Source of the DNA: a virus
Length of the DNA stretch: 39,426 nucleotides
Reading direction: 5' to 3' (one strand)
Virus record (IMG/VR): IMGVR_UViG_3300030382_000777
Location: 1-39,426 of that record
The notes under the pieces are model-generated. The model did not search any database. It was given only the letters and a program-made list of their open reading frames with translations, and was not told the origin of the DNA. The position numbers were made by a program, and so were the translations under genes. Each line of letters opens with the position of its first letter. Within the stretch, counting starts at the first letter, position 1. Shown one piece after another: positions 1 to 39,426 of the stretch.

Positions 1-158
1 TAAATACTGACTGTAAATATTTGGATAAAAAATTCTGGCTAGATGTAAGCGATCGCTTAATGTATGAAGGCAAGGCACCAGAATTAATCTCCACAAAAAC
101 AGCACGTATGCCAGCATTCTTTGAACACAGCAACGTTAATCTACCTCAGTATGCTTAA
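1..158 (+). CDS. 3' end of an unidentified gene (partial)
   Basis: The reading frame is open from the window edge (first full codon at base 3) to TAA at 156-158. The 51 visible residues run from NTDCKYLDKKFW through DRLMYEGKAPELI to EHSNVNLPQYA. The stop overlaps the next ATG by one base (taATG), as in the following genes, so it belongs to the same transcription unit. In T7-like cyanophages the gene before the portal block is often an exonuclease, a ribonucleotide reductase or a small metabolic gene. The visible tail carries no motif that lets me choose, so the product is unknown. Confidence 0.7.
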   Translation, partial: NTDCKYLDKKFWLDVSDRLMYEGKAPELISTKTARMPAFFEHSNVNLPQYA

Positions 159-346
159 TGACACACGTAAGTTTAGCTACCCTTAAGCTACATAACGACA
201 GACTGGATGAACTAATTAACAGGCTTGATTCTAACTTTGGTTGGAAACCAGTTCATCCTAAAGAACCGATTGAATCTATCATGTATAGAGCAGGACAAGC
301 CAATGTTATTGATTATATTAAATCTATTATGGAGGAAGAAATCTAA
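158..346 (+). CDS. small hypothetical protein, 62 aa
   Basis: ATG overlaps the upstream stop by one base, and its own TAA overlaps the next ATG by one base, so translation is probably coupled on both sides. The protein is soluble and charged (RLDELINRLDSNFGWKP near the N terminus, acidic end SIMEEEI), with no signal peptide or membrane segment. I do not recognise the family. Its place directly before the proline-rich protein and portal suggests a late gene. Confidence 0.65.
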   Translation: MTHVSLATLKLHNDRLDELINRLDSNFGWKPVHPKEPIESIMYRAGQANVIDYIKSIMEEEI

Positions 347-597
347 TGTGCTTTGGAAGATCACCAAGCCTACCGCCACCACCACCTTTACCGCCACCAC
401 CAGCACCGCCTGTACCACCAGCACCGCCTATACCTCAACCTGAAGCAGTAGAGACGGACATTAATCCAAAGGTAAGGCAAGCTAAATCTAAGAAAGCTCG
501 TAACCCACAAACAAAAGGTACTGGAGCTTTAAGAATACCACTTAATCCAAGTGTAAATGTTGGTACAGCAGGACAAGCTGGAGGGCTGAATAAATGA
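346..597 (+). CDS. proline-rich small protein before the portal (gp7.3-like position)
   Basis: 83 residues starting MCFGRSPS, then a run of Pro separated by Leu, Ala and Val over about residues 8-32, then a basic stretch (KVRQAKSKKARNPQ, about 42-55) and a Gly-rich end with the element ALRIPLNPS. From memory, MCFG-proline-rich-LRIPL proteins sit directly upstream of the portal gene in many T7-like marine phages, at the place of T7 gp7.3, a small virion/host-range protein. That role is inferred from position and architecture. The stop overlaps the portal start (ATGA). Confidence 0.7.
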   Translation: MCFGRSPSLPPPPPLPPPPAPPVPPAPPIPQPEAVETDINPKVRQAKSKKARNPQTKGTGALRIPLNPSVNVGTAGQAGGLNK

Positions 598-2168
598 ACG
601 CACGTGAGAGATATGACTTTTTAACTTCAGACCGTTCTCAATTCCTGGACACTGCAGTTGAATGTTCTAAACTCACGTTACCTTATTTAATCTCAGACGA
701 TTTAACTACAAAACCTAATCATAGAAAACTCAAGACGCCTTGGCAATCAGTCGGATCTAAAGCAGTGGTCACGTTAGCAGCAAAGTTAATGCTGGCCTTG
801 CTACCACCACAGACTACATTCTTTAAGCTACAAGTCAGAGATGATAAGTTAGGTGAAGAAATCCCAAAGGAAATTAGAAGTGAATTAGATTTATCCTTCT
901 CCAAGATGGAAAGAATGGTGATGGATTACATCGCAGCTTCTAGTGATAGAGTTGTGATACATCAAGCATTGAAACATCTTATTGTAGGTGGTAATGCTTT
1001 GATATTTATGGGTAAAGATGGGTTAAAGAATTTCCCATTGAATCGTTATGTAGTGAATAGAGATGGAAACGGTAACGTTTTAGAGATAATTACAAAGGAA
1101 TTAATTAGTCGAAAGGTGTTAGGCGTAGAGCTGCCCAACCCTAAACCAAATCGCCCTGGCGAAGATGGAATGACAAGCTCTAATGGAGAGGACGTAGAAG
1201 TATACACTTGCGTTAAGATGGACTCCAAAAGTGGACGCTGGGTTTGGCACCAAGAAGTTGAAGATATGATTCTTCCTAATAGCCGAAGCACAGCACCAAA
1301 GAATGCAAGTCCATGGTTAGTTCTCCGATTCAACACCGTAGATGGTGAAGATTATGGTAGAGGAAGAGTAGAAGAGTTTATTGGTGACCTGAAGTCCCTT
1401 GAAGGACTCTCTCAGGCACTCGTAGAAGGCTCTGCAGCAGCCGCTAAGGTAGTATTCCTTGTATCACCCTCATCAACTACAAAACCAAAAACTCTAGCCG
1501 AAGCTGGCAATGGTGCAATCATCCAAGGTAGACCTGAAGATGTTGCTGTTGTACAGGTTGGTAAGACAGCAGACTTTGCTACTGCTGCAAATCTTGCTCA
1601 AACATTAGAGCGTAGAATAGCAGAAGCCTTCATGCAACTGAATATCAGACAGTCTGAAAGGACTACTGCAGAAGAAGTAAGGCTTACACAATTAGAATTG
1701 GAACAGCAATTGGGTGGTATATTCTCATTGTTAACCATTGAGTTCCTTATACCATACTTAAATAGAACTCTCTTAATACTACAACGTAACAAAGAAATAC
1801 CAGCTATACCTAAAGACTTAGTACGTCCTCAAATAGTAGCAGGAGTTAATGCGTTAGGTCGTGGTCAAGATAGAGAAAGCTTAACCGCATTCATCACTAC
1901 CATTGCACAAACATTAGGACCAGAGGCATTGATGCAATTTATCAATCCTTCAGAAGCAATCAAACGATTAGCAGCTGCACAAGGTATAGATGTATTGAAT
2001 CTTGTTAAGACTGAACAACAGATGCAACAAGAATTACAGCAACAACAACAGGCAGCAGCACAGCAATCTTTAATTGATCAAGCTGGTCAAATGGCTGGTG
2101 CTCCATTAGCTGATCCATCTAAGAACCCACAATTACTACCTCAAGAAGAGGCACCACCTACTGAATAA
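594..2168 (+). CDS. portal (head-to-tail connector) protein, gp8-like
   Basis: 524 residues, against 536 for T7 gp8. The family forms the dodecameric ring at the special capsid vertex, nucleates head assembly and is the channel for packaging and ejection. Family-like segments include the N-terminal NARERYDFL, KLMLALLPPQTTFFKL (about 64-79), LVEGSAAAAKVVFLV (about 276-290), RRIAEAFMQLNIRQSERTTA (about 341-360) and a Gln-rich C-terminal helix (QQMQQELQQQQQAAAQQ). The next gene is the scaffold, as in T7. The start overlaps the previous stop by four bases. Confidence 0.95.
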   Translation: MNARERYDFLTSDRSQFLDTAVECSKLTLPYLISDDLTTKPNHRKLKTPWQSVGSKAVVTLAAKLMLALLPPQTTFFKLQVRDDKLGEEIPKEIRSELDLSFSKMERMVMDYIAASSDRVVIHQALKHLIVGGNALIFMGKDGLKNFPLNRYVVNRDGNGNVLEIITKELISRKVLGVELPNPKPNRPGEDGMTSSNGEDVEVYTCVKMDSKSGRWVWHQEVEDMILPNSRSTAPKNASPWLVLRFNTVDGEDYGRGRVEEFIGDLKSLEGLSQALVEGSAAAAKVVFLVSPSSTTKPKTLAEAGNGAIIQGRPEDVAVVQVGKTADFATAANLAQTLERRIAEAFMQLNIRQSERTTAEEVRLTQLELEQQLGGIFSLLTIEFLIPYLNRTLLILQRNKEIPAIPKDLVRPQIVAGVNALGRGQDRESLTAFITTIAQTLGPEALMQFINPSEAIKRLAAAQGIDVLNLVKTEQQMQQELQQQQQAAAQQSLIDQAGQMAGAPLADPSKNPQLLPQEEAPPTE

Positions 2169-2170
2169 TT

Positions 2171-2992
2171 ATGGCAGAAACATTAACATATCAAAACGAT
2201 ACAGATACTGTTACTACAGAAGATAACTTAACCGCTGAAGAACAAGAATCTCTGAAGGTTGGTGAAGAATTAGTTGAACAACAAGAACAGTTATTAGCAG
2301 GTAAATATAAAGATGCTGAAGAATTAGAAAAAGCTTATGTCGAACTTCAAAAAAAACTTGGAGAAAAAGATACTGAAAATAGCGAAGAAGCTGGGGACAC
2401 CGAATCTTCTGAGTCAGAAACAGAGGATAAAGAAGAAGAAAAAACTGACGAAGATTCTGAAGCAGTTACCTTAATCAATGAGGCAGCAGCTGAATATTGG
2501 GATAATGAACAATCGTTATCAGAAGAAACTATAGGTAAGTTGAGCGACATGGATAGCAAGGATTTACTTTCTGCTTATCTTGAGGTCCAAAAGAATCAAC
2601 CTGCACAACAAGAATCTGAAGTACCTGACTTAAGAGAATCTGAAATTGATTCTGTAAGGAATTCTGTAGGAGGAGAAGCTGAATATAATAAGATTGTTTC
2701 TTGGGCAAGTGAGAATTTACCTCAAGAAGACATACAATCTTTTGATTCTCTTGTGTCTACAGGAAATGTTGGTGCTATCAAATTAGCAGTCAATGGATTG
2801 AAAGCTCAATATGAAAATGTAAATGGCTATGAAGGTAAAATGGTATCAGGTAAGGCACCTAAAAGTGGTGAAGTATTTAGAAGCCAAGCTGAATTAGTAA
2901 AAGCTATGAGTGATCCTAGATATGAAAATGACCCAGCTTATAGACAAGACCTTGTAGATAAATTAGACCGATCTGACAACTTACAATTCTAA
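2171..2992 (+). CDS. capsid assembly scaffold protein, gp9-like
   Basis: 273 residues (T7 gp9 is 307). Very acidic in the first half (runs of Glu/Asp/Ser about residues 60-95), predicted helical, ending in a conserved-looking tail with AELVKAMSDPRYENDPAYR and DLVDKLDRSDNLQF. Scaffold proteins line the inside of the prohead and leave before DNA packaging; the C-terminal segment binds capsid protein. Identity rests on composition, tail motif and its place right after the portal gene. Here hli, psbA and other genes lie between scaffold and capsid, whereas T7 has the two adjacent. Confidence 0.9.
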   Translation: MAETLTYQNDTDTVTTEDNLTAEEQESLKVGEELVEQQEQLLAGKYKDAEELEKAYVELQKKLGEKDTENSEEAGDTESSESETEDKEEEKTDEDSEAVTLINEAAAEYWDNEQSLSEETIGKLSDMDSKDLLSAYLEVQKNQPAQQESEVPDLRESEIDSVRNSVGGEAEYNKIVSWASENLPQEDIQSFDSLVSTGNVGAIKLAVNGLKAQYENVNGYEGKMVSGKAPKSGEVFRSQAELVKAMSDPRYENDPAYRQDLVDKLDRSDNLQF

Positions 2993-3004
2993 TGGAGATT
3001 AATT

Positions 3005-3226
3005 ATGGCAGACAGAGTTAGAGGAGATGGCGTAGCTACCACTGGCTATGATCCTAAAAACAGAGACAACGCTATGCACGTAGAATACATGGTGCATGAG
3101 ACAGGAGCTAGATGGTTTATACCATACAATACTGGTGCAAGTACTGCTGATCAACTTGCTCAATGTGATAAGGTAGCTGGAGATACAGCTGATGGATCAG
3201 TAGCAGCTAGTGAAACGGTAGCTTAA
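3005..3226 (+). CDS. small hypothetical protein, 73 aa
   Basis: Starts at ATG after a purine-rich site (GGAG about 9 bases upstream). The sequence begins MADRVRGDGVATTGYDP and includes HVEYMVHETGARWFIPYN; the end is Ala/Thr/Ser-rich. No membrane segment or known motif. It is the last gene before the photosynthesis cassette and may be a late virion-associated protein; this is inferred only from position. Confidence 0.6.
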   Translation: MADRVRGDGVATTGYDPKNRDNAMHVEYMVHETGARWFIPYNTGASTADQLAQCDKVAGDTADGSVAASETVA

Positions 3227-3285
3227 ACAAGCGGCTGACCCGAAAGATCGTACTCAGCCACTACGAACTTTTACTCTCTTTGTTA

Positions 3286-3471
3286 ATGACTACTACAACT
3301 GAACAGGGCGGCAGACAGAACAGATTTGCAACCGAACCACAAGCACAAGTAATTGAACAACCTTACTTTGAAAATGCTGAACGTGTTAATGGTCAACTAG
3401 CAATGATTGGTTTCGTTGCTGCTCTCGGTTCATACATAACAACTGGACAAATTATTCCTGGCATTTTCTAA
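3286..3471 (+). CDS. hli: high-light-inducible (Hli) protein
   Basis: 61 residues from the ATG at 3286; a TTG two codons earlier is possible but unlikely. The C-terminal half carries the single chlorophyll-binding helix of the Hli/SCP family: FENAERVNGQLAMIGFVAAL, matching the ExxNGxxAMxGF signature, followed by TTGQIIPGIF. Hli proteins bind chlorophyll and carotenoid in the thylakoid membrane and protect photosystem II from excess light. The stop codon directly abuts the psbA ATG (0 bp), so the two form one transcription unit, as in many cyanophages. No clear Shine-Dalgarno sequence precedes the start. Confidence 0.95.
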   Translation: MTTTTEQGGRQNRFATEPQAQVIEQPYFENAERVNGQLAMIGFVAALGSYITTGQIIPGIF

Positions 3472-4527
3472 ATGGCAACAACAGTACAAATAACAAAACC
3501 AACTGATAACTGGCAGAGTTTTTGTGACTGGACAACAAGTACCGACAACCGACTTTACGTTGGTTGGTTCGGTGTCCTTATGATCCCTGCACTCTTAACA
3601 GCTACGACATGCTTTATCATAGCATTCATAGCAGCTCCTCCAGTTGATATAGATGGTATTCGCGAACCTGTTTCAGGTGCATTACTCTATGGAAACAACA
3701 TCATTTCAGGGGCCGTCGTCCCGTCATCTAACGCAATCGGTCTTCACTTCTACCCAATCTGGGAAGCTGCAACCATCGACGAATGGCTGTATAACGGAGG
3801 ACCATATCAACTTATTGTGTTCCACTTTCTCATCGGTATCTCAGCATACATGGGACGCCAATGGGAACTTAGTTATAGATTAGGAGCTAGACCATGGATA
3901 CCCATAGCGTACTCAGCTCCAGTCTCAGCAGCTTTTGCAATATTCTTAGTATACCCATTCGGACAAGGGAGCTTTAGTGATGGTATGCCTCTTGGTATTT
4001 CAGGCACTTTCAATTTTATGTTTGTTTTTCAGGCAGAACATAATATTCTCATGCATCCTTTCCACATGCTCGGTGTTGCAGGGGTATTCGGTGGAGCTTT
4101 ATTCGCTGCTATGCATGGAAGTCTCGTTACTTCCTCACTCATTAAAGAGACAACTGAAACAGAGTCGCAGAACTATGGATATAAATTCGGTCAAGAGGAA
4201 GAGACGTATAACATCGTCGCAGCTCATGGCTACTTTGGGAGACTTATCTTTCAATACGCCAGCTTTAATAATAGTCGGGCTCTTCATTTCTTCCTTGCTA
4301 CTTGGCCAGTCGTTGGCATATGGTTCACCAGTATGGGAATCTGCACTATGGCTTTTAATCTCAACGGCTTTAACTTCAATCAGTCAGTGGCTGACTCCAG
4401 CGGTAGGGTTATCCCTACTTGGGCAGACGTCCTGAACCGTGCTAACTTAGGTATGGAAGTAATGCATGAAAGAAACGCACACAATTTCCCATTAGATCTA
4501 GCTGTCAAAGCTCCATCTATTGGTTGA
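3472..4527 (+). CDS. psbA: photosystem II D1 protein
   Basis: 351 residues, the reaction-centre D1 protein. Key residues keep standard numbering: Tyr161 (YZ), Asp170, Glu189, His332, Glu333, Asp342 and Ala344 (Mn cluster ligands), His190, His198, His215 and His272 (chlorophyll/iron ligands), Phe255 and Ser264 (QB pocket). Residue 130 is Gln, as in the low-light D1:1 form. The tail after Ala344 is only seven residues (VKAPSIG), shorter than the usual 16-residue cyanobacterial extension. Codons are richer in C than in the neighbours, consistent with a host-derived gene. The product replaces photodamaged host D1 during infection. No intron is seen. Confidence 0.99.
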
Positions 4528-4654
4528 CACACCACGTCCGTTCATCCTTAACTGGACGCATGAATTCACAGCATGGAACGGGGCTGTGATAGTGGAGAAT
4601 CTCAATGACTCTTACCTATCGTGGTGTAAAGTACACAAAATAACATTTATTTAA
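4520..4654 (+). CDS. possible small protein overlapping the psbA 3' end (TTG start)
   Basis: An open frame begins with TTG inside the psbA end (8-bp overlap) and runs to TAA at 4652-4654. It encodes 44 residues including [18 protein letters not shown] and [17 protein letters not shown]. The composition (three Trp, balanced polar residues) looks like a real protein, and the frame fills the gap before the next gene. Against it: no ATG or GTG and no good ribosome-binding site. The same DNA can form a 7-bp hairpin (4566-4589), which could instead be a psbA mRNA 3' structure. I do not recognise a family. Confidence 0.35.
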
Positions 4655-4658
4655 AAAC

Positions 4659-5015
4659 ATGAAAAAAATTGCACTAGCCCTGGCGGCAACTCTCGCTTCG
4701 ACTCCTGCAATGGCTGGCGTCTACGTGAATGCCGAGTCAAACGCATCTTATACAGGTAATGATTATACCTCCAGAACAACTGATCTACACGTTGGTTATG
4801 AAGGAGATGTAGGTCAACTTGGATACTATATTCAAGGCGGTCCTGCATTCACTGCAGCTGATGGAGTAGATGGTAGCACTGATTTCTCAGGTAAGCTCGG
4901 AGCATCCGTAGCAGCATCAGAGAAGCTCGGTGTGTATGGAGAAGTTTCATTCAAAACTGATGAGACTGCAGACAATGCATACGGTACTAAAATAGGTGCC
5001 AAGTATAGCTTCTGA
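4659..5015 (+). CDS. secreted beta-barrel-like protein (outer-membrane-type)
   Basis: 118 residues with a textbook signal peptide (MKKIALALAATLASTPAMA, cleavage before GVYV). The mature part shows alternating hydrophobic and polar strands (TTDLHVGYEGDVGQLGYYIQ, LGASVAASEKLGVYGEVSF) and ends in Phe (GTKIGAKYSF), the usual terminal residue of outer-membrane barrels. Similar small proteins occur in cyanophages and are usually listed as hypothetical or structural. It would be exported by the host Sec pathway. A surface role such as altering the host envelope is inference only. It lies between psbA and the capsid block. Confidence 0.75.
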   Translation: MKKIALALAATLASTPAMAGVYVNAESNASYTGNDYTSRTTDLHVGYEGDVGQLGYYIQGGPAFTAADGVDGSTDFSGKLGASVAASEKLGVYGEVSFKTDETADNAYGTKIGAKYSF

Positions 5016-5017
5016 TT

Positions 5018-5119
5018 ATGTCAGACCCTAACGAAAAGGAACCTCAAGAAGAGGAATTAGATACCGCACCTTGCGAGTATCAACCTGTAGGGGTTGACGA
5101 TGAAGAACCTTCTTACTAA
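5018..5119 (+). CDS. tiny acidic protein, 33 aa
   Basis: ATG lies 2 bases after the upstream stop; the frame ends in TAA at 5117-5119. It encodes MSDPNEKEPQEEELDTAPC and ends GVDDEEPSY, very acidic with one Cys. It overlaps the next small ORF by 20 bp. No family is recognised. Support comes from tight spacing and lack of other coding use of this DNA. Confidence 0.45.
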   Translation: MSDPNEKEPQEEELDTAPCEYQPVGVDDEEPSY

Positions 5120-5234
5120 AATTAATGAACCATGGTTAATAGTTATATTACTGTTAGCCATGTTCACATTTATTGAAGCTTCACATTTGAAGTTTCATAG
5201 GGAAGAAGCACCTCAGTGTAGGACTTCTTCCTAA
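5100..5234 (+). CDS. small single-pass membrane protein, 44 aa
   Basis: Starts at ATG inside the preceding tiny ORF and ends in TAA at 5232-5234. The sequence MKNLLTKINEPWLIVILL continues into LAMFTFIEA, one clear transmembrane helix (about residues 12-27), followed by a basic/polar tail with one Cys. Function unknown. Overlapping tiny membrane-protein genes like this are common in cyanophage late regions. Confidence 0.5.
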   Translation: MKNLLTKINEPWLIVILLLAMFTFIEASHLKFHREEAPQCRTSS

Positions 5235-5237
5235 TTT

Positions 5238-5277
5238 CCTTGACCTTATCCGCTACGGTCCGTTGTAGTGGTCAAGG
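5238..5277 (+). terminator. long stem-loop, possible terminator or mRNA processing site
   Basis: CCTTGACC (5238-5245) pairs with GGTCAAGG (5270-5277), and inside the loop CTAC can pair with GTAG, giving a two-step hairpin in the gap before the 173-aa protein. No long T run follows, so it could be a weak terminator or a stabilising/processing hairpin. Confidence 0.45.
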
Positions 5278-5329
5278 GTTTATTTACTGGTATGGCGGAA
5301 CCATACTGGACTCGATTAATTTAATAATT

Positions 5330-5851
5330 ATGGCATTTAATATTAACACAACAACAGGTGGAGTAGTATATAGTTCCCCTGTTAAAGAAACGAAAGTACT
5401 AGCAGAACAATGGGAAACAGATGCTGCTGGATATGGTCCAGCTGGTTCTCAAACTGCTGCTACAGATGAAGGTGCTACTTACAGAACTATCACACCTTTT
5501 AATGTTGCTATTGGTAAGTATGAAAGACTAATTCTTAAGTATCGTATTCATTATACTCAGAATACTACTGGTAGAGCTAAGTTCAAATTAGATACTCCAA
5601 CAGTAACTTCTATTCATTCAGCAGCTACTGGCTTAGAGCCTGACGGAACTATACTTAGTGATGTAGATGTAGCAGCTGATCCTGTGAAAGAAGTAGACGT
5701 TGCTGGTACCGCTGGTTTCTTAGAGTGGGAAAGTATCATTGAGAATGGTGCTACAGCTGGTACTGTTAGCTTCCAATTTGGACAAGTAGCTAACAATGCA
5801 GCTCCTGTAATTGTTCTTGAAGGATCATACGTAGAAATCAAGAAGTTCTAA
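5330..5851 (+). CDS. hypothetical structural-looking protein, 173 aa
   Basis: The chosen start is the ATG at 5330, after the hairpin; an open frame extends upstream to 5240 but through the stem-loop and with poor coding quality. The protein begins MAFNINTTTGGVVYSSPVKE, is rich in Thr, Ala and Val with beta-type alternation, and ends VLEGSYVEIKKF. No signal peptide or membrane segment. It lies just before the tRNAs and major capsid, so a virion role (for example head decoration) is plausible, but I do not recognise the family. Confidence 0.7.
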   Translation: MAFNINTTTGGVVYSSPVKETKVLAEQWETDAAGYGPAGSQTAATDEGATYRTITPFNVAIGKYERLILKYRIHYTQNTTGRAKFKLDTPTVTSIHSAATGLEPDGTILSDVDVAADPVKEVDVAGTAGFLEWESIIENGATAGTVSFQFGQVANNAAPVIVLEGSYVEIKKF

Positions 5852-5856
5852 ATAAT

Positions 5857-5876
5857 AAGAAGGCCACCCCCTTCTT
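5857..5876 (+). terminator. hairpin between coding region and tRNA genes
   Basis: AAGAAGG (5857-5863) pairs perfectly with CCTTCTT (5870-5876) around a 6-base loop. It ends two bases before tRNA-Ser. There is no T run after it, so it may be a terminator-like barrier or a processing signal that separates the mRNA from the tRNAs. Confidence 0.4.
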
Positions 5877-5878
5877 GT

Positions 5879-5965
5879 GGAGAGATGGCTGAGAGGCTTA
5901 AAGCGACTCCCTGCTAAGGAGTTATAGATGTAAATCTATCGAAGGTTCGAATCCTTCTCTCTCCG
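5879..5965 (+). tRNA. tRNA-Ser (anticodon GCT)
   Basis: 87-nt class II tRNA. Acceptor GGAGAGA pairs with TCTCTCC (5958-5964), discriminator G. Anticodon stem ACTCC/GGAGT closes loop CTGCTAA, giving anticodon GCT, which reads AGC and AGU. A long variable arm (TAGAT...ATCTA) is present, as expected for Ser. T arm is GAAGG/CCTTC with TTCGAAT. CCA is not encoded. AGT and AGC serine codons are common in the phage genes, fitting a codon-supply role. Confidence 0.96.
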
Positions 5966-5968
5966 CTT

Positions 5969-6039
5969 GCGAGATTAGTTTAGCGGTAAAACTGTAGTCT
6001 TCCAAACTATTGTCATCGGTTCGATTCCGATATCTCGCT
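5969..6039 (+). tRNA. tRNA-Gly (anticodon TCC)
   Basis: 71-nt tRNA three bases after tRNA-Ser. Acceptor GCGAGAT pairs with ATCTCGC (6032-6038), discriminator T as in bacterial tRNA-Gly. D stem GTTT/AAAC, anticodon stem GTAGT/ACTAT with loop CTTCCAA (anticodon TCC, reading GGA and GGG), T arm ATCGG/CCGAT with TTCGATT. CCA is not encoded. The two tRNAs probably come from one transcript that continues into the capsid leader. Confidence 0.96.
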
Positions 6040-6164
6040 TTGGCTTTTGGCCCTGTACGCAGGATACCCTTTAGCCGTCTAGACGGTGGGAAAGACCACA
6101 ACAAAATGATCAAAAAAATTTACGTGCGTAAGAAAGTAAACTAATACATTTTTTTTAAATAACA
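6040..6164 (+). promoter_or_regulatory. leader of the major capsid gene with a 12-bp palindrome
   Basis: This 125-bp gap between tRNA-Gly and the capsid ATG holds a perfect palindrome CCGTCTAGACGG (6075-6086) and a run of eight T (6149-6156) shortly before the start. In one frame 6048-6088 reads LLALYAGYPLAV then stops, so it could be a gene remnant. A 12-codon ORF (6106-6144) is present but unsupported. I see no sigma70 promoter. High capsid expression in T7 depends on a promoter and leader at this place, so regulation here is plausible but not shown. Confidence 0.3.
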
Positions 6165-7208
6165 ATGGCACAAGCCACACAATCAGTATTAGGTACGCTA
6201 AATAAGGCGGTATCTGATACCTCCGGTTCCCAGGATTATGGTGATAAGTACGGAACCTACCTTAAGCTGTTCTCAGGTGAGCTATTCAAAGCTTATGAGT
6301 CAGCAACGATTGCTAGAGATACAGTTCAGCGTCGTTCACTAAAGAACGGTAAATCATTACAGTTCATCTTCACGGGACGTATGCAAGCTGCATACCATAC
6401 CCCAGGAACACCGATCCTTGGATCAGGTGATCCTCCAGTAGCTGAGAAGACCATCACTTGTGATGACCTCCTTATCAGTTCAGCTTTCATTTATGACCTA
6501 GATGAAACACTTGCTCATTACTCCCTTCGTGGAGAGATCAGTAAGAAGATTGGTCATGCTCTAGCTGAGTCTTATGATAAGAAAGTCTTCAGAACTGTTG
6601 CTAAAGCAGCTCGTATGGCTTCTCCAATTACTGCATCTCCTGGCCCTGAGCCCGGTGGTTCTCAAATCAACCTTGGTGTAACTAAGGAATATGATGCACA
6701 AGCACTAGTAGACGCATTCTTTGAGGCAGCTTCTATTCTTGATGAAAAGAATATGCCTAAGTCTGGACGTGTTGCTGTACTAAACCCACGTCAATACTAC
6801 GCACTAGTATCTCAGGTATCTTCTAATATCCTTAACAGAGATTATGGTAACTCACAAGGTAACCTAAACTCAGGTGAAGGTCTATATGAAATAGCTGGTA
6901 TCCAAATCAAGCGTTCTAACAACCTACCATTCTTAGCTGGTACAGTTAATGATGAAGCAGGTCAGAACACATCTGATGGTACTGGTCAACCTACTGATGG
7001 TACAGGTGGAGACTTCTCAACTCACTGTGGTCTAATTTACTACAAGGAAGCTGCTGGTGTTGTTGAAGCAATCGGTCCTCAAGTTCAAGTAACTTCAGGT
7101 GATGTATCCGTTCTTTATCAAGGTGACGTAATCGTAGGTCGTCTTGCAATGGGCGTTGGTACACTTAACCCTGCAGCTGCAATCGAACTCATCTCTCCTA
7201 GAAGTTAA
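6165..7208 (+). CDS. major capsid protein, gp10-like
   Basis: 347 residues, almost the length of T7 gp10A (345). Forms the icosahedral shell (HK97 fold family). Typical segments: N-terminal helix region YLKLFSGELFKAYESATIA, RRSLKNGKSLQFIFTGRM, ITCDDLLISSAFIYDLDE, and a C-terminal VSVLYQGDVIVGRLAMGVG then LNPAAAIEL. These match the T7-like capsid family as I know it. The DNA uses more C than nearby small genes, as highly expressed genes often do. Followed by two small genes and a strong terminator. Confidence 0.97.
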   Translation: MAQATQSVLGTLNKAVSDTSGSQDYGDKYGTYLKLFSGELFKAYESATIARDTVQRRSLKNGKSLQFIFTGRMQAAYHTPGTPILGSGDPPVAEKTITCDDLLISSAFIYDLDETLAHYSLRGEISKKIGHALAESYDKKVFRTVAKAARMASPITASPGPEPGGSQINLGVTKEYDAQALVDAFFEAASILDEKNMPKSGRVAVLNPRQYYALVSQVSSNILNRDYGNSQGNLNSGEGLYEIAGIQIKRSNNLPFLAGTVNDEAGQNTSDGTGQPTDGTGGDFSTHCGLIYYKEAAGVVEAIGPQVQVTSGDVSVLYQGDVIVGRLAMGVGTLNPAAAIELISPRS

Positions 7209-7210
7209 TT

Positions 7211-7378
7211 ATGTCACTTAATCCTGGTTCTTCTGTTACTATAACTAGAGAAAAAGGAAATGGTGCTAGTCTAAGTGGGATTGGTAGTGTTGATAAATCA
7301 ATTACTATCAATCCACCTACTCCTAAAGAGTATGGTAGAAAGCATTTAACTCCTGCTAATATAGGAACAGTTTCATAA
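7211..7378 (+). CDS. small hypothetical protein, 55 aa
   Basis: ATG starts 2 bases after the capsid stop; TAA at 7376-7378. The sequence begins MSLNPGSSVTITREKGNGAS and ends RKHLTPANIGTVS. No motif is recognised. Position between capsid and terminator suggests a late gene translated with the capsid, possibly virion-associated. Confidence 0.55.
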   Translation: MSLNPGSSVTITREKGNGASLSGIGSVDKSITINPPTPKEYGRKHLTPANIGTVS

Positions 7379-7390
7379 AAATAAATAATT

Positions 7391-7699
7391 ATGGCTTTAA
7401 ATACTTTAGTTGCAGCTGGAAACTCCGCAGTTTCTGGCCCAACTAAAACAGAAGTCGATGCAGATGCGGATAAGGTTATACTACCTATGGCTACATATAG
7501 TGGCACATTAGCTGGTAACAACTGGACTGCAAATAAAAAAACTGCAATCAGACATTCTGTTTCACAAACTCAAGGCACCTCTGGGCGGCCTACTTCTGAA
7601 GTCTTTTCAGAAACATGTGGACTACGCATGGCGTATTCAACAAGCGAAAGTGCTGACACTGGCGTCTTTGCCAACGGCACAAGAGTACCTAGAACTTAA
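7391..7699 (+). CDS. hypothetical protein after capsid, 102 aa
   Basis: Begins MALNTLVAAGNSAVSGPTKT and continues as a Thr/Ser/Ala-rich, beta-type sequence; includes one Trp and two Met before the Arg-rich end GTRVPRT. No membrane segment. It is the last gene before the strong terminator, so it shares the capsid transcript. The function is unknown; a minor head component is possible. Confidence 0.6.
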   Translation: MALNTLVAAGNSAVSGPTKTEVDADADKVILPMATYSGTLAGNNWTANKKTAIRHSVSQTQGTSGRPTSEVFSETCGLRMAYSTSESADTGVFANGTRVPRT

Positions 7700-7708
7700 C
7701 AGATATTA

Positions 7709-7734
7709 GGGGGGCTTCGGTCTCCCTTTTTTTT
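7709..7734 (+). terminator. intrinsic terminator after the capsid cluster
   Basis: GGGGGGC (7709-7715) and GTCTCCC (7720-7726) form a 7-bp stem (two G-T pairs) closed by the very stable TTCG tetraloop, followed by eight T (7727-7734). This is a classic factor-independent terminator. T7 has its T-phi terminator at the same map position, just after gene 10, where partial read-through lowers expression of tail genes. Confidence 0.93.
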
Positions 7735-7754
7735 ATTCACAAATATTAATACCT

Positions 7755-8402
7755 ATGGCTACCACAACAGTTGACCTCGATACAGAACTATCCGCAGTAA
7801 ATTCAATACTGGGTAGCATAGGTCAAAGTCCAGTAACATCACTAGGTTTACCAGATTCTGGTACTGGTGATACAATCAACTTCCAAAATCCAGAAATAGC
7901 ATTTATATATAATATACTAACTGAAGTAAATAAAGATGTACAGAATGAAGGCTGGCATTTTAATACAGAATACCATATAACTAAAACATTAGATGCAGCT
8001 GGTGAAATAGCAGTACCTGGTGATGCATTAAGATATGATTTCTTCAGTGAAGGAATAGATAAAACTTTTGATGTTGTTAATCGTAATGGTAAATTATATG
8101 ATTTAGTTGATCATAGTTCTACCTTTGATTCAGGTACATACTATTTAGATATTGTAAGATTATATCCATTTACAGATTTACCTAATGCATTCCAAAGATA
8201 TATAACTTATAGAGCTGCCTCACGAGCAGCTGCTCAACTAGTATCCAACCCACAATTAGTACAACTACTGCAAACTCAAGAAGCTCAATCAAGAGCAGTT
8301 TGTTTAGAATATGAATGTAATCAAGCTGATCATTCATTCTTTGGTGGTCCTCACGATACTAACTACAGAAATTATCAACCATACCATGCACTTAAACGCT
8401 AA
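7755..8402 (+). CDS. tail tubular protein A, gp11-like
   Basis: 215 residues (T7 gp11 is 196). Family-like start DLDTELSAVNSILGSIGQSP, then FIYNILTEVNKDVQNEGWHFN, and FQRYITYRAASRAAAQLVSN near 160-180. This protein forms the ring between portal and nozzle of the short tail. Its stop overlaps the start of gp12 by one base, so the two tail proteins are translationally coupled. Confidence 0.93.
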   Translation: MATTTVDLDTELSAVNSILGSIGQSPVTSLGLPDSGTGDTINFQNPEIAFIYNILTEVNKDVQNEGWHFNTEYHITKTLDAAGEIAVPGDALRYDFFSEGIDKTFDVVNRNGKLYDLVDHSSTFDSGTYYLDIVRLYPFTDLPNAFQRYITYRAASRAAAQLVSNPQLVQLLQTQEAQSRAVCLEYECNQADHSFFGGPHDTNYRNYQPYHALKR

Positions 8403-11400
8403 TGGCAAGTATAACACAAACTATACCTCAGTACATTGGTGGTATATCACAACAACCAGATGAAAAAAAATTACCAGGACAACTTGTTACAGCACAGAAT
8501 ATTTTACCTGATGTAACTGAAGGTTTGATGAAGAGACCTGGAAGTAAATTGATATCATCAATGAATTCTGCAGCTAATGGGAAATGGTTCCACTACTACA
8601 GAGATGAGAATGAACAGTACATAGGTCAGATTGAATTAAGTACTGGTGAGATTAAGATGTGGAACTGTATTGGGAATTCTTACCATAATGCTGGAGCAGA
8701 AGTTGCTGTTACTTATATACCATTATCCTGGTCCGTAGATACAACTTATGTCATTGGATCTGAGGTATCAAATAATAGTCAAATTTATAAAGCAACAACC
8801 GAATCAACAGGAGGAGCAGCTCCAATACATACTGAAGGTATTGTTGGTAATTGGGAACATGTTACTACCACTCTAGCAAGAGAAACTCCATTAAAGGATT
8901 ATTTAAAAACAGTACCTACTGATGGTACATCAATTGAAGATTCTGATCTACAAACACTTACTCTTAATGATTATACTTATATAACTAATCGTAATAAGCC
9001 TACTGCTATGAAAGATCTAGCAATTGGTGATAATGATGCTAGACCTTATGAAGCATTTATAGAATTAAAGAAAGTTTCTTATGCTTCTCAATACGCTCTC
9101 AACTTATTCAATGATAATACTAATACCTCTTCTAAAATTGCTACAAGAATTAATATAGTATTAGAGAAAGATAGTAGTAATTCTTGCGACAGTGCTGGTG
9201 CTATGGTAGCTACTAGGGATGATAGGCTTAGCGAATCGACTAGATGTGATAACTCAGCAGGAGAAAGTAGAGATCATTGGGCACCTAACGTTGGAACACA
9301 GGTATTCTCTATAACAGATGGCGGTAGCCTCACTGATGAAGCTGCTGTTTCAGGTGAATATACATATACTATTGATGTTAAAGATAGTAGTGATAATTCT
9401 GTTAATAGAGGAAAGGACTTATATTTTAGAATTACAACCACTGGTCAGTCTGTACCTTATACAAGTGGTAGTGGGGATTCTCAAAGTACAACTTATCGAG
9501 CTAGATATACTACTACATTTGATTTACTTCATGGTGGTTCAGGTTGGCAACAAGGTGATTACTTCTATGTATGGATGAAAGATGGTTATTATAAAATAAT
9601 AATTGAAGAAATCAGTGACTCTCAAATACAAGGTAACTTAGGTATTATAAGACCTACACCTACACCTTTTGATAGTAAAACAGTAGTTACTGCTGAAAGT
9701 ATACTTGGTGCTTTACAGACAAATATCTTGAATGCTACAAAACCATCTGACGGTCTTCCTAGTGTTTGGGATGGTGCGTCTACTGATGGGGATGGGAATG
9801 AAACAGTACAAATAATAGGTAATGGTATTTATCTTAAAGAAAGTGCTGCATTTAATGTAACTTCTCCAACAGGAGCTCTATTAAATGTCATAACAACAGA
9901 ATGTAATGATATAGCAGAGTTACCTACACAATGTAAACATGGTTATGTTGTTAAAGTAAAGAATAGTGACGCTAATGAAGATGATTATTACGTAAAATTC
10001 TTTGGAGAAAATGATAAGGATGGTCCAGGTACTTGGGAAGAGTGTCCCAAACCAGGCAGAAAAATAGCTTTTGATCCGGCAACAATGCCGATACAACTAA
10101 TTAGACAATCTGGCTCAGCTGGCTTTACTGTAGATCAAATTGTATGGGAAAACTGTTTAGTAGGTGATGAAACAACAGTCCCTGAGCCTTCATTTATAAA
10201 GACAAGTGATGGGCTAACGAAATCAAGTAGCAATACTTATGTAGGTACAATAAATAATATGATGTTCTGGAGAAATAGAATGCTTCTACTTAGTGATGAG
10301 AATGTAATTATGTCTCAACCTGGTGAGTTCTTTAATTTCTGGCCTAAATCTGCTATTACATATACAGCTACAGATGTTATTGATATATCAGTTAGTTCTG
10401 AATTTCCAGCTATAATATATGATGGAGCTTTAACTAATAGTGGTCTTATATTATTCAGTAAAAACCAACAGTATTTATTAACAACTGATAGTGATGTCTT
10501 AAGTCCTCAGACAGCTAAGATTAATACTATCTCTACTTATAATTTTAACTCTAATACTAACCCTGTATCATTAGGTACAACAACTGCTTTCTTAGATAAT
10601 GCTGGTAAGTATACTAGATTATGGGAAATGGCTAATGTATTACGTGAAGGTGAACCTGTTGTTATAGATCAAACAAAAGTTGTAAGTAAATTATTTGATA
10701 AAGAGTTATCATTAATATCTAATTCAAGAGAAAACTCTATTATATTCTTTAGTAAGAAAAATAGCTCAACTCTTTATGGGTATAAATATTTCGATACAAG
10801 TGAAAAACGTTTACAACAAGCATGGTTTACATGGGAAATTACAGGTACAATACAACATCATGCTATCTTAGATGATATATTATATGTTGTAGTTAGGAAT
10901 AATGGTAAGGATACATTACAAAGTTTCTCAATAAAAATAAATACTGATACTATTACTATTACTGATGATAAGAGTAATGCTGATGCTACTGATGATGAGA
11001 TTCACCGTATCCATTTAGATACTGCATCTGCTGTAACTATAGCAGCTGGTACTTATAGTGAAAATTCAAATAAAACTACATTTTTAAAACCTGATGGTTA
11101 TGAACATGCTACCGCACAGCTTTGCCTTTATGATAACAATACAACTTCAGATTATGTAGGTAAATATAGTGAAGCTAGTATAATTAATAATGATAGCCCA
11201 AATAGCACTATAGAAGTTCCAGGAGATTGGTCTAATAGAACAGTTATTTTAGGTTATTTATATGATATGCAGCTTGAATTCCCTACTATATATTATACAC
11301 AAACAGCAGATAATAGCATTAAAGCAGATACAAATGGATCATTAATTATACATAGAATTAAATTAAACTTTGGTCCTTATGGTAGTTATACTACTATTAT

Positions 11401-11629
11401 AGATAAATTAGGTAACTCTTCTTATGAAGAAACATGGGACTCTCCTATTTCTGATCAATATTTATTAAGTAATGTAGCAATTGATGATGAAGTAATAAGG
11501 ACTGTCCCAATATATGAACGGAATAAAAACTTAACTATTAAATTAAAATCATCACACCCTTCACCTGCTACATTATATTCAATGACTTGGGAAGGAGATT
11601 TTACAAATAAATTTTACCAACGTGTCTAA
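8402..11629 (+). CDS. tail tubular protein B (nozzle), gp12-like, enlarged
   Basis: 1075 residues, clearly longer than T7 gp12 (794). The N terminus SITQTIPQYIGGISQQPDEK then DVTEGLMKRPGSK is characteristic of the nozzle family, as are IVWENCLVGDETTVPEPSF and MMFWRNRMLLLSDENVIMSQ in the second half. Extra length lies mainly in a Ser/Asp/Thr-rich part about residues 260-480, probably surface domains added to the nozzle. The nozzle closes the DNA channel and carries the tail fibres. Codons are strongly AT-rich. Confidence 0.93.
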   Translation: MASITQTIPQYIGGISQQPDEKKLPGQLVTAQNILPDVTEGLMKRPGSKLISSMNSAANGKWFHYYRDENEQYIGQIELSTGEIKMWNCIGNSYHNAGAEVAVTYIPLSWSVDTTYVIGSEVSNNSQIYKATTESTGGAAPIHTEGIVGNWEHVTTTLARETPLKDYLKTVPTDGTSIEDSDLQTLTLNDYTYITNRNKPTAMKDLAIGDNDARPYEAFIELKKVSYASQYALNLFNDNTNTSSKIATRINIVLEKDSSNSCDSAGAMVATRDDRLSESTRCDNSAGESRDHWAPNVGTQVFSITDGGSLTDEAAVSGEYTYTIDVKDSSDNSVNRGKDLYFRITTTGQSVPYTSGSGDSQSTTYRARYTTTFDLLHGGSGWQQGDYFYVWMKDGYYKIIIEEISDSQIQGNLGIIRPTPTPFDSKTVVTAESILGALQTNILNATKPSDGLPSVWDGASTDGDGNETVQIIGNGIYLKESAAFNVTSPTGALLNVITTECNDIAELPTQCKHGYVVKVKNSDANEDDYYVKFFGENDKDGPGTWEECPKPGRKIAFDPATMPIQLIRQSGSAGFTVDQIVWENCLVGDETTVPEPSFIKTSDGLTKSSSNTYVGTINNMMFWRNRMLLLSDENVIMSQPGEFFNFWPKSAITYTATDVIDISVSSEFPAIIYDGALTNSGLILFSKNQQYLLTTDSDVLSPQTAKINTISTYNFNSNTNPVSLGTTTAFLDNAGKYTRLWEMANVLREGEPVVIDQTKVVSKLFDKELSLISNSRENSIIFFSKKNSSTLYGYKYFDTSEKRLQQAWFTWEITGTIQHHAILDDILYVVVRNNGKDTLQSFSIKINTDTITITDDKSNADATDDEIHRIHLDTASAVTIAAGTYSENSNKTTFLKPDGYEHATAQLCLYDNNTTSDYVGKYSEASIINNDSPNSTIEVPGDWSNRTVILGYLYDMQLEFPTIYYTQTADNSIKADTNGSLIIHRIKLNFGPYGSYTTIIDKLGNSSYEETWDSPISDQYLLSNVAIDDEVIRTVPIYERNKNLTIKLKSSHPSPATLYSMTWEGDFTNKFYQRV

Positions 11630-12077
11630 ATACATCCATCCAATCACAAAAGAGGCTGCTATTAAGGTGGCCTCTAATCTTCGCCTAGAAGACCGTAGAG
11701 AGGTCGAAGAAGGTCATGGGGTAGATTCTACCTTAGCATTAATAGAAGCTGTCCAGAAGCCCTCCTGTGTGTATTTCACGGTGCCTAGCGGCAAGACTGC
11801 CGGAATGGCTGGAGTTGACCCTGGTGGTCAAATATGGATGCTATGTACTAATGCTATAGAAGAATCTCCTATCACCTTTGCTAGAGAAGCTAAACGTTAT
11901 GTCGAAAGACAACCAGATAAGTTACTGTGGAACATTGTTGATAAACGCAACACTGTCCATCTTAAGTTACTTAAATTCCTTGGGTTCAAATTTTTAAGGG
12001 AATTAAAACATGGACCTAACCAACTAACCTTTATAGAATTTTGCCGTGTGTTTAGGAGCAGGAGCCAAAGCAGCTAA
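11622..12077 (+). CDS. internal virion protein, gp13-like
   Basis: 151 residues (T7 gp13 is 138). Starts with GTG inside the gp12 end (8-bp overlap). Family-like features: ITKEAAIKVASNLRLEDRRE, CVYFTVPSGKTAGMAGVDPG, IWMLCTNAIEESPITFAREA and WNIVDKRNTVHLKLLKFLGF, the acetyltransferase-like fold pattern of this small family. In T7 gp13 is needed for normal assembly of the internal core. The last 32 bases overlap the gp14-like gene in another frame. Confidence 0.85.
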   Translation: MSKYIHPITKEAAIKVASNLRLEDRREVEEGHGVDSTLALIEAVQKPSCVYFTVPSGKTAGMAGVDPGGQIWMLCTNAIEESPITFAREAKRYVERQPDKLLWNIVDKRNTVHLKLLKFLGFKFLRELKHGPNQLTFIEFCRVFRSRSQSS

Positions 12078-12702
12078 CGAATCTGCTAGGCGTAATTATC
12101 AATACGAGCTCGATAAAAGAGAACGGAATTGGATGCAGACACTAAGTTTAACTAAAGTTGAACGTGTCCAATATGAACAAGGTATAGATGCTAGCAACCT
12201 TGGGTTAGCTAATGTTTATTCCGATATACAAGAAGCCCATGGGGAATTAATCGGTAAGGCATTCCAAGAGAATGAATCTGAATGGAAAGAATTCCTACAA
12301 GAGAATCCAGGAGCTCAGCTAGCTGCTAAAGGTAGAACAGGTCGATCTGCTGATAGAATTAGTACACTTGATCTAGGTAACTATTTAGCCAAAGGATCAC
12401 GTAGAGCTTACCAATTAACACAAGCAAGTGAAGAGCTCAGTGAAACTGGAGCTAAAGCTGCTGCACAAACTAGAGCACAACAGATGCAAATGTTTGCAAA
12501 TAACAATATTATCAAGAGCCCTGACCTTGCACCTCCACAACCTGTTATGCAGAATGAAGGTATGGCAGCGTTTAAAGATGCTTTAAGTATAGCTAGTTCT
12601 ATTGCAAGTATTGCTACAGGAATGGGAGCAGTAGGAGACGCTGGTGGACTTGGTGGCGGTAGTCAAGGTAAAACAGGTTTAATTGGGAGGTTTCTAGGTT
12701 AA
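12046..12702 (+). CDS. internal virion protein, gp14-like
   Basis: 218 residues (T7 gp14 is 196). GTG start at 12046 gives MCLGAGAKAANESARRNYQY, the usual N terminus of this family, and lies within the preceding gene. The rest is helical and Ala/Gln-rich with a Gly-rich end (GGGSQGKTGLIGRFLG). In T7 this core protein is ejected and forms a pore in the outer membrane. Gene order gp13-14-15-16 supports the call. Confidence 0.87.
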   Translation: MCLGAGAKAANESARRNYQYELDKRERNWMQTLSLTKVERVQYEQGIDASNLGLANVYSDIQEAHGELIGKAFQENESEWKEFLQENPGAQLAAKGRTGRSADRISTLDLGNYLAKGSRRAYQLTQASEELSETGAKAAAQTRAQQMQMFANNNIIKSPDLAPPQPVMQNEGMAAFKDALSIASSIASIATGMGAVGDAGGLGGGSQGKTGLIGRFLG

Positions 12703-12705
12703 ATT

Positions 12706-15147
12706 ATGACTAAATTTTATCCTCAACCACCCACTAAGTGGACTACAGCATTAGAAAATATCTATGCTAAACAATCTACACAACTTGAAAGACATCACGA
12801 GCAGCTTAGACAACGTGATCAACAGATGGTCAGAAAGGCTGAGAATGAAAGCTTAGCAAATACATTCAGTGCATTAGCTCAGTTCTCTAGTACAATAGGT
12901 AAGGCAGTTCAAGCAGGTAAAGCTAGGAAAGCTGAGAAGGAAGCAGAAGAAGCTCAACTTTTTAAAACTAAAAGTAGTAATATACATCGTAAAGCAAGTG
13001 ATGTAGGAGAAGAGAAAAAGTTTTGGGGGTTAACTGTACCTGAGTATCTTAAAGAGAAGAAAAATCTTTTTAAAGATACAAAGGCATGGCATGAGTTTAT
13101 TGAAAATAAATCTGGATTTTCTACAGAACTAAAAGATTTTTATAAAAAGTTAAGTCCACGTGAAATAGTACTTGCTCAAGAACACGCTGGTTTCTTAAAA
13201 ATAAAGACATTAAACGAGGACCAATTTCGATTATATTTAAGTACACAAAAAAACGGATTAGCTAATCATAAAGCTTTAGGTAGTAATGAGGAACGTGCAA
13301 CAGAATTCCGTACTTGGCAGCTTAAAGAATTAGCTCCTTGGAAAAATAGTGATGGATTAATAGGTGCAAATCTATTAAAAGAATTAGACAGACAAGCTTC
13401 AACTAAAGAAGGTACGGATAAAGCAATTACAAATACAGCTATTAATAGTGGAGAAGCTATAAAATTTAAAGCAAGGATTACAGAATATACTACTCTTGGT
13501 GACGATAATCTGGTACAAGGTAATGCAGCTAACTTCTTTGCAGAAGAAGTCCAACTACTAGCTCTGACGTTTGAAGATTTATCTAGTGAAGGTGGTCCTA
13601 CAGCTACACAACAAGCTAAAGATAAACTTGTACCATTATTAGCTGAGTTAGCTTTTACTGATGAACTTGATATACCTAAGCTTTTAGGAGGTGAATTAAA
13701 AGGCCATTCTGCTGGAAAGACTTTACAACAAGCTTTATTAACTGTACCTGAATATAACCAGTTAATGACTGCGTGGGATGCTGCTGGGAATATAAGATAT
13801 AATAAATTTGTAGCTGAAAAAGAAGAACTAGCGGATTCATATTTAGTCAATCTTACTGATGGTAAATATAAAACACAAGACGAGTACGATACTTTAATAG
13901 CACCATTAGAAGGTGTTGTGTCTGACACAAAATGGGAAGAATTAAGTGGTAAAAATGTACTTGCTAATACACCAGAAGTTTATAAAAAAGAAAAAACTCA
14001 GTGGGATATTAAGAGGAATAATGGTACTTTACTTACTGACGATAATAAAGCCCTCGCTAAAAAAATAGATAACAGTACTTTAAAAACAGAGATAACACAG
14101 GAGCAGGATAGGTTAGAGGAATCTTATTCAACACAGGTAATTCCTTTCTTATCTTATGACGAAAGAGTTCAAGGTCATGGAGGGAATGTTATTAACGTAA
14201 CTGGAAAGGGAACTTTAAATGAAAAAGGATTAGCTTCAGATCCATTTAAACGACAGTTACAGTATATATTTGCTAATTTTGAAGCTAAAGCTTATGCAGC
14301 GATTTTAGCAAAAGAACCTGATGCTACAGATATAACAACTAGAGTTTCAGTATTACTAGAAGCAGAGAAAACGAAGAATGGTTATTATGAACCAGCAGGT
14401 GGACCTGGTATATGGACTAAAGATAGTGCGTCAGGATTATCAAATTTAGAGAGATCTATAACAAATGAATCAACTTTAAAAGATAATAAAACTTCTTGGA
14501 GTAATAATATTTGGAATTTTTGGGGTCAGACTAACGATCCAAATATACCTGGTGAAACTCGTGTAGATAAACTTTTAAATATACGTAATGCTGTATTAAC
14601 TCCAGAAAAAATACTTGATAATTTACAGAATGGTATTACTTCTGAATTGTTATATAAAACAACTATGATACCAGGTAAAAATGAAACAGAGGTATTACAA
14701 GCTATAGGAAAAGCTCTTTTAAATGATCCAGAGCAGAAAGCTTTTGTCCAACAGAATGGTATAAAAAAATTATTAGAAAACATACCAACTGCTCAGATTG
14801 AATTAAAAAAATTAGTAAAGGAATCTGGTGATGCTGATTTAATAGCTATAGATAATATCGGTTTAGCTAATGCTTCACCTAAGCAACAAGCAAGGTATAA
14901 TAATAAATTAAATATTTTAAAGAGTCAGAAAACCTCAGAAAAAAGTAGGGATGATGCACAGCTTGAAGAACAAAGAAATAAACGTCAAGCTGAATTAGAG
15001 GCTGAGAAGGAGAGAATAGAAAAAGATAAAGCTAGAGATGAAAAAAGAAATGAATTTATAGATTCTTCTGCTGGCCTTTCATCAGCAATACAACAAGGTG
15101 CTAATTTAATAAATAATATTTCACCAAGTACTGATTTCATTCAATAA
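12706..15147 (+). CDS. internal virion protein, gp15-like
   Basis: 813 residues (T7 gp15 is 747). Largely helical and highly charged; N-terminal TKWTTALENIYAKQSTQLER and a Lys/Glu coiled-coil stretch near residues 745-790 (EEQRNKRQAELEAEKER). T7 gp15 forms, with gp16, the periplasmic tube through which DNA enters the cell. Identification rests on size, composition and order between gp14-like and gp16-like genes more than on a signature motif. Confidence 0.82.
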   Translation: MTKFYPQPPTKWTTALENIYAKQSTQLERHHEQLRQRDQQMVRKAENESLANTFSALAQFSSTIGKAVQAGKARKAEKEAEEAQLFKTKSSNIHRKASDVGEEKKFWGLTVPEYLKEKKNLFKDTKAWHEFIENKSGFSTELKDFYKKLSPREIVLAQEHAGFLKIKTLNEDQFRLYLSTQKNGLANHKALGSNEERATEFRTWQLKELAPWKNSDGLIGANLLKELDRQASTKEGTDKAITNTAINSGEAIKFKARITEYTTLGDDNLVQGNAANFFAEEVQLLALTFEDLSSEGGPTATQQAKDKLVPLLAELAFTDELDIPKLLGGELKGHSAGKTLQQALLTVPEYNQLMTAWDAAGNIRYNKFVAEKEELADSYLVNLTDGKYKTQDEYDTLIAPLEGVVSDTKWEELSGKNVLANTPEVYKKEKTQWDIKRNNGTLLTDDNKALAKKIDNSTLKTEITQEQDRLEESYSTQVIPFLSYDERVQGHGGNVINVTGKGTLNEKGLASDPFKRQLQYIFANFEAKAYAAILAKEPDATDITTRVSVLLEAEKTKNGYYEPAGGPGIWTKDSASGLSNLERSITNESTLKDNKTSWSNNIWNFWGQTNDPNIPGETRVDKLLNIRNAVLTPEKILDNLQNGITSELLYKTTMIPGKNETEVLQAIGKALLNDPEQKAFVQQNGIKKLLENIPTAQIELKKLVKESGDADLIAIDNIGLANASPKQQARYNNKLNILKSQKTSEKSRDDAQLEEQRNKRQAELEAEKERIEKDKARDEKRNEFIDSSAGLSSAIQQGANLINNISPSTDFIQ

Positions 15148-15153
15148 TAACAT

Positions 15154-18100
15154 ATGACTGATTATGACAAAAAACTTGCTGAAATTGATGCTGAATTAGA
15201 ATCGATCAATGATGGTTCCTGGGTACCTACGGATACTCAACAACAACCTGAGCAAGAACAACCTTCTACGGAAGGACAAATACAAGAGACAAGTGGTGAC
15301 GGCATCCGTAGTATGGATCAAGTCTATCAAGATCGTATAGACGCTGGTGGTCCTCCAGGGAGACCTGGGATTATAGGTACTGGACAAGACATCCTTGAAG
15401 GTACAGCTAGAAGTATGTACCAAGGTATGGCTCCTGCTGTTGGTGTGACAGATACCATTATAGATACTGTTAATTTATTATCTGCAGGCGGCCCTGAAAT
15501 ACCTAAACTACCTGAATATGAAAGCAATGCAGTACAAGCTATACGTAATATCTCAGGCTTAGTGATACCTTCACTGGGTCTTAGAAGTATGGCTTTAAAT
15601 GCTGGAGCTAAAATACATGCATCAAAACAAGCATTACCTTGGTTACAGAAACTAGGTAATAGTAAATCATTTGAATACTTTGCTAAATTTGGTATTGATG
15701 TAGGTACTGGTGGACTAGTAGATTATGTTGCAGAACAGAATCAAAAGGATGCTAATTTATTAGGTACATTAAAATCCTATTGGCCTCGTACATACCAATG
15801 GATACCTGATAGTGTTGCTACAACTGATGATGATTCTCCAGGTGAGAAGAGAGCTAAGAATGTAGCAGAAGGAGCTTTATTTAATGTGCTTTCTAGTATC
15901 ATTGAAGGGGCTGCTTATATAACTAAAGCAGGTAGAAGTATAAAAAGAACTTCTAGCTTTATACCATCTAAGGAAGGTGGTGTTAAAAATGTAAATGAAT
16001 TAGGTAAAGATGAATTCTCAGATATTAAATTCTCTGATAAACCTGTAGAGGATGAAGTTCTAAGAGGATATGCACGTAAAGAAAAAGAACTTAACTTACT
16101 TAATGAATACTATGTAAGTAAAGGTGAACCAGAAATTGACTGGAATCAATTTGATGAAGGTGAGACATTAGTACGTTCTAAAGATCCTGATGGTATCATT
16201 GGTGCTCAAGCTGATGCTGCTCAAATACAAAATAATATACAATCCTCTTGGGGTCGTATAGGTAATATCATCCATGAAGCAGCTAGGAAAGAAGGTATTG
16301 AACTTGATAACTTAGCTAATAGAACTCTAGTATCTGAACTAACTCAACAATTGAAAGAAGGTGGTTCATTCAGTAAAAGACTTAAATCTAATAAAATCAT
16401 CTCAGCTAAAATAATGGATGATGCTGGTAAGAAACTAGCAGCTACATTACTTCATCCTAGAGTTGAACCTGATGAAATCATAGGTTTATTAGATGAATTT
16501 AAAAGAGCAGTAGATGAATCAGCAGTTAGAATTGTTGGTAAGAAAGGCATCGCAGGTGCTATAAGACAACTTAAAAGCCAACTGATAGATATTGATACAC
16601 AGAAAGCCAGAGCTTACCTTGTAACTTCTGAAGCTGGACAAGTTGCTGATATGTCTGAAGGTGCTAGGTTAATGGAAGATGGAGCTTCTGTTCTAAGAAC
16701 TGTTGACTTAATGGCTGATAGATTAGAAGTATTGATGGTAGAGAAAGGACTTGCTAATTTTGAAGCAGGTGCTATGCTTTCACATATGAATGCTTGGAAA
16801 TCTGCTGCTGAGACAGGTGATAAAGACGTTATTAACGCAGCTGCTGATACTATCTTAGGTAATACAAGTGGTAAGTTAACAGAACTTATACCTCAAGCTA
16901 AAGAGTGGACTAGTACTATTAAAGCTGTAGCTAGAGAGAATCCAGGGTTTCTTAAACCTTTACTATTAGCTAATGAATTTACTGATGGTAATGTTGATTC
17001 AATGTATAAGTTACATCTTGATGCAGCTAATAGACTAGGTGTATTTAAGAAAGCTATAGTTGATGGTAATCCAGATGTACCTTCTATTGTTAATAAAGTA
17101 TGGTGGAGTAATATATTTAACTCTAACCTATCAGCTGCTGCAACACCCGCTAGAGCTGCTGTAGGAAACCTTACTGGTTTATTAGGTAGAGGCATGGCAA
17201 CGATTGCTGGAGCCGTTCAGAAAGGTGATATAGCTAGTGCTAAGAAAGCTATGGTTGCTCACTTTGCTTTAGATGATACCTTACAGAAAGCAACAGAACA
17301 TATGAGATTAGTCTTTAGGAAAGCATCTATTAATCCTAAAGAAGTCAGCTATGTAATGCGTGGTGATTTAGCAATACAAGAAGAGAAAAGTTTAGGTATG
17401 TTAAGAGCCTATGCTGATGCTGCTTCTGAAAAAGGAGAAGATGGTGCTAGCATGATGCTTGGCATATATGAAGACCTTGATGCTTTAGCACAAGATCCTG
17501 TTCTCAGGTTTGGTGGTAATAGTATGACAGCCTTCGATGGATTTACTAAATCAGTCGTAGCTAATACAGAAGCTAAGTATATAGCATTAAATAAACTAGC
17601 TCAATCTGGTGATGAAATAACTGAAGAAGCATTCAAGAGAGCTTATCAAGAAGTATATGATGGTTGGTTTGATTCTAACGGTATGTTAAAATCAGATCTT
17701 ATAGATAGTATTACTAGTGAAATAGCACTTAATGCTGATTCACCTATTGTAGATGGGTTCAATCAATTTATTAAACGTTTCCCAGCTGCTAGAACCTTTA
17801 TAAGATACCCTAGAACTACTGCTAACGTTATTGATACCTTCACTAAATGGAGTCCTGCAGGTACTTTATCTGCTGATCATTGGAAGATGTGGGGTCCATT
17901 AGGTAGAAAATCAGTTAATGACTTCTCCTTTGATGAAATTAAAGAGATCTTAGAAAGTAAAGGTAGACCAGTTGATGAGTTTGCTTTACAAAACTTTGAT
18001 ATGCTTAGATATGAAGTTAAAGGTAAAGCAGCTATAGGAAGTCTTATGACAACTATGGCGTTCTTTGCTGGTGTCAATGATAGATGTACTGGTACAGGTC

Positions 18101-19128
18101 ACTATAATAAAGCAATCCAACAACAAAGAGTACGTAGTGGCTGGAAACCTAAATCATGTATAGCTCCTGGTACTAATAAAGTAGTGAGCTATGAATGGAT
18201 GGGTCCAGTAGGAGACTGGTTATCTTTAACACTTGATGTAGTAGATAATGCTGATACTTTAAGTACTGCTATGCAAGAAGACTTACTTCAAAAATTAGGT
18301 TATGTACTTGGTTCAGCCTTTACTAATAGATCAGTTCTATCACAATTAGAACCTATGTTTGATGTCTTACAAGGTAACGGTGCTGCAGCTTCAAGGTTTA
18401 TATCAAGTTTTACTAATGATATGGTGCCTTTAGGTGGTTGGAGAAATGAAATCGGTAAGATTTTATACCCAGAACTACGTCAGATACGTTCTCAATTAGA
18501 TGATAACTTAAGAAATAGAAATGCTTGGTTAGATGCTGTAGATCCTACCCGTGCATTACCTGCTGTAGTAGATCCTATTGATGGTAAAGAAGTAGGTAAA
18601 GAAGATAATTGGTTCATTAGAGTATGGAATAGAGGACCAGTTAAGATTCATTCTAGACCTTCTAAAGAAAGACAATTTCTAATTGATATAGAATTCAATA
18701 GTTCACCAACTATGAGAATGAGTCAAAGAGGTGTTCTCTTAGAGAATCATGAGATTACTGCTATCAATTCTAAGATGGGTGAACAAGGTGTCTATAAACA
18801 AAAGATACGGGAGATAATGAAAGATGCTAATAAATTAGAATATAAAGGTATTAAAGGTTTTCAAAACATTCTTAAAGCTCAACGTAGAGGACTTGTGTCT
18901 TCTGAAGTATTAGATACTGCTAAGTATGCTAATATCTTCTCTAGACTTACTCAAGCTTATGCTCAATCTAAACGCTTCGCAGAAGATAACTTAGACGAAC
19001 CAATGAGATCTGGTATTAGAGAAAGAGAATATGAGAAGATTAATGCAGACTACAATCAAAAATCTGGTAATCTAAATCAAGTATATGAGGATTCAGGATT
19101 ACAAGACACACTAAACATGGCTAAATAA
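15154..19128 (+). CDS. large internal virion protein, gp16-like
   Basis: 1324 residues, nearly T7 gp16 size (1318). The order after gp15 and the size give the call. The N terminus (MTDYDKKLAEIDAELESIND, then acidic/Gln-rich) shows no lytic-transglycosylase pattern such as the Glu-Ser motif of T7 gp16, so the wall-cutting domain seems absent. A hydrophobic stretch near residues 945-960 (IGSLMTTMAFFAGV) could touch the membrane. It probably forms the DNA-ejection channel. C terminus is helical (NADYNQKSGNLNQVYEDSGL). Confidence 0.85.
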   Translation: MTDYDKKLAEIDAELESINDGSWVPTDTQQQPEQEQPSTEGQIQETSGDGIRSMDQVYQDRIDAGGPPGRPGIIGTGQDILEGTARSMYQGMAPAVGVTDTIIDTVNLLSAGGPEIPKLPEYESNAVQAIRNISGLVIPSLGLRSMALNAGAKIHASKQALPWLQKLGNSKSFEYFAKFGIDVGTGGLVDYVAEQNQKDANLLGTLKSYWPRTYQWIPDSVATTDDDSPGEKRAKNVAEGALFNVLSSIIEGAAYITKAGRSIKRTSSFIPSKEGGVKNVNELGKDEFSDIKFSDKPVEDEVLRGYARKEKELNLLNEYYVSKGEPEIDWNQFDEGETLVRSKDPDGIIGAQADAAQIQNNIQSSWGRIGNIIHEAARKEGIELDNLANRTLVSELTQQLKEGGSFSKRLKSNKIISAKIMDDAGKKLAATLLHPRVEPDEIIGLLDEFKRAVDESAVRIVGKKGIAGAIRQLKSQLIDIDTQKARAYLVTSEAGQVADMSEGARLMEDGASVLRTVDLMADRLEVLMVEKGLANFEAGAMLSHMNAWKSAAETGDKDVINAAADTILGNTSGKLTELIPQAKEWTSTIKAVARENPGFLKPLLLANEFTDGNVDSMYKLHLDAANRLGVFKKAIVDGNPDVPSIVNKVWWSNIFNSNLSAAATPARAAVGNLTGLLGRGMATIAGAVQKGDIASAKKAMVAHFALDDTLQKATEHMRLVFRKASINPKEVSYVMRGDLAIQEEKSLGMLRAYADAASEKGEDGASMMLGIYEDLDALAQDPVLRFGGNSMTAFDGFTKSVVANTEAKYIALNKLAQSGDEITEEAFKRAYQEVYDGWFDSNGMLKSDLIDSITSEIALNADSPIVDGFNQFIKRFPAARTFIRYPRTTANVIDTFTKWSPAGTLSADHWKMWGPLGRKSVNDFSFDEIKEILESKGRPVDEFALQNFDMLRYEVKGKAAIGSLMTTMAFFAGVNDRCTGTGHYNKAIQQQRVRSGWKPKSCIAPGTNKVVSYEWMGPVGDWLSLTLDVVDNADTLSTAMQEDLLQKLGYVLGSAFTNRSVLSQLEPMFDVLQGNGAAASRFISSFTNDMVPLGGWRNEIGKILYPELRQIRSQLDDNLRNRNAWLDAVDPTRALPAVVDPIDGKEVGKEDNWFIRVWNRGPVKIHSRPSKERQFLIDIEFNSSPTMRMSQRGVLLENHEITAINSKMGEQGVYKQKIREIMKDANKLEYKGIKGFQNILKAQRRGLVSSEVLDTAKYANIFSRLTQAYAQSKRFAEDNLDEPMRSGIREREYEKINADYNQKSGNLNQVYEDSGLQDTLNMAK

Positions 19129-19130
19129 CA

Positions 19131-20705
19131 ATGGCAACAGAACAAACAATTACAATTAGTGGAACTCCTACAGTGGTTTCTGGTGTCACTGTTCCTTATG
19201 TAAGAACATCAGATTTAGAAATACACATCGGTAAAGGTCTAGTAGAAAAAGTAGTATTAAATAATGCTGGAGCTGGTTATGCTGATGCAACTAATGCAGC
19301 TTTAGAATTTTCTGGAGGTGGAGGTAGTAGTGCAGCTTTAACAGTAGATGTATCTTCTGGTCAAGTATCTCTAGATAATGCTGGAGTACCCACTAATAAA
19401 GGTACTGGTTATACAACTGCTCCAATTGTAGGATTCGGTAATATATCAGGTGGTACTGGAGCAGATGCTACTGCAGAAATCTTTACTAAAAAAGTTGAAA
19501 CAACAGATTATAGTATATCTGGTACTAGTGGTTCTGCTACTCTTACTTTTACTTCAGCCTTAGCTAATGGTGATAAAGTATTAGTAAAAAGAGTAACAGA
19601 TGTAACTACAGCTGCTAATACATTTAATGCTGGTAGTGCTATATCAGCTACAGATTTAAACAATAGCTTTAATCAACTAAGATATAAAGCAGAAGAGTTA
19701 CCTAATGTAACAAGTACTGCAGTTACTAATGGTGATAAAGGTGATATTACTGTATCAGGTAGTACATGGACTATTGATAATGATGTAGTTACTGGTTCAA
19801 AACTAGCTGATAATATAGATATAGCTGGTACATTAGATGTAACAGGTAATGCTGTATTTGATGCTAATGTTAATATTAAAGCAGATAATAAGCTATTTAC
19901 TATAGAACAAGCAGACGGTACTGATAAGTTTACTGTAGATACAGATAACGGTAACACAACTATAGCTGGTACATTAGGAGTTACAGGTGCAACAACACTA
20001 ACTGGAGCCTTAGCAGCTAATGCTGGTATTACAGTAGATACTGATAAGTTTACTGTAGCTGATAGTACTGGTAATACAGCTATTGATGGTACATTAGATG
20101 TAGACGGTGCTACAACACTTGACGGTACAACCGTAGATGGTGTCTTAGATGTTAACGGTAGTGCAACAATTGATAATGTCCAAATTGATGGGAATGAAAT
20201 TGATACTACTAGTGGTAACTTAACTATTGATTCTAATGGTGGTACAACTACTGTTGATGATATTCTTACAGTATCGGGACTTTTAACAGCTAATAGTGGT
20301 ATAACATCAGCAGCACAGAAAACAAACACATTTGGAGGACCACTAGTACTTAGTAAAGTAAGTAAAGATGTTACTGGTTTAACTGCTTTAACATTACATG
20401 CAAGTGATAATACTAGTAGTAATATACTGAATTCAGTATATCTTAATTTATATTCTAGTTCAGGTGCAGTAAGTATTGCTACAATAGCTGGAGGTGTAGC
20501 AGGACAGATATTAGTTATACATGTTACTGGAGATGGAACCTCAGGTACTTCGGGTCTTGATGTAACCCTTACAGATACTGTTCATAGTTCAGGAACTGCT
20601 GATGGGTTTGTTAAAGGAAGAGCATTTGATGCATCCGGTGGTGATGCAGGTATATTTATATACAATGGAAATCAGTGGATTAACTTAACTATAGGTGATA
20701 ACTAA
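19131..20705 (+). CDS. tail fibre protein, gp17-like N-terminal domain
   Basis: 524 residues. The N-terminal part carries the T7 fibre attachment domain, interrupted by an insert: TISGTPTVVSGVTVPYVRTS, then a Gly-rich insert (about 45-112), then TTDYSISGTSGSATLTFTSA and SAISATDLNNSFNQLRYKAE. The shaft consists of repeats of the type GTLDVTGNAVFDANVNIKAD and DKFTVDTDNGNTTIAGTLGV. The C-terminal portion (about 400-524) is a separate domain ending in GNQWINLTIGDN and should contact the host receptor. Confidence 0.92.
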   Translation: MATEQTITISGTPTVVSGVTVPYVRTSDLEIHIGKGLVEKVVLNNAGAGYADATNAALEFSGGGGSSAALTVDVSSGQVSLDNAGVPTNKGTGYTTAPIVGFGNISGGTGADATAEIFTKKVETTDYSISGTSGSATLTFTSALANGDKVLVKRVTDVTTAANTFNAGSAISATDLNNSFNQLRYKAEELPNVTSTAVTNGDKGDITVSGSTWTIDNDVVTGSKLADNIDIAGTLDVTGNAVFDANVNIKADNKLFTIEQADGTDKFTVDTDNGNTTIAGTLGVTGATTLTGALAANAGITVDTDKFTVADSTGNTAIDGTLDVDGATTLDGTTVDGVLDVNGSATIDNVQIDGNEIDTTSGNLTIDSNGGTTTVDDILTVSGLLTANSGITSAAQKTNTFGGPLVLSKVSKDVTGLTALTLHASDNTSSNILNSVYLNLYSSSGAVSIATIAGGVAGQILVIHVTGDGTSGTSGLDVTLTDTVHSSGTADGFVKGRAFDASGGDAGIFIYNGNQWINLTIGDN

Positions 20706-20920
20706 TGACATACAGAAACTATGATGCTGATGGTAAGAATATAGGCTGGCCCTCAGATGCAGGGCTAGTAGAAAGTATCCACTATGGTAGATTTGGTTCA
20801 GCACATTATACTCTGAACTCATATTTACAAAGTCACTTTATGGATGGTGGTAATTTTGATAATGGAACATCATCAGTGACTGTCCCAGATGTATACGATG
20901 GAGGCGATTTCGGATCTTAA
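20705..20920 (+). CDS. small protein between fibre genes, 71 aa
   Basis: Start overlaps the fibre stop by one base (taATGa). The sequence begins MTYRNYDADGKNIGWPSDAG, contains HYGRFGSAHYTLNSYLQSHF and ends in acidic/Gly residues. Aromatic-rich, with no signal peptide. I do not recognise it. Its position suggests a fibre-associated or chaperone-like role, which is inference. Confidence 0.6.
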   Translation: MTYRNYDADGKNIGWPSDAGLVESIHYGRFGSAHYTLNSYLQSHFMDGGNFDNGTSSVTVPDVYDGGDFGS

Positions 20921-20923
20921 ATT

Positions 20924-22984
20924 ATGTCAACCCCAGCAACTAGAACCCCTATTAAATTGGCTAGGGGTTCCTATTCAAATTTATATGCCAGTATAGATGA
21001 TTTACAAGAAGGTGAAATTATCTATGCTGAAGACCAGAACCAATTATATGTAAAAGAAGGTTCTGAATTAATCGATGTAACTGGAGATGGTGGTGGGGGT
21101 GATGGTACAACAAACCTCTCCTATACAACTTCTGGAGCTGGTTTATCAGTTGTATCTTCATCAGGTAGTAATACAGACTTACCTGCAGCTACTACATCAG
21201 CATGGGGACTCATGACTGATGAAGATAAAACAAAACTAGATGGTATTACTGCTTCTGCTAATAACTATTCTATTTCATCTGATCTACTAGATGAAGATGA
21301 TATGTCTAGTGATTCTGCTACTAAAGCACCTAGTCAACAATCAGTCAAAGCTTATGTTACAGCTACTGGAGGAGCAACAAATCTAAGTAATACAGCTAAT
21401 GGTACTTCTTTAACTGTTGAATCTTCGTCAGGTAATAATACAGCTTTACCCGCAGCTACAACTTCAGCTTGGGGTGTAATGACTGATGAGGATAAAACTA
21501 AGTTAGATGGTGTAGCAGCCTCTGCAAACAACTATACACACCCTAATCATTCTGGTGAGGTTACATCAACAAATGATGGGGCTACAGTTATTGCTTCAAA
21601 TATTGTAGATGAAGATAATTTAAAAATTAGTAATTCTCCTTCTGATGGAAAATTTCTACAATATAAAGATGGAACAGATGAATTAACTTGGGCGGTACCT
21701 ACAGATACCAATACAACTTATTCAGTAGAAGACGGTGGTTTAACTCAGAATAACTTCACTAATACTCTTAAAACTAAATTAGATGGTATTGAAGCTAGTG
21801 CAGATGTAACTGATTCGACAAACGTCAACAGTGCTGGAGCTGTAATGAACTCTGACCTTGATGGAAAGGGTGAAATACTAATAGGTGATGGCTCAGGTGA
21901 TCCAACAGCGTTAGCAGTAGGAACTAATAATTATGTTTTAACTGCTGACTCTGGTGAAGCTACTGGTGTTAAATGGGCTGCAACAGCAACAGGAACTCCA
22001 GAAGGTACAGCGGTAATATCTACAGGTGTAACAGGTACAACTAAGTTCTTACGTGTTGATGGCGATGGATCTTGTTCTTGGCAAGTACCTCCTGATACAA
22101 ATACACAAGTAAGTATTGATGATACACCTGTAAACGGTGTTACTGATGAAGCTATAAGTTCTAACTGGGCTTATGATCACAACGCTGCAACAGGAAATAG
22201 TGCTCACGTACCAGCAGCAGGTAGCTCTGGTCAATTCTTAAAGCATGATGGTACATGGGGTACACCTCCAGATACAAATACTCAAGTAAGCATAGACGAC
22301 ACACCAGTTAACGGTGTTACTGATGAGGCTATAAGTTCTAATTGGGCTTTTGACCATAATGCTGCAACAGGTAACAGTGCTCATGTTCCTGCAGCTGGAA
22401 GTTCAGGTCAGTTTTTAAAACATGATGCTACTTGGGGTACACCTCCAGATACAAACACTCAACTAACTACTGAACAAGTTCAGGATATAGTTGGTGGTAT
22501 GTTTACAGGTAATACTGAGACTAATATATCCGCTACCTATGAAGATGGTGACGGTACAATTGATTTAGTTTCTACGGATACGAATACCCAACTAACAGAA
22601 GAGCAAGTAGAAGACTTTGTAGGAGGTATGGTAACTGGTAATACTGAGACAGGTATTACAGTAACTTATGAGGACTCTGATGGTACATTAGATTTTGTAG
22701 TAGCTGATCAGACTCCTGAAGGTACAGCAATACTTTCAACAGGTGAATCAGGTGGTAGTAAATTCCTAAGAGAAGATGGTGATGGCACTTGTTCATGGCA
22801 AACAGTGTCTGGTGGAAGTTCTTTAACAGTACAAGATGAAGGTTCATCATTATCTACTGCTGCAACAACATTAAATTTTGTCGGTGATGGTGTTGCAGCT
22901 ACTGGTACAGGTGCAACGAAGACAATTACTATTTCAGGAGGAGGTGGCACTTCTGATCTAATAGAGATCATGATGTTCACATAA
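20924..22984 (+). CDS. large fibre-like structural protein with internal repeats, 686 aa
   Basis: Begins MSTPATRTPIKLARGSYSNL and QEGEIIYAEDQNQLYVKEG, a pattern seen at the N terminus of many cyanophage fibre proteins. The body is made of repeats: two copies of a TTSAWGxMTDEDKTKLDGxx module (about 90-110 and 180-200) plus a variant, two tandem 59-residue units (residues about 391-508), and two units containing TEEQVEDFVGGMVTGNTET-like sequence. Ends in a Ser/Gly-rich domain. Likely a trimeric fibre or adhesin of the tail. No enzymatic motif is visible. Confidence 0.8.
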   Translation: MSTPATRTPIKLARGSYSNLYASIDDLQEGEIIYAEDQNQLYVKEGSELIDVTGDGGGGDGTTNLSYTTSGAGLSVVSSSGSNTDLPAATTSAWGLMTDEDKTKLDGITASANNYSISSDLLDEDDMSSDSATKAPSQQSVKAYVTATGGATNLSNTANGTSLTVESSSGNNTALPAATTSAWGVMTDEDKTKLDGVAASANNYTHPNHSGEVTSTNDGATVIASNIVDEDNLKISNSPSDGKFLQYKDGTDELTWAVPTDTNTTYSVEDGGLTQNNFTNTLKTKLDGIEASADVTDSTNVNSAGAVMNSDLDGKGEILIGDGSGDPTALAVGTNNYVLTADSGEATGVKWAATATGTPEGTAVISTGVTGTTKFLRVDGDGSCSWQVPPDTNTQVSIDDTPVNGVTDEAISSNWAYDHNAATGNSAHVPAAGSSGQFLKHDGTWGTPPDTNTQVSIDDTPVNGVTDEAISSNWAFDHNAATGNSAHVPAAGSSGQFLKHDATWGTPPDTNTQLTTEQVQDIVGGMFTGNTETNISATYEDGDGTIDLVSTDTNTQLTEEQVEDFVGGMVTGNTETGITVTYEDSDGTLDFVVADQTPEGTAILSTGESGGSKFLREDGDGTCSWQTVSGGSSLTVQDEGSSLSTAATTLNFVGDGVAATGTGATKTITISGGGGTSDLIEIMMFT
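22094..22447 (+). repeat. tandem duplication, two 177-bp units in the fibre-like gene
   Basis: Units 22094-22270 and 22271-22447 each encode 59 residues beginning DTNTQVSIDDTPVNGVTDEA. Only two codons differ at amino-acid level (Tyr to Phe, Gly to Ala), but 25 further codons differ synonymously. The period is exact and the join to the following DTNTQ module is in frame. Confidence 0.95.
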
Positions 22985-22996
22985 GGAGGTTTATTA

Positions 22997-23338
22997 ATGG
23001 CATTATCAAAAACAGGTTTAGGATTATTTACCTCTTGCGGTGCAAGTGCTACTACTACTGTCTTAACAGTAGCTTCTAGTAAGACTAACTATGTTAGAGG
23101 TTTAATCGTACATAACACACATACAGGAACAGTAAACGTAAAAGCGCATATTGTCCCTAATGGAGGCAGTGTTGGAACAGGTAACATACTATTAGAAGCG
23201 AATCTCGTTACTAAAGATACTTACTTCTTAGAATTTAATTTTCCAATTATTTTAACGACGAATGGAGATACAATTCAAGTAGTAGTTGGTTCAGGTGGTT
23301 CCCAAAATGTAATGGTTATCGGTGATAAGGAGTCTTAA
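22997..23338 (+). CDS. hypothetical tail-associated protein, 113 aa
   Basis: Preceded by a strong ribosome-binding site (AAGGAGG about 8 bases before ATG), unusual among these late genes. Sequence begins MALSKTGLGLFTSCGASATT and is beta-type throughout (VRGLIVHNTHTGTVNVKAHI). It resembles small structural proteins placed between cyanophage fibre genes. Exact role unknown. Confidence 0.65.
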   Translation: MALSKTGLGLFTSCGASATTTVLTVASSKTNYVRGLIVHNTHTGTVNVKAHIVPNGGSVGTGNILLEANLVTKDTYFLEFNFPIILTTNGDTIQVVVGSGGSQNVMVIGDKES

Positions 23339-23341
23339 CTA

Positions 23342-24253
23342 ATGGGATTTAAAACTCAGAAAGGTTTCTTATTTACTGGTTCAGGTGTTGGATTGAAATA
23401 TGTTTCAGGTAAAAGACAGTCTTGGTATATCTCAGAACAAGGTGATCCAGGCGGCCCAATTTCTATGTCTTTAACAGCCGCTGAACATTACTACGACGAA
23501 GGGACTTCTCCTAACGACGATGATGTGACTAGAAATGTAAATTCAGACGGTGATGCAAATGAGACATGGAATGATATACCAACAGTTTCTTACCCCACTT
23601 CAAGACTATTTGTTGTTATTGCAGCTATAAGAAAAACCGGTAATCCTGATTGGGATGAACTGTTTAATGCTTCGGATCTTAATTATGAATTAGAATTAAA
23701 ATATAATAGCTCAACCACAGCACTTACTTATAGACCTGCTTATGCAGGTACAAAATTTAACTCAACAAGTATTTGGACAGGGATGGCTGATGGAACTGCA
23801 TCATTGACGGATGATTATAGCATACGTTTTCACTCAATAGATGGATCTGACCATGGTAATTTTGCCTATTCGGGCATTGTTTTAGATGGTGTTAATAATA
23901 TTGAATATGTAAACGTTGAAAGTTTTGGTCATTCAACAACAGAAGGACAAACAGTTACTTCTGCATTGAGCCTTGCTCCAGACAACACAACAGGAGCTTC
24001 ACATGTTTTAAGAATTGCAGCGTCTAATGCCTCTAATATTGACACTAATGTCATTGACTACAACGCAGGAGGATCAGAACCTACTTATACTCAAATAGGA
24101 GAAGGTGATAATGGATCAGATGAAAGACATCATCATTCTTATTACTTTGGAACTCATGGAACGCAAGTTAATATGGGTGGTACTTTTGGTGACAGTTCAA
24201 CAGAAGCAGATGATGGTATTAGTGGCTTAGGTTGTATTATTGGTCTAAGTTAA
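23342..24253 (+). CDS. hypothetical fibre/adhesin-like protein, 303 aa
   Basis: Begins MGFKTQKGFLFTGSGVGLKY. The body is Ser/Thr/Asn/Gly-rich with a beta character, and the C-terminal part has RHHHSYYFGTHGTQVNMGG and ends ISGLGCIIGLS. No signal peptide or enzyme motif. It ends the fibre block, with the next gene's GTG directly following its stop. A host-contact or fibre-tip role is inferred from position and composition. Confidence 0.65.
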   Translation: MGFKTQKGFLFTGSGVGLKYVSGKRQSWYISEQGDPGGPISMSLTAAEHYYDEGTSPNDDDVTRNVNSDGDANETWNDIPTVSYPTSRLFVVIAAIRKTGNPDWDELFNASDLNYELELKYNSSTTALTYRPAYAGTKFNSTSIWTGMADGTASLTDDYSIRFHSIDGSDHGNFAYSGIVLDGVNNIEYVNVESFGHSTTEGQTVTSALSLAPDNTTGASHVLRIAASNASNIDTNVIDYNAGGSEPTYTQIGEGDNGSDERHHHSYYFGTHGTQVNMGGTFGDSSTEADDGISGLGCIIGLS

Positions 24254-24640
24254 GTGCCGATTTATCTACCTAGAGTAACACTACCTAAACCTGATTCACT
24301 TTATTTCAAACCTCCTACAGCTCGGATACCATCATATAAACCAATGGTTATACCTCCGAGCGATCTAGAGGCACCTGAAGACGTTAAACAAGAATCTACA
24401 GAACAAGTAGAGCAACCTAAATTACAAATACCTGTATTAGATATACAGATGCCACTGCCTGAACCTGCAGTAGTTATAACTGCTGTTACAACAGCTGTCG
24501 TAGCAGTAGCAACTACATCTATTACTTCATCTTTATTTGAACCAATTAAAAAGAAAGTTCAAAAACAACTACAAGCTAAAGTTAACGCATGGAAGGAAAA
24601 GAGAAAAAAGGACTCCTCACCAAAATCAAAGACGGAATAG
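24254..24640 (+). CDS. small membrane-anchored protein, 128 aa
   Basis: GTG start placed immediately after the upstream stop. Pro-rich N-terminal half (MPIYLPRVTLPKPDSLYFKP), then a hydrophobic segment about residues 76-95 (VVITAVTTAVVAVATTS) and a very basic C-terminal tail (KKKVQKQLQAKVNAWKEKRK). This looks like a one-span membrane protein with a charged cytoplasmic tail. It overlaps the putative holin gene by 52 bp, so it may be part of the lysis block; the family function is unknown to me. Confidence 0.65.
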   Translation: MPIYLPRVTLPKPDSLYFKPPTARIPSYKPMVIPPSDLEAPEDVKQESTEQVEQPKLQIPVLDIQMPLPEPAVVITAVTTAVVAVATTSITSSLFEPIKKKVQKQLQAKVNAWKEKRKKDSSPKSKTE

Positions 24641-24891
24641 AGGATCAAGATGCCCAAATCCAAATACTCGGAACTTTCGTAAGATTAGGAGTAGTTGTTT
24701 GGTCCGGGTTTATCATAACTTTAAATTATTTAGAATTACCTGTAGTTAAAAAATCTGGTAACTCAGATATAACTTTTGTAGCGTCGGTCTTCACTGGAGC
24801 TCTTGCAACATTCGGTTTGTCTACTGGTAATAATAATAAAGATAAAGGTAATACATTAAATTGTCCTATGGCAAAGAAAAAGGAAGAATGA
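24589..24891 (+). CDS. putative holin, two transmembrane segments
   Basis: 100 residues. The basic/acidic N-terminal part MEGKEKKGLLTKIKDGIEDQ is followed by two hydrophobic segments: FVRLGVVVWSGFIITLNYLE (about 31-50) and ITFVASVFTGALATFGLST (about 61-79), and then a Lys-rich tail. Size, two spans and charged tail fit class II holins, and similar proteins are annotated as holin-like in cyanophages. It would permeabilise the cytoplasmic membrane at lysis. Its stop overlaps the next start (ATGA). No endolysin is recognisable beside it. Confidence 0.6.
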   Translation: MEGKEKKGLLTKIKDGIEDQDAQIQILGTFVRLGVVVWSGFIITLNYLELPVVKKSGNSDITFVASVFTGALATFGLSTGNNNKDKGNTLNCPMAKKKEE

Positions 24892-25259
24892 AAAAATGGC
24901 TTTTACTCTTCCTACTAACATCACCCACGGTAGTAAGAGCAGAATTAGTAACCCCGAATTTCACACAGGGGTCTATGAATTCAACAACAACAACAACTCA
25001 AGAGATCGTGGAGGAGATAACCACCACAACCTATGGGTCTGCATTAAACAAATGGAGTGGAGAAAACATCACTCATACATCAGCCTCTTCAGGCGGTATA
25101 GCCGATTCAGATTCGGTATTCACCTTACACACAGCTGGAGATCCTTTCTCACTAGAAGTGGTAACAAGAGCAGCAAGTCAGGTACTCGAAATAACAGAAA
25201 TAGATCGAGAAATCGACACTACCTCTACTACGGTATCCTTATCAGTCTTCTCTCAATAG
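24888..25259 (+). CDS. secreted protein with signal peptide, 123 aa
   Basis: The ATG at 24888 is preferred over one at 24861 because it follows an AAGGAAGA-type site, couples to the holin stop and starts a good signal peptide: MKKWLLLFLLTSPTVVRA, cleaved before ELVTPNFTQGS. The mature part is Thr/Ser-rich (MNSTTTTTQEIVEEITTTT) and ends ESTTVS-like as TTSTTVSLSVFSQ. Related secreted proteins are widespread in cyanophages and have no known function. Probably late and exported by the host. Confidence 0.75.
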   Translation: MKKWLLLFLLTSPTVVRAELVTPNFTQGSMNSTTTTTQEIVEEITTTTYGSALNKWSGENITHTSASSGGIADSDSVFTLHTAGDPFSLEVVTRAASQVLEITEIDREIDTTSTTVSLSVFSQ

Positions 25260-25792
25260 CACCAGTTCGTGCTGAAGAAGGTGAAACAAATAATACTTCT
25301 AACCCCGTGGCGGCTGCAACGGGCAATGTGACCAACCAAGCCGTCCAATTTCAAAATAACGGTGCTCCATCTAGACAACACTATGGTCCAAACATAAGTT
25401 GTAATGGTAGTACTATGACTTTCTCTCCATTCTATATGGGTAATCATACTAAACCTTGGGATATAGATGAAGGTGTTATGTCACCCTCTAGCTATACTAT
25501 GGCTGAGAACTGGGGTGGTCAGATTAATTTCATGATCCCCCTAGATAGAGAAGGTCTCCGTAGATGTCGTAGCATAGCTGCTAGACAAGAAGAAAAGATG
25601 AGATTAGACTATGAGCTAGTTCGTGCTCTCAAATGTGCAGATTTACAAACTAAAGGGTTTATGTTGAGACCCGGCTCAAGAGTAGAAAGCATGTGTAGCG
25701 ATGTTATTGCTATATCTGCTTATAAAAAATCAATACAACCCCCAATCACCAAGGAAAAGCCTTGGTATAATCCATTTAAAAAGAAACAATGA
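25214..25792 (+). CDS. secreted conserved-type protein, start codon unresolved
   Basis: The frame clearly codes: a signal-peptide-like stretch HYLYYGILISLLSIAPVRA, then NPVAAATGNVTNQAVQFQNN, SCNGSTMTFSPFYMGNH and GLRRCRSIAARQEEKMRLDY, ending WYNPFKKKQ, a pattern I know from cyanophages. But no ATG, GTG or TTG lies near the signal peptide: the frame is open back to ATG 25052 and ATG 24896, across the previous gene in another frame, with unnatural Arg/Asn-rich content. The next downstream start is GTG 25307, which would remove the signal peptide. The coordinate given is where plausible protein begins. Explanations: rare start (ATC 25235 or 25241), frameshift, or sequence error. Confidence 0.6.
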   Translation, partial: RHYLYYGILISLLSIAPVRAEEGETNNTSNPVAAATGNVTNQAVQFQNNGAPSRQHYGPNISCNGSTMTFSPFYMGNHTKPWDIDEGVMSPSSYTMAENWGGQINFMIPLDREGLRRCRSIAARQEEKMRLDYELVRALKCADLQTKGFMLRPGSRVESMCSDVIAISAYKKSIQPPITKEKPWYNPFKKKQ

Positions 25793-25944
25793 TTGTACTT
25801 ATCAAGCCCATCCTATTCGCCTTCTTAAAATCTGATTCAGTTAAGAAGCTTGTAGTAGATTTATTAGAAGCTTATGTCGCTAGAACAGATAATAAACTAG
25901 ACGATCAAGCACTTAAAATTGTAAAAGATAAACTATTTAGTTAA
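25789..25944 (+). CDS. small hypothetical protein, 51 aa
   Basis: ATG overlaps the previous stop (ATGA) and the own stop directly abuts the next ATG. Sequence starts MIVLIKPILFAFLKSDSVKK, followed by VVDLLEAYVARTDNKLDDQ. A short hydrophobic N terminus plus a helical, charged remainder. Proteins of this type recur in cyanophages at this place, to my knowledge without function. Confidence 0.65.
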   Translation: MIVLIKPILFAFLKSDSVKKLVVDLLEAYVARTDNKLDDQALKIVKDKLFS

Positions 25945-26145
25945 ATGCCTAGAAAAGCTAAAACAACAACAAAGGTTAAACAACTAGTTAAACCTGAACC
26001 TACAGAAACTGCTACAGTTACTAAGTATCAAACTGAACCTAAAATTGGTGCACCTACATTAGGAATAGATCCTGATATGGTTACTAGAGTTGGACTTGGT
26101 AAATTAGAAGTAGTTGATAATGGGAGACAATCTTATACCCCTTAA
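25945..26145 (+). CDS. small hypothetical protein, 66 aa
   Basis: Starts with no gap after the previous stop. Basic, Lys/Thr-rich N terminus (MPRKAKTTTKVKQLVKPEPT), then PKIGAPTLGIDPDMVTRVGL. No membrane segment or enzyme motif. It lies two bases before the small terminase subunit gene and is part of the same tight cluster. Function unknown. Confidence 0.6.
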   Translation: MPRKAKTTTKVKQLVKPEPTETATVTKYQTEPKIGAPTLGIDPDMVTRVGLGKLEVVDNGRQSYTP

Positions 26146-26147
26146 TT

Positions 26148-26393
26148 ATGAAGAAAGCCACAGAAGACCAGTTTAATGAATTACATAGCCTTGTCACAAC
26201 AGAATTCCTAACACGGGTCCGAAGTGGTACTGCTTCTACACAAGACTTAAAAGCAGCTTGTGACTGGTTAAAAACAAATGATATTAGCGGTATAGCTTAT
26301 GATGGTAGCCCATTAGAAAAGCTAGCTAGTGTAATCCCAAAAGTAGACCCTGAACTTGTAAAACGGAGAATGTATGGCAAAATCATCAACTGA
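26148..26393 (+). CDS. small terminase subunit, gp18-like
   Basis: 81 residues (T7 gp18 is 89). The sequence MKKATEDQFNELHSLVTTEF, then TQDLKAACDWLKTNDISGIA and VDPELVKRRMYGK matches the T7-like small terminase pattern as I know it. This subunit recognises concatemeric phage DNA and recruits the large subunit to the portal. The large subunit lies 2.1 kb downstream. Start overlaps none; the end overlaps the next gene by 20 bp. Confidence 0.8.
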   Translation: MKKATEDQFNELHSLVTTEFLTRVRSGTASTQDLKAACDWLKTNDISGIAYDGSPLEKLASVIPKVDPELVKRRMYGKIIN

Positions 26394-26619
26394 CACATAT
26401 CGGACGAATGCAAAATCACGTGCTAAGCATGTACGTGATAACAGCCCTGGTGGTAAATACGCCCATTCTAATGAGTATAAACGTAAGCATAGTAAAGCAA
26501 GAGCTTCGTTAAAAATTTCTAAAGGTTCAAATATGGATGCTTCTAAACAATCTGATGGATCTTATAAAGCAGAAAGCCGTAAAACTAATAGAGGCCGTGG
26601 AGGTGCTAAAAAACGATGA
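26374..26619 (+). CDS. basic conserved-type protein, 81 aa
   Basis: ATG lies within the end of the small terminase gene. Very Lys/Arg/Ser-rich: SRAKHVRDNSPGGKYAHSNE, KRKHSKARASLKISKGSNMD, ending RGRGGAKKR. The high positive charge suggests nucleic-acid binding. It recurs in cyanophage packaging clusters; I know no tested function. The stop overlaps the next ATG (ATGA). Confidence 0.65.
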   Translation: MAKSSTDTYRTNAKSRAKHVRDNSPGGKYAHSNEYKRKHSKARASLKISKGSNMDASKQSDGSYKAESRKTNRGRGGAKKR

Positions 26620-26909
26620 CTACTTCTTTAAAAAATAGATTAGAACTTTTAAGTTATATTCAAAAATCTGAATGGTTTAAAGATCTTGAAAGAAGTAAAT
26701 TAACTATATCAGATTCAGAAGAAACAGAAGTTGAATTAACTGAAGAAGGTGAGGATCCTAATCCTGCACCTGATCCTGGAACTCCACTTGAACCAGATGA
26801 ACCACGTAGTTGGCAAGTAGTAGATACTAAGATAGTAAAACCTAATAGAGATCAACTTATAATACCATTTAAAAGAAGAAGAGGTAGAGGCGGAGGTCAA
26901 GGGAAGTAA
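26616..26909 (+). CDS. hypothetical protein, 97 aa
   Basis: ATGA overlap with the preceding gene; TAA overlaps the next ATG by one base. Helical N terminus (MTTSLKNRLELLSYIQKSEW), an acidic/Pro-rich middle (EEGEDPNPAPDPGTPLEPDE), and a basic end (FKRRRGRGGGQGK). No known domain. The charge arrangement suggests a linker protein, possibly a nucleic-acid-binding one; unconfirmed. Confidence 0.55.
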   Translation: MTTSLKNRLELLSYIQKSEWFKDLERSKLTISDSEETEVELTEEGEDPNPAPDPGTPLEPDEPRSWQVVDTKIVKPNRDQLIIPFKRRRGRGGGQGK

Positions 26910-28501
26910 TGGCAGAATATAGGCAACCTTTGGATCAAGATGATTTTTTAAGTCAATTTGATGAGGAACCTGAAGAATATAAAAAAGGATTAGAACAATT
27001 CTATGCTCAAAAAGGTAATAGAAAAAAAGTAAATATACCATTTCAAGGTGGTAGAATACTATTCCAACGTAATCCAAGTCTTTTTAGAAAAGATGATAGT
27101 CCAATAGTTAGGTACTTCTATGATAATAAAGAGTTTCACCAACAAACAATGGAGAAACTTAATAGAGCACAGCAAATTACTAATGCTCCTGTTATTTTAG
27201 CTCCATTAATTTCTACATTTGCAGGTGCTAAAGTCCTAGCTCATAGAAGAGGATTAGGTAAAGAAGGTAATGTAAGAGTCGAAAGATTTGGTGATGAAGG
27301 TAAGGTTATTGATTTAGTTCCTACTAAACCTAAAGTTAATACCACACAACCTAAATTAAAACAAAACTTAGAGGCTAATTATTCTCCTAAAGTAAGATTT
27401 ACTCAAGCTGATTTAGATGCCATGGGTATTGGTAAACCACTGCAATATAATGAAGGCGGTGGCCTATTGAAAGACGCTTCAATGACTAAATGGGATGGAG
27501 TTAATAGAGTAGGGATAGATTCTAAATATGTAAAACCTGGAGAAACTTACTATACACCTCTTGGTCCATATGCTTTGAAATCTAAAACTAATGTAGATGC
27601 TATACCTAAAATTGATACTAGTTTAAATAAATTAGTTTTAAACAAAAAGACGACAAGAGGAACCTTGTATAAAGCTTTAGATACACAAATATCTAGAGAT
27701 ATAGATCCTAAACATTTAACGTATTCTATTGACGATATAATTGATCAAGGATTTGCTACTCAATTAGGATTGAGACAAGGAGCTGGGAAAACTGTAGCAG
27801 ATAAATTGCCTGGATATATAAGAAAGAGGGATGAATTATCAGTTATACCTGAAGAAACCCGTTCTGCAGGTCTTTCTAGAGATCCACTCAAAGGTGCGCA
27901 GAAAAATGTAAAAACTAATTTCCGTAATTTACGAGATTTATTCTCTTTAAATTTACTGACTAAAGATAAGGATATATTTAAAATAGACAGAAAAGGTATT
28001 AAAAATGCATTAGTTACCTTTAAAGTTGGAGATAAAGAATGGCATCATACTTTCTTTGGTAATAAAGAAGGTGGGAAACTCTTCTTAAATAAAGTAGCTC
28101 AAGATCCAGTACTTGCTATAAATATAATGGCAAAGTTACAGGAACTTAAATTACCTACTTCAGGTGTCGTAGAGAATTTAGCTTTAATTGAAAAGGCAGA
28201 AGGTACAGCAGGTATAGGTCATAATAAATTACATAATATTTTTAGAGAATTAGGATTAGAACAAGGAGGAGATTTAGATTTTTCAGAGTATGTAGACGCT
28301 GTTGCTGAAGCTTATTTAGCGGGAGATGAAACTGCTATAAATCATTTCTTTACTTTATTAGAAGTTTATGCAGCAAGAACAGCACCTAGAATGGCACAAG
28401 AAACTAAAAAAGCAGGAGGAGTAATGTTCAAAGATACAGGTGTAGAAGAACTTACTTCTGTTCAAAAATATAAACCTAAATCTACTAAGTTTAGAAACTG
28501 A
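26909..28501 (+). CDS. 530-aa protein with WHH/HNH-like nuclease motif
   Basis: The first 340 residues are basic, low-complexity-like and unrecognised. The C-terminal third shows DKEWHHTFFGNKEGG (Trp378, His379, His380), Asn423 in VENLALIEKAEG, and HNKLHN (His438, His442). This His-His ... Asn ... His-x3-His order is that of the treble-clef HNH superfamily, WHH/LHH branch. A metal-dependent DNase acting near packaging is therefore plausible; many phages carry an HNH protein beside the terminase that helps cutting. Cysteine zinc ligands are not seen. The assignment is motif-based and tentative. Gene lies 2 bases upstream of the large terminase gene. Confidence 0.5.
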   Translation: MAEYRQPLDQDDFLSQFDEEPEEYKKGLEQFYAQKGNRKKVNIPFQGGRILFQRNPSLFRKDDSPIVRYFYDNKEFHQQTMEKLNRAQQITNAPVILAPLISTFAGAKVLAHRRGLGKEGNVRVERFGDEGKVIDLVPTKPKVNTTQPKLKQNLEANYSPKVRFTQADLDAMGIGKPLQYNEGGGLLKDASMTKWDGVNRVGIDSKYVKPGETYYTPLGPYALKSKTNVDAIPKIDTSLNKLVLNKKTTRGTLYKALDTQISRDIDPKHLTYSIDDIIDQGFATQLGLRQGAGKTVADKLPGYIRKRDELSVIPEETRSAGLSRDPLKGAQKNVKTNFRNLRDLFSLNLLTKDKDIFKIDRKGIKNALVTFKVGDKEWHHTFFGNKEGGKLFLNKVAQDPVLAINIMAKLQELKLPTSGVVENLALIEKAEGTAGIGHNKLHNIFRELGLEQGGDLDFSEYVDAVAEAYLAGDETAINHFFTLLEVYAARTAPRMAQETKKAGGVMFKDTGVEELTSVQKYKPKSTKFRN

Positions 28502-28503
28502 TA

Positions 28504-30240
28504 ATGACTGACTCCTTAACCGCCCTCCAAGACGACTTCAAACTATTCCTTCAAGCATTATGGGGACAACTAGATCTACCCTCCCCTACACGTGCTCAGT
28601 ATGCTATAGCTGACTACTTACAAAATGGACCAAAGAGATTACAGATCCAAGCCTTTAGAGGTGTTGGTAAATCTTGGATTACTGGCGCTTTTGTTCTTTG
28701 GACACTCTTTAATGATCCAGAAAGAAAAATAATGATTATATCTGCTTCTAAAGAAAGAGCAGATAACATGTCTATCTTCCTACAAAAACTAATTATTGAA
28801 ACCCCATGGCTCAGTCACCTTCAACCGAAATCAGACGATTCACGCTGGAGTCGCATCAGCTTCGACGTCCTTTGTTCTCCTCACCAAGCCCCAAGCGTAA
28901 AGTCGGTGGGAATAACTGGTCAGCTAACAGGAAGTCGCGCAGATTTAATGATCTTGGACGACATAGAGGTTCCTGGAAATTCCATGACGGAGTTAATGCG
29001 TGAGAAATTACTTCAACTCTGCACGGAAGCAGAGTCAATTCTTACACCCAAAAGTGATAGCCGTATTATGTATCTCGGGACTCCTCAGACTACTTTTACT
29101 GTTTATCGTAAGCTGGCAGAGCGTAACTACCGTCCGTTCGTTTGGCCAGCAAGATACCCCCGTAAGTCAAAACTCTCTCAATACGAAGGATTACTAGCAC
29201 CTCAGATCCAGGCCGACCTCGATTCAGGTGTGGTAGAATGGGAAACAACAGATGATAGATTTGATAATGACGACCTAATAGAACGTGAAGCATCTATGGG
29301 TCGAAGTAACTTTATGCTTCAATTTCAACTTGATACGAGTTTAAGTGATGCAGAGAAGTTCCCTCTTAAAATGGCTGATATGGTCGTCACTAGTGTTAAT
29401 CCCACTAAGGCTCCCGAATCCATTGTATGGTGCTCCGATCCCTCAAACGTCATCAAAGACGTACCAACAGTTGGACTACCAGGTGATTACTTTTACTCTC
29501 CAATGCAAATGGTTGGAGACTGGGACTCCTACAGTGAAACAATTTGTTCCGTTGATCCCTCTGGTAGAGGATCCGACGAGACAACAGCAGCCTATCTCTC
29601 CCAACGAAACGGGTTCCTATATCTGCATGAAATGCGAGCTTACAGAGACGGATACTCAGACCGCACCCTGCTGGATATACTTCGAGGATGTAAAAAGTTC
29701 AACGCCACTACCCTCCTTATCGAATCAAACTTCGGTGATGGAATAGTAGCTGAACTATTTAAAAAGCATATTCAACAGACAAAACAACAGATATTTATAG
29801 AAGAAACTCGTGCTAACGTTAGGAAAGAAGATCGTATCATTGATAGCTTGGAGCCTGTTCTTAATCAACATCGTTTGGTTGTTGATAAAGGTGTCATTGA
29901 TTGGGATTACAAGAGCAATGCAGATGAAGCTCCAGAACTTCGTCTTCTCTATATGCTTTTCTATCAAATGTCCCGTATGTGTAGAGAAAAAGGTGCTGTT
30001 AAACATGATGACAGACTCGACTGCTTGGCTCAAGGAGTAAAGTACTACACAGATGCACTCTCTATTAGCGCTGACGAGGCCATTAAGACACGTAAAAGAG
30101 AAGAATGGAACTCTATGCTAGAAGACTTCATAGACAACCCTCAGAGCTCTGCTAACCACTTAGTCTTTGGAATGAATAAAGACCAAAGAGAGGAAGCTAG
30201 AGGTAAAGAAGGTGGGAAATCTCTCCCTACTTGGGTTTGA
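28504..30240 (+). CDS. large terminase subunit (packaging ATPase/nuclease), gp19-like
   Basis: 578 residues (T7 gp19 is 586). Walker A FRGVGKSW (residues 51-58), Walker B LMILDDIE (148-155), followed by the nuclease domain with ICSVDPSGRGSDETTAAY (about 347) and HDDRLDCLAQGVKYY near 500. It pumps DNA into the prohead using ATP and cuts concatemers. C-ending codons are more frequent than in the neighbouring genes, especially before residue 450, suggesting different ancestry or selection for expression. A terminator-like hairpin follows. Confidence 0.97.
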   Translation: MTDSLTALQDDFKLFLQALWGQLDLPSPTRAQYAIADYLQNGPKRLQIQAFRGVGKSWITGAFVLWTLFNDPERKIMIISASKERADNMSIFLQKLIIETPWLSHLQPKSDDSRWSRISFDVLCSPHQAPSVKSVGITGQLTGSRADLMILDDIEVPGNSMTELMREKLLQLCTEAESILTPKSDSRIMYLGTPQTTFTVYRKLAERNYRPFVWPARYPRKSKLSQYEGLLAPQIQADLDSGVVEWETTDDRFDNDDLIEREASMGRSNFMLQFQLDTSLSDAEKFPLKMADMVVTSVNPTKAPESIVWCSDPSNVIKDVPTVGLPGDYFYSPMQMVGDWDSYSETICSVDPSGRGSDETTAAYLSQRNGFLYLHEMRAYRDGYSDRTLLDILRGCKKFNATTLLIESNFGDGIVAELFKKHIQQTKQQIFIEETRANVRKEDRIIDSLEPVLNQHRLVVDKGVIDWDYKSNADEAPELRLLYMLFYQMSRMCREKGAVKHDDRLDCLAQGVKYYTDALSISADEAIKTRKREEWNSMLEDFIDNPQSSANHLVFGMNKDQREEARGKEGGKSLPTWV

Positions 30241-30241
30241 C

Positions 30242-30265
30242 CCCTGGCTCTAAGTATACAGGGGA
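30242..30265 (+). repeat. 24-bp promoter-like repeat, copy A (copy B inside RNA polymerase gene)
   Basis: Directly after the terminase stop. It shares 23 of 24 bases with 35629-35652; the common core is CTCTAAGTATACAGGGGA. CCCCTG (30241-30246) and CAGGGG (30259-30264) can also form a hairpin. An AT-rich TAAGTATA followed by a G run resembles the layout of phage-type promoters (T7: CTCACTATAGGGAGA). Confidence 0.8.
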
Positions 30266-30291
30266 AGGAAGGGTGGACCTTCTCCTCCAAG

Positions 30292-30330
30292 GGAGGAATC
30301 TCGTCTTAACAGACATCAATTCCTCCTTTC
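30292..30330 (+). terminator. terminator after large terminase gene
   Basis: GGAGGAAT (30292-30299) pairs with ATTCCTCC (30319-30326); inside, GTCT pairs with AGAC. TTTC follows, then an AT-rich stretch. The upstream TCCTCC (30283-30288) can also pair with GGAGGA (30292-30297), so two exclusive folds are possible. It probably ends the late transcript. Confidence 0.6.
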
Positions 30331-30409
30331 TTAATACTTAATACTTATATCCCCTATTCTACCACCAACTCAAAAGAATCTTTGGATATACCTATTACAC
30401 TTACTGGTA

Positions 30410-30562
30410 ATGAAGAAACACCAAATTAAATCATCCTGGTACTACATCTTCTGGGGTGCAGCAACTCTCTCCGTACTTATTGGACAATTACATGTGGGGA
30501 GTGGTTATAATAGATTATCTAATACACTAGAACTTCACCTACTTTCTAACTGCAATGAATAA
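30410..30562 (+). CDS. small membrane protein, 50 aa
   Basis: ATG at 30410, TAA at 30560-30562. Sequence MKKHQIKSSWYYIFWGAATL continues SVLIGQLHVGSGYNRLSN; one transmembrane helix (about residues 10-27) with a basic N terminus. I know similar small MK-HQIKS-WYYIFWG proteins from cyanophages, without known function. Overlaps the next ORF by 8 bp. Confidence 0.65.
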   Translation: MKKHQIKSSWYYIFWGAATLSVLIGQLHVGSGYNRLSNTLELHLLSNCNE

Positions 30563-30728
30563 ACCTCAACTAATATACACTAACCCTATAGGAGCTACAG
30601 TACACTCTTATGAACTTACTGGAGGTCAAACAACCTTCCAGCGTTATCTTGCTTGCTTCCTTGGGCATTGTACTTTCTATAATACTTTAAAAGAAGCTAA
30701 ACATGGTATTGATTATAGGATGTCATAG
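30555..30728 (+). CDS. small hypothetical protein, 57 aa
   Basis: Starts within the previous gene's end and its stop overlaps the thyX GTG by one base (taGTG), so it is probably translationally coupled to thyX. Begins MNKPQLIYTNPIGATVHSYE and includes FQRYLACFLGHCTFYNTLKE and two Cys. No known motif. Confidence 0.5.
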   Translation: MNKPQLIYTNPIGATVHSYELTGGQTTFQRYLACFLGHCTFYNTLKEAKHGIDYRMS

Positions 30729-31375
30729 TGATTCATAGTGCTTCCGTAATCCATCATACGAAAGATGGTGATGACCTAATAGCTCATATGGCTAGAGTGT
30801 CAAACCCTAATGGTCAAGAGAAAGCGAGCGAAGCGAGCGGCTTAATAGGTTACTTAATTAAACATGGGCATTGGTCACCCTTTGAAATGGTTAATATGTG
30901 TGTGGAAATTAATACTACACGCTCTATAGCAGCTCAAATACTTAGGCATAGGTCGTTTAGCTTCCAAGAGTTCTCTCAACGGTACTCTAGCGTCATAGAT
31001 CTAGGTTTACCCATACTTCCAGAGCTTAGAAGACAAGATACTAAGAATAGACAGAATAGTATTGATGATATTGACCATCATGATCAACAAGTGTGGTTGA
31101 AGATGATAGATAAACACTTTAAACAAGGTATGGACCTGTATTCTAACATGCTTGAAGCTGGTATAGCGAAGGAGTGTGCACGAGAGGTGCTTCCAATGGC
31201 TTCAGTGAGCCGATTGTACATGAATGGTACATTGAGGTCATGGATACATTACTGTAAGCTTAGAGGGGCACAGGGGACGCAATTAGAGCATCGTAAGATA
31301 GCTGTAGAGGTTAAGAAGTTGATTAGAGAGTGTTTCCCTAAGACTTATATAGCAGCATCTTACTACATGGCGTAG
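30728..31375 (+). CDS. thyX: flavin-dependent thymidylate synthase
   Basis: 215 residues. The ThyX signature RHRX7S is intact: Arg73-His74-Arg75 to Ser83 (RHRSFSFQEFS). Other family segments: LIGYLIKHGHWSPFEMVNM (39-57) and RSWIHYCKLRGAQGTQLEHR near 170. It makes dTMP from dUMP using methylenetetrahydrofolate, FAD and NADPH, so it supplies thymine nucleotides for this AT-rich phage. GTG start coupled to the upstream stop. Residues 32-38 (KASEASG) are encoded by a 20-bp GC-rich sequence that occurs again inverted in the non-coding DNA downstream, an apparent insertion in a surface loop. Confidence 0.97.
   Translation: MIHSASVIHHTKDGDDLIAHMARVSNPNGQEKASEASGLIGYLIKHGHWSPFEMVNMCVEINTTRSIAAQILRHRSFSFQEFSQRYSSVIDLGLPILPELRRQDTKNRQNSIDDIDHHDQQVWLKMIDKHFKQGMDLYSNMLEAGIAKECAREVLPMASVSRLYMNGTLRSWIHYCKLRGAQGTQLEHRKIAVEVKKLIRECFPKTYIAASYYMA
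30821..30840 (+). repeat. 20-bp GC-rich repeat inside thyX
   Basis: AAAGCGAGCGAAGCGAGCGG, identical to the reverse complement of 31480-31499. In this AT-rich genome such a GC-rich 20-mer stands out. It keeps the thyX frame. Confidence 0.9.
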
Positions 31376-31415
31376 ATTTTTGTCATAAATTTCTGAAGGC
31401 ATTCCTTAAGAAGGG

Positions 31416-31444
31416 CGAGACTCACTGCCCCCCAAGGGGTCTCG
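31416..31444 (+). terminator. possible terminator after thyX
   Basis: CGAGAC (31416-31421) pairs with GTCTCG (31439-31444); inside, CCC can pair with GGG around CCAA, leaving a 7-base bulge. A T-rich stretch (GGTTATTTCTTTA) follows. Position fits the end of the late/thyX transcript. Confidence 0.5.
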
Positions 31445-31479
31445 GGTTATTTCTTTATACTTAACTAATTGTTAGTTTC

Positions 31480-31499
31480 CCGCTCGCTTCGCTCGCTTT
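31480..31499 (-). repeat. inverted copy of the 20-bp thyX repeat
   Basis: Reads CCGCTCGCTTCGCTCGCTTT on the + strand, the exact complement of 30821-30840, 640 bp away. The flanking bases are not similar, so the match is confined to the element. Confidence 0.9.
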
Positions 31500-31554
31500 A
31501 TTAACACATAGGGTGCATGATTGCACGCGCTGAACATCATACAGTGCGGTGATT

Positions 31555-31577
31555 GAGCGAGTGCGAAGCACGAGCGG
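31555..31577 (+). repeat. related GAA-loop hairpin element
   Basis: GAGCGAGTGCGAAGCACGAG begins this stretch: GTGC and GCAC pair around GAA, and the ends share GCGAAGC and GAGCGG with the thyX repeat. A shorter relative, GAGCGAAGCTC (34164-34174), stands directly before the ATG at 34175. The elements may be one family of small GAA-loop hairpins. Confidence 0.5.
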
Positions 31578-31724
31578 ATAGATTAGCTGTGTTAATTATA
31601 CATGTGTATATAGATTAGCTATGCTTATGTGTAACATTGTGTGCACATCTGTAGCGCTATGTATTACTTAATAGACACACACTAAATAACAATGTGACGC
31701 AGTGTAACGATACCAGCACATCGC

Positions 31725-31753
31725 TTGACTTATCCGTTGATCCGTGATATGAT
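31725..31753 (+). promoter_or_regulatory. host sigma70-type early promoter P1
   Basis: TTGACT (31725-31730), a 17-bp spacer, and TATGAT (31748-31753). Start of transcription is expected near 31760, 20 bp before the first early ATG. Its upstream sequence GCACATCGC is nearly the same as that of the next promoter. Confidence 0.8.
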
Positions 31754-31779
31754 ATGTATATACAAATGAATGAGGTACA

Positions 31780-31944
31780 ATGTTATTAAACAAAGAACAA
31801 TTAACACAATCATTATTACAATTAGTTCAAGGTGATTATGATTTATTAAATGATATCATGATTGAATATGTTGAATCAATTGATAATAAAAGATATGATG
31901 AATTAGAAGAGTATGTTAACAACAATCTAAATGAGATTATCTAA
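31780..31944 (+). CDS. first early protein, 54 aa, acidic
   Basis: ATG at 31780 with GAGG about 7 bases upstream; TAA at 31942-31944. Sequence begins MLLNKEQLTQSLLQLVQGDY and ends ELEEYVNNNLNEII; acidic and helical. As the first gene after an early host-type promoter it would be made at once after DNA entry, when T7-like phages take over the host. Small acidic early proteins sometimes inhibit host nucleases or polymerase, but no such motif is visible here. Confidence 0.65.
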   Translation: MLLNKEQLTQSLLQLVQGDYDLLNDIMIEYVESIDNKRYDELEEYVNNNLNEII

Positions 31945-31976
31945 TGTTACAGAGTGTGTCGGTTCACGCACATTGC

Positions 31977-32005
31977 TTGACTCTCACCTTCAACTCTGCT
32001 ATACT
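31977..32005 (+). promoter_or_regulatory. host sigma70-type early promoter P2
   Basis: TTGACT (31977-31982), 17-bp spacer, TATACT (32000-32005), about 40 bp before ATG 32046. Upstream bases GCACATTGC match P1 apart from one base, so both promoters share an extended element GCACATyGCTTGACT. Confidence 0.83.
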
Positions 32006-32045
32006 TATAGTATAAACAAAGTTCAACAAACTTCCATCTAATTCA

Positions 32046-32228
32046 ATGATACAAACTAACAACAACCTAACACCAATCTTCAATGGTTCAGTGTTAGTGA
32101 ATGAAACAGCATTACATGATCAAGCTGTTATGAATGTATTAAAAGCTCAATCAAAGAATAACTTTGAGTTTAAGAATGTATCACAAGATCATGTTACATT
32201 TGATGAGTTCATTGGTAAGGGAAACTAA
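32046..32228 (+). CDS. early protein, 60 aa
   Basis: Starts at the first ATG after promoter P2. Sequence begins MIQTNNNLTPIFNGSVLVNE, then LHDQAVMNVLKAQSKNNFEF and ends FDEFIGKGN. Soluble, no known motif. Probably transcribed by the host polymerase at the beginning of infection. Function unknown. Confidence 0.6.
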   Translation: MIQTNNNLTPIFNGSVLVNETALHDQAVMNVLKAQSKNNFEFKNVSQDHVTFDEFIGKGN

Positions 32229-32257
32229 CTCTTACTATGTGATTCTTTCCTTATAAC

Positions 32258-32292
32258 ATTCACAGTCAAATCATCGCTGAGTATGTTATAAT
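32258..32292 (+). promoter_or_regulatory. motif copy 1 (ATTCACAGTCAA) followed by a TATAAT box
   Basis: Motif ATTCACAGTCAA at 32258-32269; TATAAT at 32287-32292, preceded by TG one base upstream (an extended -10). There is no good -35 hexamer at 16-18 bp, and the motif occupies that place. This could be an extended -10 promoter for the KTSC gene, or the TATAAT may be coincidental. Confidence 0.6.
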
Positions 32293-32334
32293 GAAGGATT
32301 CAATAATTTCCTTCAACCTTAACAATTATTATTT

Positions 32335-32652
32335 ATGTTTACTATGTTAATTACTGTACCTAACCGCACATCAACTGCAATCGAATCATTACAAGTTGAT
32401 GCATTAAACTCTCAAGCTTATGTAACATTCAAGAATGGTAATTCATATGCTTATGGTAATGTATCCAAGCGTGCAATCGTTAACGTATTGTTTAATCCTG
32501 ACGTATCATTAGGTTTCTGGGTTAACAACAACCTAGTACAATCTGAAAGAGCGATAGTATTAAATGGTGATGAGTTTGACTACAAAGCTATTACTTCAAC
32601 ACCATACTTGAAAGAGTTAGAAACTGAAGTTAAACTACCTTCCTTTGTATAA
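32335..32652 (+). CDS. KTSC-like domain protein, 105 aa
   Basis: The segment VPNRTSTAIESLQVDALNSQ, then AYVTFKNGNSYAYGNVSKRA and SLGFWVNNNLVQSER matches the small KTSC domain (a short beta-sheet protein ending in a helix; named after similarity to lysyl-tRNA synthetase C-terminal parts). Its molecular role is unproven. ATG 32335 was chosen; an in-frame ATG 32344 is equally possible because neither has a strong ribosome site. Early-region gene. Confidence 0.65.
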   Translation: MFTMLITVPNRTSTAIESLQVDALNSQAYVTFKNGNSYAYGNVSKRAIVNVLFNPDVSLGFWVNNNLVQSERAIVLNGDEFDYKAITSTPYLKELETEVKLPSFV

Positions 32653-32697
32653 CTAATTCAAGTTTAATCAGTTCACCTATTCTTATTACTTAACAGC

Positions 32698-32847
32698 ATG
32701 AATTACAACGTTTCAACTAAACAGAATCTAGTTCAACTTTTAGAAATAAAAGATAAAGATCTAGAGAAATTAGATGAGTTAAAAGAACAACAATTAATTC
32801 TATTCTGGTTATTATTTATTGTAGCAGGAATAGGGTTTAGTTTCTAA
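32698..32847 (+). CDS. small tail-anchored membrane protein, 49 aa
   Basis: ATG at 32698, TAA at 32845-32847. Helical charged N-terminal part (NLVQLLEIKDKDLEKLDELK) and one C-terminal transmembrane helix (LILFWLLFIVAGIGFSF). This tail-anchored arrangement puts the charged part in the cytoplasm. Early gene of unknown function. Confidence 0.6.
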   Translation: MNYNVSTKQNLVQLLEIKDKDLEKLDELKEQQLILFWLLFIVAGIGFSF

Positions 32848-32865
32848 CACTAACTCAACTTAAAT

Positions 32866-32886
32866 TGACTCTTCATTGAGTCATTT
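32866..32886 (+). terminator. hairpin before tRNA-Asp, terminator-like
   Basis: TGACTC (32866-32871) and GAGTCA (32878-32883) form a 6-bp stem with a 6-base loop, followed by TTT. It stops two bases before tRNA-Asp and may be a weak terminator or processing signal. Confidence 0.5.
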
Positions 32887-32888
32887 CT

Positions 32889-32960
32889 GATCCTATAGAT
32901 TAACGGTTAAATCATTACACTGTCACTGTAAAGATAAGGGTTCAATTCCCTTTAGGATCG
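32889..32960 (+). tRNA. tRNA-Asp (anticodon GTC)
   Basis: 72 nt. Acceptor GATCCTA pairs with TAGGATC (32953-32959), discriminator G as expected for Asp. D stem GATT/AATC, anticodon stem TTACA/TGTAA with loop CTGTCAC (anticodon GTC), T arm AAGGG/CCCTT with TTCAATT. CCA is not encoded. It stands alone in the early region, far from the Ser/Gly pair, and is bracketed by two small hairpins. It reads GAC and GAT; GAT is very frequent in this genome. Confidence 0.93.
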
Positions 32961-32961
32961 T

Positions 32962-32977
32962 TGACACTTCGGTGTCA
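32962..32977 (+). terminator. TTCG hairpin after tRNA-Asp
   Basis: TGACAC and GTGTCA form a perfect 6-bp stem around TTCG; TTGTT follows. It may be a weak terminator or protect the 3' end of the tRNA precursor. Confidence 0.55.
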
Positions 32978-32986
32978 TTGTTAACA

Positions 32987-33000
32987 TTATTCACAGTCAA
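32987..33000 (+). promoter_or_regulatory. motif copy 2, TTATTCACAGTCAA
   Basis: Intergenic copy that ends six bases before the ATG at 33007. No sigma70 boxes accompany it. If this is a promoter the message would have almost no leader; if it is an RNA element it overlaps the ribosome-binding region. Confidence 0.75.
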
Positions 33001-33006
33001 ATCCTT

Positions 33007-33414
33007 ATGACTCAACATGCATTCAACTCTGTAAAAGAATCATACGACATTGACACTCTTCGTGAAATTGTCGAATATGGTTGTCAGGGTGGGGCAGCTA
33101 ATCAGCACATCTATTATTCTGATACTCTTACCTTCTTCGATCACTTCGAGAATGAGATAATTGAGTACATCGCTGATACTTTAGGTGATGAATTCAATGA
33201 AGAGTTATGGAATAACAACCCATGTAATTGGACAGGGTATAAGAATGACACAGTATGGACATTTATTGAACTCGTAGCATCACAATTAGTTGATGAATAT
33301 GAGGACACAACATGTCAAGAACTATCTGAATTAGATGAGGAAGTATATCCTAATCTAACAGAACTAGCTAACACTGAATGGGGTCAATCTCACTTAGAGA
33401 TAATAACCGCATGA
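33007..33414 (+). CDS. acidic early protein, 135 aa
   Basis: Sequence begins MTQHAFNSVKESYDIDTLRE, then YGCQGGAANQHIYYSDTLTF and DTVWTFIELVASQLVDEYED; strongly acidic with scattered Trp and Cys. From memory, similar acidic proteins occur in cyanophage early regions, without a tested role. Acidic early proteins can be DNA mimics (anti-restriction or nuclease inhibitors), a possibility only. The stop overlaps the next start (ATGA). Confidence 0.68.
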   Translation: MTQHAFNSVKESYDIDTLREIVEYGCQGGAANQHIYYSDTLTFFDHFENEIIEYIADTLGDEFNEELWNNNPCNWTGYKNDTVWTFIELVASQLVDEYEDTTCQELSELDEEVYPNLTELANTEWGQSHLEIITA

Positions 33415-33461
33415 CATCAATCATCGTATGGGTATGTTTAAGCATACTCATTTTTATTTAA
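33411..33461 (+). CDS. membrane micropeptide, 16 aa (candidate)
   Basis: ATGA overlap with the preceding stop; encodes MTSIIVWVCLSILIFI, a single hydrophobic helix. The coupling and clean membrane character support it, but at 16 residues chance cannot be excluded. Confidence 0.3.
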   Translation: MTSIIVWVCLSILIFI

Positions 33462-33486
33462 TTAACAATCAACCACGTTTAATTCT

Positions 33487-33624
33487 ATGCTTAAATGTTA
33501 TTCACAGTCAAGTCCGCATATAGATAGTAATAAACTAAGTAGAATATATAGTATAGTAACTAAACCTAAACAGAAGAAGTATAAACCAATTCGTACACAT
33601 TACAACGTTCACTTATTCGGTTAA
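33487..33624 (+). CDS. basic small protein, 45 aa, contains motif copy 3
   Basis: ATG at 33487, TAA at 33622-33624. Sequence MLKCYSQSSPHIDSNKLSRI, ending KKYKPIRTHYNVHLFG; basic. Codons 5-9 (TAT TCA CAG TCA AGT) contain motif copy 3 (33500-33511). It could be a true gene that contains the element, or the element could be a promoter with a later start. No family is recognised. Confidence 0.45.
   Translation: MLKCYSQSSPHIDSNKLSRIYSIVTKPKQKKYKPIRTHYNVHLFG
33500..33511 (+). promoter_or_regulatory. motif copy 3, ATTCACAGTCAA
   Basis: Exact core with the extended upstream part TGTT, giving TGTTATTCACAGTCAAG. It lies in the gap between the 135-aa and 48-aa genes, within a small candidate ORF. Confidence 0.75.
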
Positions 33625-33630
33625 CTAACA

Positions 33631-33777
33631 ATGAATAAATTAGCTTTAGATTATCCAATTACATTAACTCTTGAATCTGATGATGTTGAGTATCTATTAT
33701 CATTCTTAGATGAAGAACCTCAATATACAAGAGCTAATCGGATTAGAGAAGAGATCTTATTACAAACCTATGACTAA
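33631..33777 (+). CDS. small acidic protein, 48 aa
   Basis: ATG at 33631 six bases after the upstream stop; TAA at 33775-33777. Sequence MNKLALDYPITLTLESDDVE, then YLLSFLDEEPQYTRANRIRE. Soluble, acidic, alternating beta then helix. Unknown function; part of the close-packed early run. Confidence 0.55.
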   Translation: MNKLALDYPITLTLESDDVEYLLSFLDEEPQYTRANRIREEILLQTYD

Positions 33778-33783
33778 TTACAA

Positions 33784-33960
33784 ATGAAACAGTATCAAAT
33801 TACATTGAAGATTAAAACCGCTATCTTACCTAAAGATATCATATGGTTTGTAACACAAAAGCTAAAAGGTGTACTTCCTATTATATCAATTAACTATGAA
33901 GTTATTGAGGATAGAGATACATCAGTTGAACATCATGGAGGAGTTAATGATAACAATTAG
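33784..33960 (+). CDS. small early protein, 58 aa
   Basis: ATG at 33784, TAG at 33958-33960. Sequence MKQYQITLKIKTAILPKDII, then WFVTQKLKGVLPIISINYEV, ending in an acidic/His tail. It resembles a small alpha-beta fold with one helix between strands. No recognised family. Overlaps the next start by 14 bp. Confidence 0.55.
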   Translation: MKQYQITLKIKTAILPKDIIWFVTQKLKGVLPIISINYEVIEDRDTSVEHHGGVNDNN

Positions 33961-34030
33961 TTTAATGATTGCATTAACTTGTATAATATTAATTGGAGTA
34001 GAATTAAACAATGACAGTAACACCAAATAG
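33947..34030 (+). CDS. membrane micropeptide, 27 aa
   Basis: ATG at 33947 has a good ribosome site (GGAGG 6-7 bases upstream) located inside the previous gene; TAG at 34028-34030. Encodes MITISLMIALTCIILIGVEL, one transmembrane helix, and a short polar tail. The good ribosome-binding site makes translation credible. Confidence 0.45.
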   Translation: MITISLMIALTCIILIGVELNNDSNTK

Positions 34031-34133
34031 AATACATAACTCAGGTAAACAACTCAAACCTAAGTTAAAACCTGTTGCTATTAGACAATCTAAAGCACGA
34101 TTGAAAGCGTTAATTAACAAATTAAAAGATTAA
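34011..34133 (+). CDS. small basic protein, 40 aa
   Basis: ATG at 34011 within the end of the micropeptide; TAA at 34131-34133. Sequence MTVTPNRIHNSGKQLKPKLK, then RQSKARLKALINKLKD; strongly basic, helical C-terminal half, possibly nucleic-acid binding. Unknown family. Confidence 0.5.
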   Translation: MTVTPNRIHNSGKQLKPKLKPVAIRQSKARLKALINKLKD

Positions 34134-34150
34134 TTAACGTTTCTTTTTTA

Positions 34151-34164
34151 TTATTCACAGTCAG
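34151..34164 (+). promoter_or_regulatory. motif copy 4, TTATTCACAGTCAG
   Basis: Intergenic, 11 bases before ATG 34175, preceded by a T-rich stretch and followed by the GAGCGAAGCTC hairpin. Forms the first half of a 42-bp tandem duplication with copy 5. Confidence 0.75.
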
Positions 34165-34174
34165 AGCGAAGCTC

Positions 34175-34366
34175 ATGGACGCAGAAGAAAACCCTTTCAC
34201 AGTCAGCACTCAGCACATGGACGCACAACATTATCTAGTCACACTACAAAGTGGACGCACATTCGTATTACAATCAGGATACGATGTATATCAAGCAGCG
34301 TATGATGCTTATGATGAAGCATGTCTTATGGACGACTACCTAGTTAACGTTGAACCTATCTCATGA
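34175..34366 (+). CDS. small early protein, 63 aa, with duplicated start region
   Basis: Begins MDAEENPFTVSTQHMDAQHY, then LVTLQSGRTFVLQSGYDVYQ, and an acidic end. Two ATGGACGCA starts lie in frame 42 bp apart (34175 and 34217), each preceded by TCACAGTCAG at the same distance, so residues 1-14 come from a tandem duplication of the control element plus start. The second start (49 aa) may be the original one. Its stop overlaps the next ATG (ATGA). Confidence 0.6.
   Translation: MDAEENPFTVSTQHMDAQHYLVTLQSGRTFVLQSGYDVYQAAYDAYDEACLMDDYLVNVEPIS
34195..34206 (+). promoter_or_regulatory. motif copy 5, TTTCACAGTCAG, inside a gene
   Basis: Second member of the duplicated pair; precedes the in-frame internal ATG at 34217 by 10 bases. 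Read as Phe-Thr-Val-Ser in the gene's frame. Confidence 0.7.
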
Positions 34367-34686
34367 GAAAACCTAAGTATTACCCTAACAACTGGAGAGA
34401 GTTCAGTGATGCACCATCTGAGCTATTCGAATCAATTGAATACGAAGAGTTCATGGACTGGAAGGTTGGTGGTTATGAAATACCATCATCCGTAGCTGCT
34501 ATTGTACGAGTAAGAGACTTAAATACTGGTAGAGTTAAAGAGCATGTTTACAGATACAAAAATGCAGCTAGAACTAAAACAAAGAAACTCATGGATTCTG
34601 GTAACAAAGAGATTACCATAGTTCAACGAGATTCTGTACATTTTATTTATCCCAAGGAGAAAGAGTATGACATCTTCGATGAGTGA
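34363..34686 (+). CDS. hypothetical early protein, 107 aa
   Basis: ATGA overlap with the upstream gene. Sequence begins MRKPKYYPNNWREFSDAPSE, then YEEFMDWKVGGYEIPSSVAA and a basic stretch (RYKNAARTKTKKLMDSGNKE). It contains several Tyr and Trp and no membrane segment. From memory such proteins occur before the RNA polymerase in cyanophages; function unknown. Overlaps the next gene by 20 bp. Confidence 0.65.
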   Translation: MRKPKYYPNNWREFSDAPSELFESIEYEEFMDWKVGGYEIPSSVAAIVRVRDLNTGRVKEHVYRYKNAARTKTKKLMDSGNKEITIVQRDSVHFIYPKEKEYDIFDE

Positions 34687-34837
34687 CACTAATGGTATTA
34701 CTAAAATACTTGAATACCAAAAGAAAGCACTAGAAGCTATTAAGAAGACTCACCCACACAGAGATGAGATCATTAAATTACTAAATGAACAAGTAAACGA
34801 CGATCTTCGAACAAATGCCTACCCCTGCACAAATTGA
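34667..34837 (+). CDS. small helical protein before RNA polymerase, 56 aa
   Basis: ATG at 34667 follows AAGGAG by about 8 bases, one of the clearest ribosome sites in the window; TGA at 34835-34837. Sequence MTSSMSDTNGITKILEYQKK, then ALEAIKKTHPHRDEIIKLLN; helical. It overlaps the RNA polymerase start by 23 bp, so polymerase translation is probably coupled to it. Function unknown. Confidence 0.6.
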   Translation: MTSSMSDTNGITKILEYQKKALEAIKKTHPHRDEIIKLLNEQVNDDLRTNAYPCTN

Positions 34838-37148
34838 TGAACAACATGAATTAGAAAGACGCCAAATCAAGGGCGGTCTTGATAAACTACACAAGGATAC
34901 TCGTACCTTGGAACAAAAAGAGTATGCTTCTGCTACAGTTTATGGACGCTGCTCTATTGATCAATTACTACCTATTGTTATTGAAGGTATCAACCTTAAG
35001 TATGAAGAGAGAAAGAGTTTTGGCTTGAATGGTGTGAATAGACACTTACTTGAAAGTCATGTAATGATATTAGATTCACAGTCAAGCGCAGCAATAGCAG
35101 TAAAACGGTTTTTCGATAAAGTTTTCTCATTTAAAAAAGGTGATAGTTTAATTACTGAAGTAAGTGACGCTATTGGTAGCGGTATAGAAGCAGAAGCGCA
35201 GATGAGACATTATGAGACTGAAGCACCAGCACTCTTACACATCTTAAAGGAAAGATATTGGCATGAATCTAAAGGCACAGAGCAACGCTTAACAGCGATA
35301 CAAACTGTTATCAATAGATATGATATAAAGAAATGGGAATCATGGGGACGAGCAATTGATATCAAGGTTGGTGCATGGTATGCTGATGTGATATGTGATG
35401 CAACTAAATGGTTTACTAAAGAAACTATCTATCGTAGGAAATCTAAAGAAACTATTATTGTACCAACCCCTGAGTTCTATAAAAACAAGGATGAAATCTT
35501 AAATTTTGCTGAACTATTCAGTCCTTTAACATTGCCTATGCTCGTAGAACCACAGGATTGGAGTAACACTGAATCTGGTGGTTATTACCTAAATGCCTTA
35601 ACAAAATGTCACAAACTAGTCCGTCGTACCCTGCCTCTAAGTATACAGGGGAGAACACCTTTAACCTTTTTGAATAAGATTCAGAAGGTTGGGTACAGGT
35701 TAAACCCCTTCATTGTCAAGGTCGCTGAGACCTTAGATGAAAAAGGAATAGCGGTTGGTAAGTTCAGACCGATAATAGAACACCCACTACCGAATAAACC
35801 TGTTGATATAGAAACAAACCCGGATGCTAAGCAAACCTATAAAAGGTTAGCTGCACAAGTTCACGATAAACGGAACCAAGAGTTCAGAAAATCATGCAGA
35901 ACACGTATGACAATGAATGCTCTTCGTGAATTTAAAGAAAGAGATAGATATTATATTCCGTGGTCTTTCGATTACCGAGGTAGAACATACCCTATTCCCT
36001 CCTTTCTAACACCTCAAGACTCTGACTTTGGAAAAAGTCTAATTAGATTTGCTGATGAAGGTGAGATAAATGAGGAGTGGTTAGCTTTTCAAGTAGCTAC
36101 TACATATGGTCTAGATAAAGAGACTATTGAGAAGCGTAAGAAGTGGACAAGAGATAATCATTCACTAATAACTAGAATAGTTAAAGATCCTATAGATAAT
36201 ATTGGGTCTTGGGAAAAGACAGACGAACCGTTTCAATTTTTAGCAGCATGTGAAGAGTATTATTCATGTGTTATTTCACAGTCAAGAAGTACGACTGGTT
36301 TACCTGTAGCTATAGATGCTACATGTAGTGGTTTACAGATCTTAGCTGGATTAGCTAAGGACCAGAGCACAGCACAACTCGTCAATGTGTTGCCTTCTGC
36401 TGAACCACAAGACGCATATGCAAGGGTTGCAGAGGCTGCTAAGCCTCATATACCTGAATATTTACATAAAGCATGGGATAGGAAGTCGGTCAAACGTACC
36501 GTCATGACCATACCCTACAATGCTAAACCTTACTCAAATCGTTCTTACATCAGGGACGCACTAAAAGAGAAAGGTATAGAGATAGAGAATGAGGACTTAA
36601 CTGTAGTTGTTAATGCAGTTAGAGAAGCTATGAATAAAGAGTTTCCAGGTCCGATGAAGGTTATGAAATGGATAGAAGATGAAGTCACCAAAGCTATTAA
36701 ACGTGGAGATAAAGAAATTCATTGGACAACACCATCTGGATTTCGAGTTGTACAACGTTTAATGAAACCAGATTGTAAGTATATTCACCTACGTTTGTTA
36801 GGTAAATGTAAGGTTTGGGCTAAATTAGGTGACAAGGATGAAGTAGATCTTATGCATCATAAGAATGCTACTGCACCTAATCTTATTCATTCACTAGATG
36901 CTAGTCTATTACACATGGCTGCAACTAAATTCAATAACCCAATTGCTCTAATACATGATTCAGTATTATGTCGTGCAAGTGATATGGATGAACTGTCTAA
37001 TATAGTCAGGGAAACATACATGCACCTATTCGCTGAACATGAATATTTAACCCGTTTCGCTCAACACATAGGAGCTGAAACACCGCCACCGATCATAGGA
37101 GACTTAGAACCCTCCGAAGTGATTGACTCAACTTATTTTTTCTGTTAA
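34815..37148 (+). CDS. T7-type single-subunit RNA polymerase
   Basis: 777 residues; T7 polymerase is 883, cyanophage forms are shorter. Catalytic motifs: SFDYRGRTYPIPSF (about 383-396); motif A with Asp501 in AIDATCSGLQILAG; motif B with Lys560 and Tyr568 (SVKRTVMTIPY, spacing as T7 Lys631 and Tyr639); the PNLIHSLDAS element; motif C Asp715 in ALIHDSVL. The C terminus is STYFFC, unlike T7's FAFA. It transcribes replication and late genes from phage-specific promoters. The gene contains motif copies 6 and 7 and copy B of the promoter-like repeat. Confidence 0.98.
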   Translation: MPTPAQIDEQHELERRQIKGGLDKLHKDTRTLEQKEYASATVYGRCSIDQLLPIVIEGINLKYEERKSFGLNGVNRHLLESHVMILDSQSSAAIAVKRFFDKVFSFKKGDSLITEVSDAIGSGIEAEAQMRHYETEAPALLHILKERYWHESKGTEQRLTAIQTVINRYDIKKWESWGRAIDIKVGAWYADVICDATKWFTKETIYRRKSKETIIVPTPEFYKNKDEILNFAELFSPLTLPMLVEPQDWSNTESGGYYLNALTKCHKLVRRTLPLSIQGRTPLTFLNKIQKVGYRLNPFIVKVAETLDEKGIAVGKFRPIIEHPLPNKPVDIETNPDAKQTYKRLAAQVHDKRNQEFRKSCRTRMTMNALREFKERDRYYIPWSFDYRGRTYPIPSFLTPQDSDFGKSLIRFADEGEINEEWLAFQVATTYGLDKETIEKRKKWTRDNHSLITRIVKDPIDNIGSWEKTDEPFQFLAACEEYYSCVISQSRSTTGLPVAIDATCSGLQILAGLAKDQSTAQLVNVLPSAEPQDAYARVAEAAKPHIPEYLHKAWDRKSVKRTVMTIPYNAKPYSNRSYIRDALKEKGIEIENEDLTVVVNAVREAMNKEFPGPMKVMKWIEDEVTKAIKRGDKEIHWTTPSGFRVVQRLMKPDCKYIHLRLLGKCKVWAKLGDKDEVDLMHHKNATAPNLIHSLDASLLHMAATKFNNPIALIHDSVLCRASDMDELSNIVRETYMHLFAEHEYLTRFAQHIGAETPPPIIGDLEPSEVIDSTYFFC
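35074..35085 (+). promoter_or_regulatory. motif copy 6, ATTCACAGTCAA, inside RNA polymerase gene
   Basis: Exact core; read as Ser-Gln-Ser (TCA CAG TCA) in the polymerase frame at about residue 88. Confidence 0.7.
35629..35652 (+). repeat. 24-bp promoter-like repeat, copy B
   Basis: Identical to 30242-30265 at 23 of 24 positions, followed by GA (GGGGAGA). In the polymerase frame it encodes Leu-Pro-Leu-Ser-Ile-Gln-Gly. A coding sequence and an intergenic sequence sharing this much points to a DNA- or RNA-level function. Confidence 0.8.
36274..36285 (+). promoter_or_regulatory. motif copy 7, TTTCACAGTCAA, inside RNA polymerase gene
   Basis: Extended form GTTATTTCACAGTCAAG (36270-36286), one extra T relative to the consensus. 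Encodes Ile-Ser-Gln-Ser just before motif A. Could serve as an upstream site for the SSB-endonuclease-primase genes. Confidence 0.7.
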
Positions 37149-37345
37149 TGTATTCACCATTTGATAGCTTCTTCTCACCTCCTACAATAGTAGTGGTCTC
37201 TGAAGAGAGATTACAAGCTGCTGAAAGAGAGATGAAGCAACGTAAATTAAAAGATGTAGACGCTAAGATTGAAGAACTCAATGCTTATCGTGCAACTCTA
37301 GTTAAAGAGCTTGCTCCTGCTAAGGAGTCAACCGACAATGGCTAG
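37148..37345 (+). CDS. small coiled-coil protein, 65 aa
   Basis: Start overlaps the polymerase stop by one base. N terminus hydrophobic/aromatic (MYSPFDSFFSPPTIVVVSEE), then a helix with heptad pattern (RLQAAEREMKQRKLKDVDAK, then IEELNAYRATLVKELAPAKE). Its end overlaps the SSB gene by 8 bp. A small coiled-coil protein between polymerase and SSB; function unknown. Confidence 0.65.
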   Translation: MYSPFDSFFSPPTIVVVSEERLQAAEREMKQRKLKDVDAKIEELNAYRATLVKELAPAKESTDNG

Positions 37346-37907
37346 AACTATACATACAACTGACAAACCAGTAACACTAGAAGGATTCCAAGCAGTACTA
37401 GCTCCTAGTAAGTTTGGTTATTCCTTATCGGCTATAGTTGATAGTAATACTATCGACAAGCTAGAAAATGAAAGGTCTGAAGTCCTTAAGTGGGCTGAGT
37501 CCAAGCTCAAGAACCCTAAGCGTAGTACTCTCAAGCCAGAACCTTGGGAAGAAGTTAGTGAAGGACAATATAAAATAAAGTTCTCGTGGTCAGAAGATAA
37601 ACGACCACCTGTAGTAGACACAGAAGGAGTGCCTGTAACCGATGTTAAAACACCATTATATGCAGGGTCTACGGTCAAGCTGGGTTTCTATCAGAAGCCT
37701 TATATCCTCCGAGATGGAGTTACCTATGGTAGTTCTCTTAAGTTGGTTGGTGTACAGGTTGTCTCAGTAAAAGGTGAGGCTGGCGTTGACACTGGTGACT
37801 TAGATGCAGATGCGGTAGCTGAACTATTCGGTACTACATCAGGCTTTAAGACTGGTGATCCTAACGTAACACCTACCACCACTAATGACGAAGAAGAAGA
37901 CTTCTAA
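37338..37907 (+). CDS. single-stranded DNA-binding protein, gp2.5-like
   Basis: 189 residues from ATG 37338, which follows AAGGAG by 11 bases; an upstream TTG (37311) is less likely. Segments RTIHTTDKPVTLEGFQAVLA and YKIKFSWSEDKRPPVVDTEG, and an acidic C-terminal tail ending TNDEEEDF with terminal Phe, the hallmark of T7 gp2.5, which docks polymerase and helicase. It coats ssDNA and coordinates replication and recombination. Overlaps the endonuclease gene by 23 bp. Confidence 0.93.
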   Translation: MARTIHTTDKPVTLEGFQAVLAPSKFGYSLSAIVDSNTIDKLENERSEVLKWAESKLKNPKRSTLKPEPWEEVSEGQYKIKFSWSEDKRPPVVDTEGVPVTDVKTPLYAGSTVKLGFYQKPYILRDGVTYGSSLKLVGVQVVSVKGEAGVDTGDLDADAVAELFGTTSGFKTGDPNVTPTTTNDEEEDF

Positions 37908-38319
37908 AGAAGAATCACTTGAATGGGCACAACAAGCCTATGATAAGTTAAAGAATAAGAAACCTATTAAATTTAGATCTGGTCTTGAAGAGAAGGTCGC
38001 TGATCTTCTTGAAGGACTAGGTGTATCATATCAATATGAATCTGAGAAACTCTCTTATACTATCGAGCATAATTACACTCCCGATTTTCTTTTGCCTAAC
38101 TATGTCTACTTGGAAACAAAAGGATACTGGGACGCAGCAGATCGGCGTAAGGTATTGGCAGTCAAGCGAGCTAATCCAGACATAGATTTAAGAATGGTGT
38201 TTCAATCTCCATTCAATAAGATAAGTAAGAAAAGTAAAACAACGTATGCTAAATGGTGTGACAAACACGACATACCATGGACTGCATACCATAATATTCC
38301 ACTCGAATGGTTGATCTAA
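37885..38319 (+). CDS. endonuclease I (Holliday junction resolvase), gp3-like
   Basis: 144 residues (T7 gp3 is 149). PD-(D/E)xK catalytic core: FRSGLEEKVADLL (Glu35/Glu36), NYTPDFLLPN (Asp67) and YLETKGYWD (Glu77, Lys79). Resolves branched DNA before packaging and helps break down host DNA. Overlaps both SSB and primase-helicase genes. No lysozyme gene (T7 3.5) lies between this gene and the primase, since they overlap by 13 bp. Confidence 0.95.
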   Translation: MTKKKTSKEESLEWAQQAYDKLKNKKPIKFRSGLEEKVADLLEGLGVSYQYESEKLSYTIEHNYTPDFLLPNYVYLETKGYWDAADRRKVLAVKRANPDIDLRMVFQSPFNKISKKSKTTYAKWCDKHDIPWTAYHNIPLEWLI

Positions 38320-39426
38320 CTAACGAGTTCGTAAGGCACATGCCTTGCGGCAATTGTGGCTCATCAGATGGTAATTCATTGTACTCTGATGGGCACACCT
38401 ACTGCTTTGTCTGTCACGAAAGAACAGGCGACAATGATGTTATTCACAGTCAAAGAATGACTAAAACTGTACACCTCACTGGCTCAGCCGAACGGTTGCA
38501 TAAAAGAAATATATCTGAGAAGACTAATCAGTTCTTCCAAATCTACAGGGACGGGGACGTGTTACGATTCCCTTACCATGATGAATCAGGTATATTATTA
38601 GGTGTTAAAACCAAAACAAAAAAGAAAGACTTTCGCTATGAAGGAGTTTCCACTGATACCTTATTCGCTCAGCATAAGTTTCCTAATACTGGTAAACGTA
38701 TTGTTGTTACTGAAGGTGAACTAGATGCAGCATCTTGTTACGAAGCTATGCCAGGATGGCCTATGGTTTCCTTACCACATGGTGCTGCTAGTGCGAAGAA
38801 AGATATACAAAAACAAATCCCATTGTTCCAAGGTTATGAAGAGATTGTATTATTCTTCGATGGAGATGACGCAGGGCGTAAGGCGGCTGAAGAGGCGGCA
38901 TCAGTATTACCGCCTGGCAAGGTATCCATCGCTCGCCTTGAGGGCTTTAAAGACCCCTCAGAGGCGTTACAAGCTAACGATGCTGAAGCGATTCGAAAGG
39001 CTATATGGGACGCTAAACCCTTTAGACCTGATGGCATCGTCGATGGCAAGTCGCTCCTCAAGACAGTTACGACACCGCAACCACCATTTGACCATGAATA
39101 CCCCTTTGAAGGACTTAACAAGAAACTACACGGGATCAGGTACGGAGAACTTACTACATTTACTGCGGGCACTGGAGCCGGAAAAACATCAATCATGCGT
39201 CACATTGCAACTGACTTACTCCAGAAGGGGGAAACAGTTGGGATCTTGGAGCTTGAAGCAAGCAATAGGAGAACAGCACTTGGACTGATGTCCACAGCTG
39301 TTGGAAAAAACTTAGCTATTGGAGAACACACTGAAGATGAGCTTAAAGAAGCTTTCAATAATTCCATTGCTAATTGGAATTTGTATATGTTTGATGGGTT
39401 CGGAAGTTTTGACCCCGATCTTATCT
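38307..39426 (+). CDS. primase-helicase, gp4-like (partial, cut by window end)
   Basis: 373 residues visible with no stop. N-terminal zinc ribbon: Cys14, Cys17 (MPCGNCGSSDGNS) and Cys33, Cys36 (YCFVCHERTG). TOPRIM primase: VVTEGELDAAS (Glu135) and LFFDGDDAGR (Asp184, Asp186). Helicase Walker A TAGTGAGKTS (Lys292). The family makes RNA primers and unwinds DNA at the fork. Start is ATG 38307, inside the endonuclease end. Met51 (38457) lies four bases after motif copy 8 and could start a helicase-only form like T7 gp4B (from Met64). Confidence 0.97.
   Translation, partial: MVDLTNEFVRHMPCGNCGSSDGNSLYSDGHTYCFVCHERTGDNDVIHSQRMTKTVHLTGSAERLHKRNISEKTNQFFQIYRDGDVLRFPYHDESGILLGVKTKTKKKDFRYEGVSTDTLFAQHKFPNTGKRIVVTEGELDAASCYEAMPGWPMVSLPHGAASAKKDIQKQIPLFQGYEEIVLFFDGDDAGRKAAEEAASVLPPGKVSIARLEGFKDPSEALQANDAEAIRKAIWDAKPFRPDGIVDGKSLLKTVTTPQPPFDHEYPFEGLNKKLHGIRYGELTTFTAGTGAGKTSIMRHIATDLLQKGETVGILELEASNRRTALGLMSTAVGKNLAIGEHTEDELKEAFNNSIANWNLYMFDGFGSFDPDLI
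38442..38453 (+). promoter_or_regulatory. motif copy 8, ATTCACAGTCAA, inside primase-helicase gene
   Basis: Exact core in extended form TGTTATTCACAGTCAAAG. Reads Val-Ile-His-Ser-Gln in the gp4 frame, a different frame from copies 6 and 7. Three bases separate it from the in-frame ATG at 38457. Confidence 0.75.

Follow-up and report, generated by a model that had tools for sequence, protein, structure and literature searches.

We describe a short, asymmetric motif that marks early and replication genes in a T7-like cyanophage and its relatives, a genuine signal that runs one way and is tuned by lineage. A separate, genome-specific element present in two copies, rather than the many-copy motif, is most likely the main start signal of the phage RNA polymerase. 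Computation directly established the existence of the motif, its restriction to one strand and one region, the letter that varies by lineage, its turnover, and the presence of the two-copy element at the positions of the Syn5 promoters. T7-like cyanophages are abundant ocean viruses, and Syn5 was the only one for whose polymerase a mapped promoter was found in the literature searched. The analysis offers two sequences for testing, of which the two-copy element is the candidate main promoter and the many-copy motif a candidate second signal.

The stretch of DNA analysed (the window) is the first 39,426 nt of a complete record of 43,141 bp, and on sequence grounds the source phage is a T7-like marine cyanopodovirus. 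The window encodes endonuclease I, capsid protein, terminase and ThyX. Its RNA polymerase is of the T7 single-subunit type: PF00940 and PF14700 both score above cut-off, and T7 RNA polymerase chains and structures match at E ~1e-56. Identity to the S-CBP1 and P-SSP7 enzymes is ~60%, and to the Syn5 enzyme 38%.

The 10-mer TTCACAGTCA occurs eight times in the window, all on the plus strand and at the coordinates of the original prediction (Table 1), and the complete record adds a ninth, also on the plus strand, within the exonuclease gene beyond the window (at 42067). All nine are confined to early and replication genes and, as had been claimed, lie both between and within genes; a frame check bore out the use of all three frames. 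The expected absence from the remaining ~33 kb also held, with no copy in the first 32 kb and none on the minus strand of the window. Nine one-strand copies compare with six or fewer for the commonest 10-mer in 200 dinucleotide-preserving shuffles, and the probability that nine random sites cluster within such a short arc is ~6e-5; the excess is weaker when two mismatches are allowed (13 vs 5.8 expected). The two sites in the RNA polymerase gene are unchanged in three relatives, which is weak evidence alone, as 17% of all 12-nt windows are unchanged too. The sequence TTATTCACA, previously noted at 7733 as the nearest match elsewhere, is indeed present but does not count as a motif copy; it is kept only in L109, L110 and L121 (capsid 97-99% identical) and lost in L111 (94%) and L122 (87%), and a late-promoter role was rejected for this lack of conservation beyond the nearest capsid relatives.

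Table 1. Motif copies, two-copy element and RNA polymerase gene in the window (10-mer start, first base of TTCACAGTCA)
Feature	Coordinates	Strand	10-mer start	Context
Two-copy element CTCTAAGTATACAGGGGA	30248..30265	+		Right-end copy, 8 bp after terminase stop; probable main promoter
Motif copy ATTCACAGTCAA	32258..32269	+	32259	Intergenic, 20 bp 3' of terminator-like hairpin
Motif copy ATTCACAGTCAA	32989..33000	+	32990	Between tRNA-Asp (32888-32961) and ORF starting 33007
Motif copy ATTCACAGTCAA (TGTTATTCACAGTCAAG)	33500..33511	+	33501	3' of hairpin 33428-33451
Motif copy ATTCACAGTCAG	34153..34164	+	34154	First of pair 42 bp apart
Motif copy TTTCACAGTCAG	34195..34206	+	34196	Within ORF 34175-34366; second of pair 42 bp apart
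RNA polymerase gene, T7-type single-subunit	34815..37148	+		Product is best candidate motif reader
Motif copy	35074..35085	+	35075	Within RNA polymerase gene; identical in L009, L010, L011
Two-copy element CTCTAAGTATACAGGGGA	35635..35652	+		820 bp into RNA polymerase gene; position matches mapped Syn5 promoter
Motif copy TTTCACAGTCAA	36274..36285	+	36275	Within RNA polymerase gene; identical in L009, L010, L011
Motif copy	38442..38453	+	38443	5' part of primase/helicase gene; codes H-S-Q

A motif scan of the complete genome and related phages, suggested as a check in the original prediction, showed the motif to be conserved in relatives, on one strand and in the early/replication region. The scan pattern (TCACAnTC[AG] or CACAnTCATC), which was derived from these same phages, was applied to 57 dereplicated loci whose polymerases are <90% identical. 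Between -6 and +7 kb of the polymerase gene (~510 kb) there are 246 plus and 6 minus copies, with peaks in the early genes, the polymerase gene, the 5' part of the primase gene and near the end of the DNA polymerase gene, whereas beyond these limits (~464 kb of the same loci) the counts are 13 plus and 21 minus. The same 10-mer is found, only on the plus strand, in IMG/VR contigs with 87-88% identical polymerases and in one with 62%. Reference genomes, each searched separately for its own repeated k-mers, yielded CACACTCATCA in P-SSP7 (5 copies) and P-SSP2 (4), TTCACACTCATA in S-CBP4 (4), TTCACAATCGA in NATL1A-7 (5), and AACACATTCAC in S-RIP1 (4). Four genomes were fetched after the pattern was made: P-SSP3 fits it, P-GSP1 has a tandem cluster, S-CBP3 has three early and three late matches, and 9515-10a is without it. 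Versions particular to P-GSP1 (TCACACACAT) and 9515-10a (CCACCATCATC) occupy similar places, and the latter type holds across the 9515-10a clade, at 42 plus to 1 minus. The motif takes the form T-CACAxTCA in the clade of the window phage and CACCATCATC in P60 and the 9515-10a clade, and a CACCATCA form is common to Syn5 – where early copies are present – P60, S-CBP2 and 9515-10a. Among 4096 gapped 6-mers, CACAnTC ranks 16th for strand asymmetry over early and replication regions and 5th in early genes alone; coding bias dominates the summed asymmetry, which was dropped, and early genes alone were therefore used. The motif was not reported in the literature searched, which was open-access and mostly excludes subscription papers.

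Position x of the motif is A, C, G or T across lineages, with a within-genome agreement of 0.727 compared to 0.339 +/- 0.022 when shuffled. At the primase site the letter matches the rest of its own genome (0.83 vs 0.39); other lineages encode H-T-H, H-N-H or H-I-H there, tracking their motif letter, and some place the motif in another reading frame. Motifs differ between phages that share a host, as for P-SSP7 and P-GSP1 on MED4, and S-RIP2 and S-CBP42 on WH7803, and the host is therefore unlikely to be the reader. Because x agrees within a genome and differs between lineages even on one host, the reader is probably a phage-encoded protein. The inclusion of replication genes in the region would suit a replication, primase or recombination site, but we regard such a role as highly improbable: the copies span ~13 kb on one strand only, which lagging-strand priming would not give; the GTC needed by T7 primase is not kept, because x can be any base; and the primases of S-CBP42 and P60 are equally Syn5-like, with different motifs.

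The copies were originally proposed to be promoters of the phage's own single-subunit RNA polymerase for its replication genes. Much of this survives, in that the sites look functional, are directional, conserved and lineage-tuned, occur only over early and replication genes, and have the polymerase as best candidate reader, but the main-promoter role does not, as the two-copy element fills both places of the Syn5 promoters in this genome (near +810 of the polymerase gene and by the right end) and has one copy near +810 in 23 of 24 genomes, whereas the motif does not occupy these places. Across 209 motif sites there are no conserved downstream bases beyond the core and no TATA-like or AT-rich stretch, and start codons follow the motif no oftener than they follow random early positions. 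A host sigma-70-type promoter was rejected, since lack of conserved downstream bases leaves no -10 at a fixed distance, and sigma-70-like sites number 35 compared with 31.5 when shuffled; nor was there any excess of the motif as a -35 on the minus strand.

The invariable mRNA sense of the motif, and its indifference to frame and gene start, would be consistent with an RNA-level signal in early and replication mRNAs, either cut or bound by a phage RNase or RNA-binding protein. This is unlikely, as accessibility is unbiased (mean unpaired probability of 0.599 for native and 0.598 for shuffled flanks) and no candidate reader was identified. A signal like the T7 class II pause site, at which the elongating phage RNA polymerase would pause or terminate, could similarly account for a one-way and probably polymerase-linked motif that is without initiation context, but we consider it quite unlikely; no T-run follows the motif at the 209 sites, and the copies intervene between the probable promoter at 35635 and the late genes that it must serve.

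The two-copy element was found by searching 24 cyanopodovirus genomes for sequences in the polymerase gene that recur elsewhere in that genome. One copy lies at +792 to +865 of the RNA polymerase gene (about +810), and the second is outside the gene, usually near the right end; DSL-LC07 is the sole exception at 12 exact bases. The copies agree within a genome and their 5' part varies between genomes, with (G)TATACAGG(G/A) present in most of the clade. In Syn5 the element is ATTGGGCACCCGTAAGCAAG and contains the published promoter ATTGGGCACCCGTAA, and in P-SSP7 it is AACCCCTACGTATACAGGGG, at +814 of the polymerase gene and just after the terminase gene. In the window phage CTCTAAGTATACAGGGGA has no third copy within three mismatches. 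The right-end copy is followed by a conserved leader with two hairpins (30248-30320), and AAGGGTGGACC recurs after the right-end copy in many relatives. The strong promoter of KP34 likewise contains TACAGG (PMC6834552).

A 2024 screen predicted AAAATTCTTCAAGTTTACAA for the P-SSP7 RNA polymerase, and reported all 16 enzymes of low similarity to T7 to be inactive, with promoter prediction named as the limit (PMC11475235). The full 20-mer given there has no exact match in P-SSP7 (L090), and its first 12 nt occur only at 35121, 35720, 36295 and 37200, in the tail-fibre region.

Which phage protein reads the motif can be narrowed by comparing phages that share a form. Syn5, P60, S-CBP2 and 9515-10a have in common the RNA polymerase, SSB, endonuclease I, primase, DNA polymerase and exonuclease, and two nucleotide-metabolism genes; no Syn5 early protein has homologues in all of the other three. 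In S-TIP28, the SSB, primase and DNA polymerase are 77%, 75% and 73% identical to those of Syn5, but the RNA polymerase only 36%, and the S-TIP28 motif is ATCTCTCATC, unlike that of Syn5. Among the core proteins tested, RNA polymerase distance is tracked best by letter distance, although this covariation is weak (r 0.25, partial 0.21) and confounded by phylogeny. As a counter-example, S-CBP42 and Syn5 have polymerases of 54% identity, closer than those of P60 and Syn5, yet the S-CBP42 motif is CCACGAGAG; P60 and 9515-10a share CACCATCATC despite widely divergent polymerases and two-copy elements. Given the shared set, the divergent S-TIP28 polymerase and the weak correlation on one side and S-CBP42 on the other, the single-subunit RNA polymerase is the best candidate reader, but is not proven. 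Correlating the motif letter with specificity-loop residues did not single out the loop (best rank 35 of 759 windows). S-TIP28 (L273) appears to have had its RNA polymerase replaced relative to Syn5 (L092), as most replication proteins are 66-90% identical between the two.

Mycobacteriophage L5 has asymmetric, one-way stoperator sites scattered in its early region, and the motif resembles these in being asymmetric, one-way and early. A binding site for a phage-encoded regulator that acts on host RNA polymerase transcribing the early and replication genes, by roadblock or anti-termination, would fit sites that are scattered and unrelated to gene starts, confined to the region probably transcribed by the host polymerase, and lineage-specific in sequence, with agreement within each genome. 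We nonetheless think this somewhat unlikely: in contrast to L5, the comparison of early proteins among the CACCATCA-form phages turned up neither a repressor gene nor a shared regulator, there being no early protein of Syn5 with homologues throughout the group. A conserved 107-aa early protein (phrog_9569; function not assigned), encoded at 34363-34686 in the window, is present in 18 of 24 genomes, with a weak profile match in 9515-10a, but is absent from Syn5-type phages and so is not common to all phages of this form. It was rejected as the motif reader, as it is missing from MPP-A type phages and is unrelated to Syn5 gp14.

The reading we favour, tentatively, is that the motif is a second, weak class of site recognized by the phage RNA polymerase. 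On this view ATTCACAGTCAA is the version found here of a directional signal that extends across the clade and marks early and replication genes in T7-like cyanophages; its reader is phage-encoded and most likely the single-subunit RNA polymerase itself. The motif sites may support weak initiation of a class-II-like kind, raising the level of early and replication transcripts, with bulk and late transcription predicted to start from two strong promoters of other sequence, at 35635 in the polymerase gene and at 30248 at the right end. A precedent is KP34, whose RNA polymerase has two unrelated promoter classes, one of them weak and within its own gene (PMC6834552), although there is one weak promoter in KP34 compared to nine candidate sites here. 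Counting against a second class, no more than two promoters, both of other sequence, are reported for the Syn5 RNA polymerase (PMC3950665).

The Syn5 promoter ATTGGGCACCCGTAA resembles the motif in being short and one-way, in lying in the polymerase gene of a T7-like cyanophage, in containing CAC, and in needing no late-gene copies. However, it has two copies (at +809 of the polymerase gene and by the terminase gene) as opposed to nine, and its positional counterpart here is CTCTAAGTATACAGGGGA, not the motif. In T7, several class II promoters are spread over the replication genes, all in one direction and some of them intragenic. The motif is alike in these respects, but has no T7-like core or start region, has copies also upstream of the polymerase gene, and is without late-gene copies. 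It is conceivable, and we hold this with some reserve, that T7-like cyanophages have two separate one-way systems, in which two strong promoters serve the polymerase and a lineage-tuned signal of many copies, not itself a promoter, would control the switch from host to phage transcription over the early and replication genes.

Several other features of the window were observed. A motif copy closely follows the tRNA-Asp gene of the early region, and tRNA-Ser and tRNA-Gly genes precede the capsid gene (5879-6039). A second one-way early motif, CA[AT]GGACG[CT], is present at 34174-34182 and 34216-34224, and in relatives occurs 4.5 kb upstream of the RNA polymerase gene. GGACGC was rejected as part of the first motif, as the spacing between them varies. 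In relatives CA[AT]GGACG[CT] numbers 114 plus to 0 minus within -6 to +2 kb of the polymerase gene, and 1 plus to 1 minus in 356 kb of late region. The letters of this second motif are constant across lineages, and its spacing to start codons varies.
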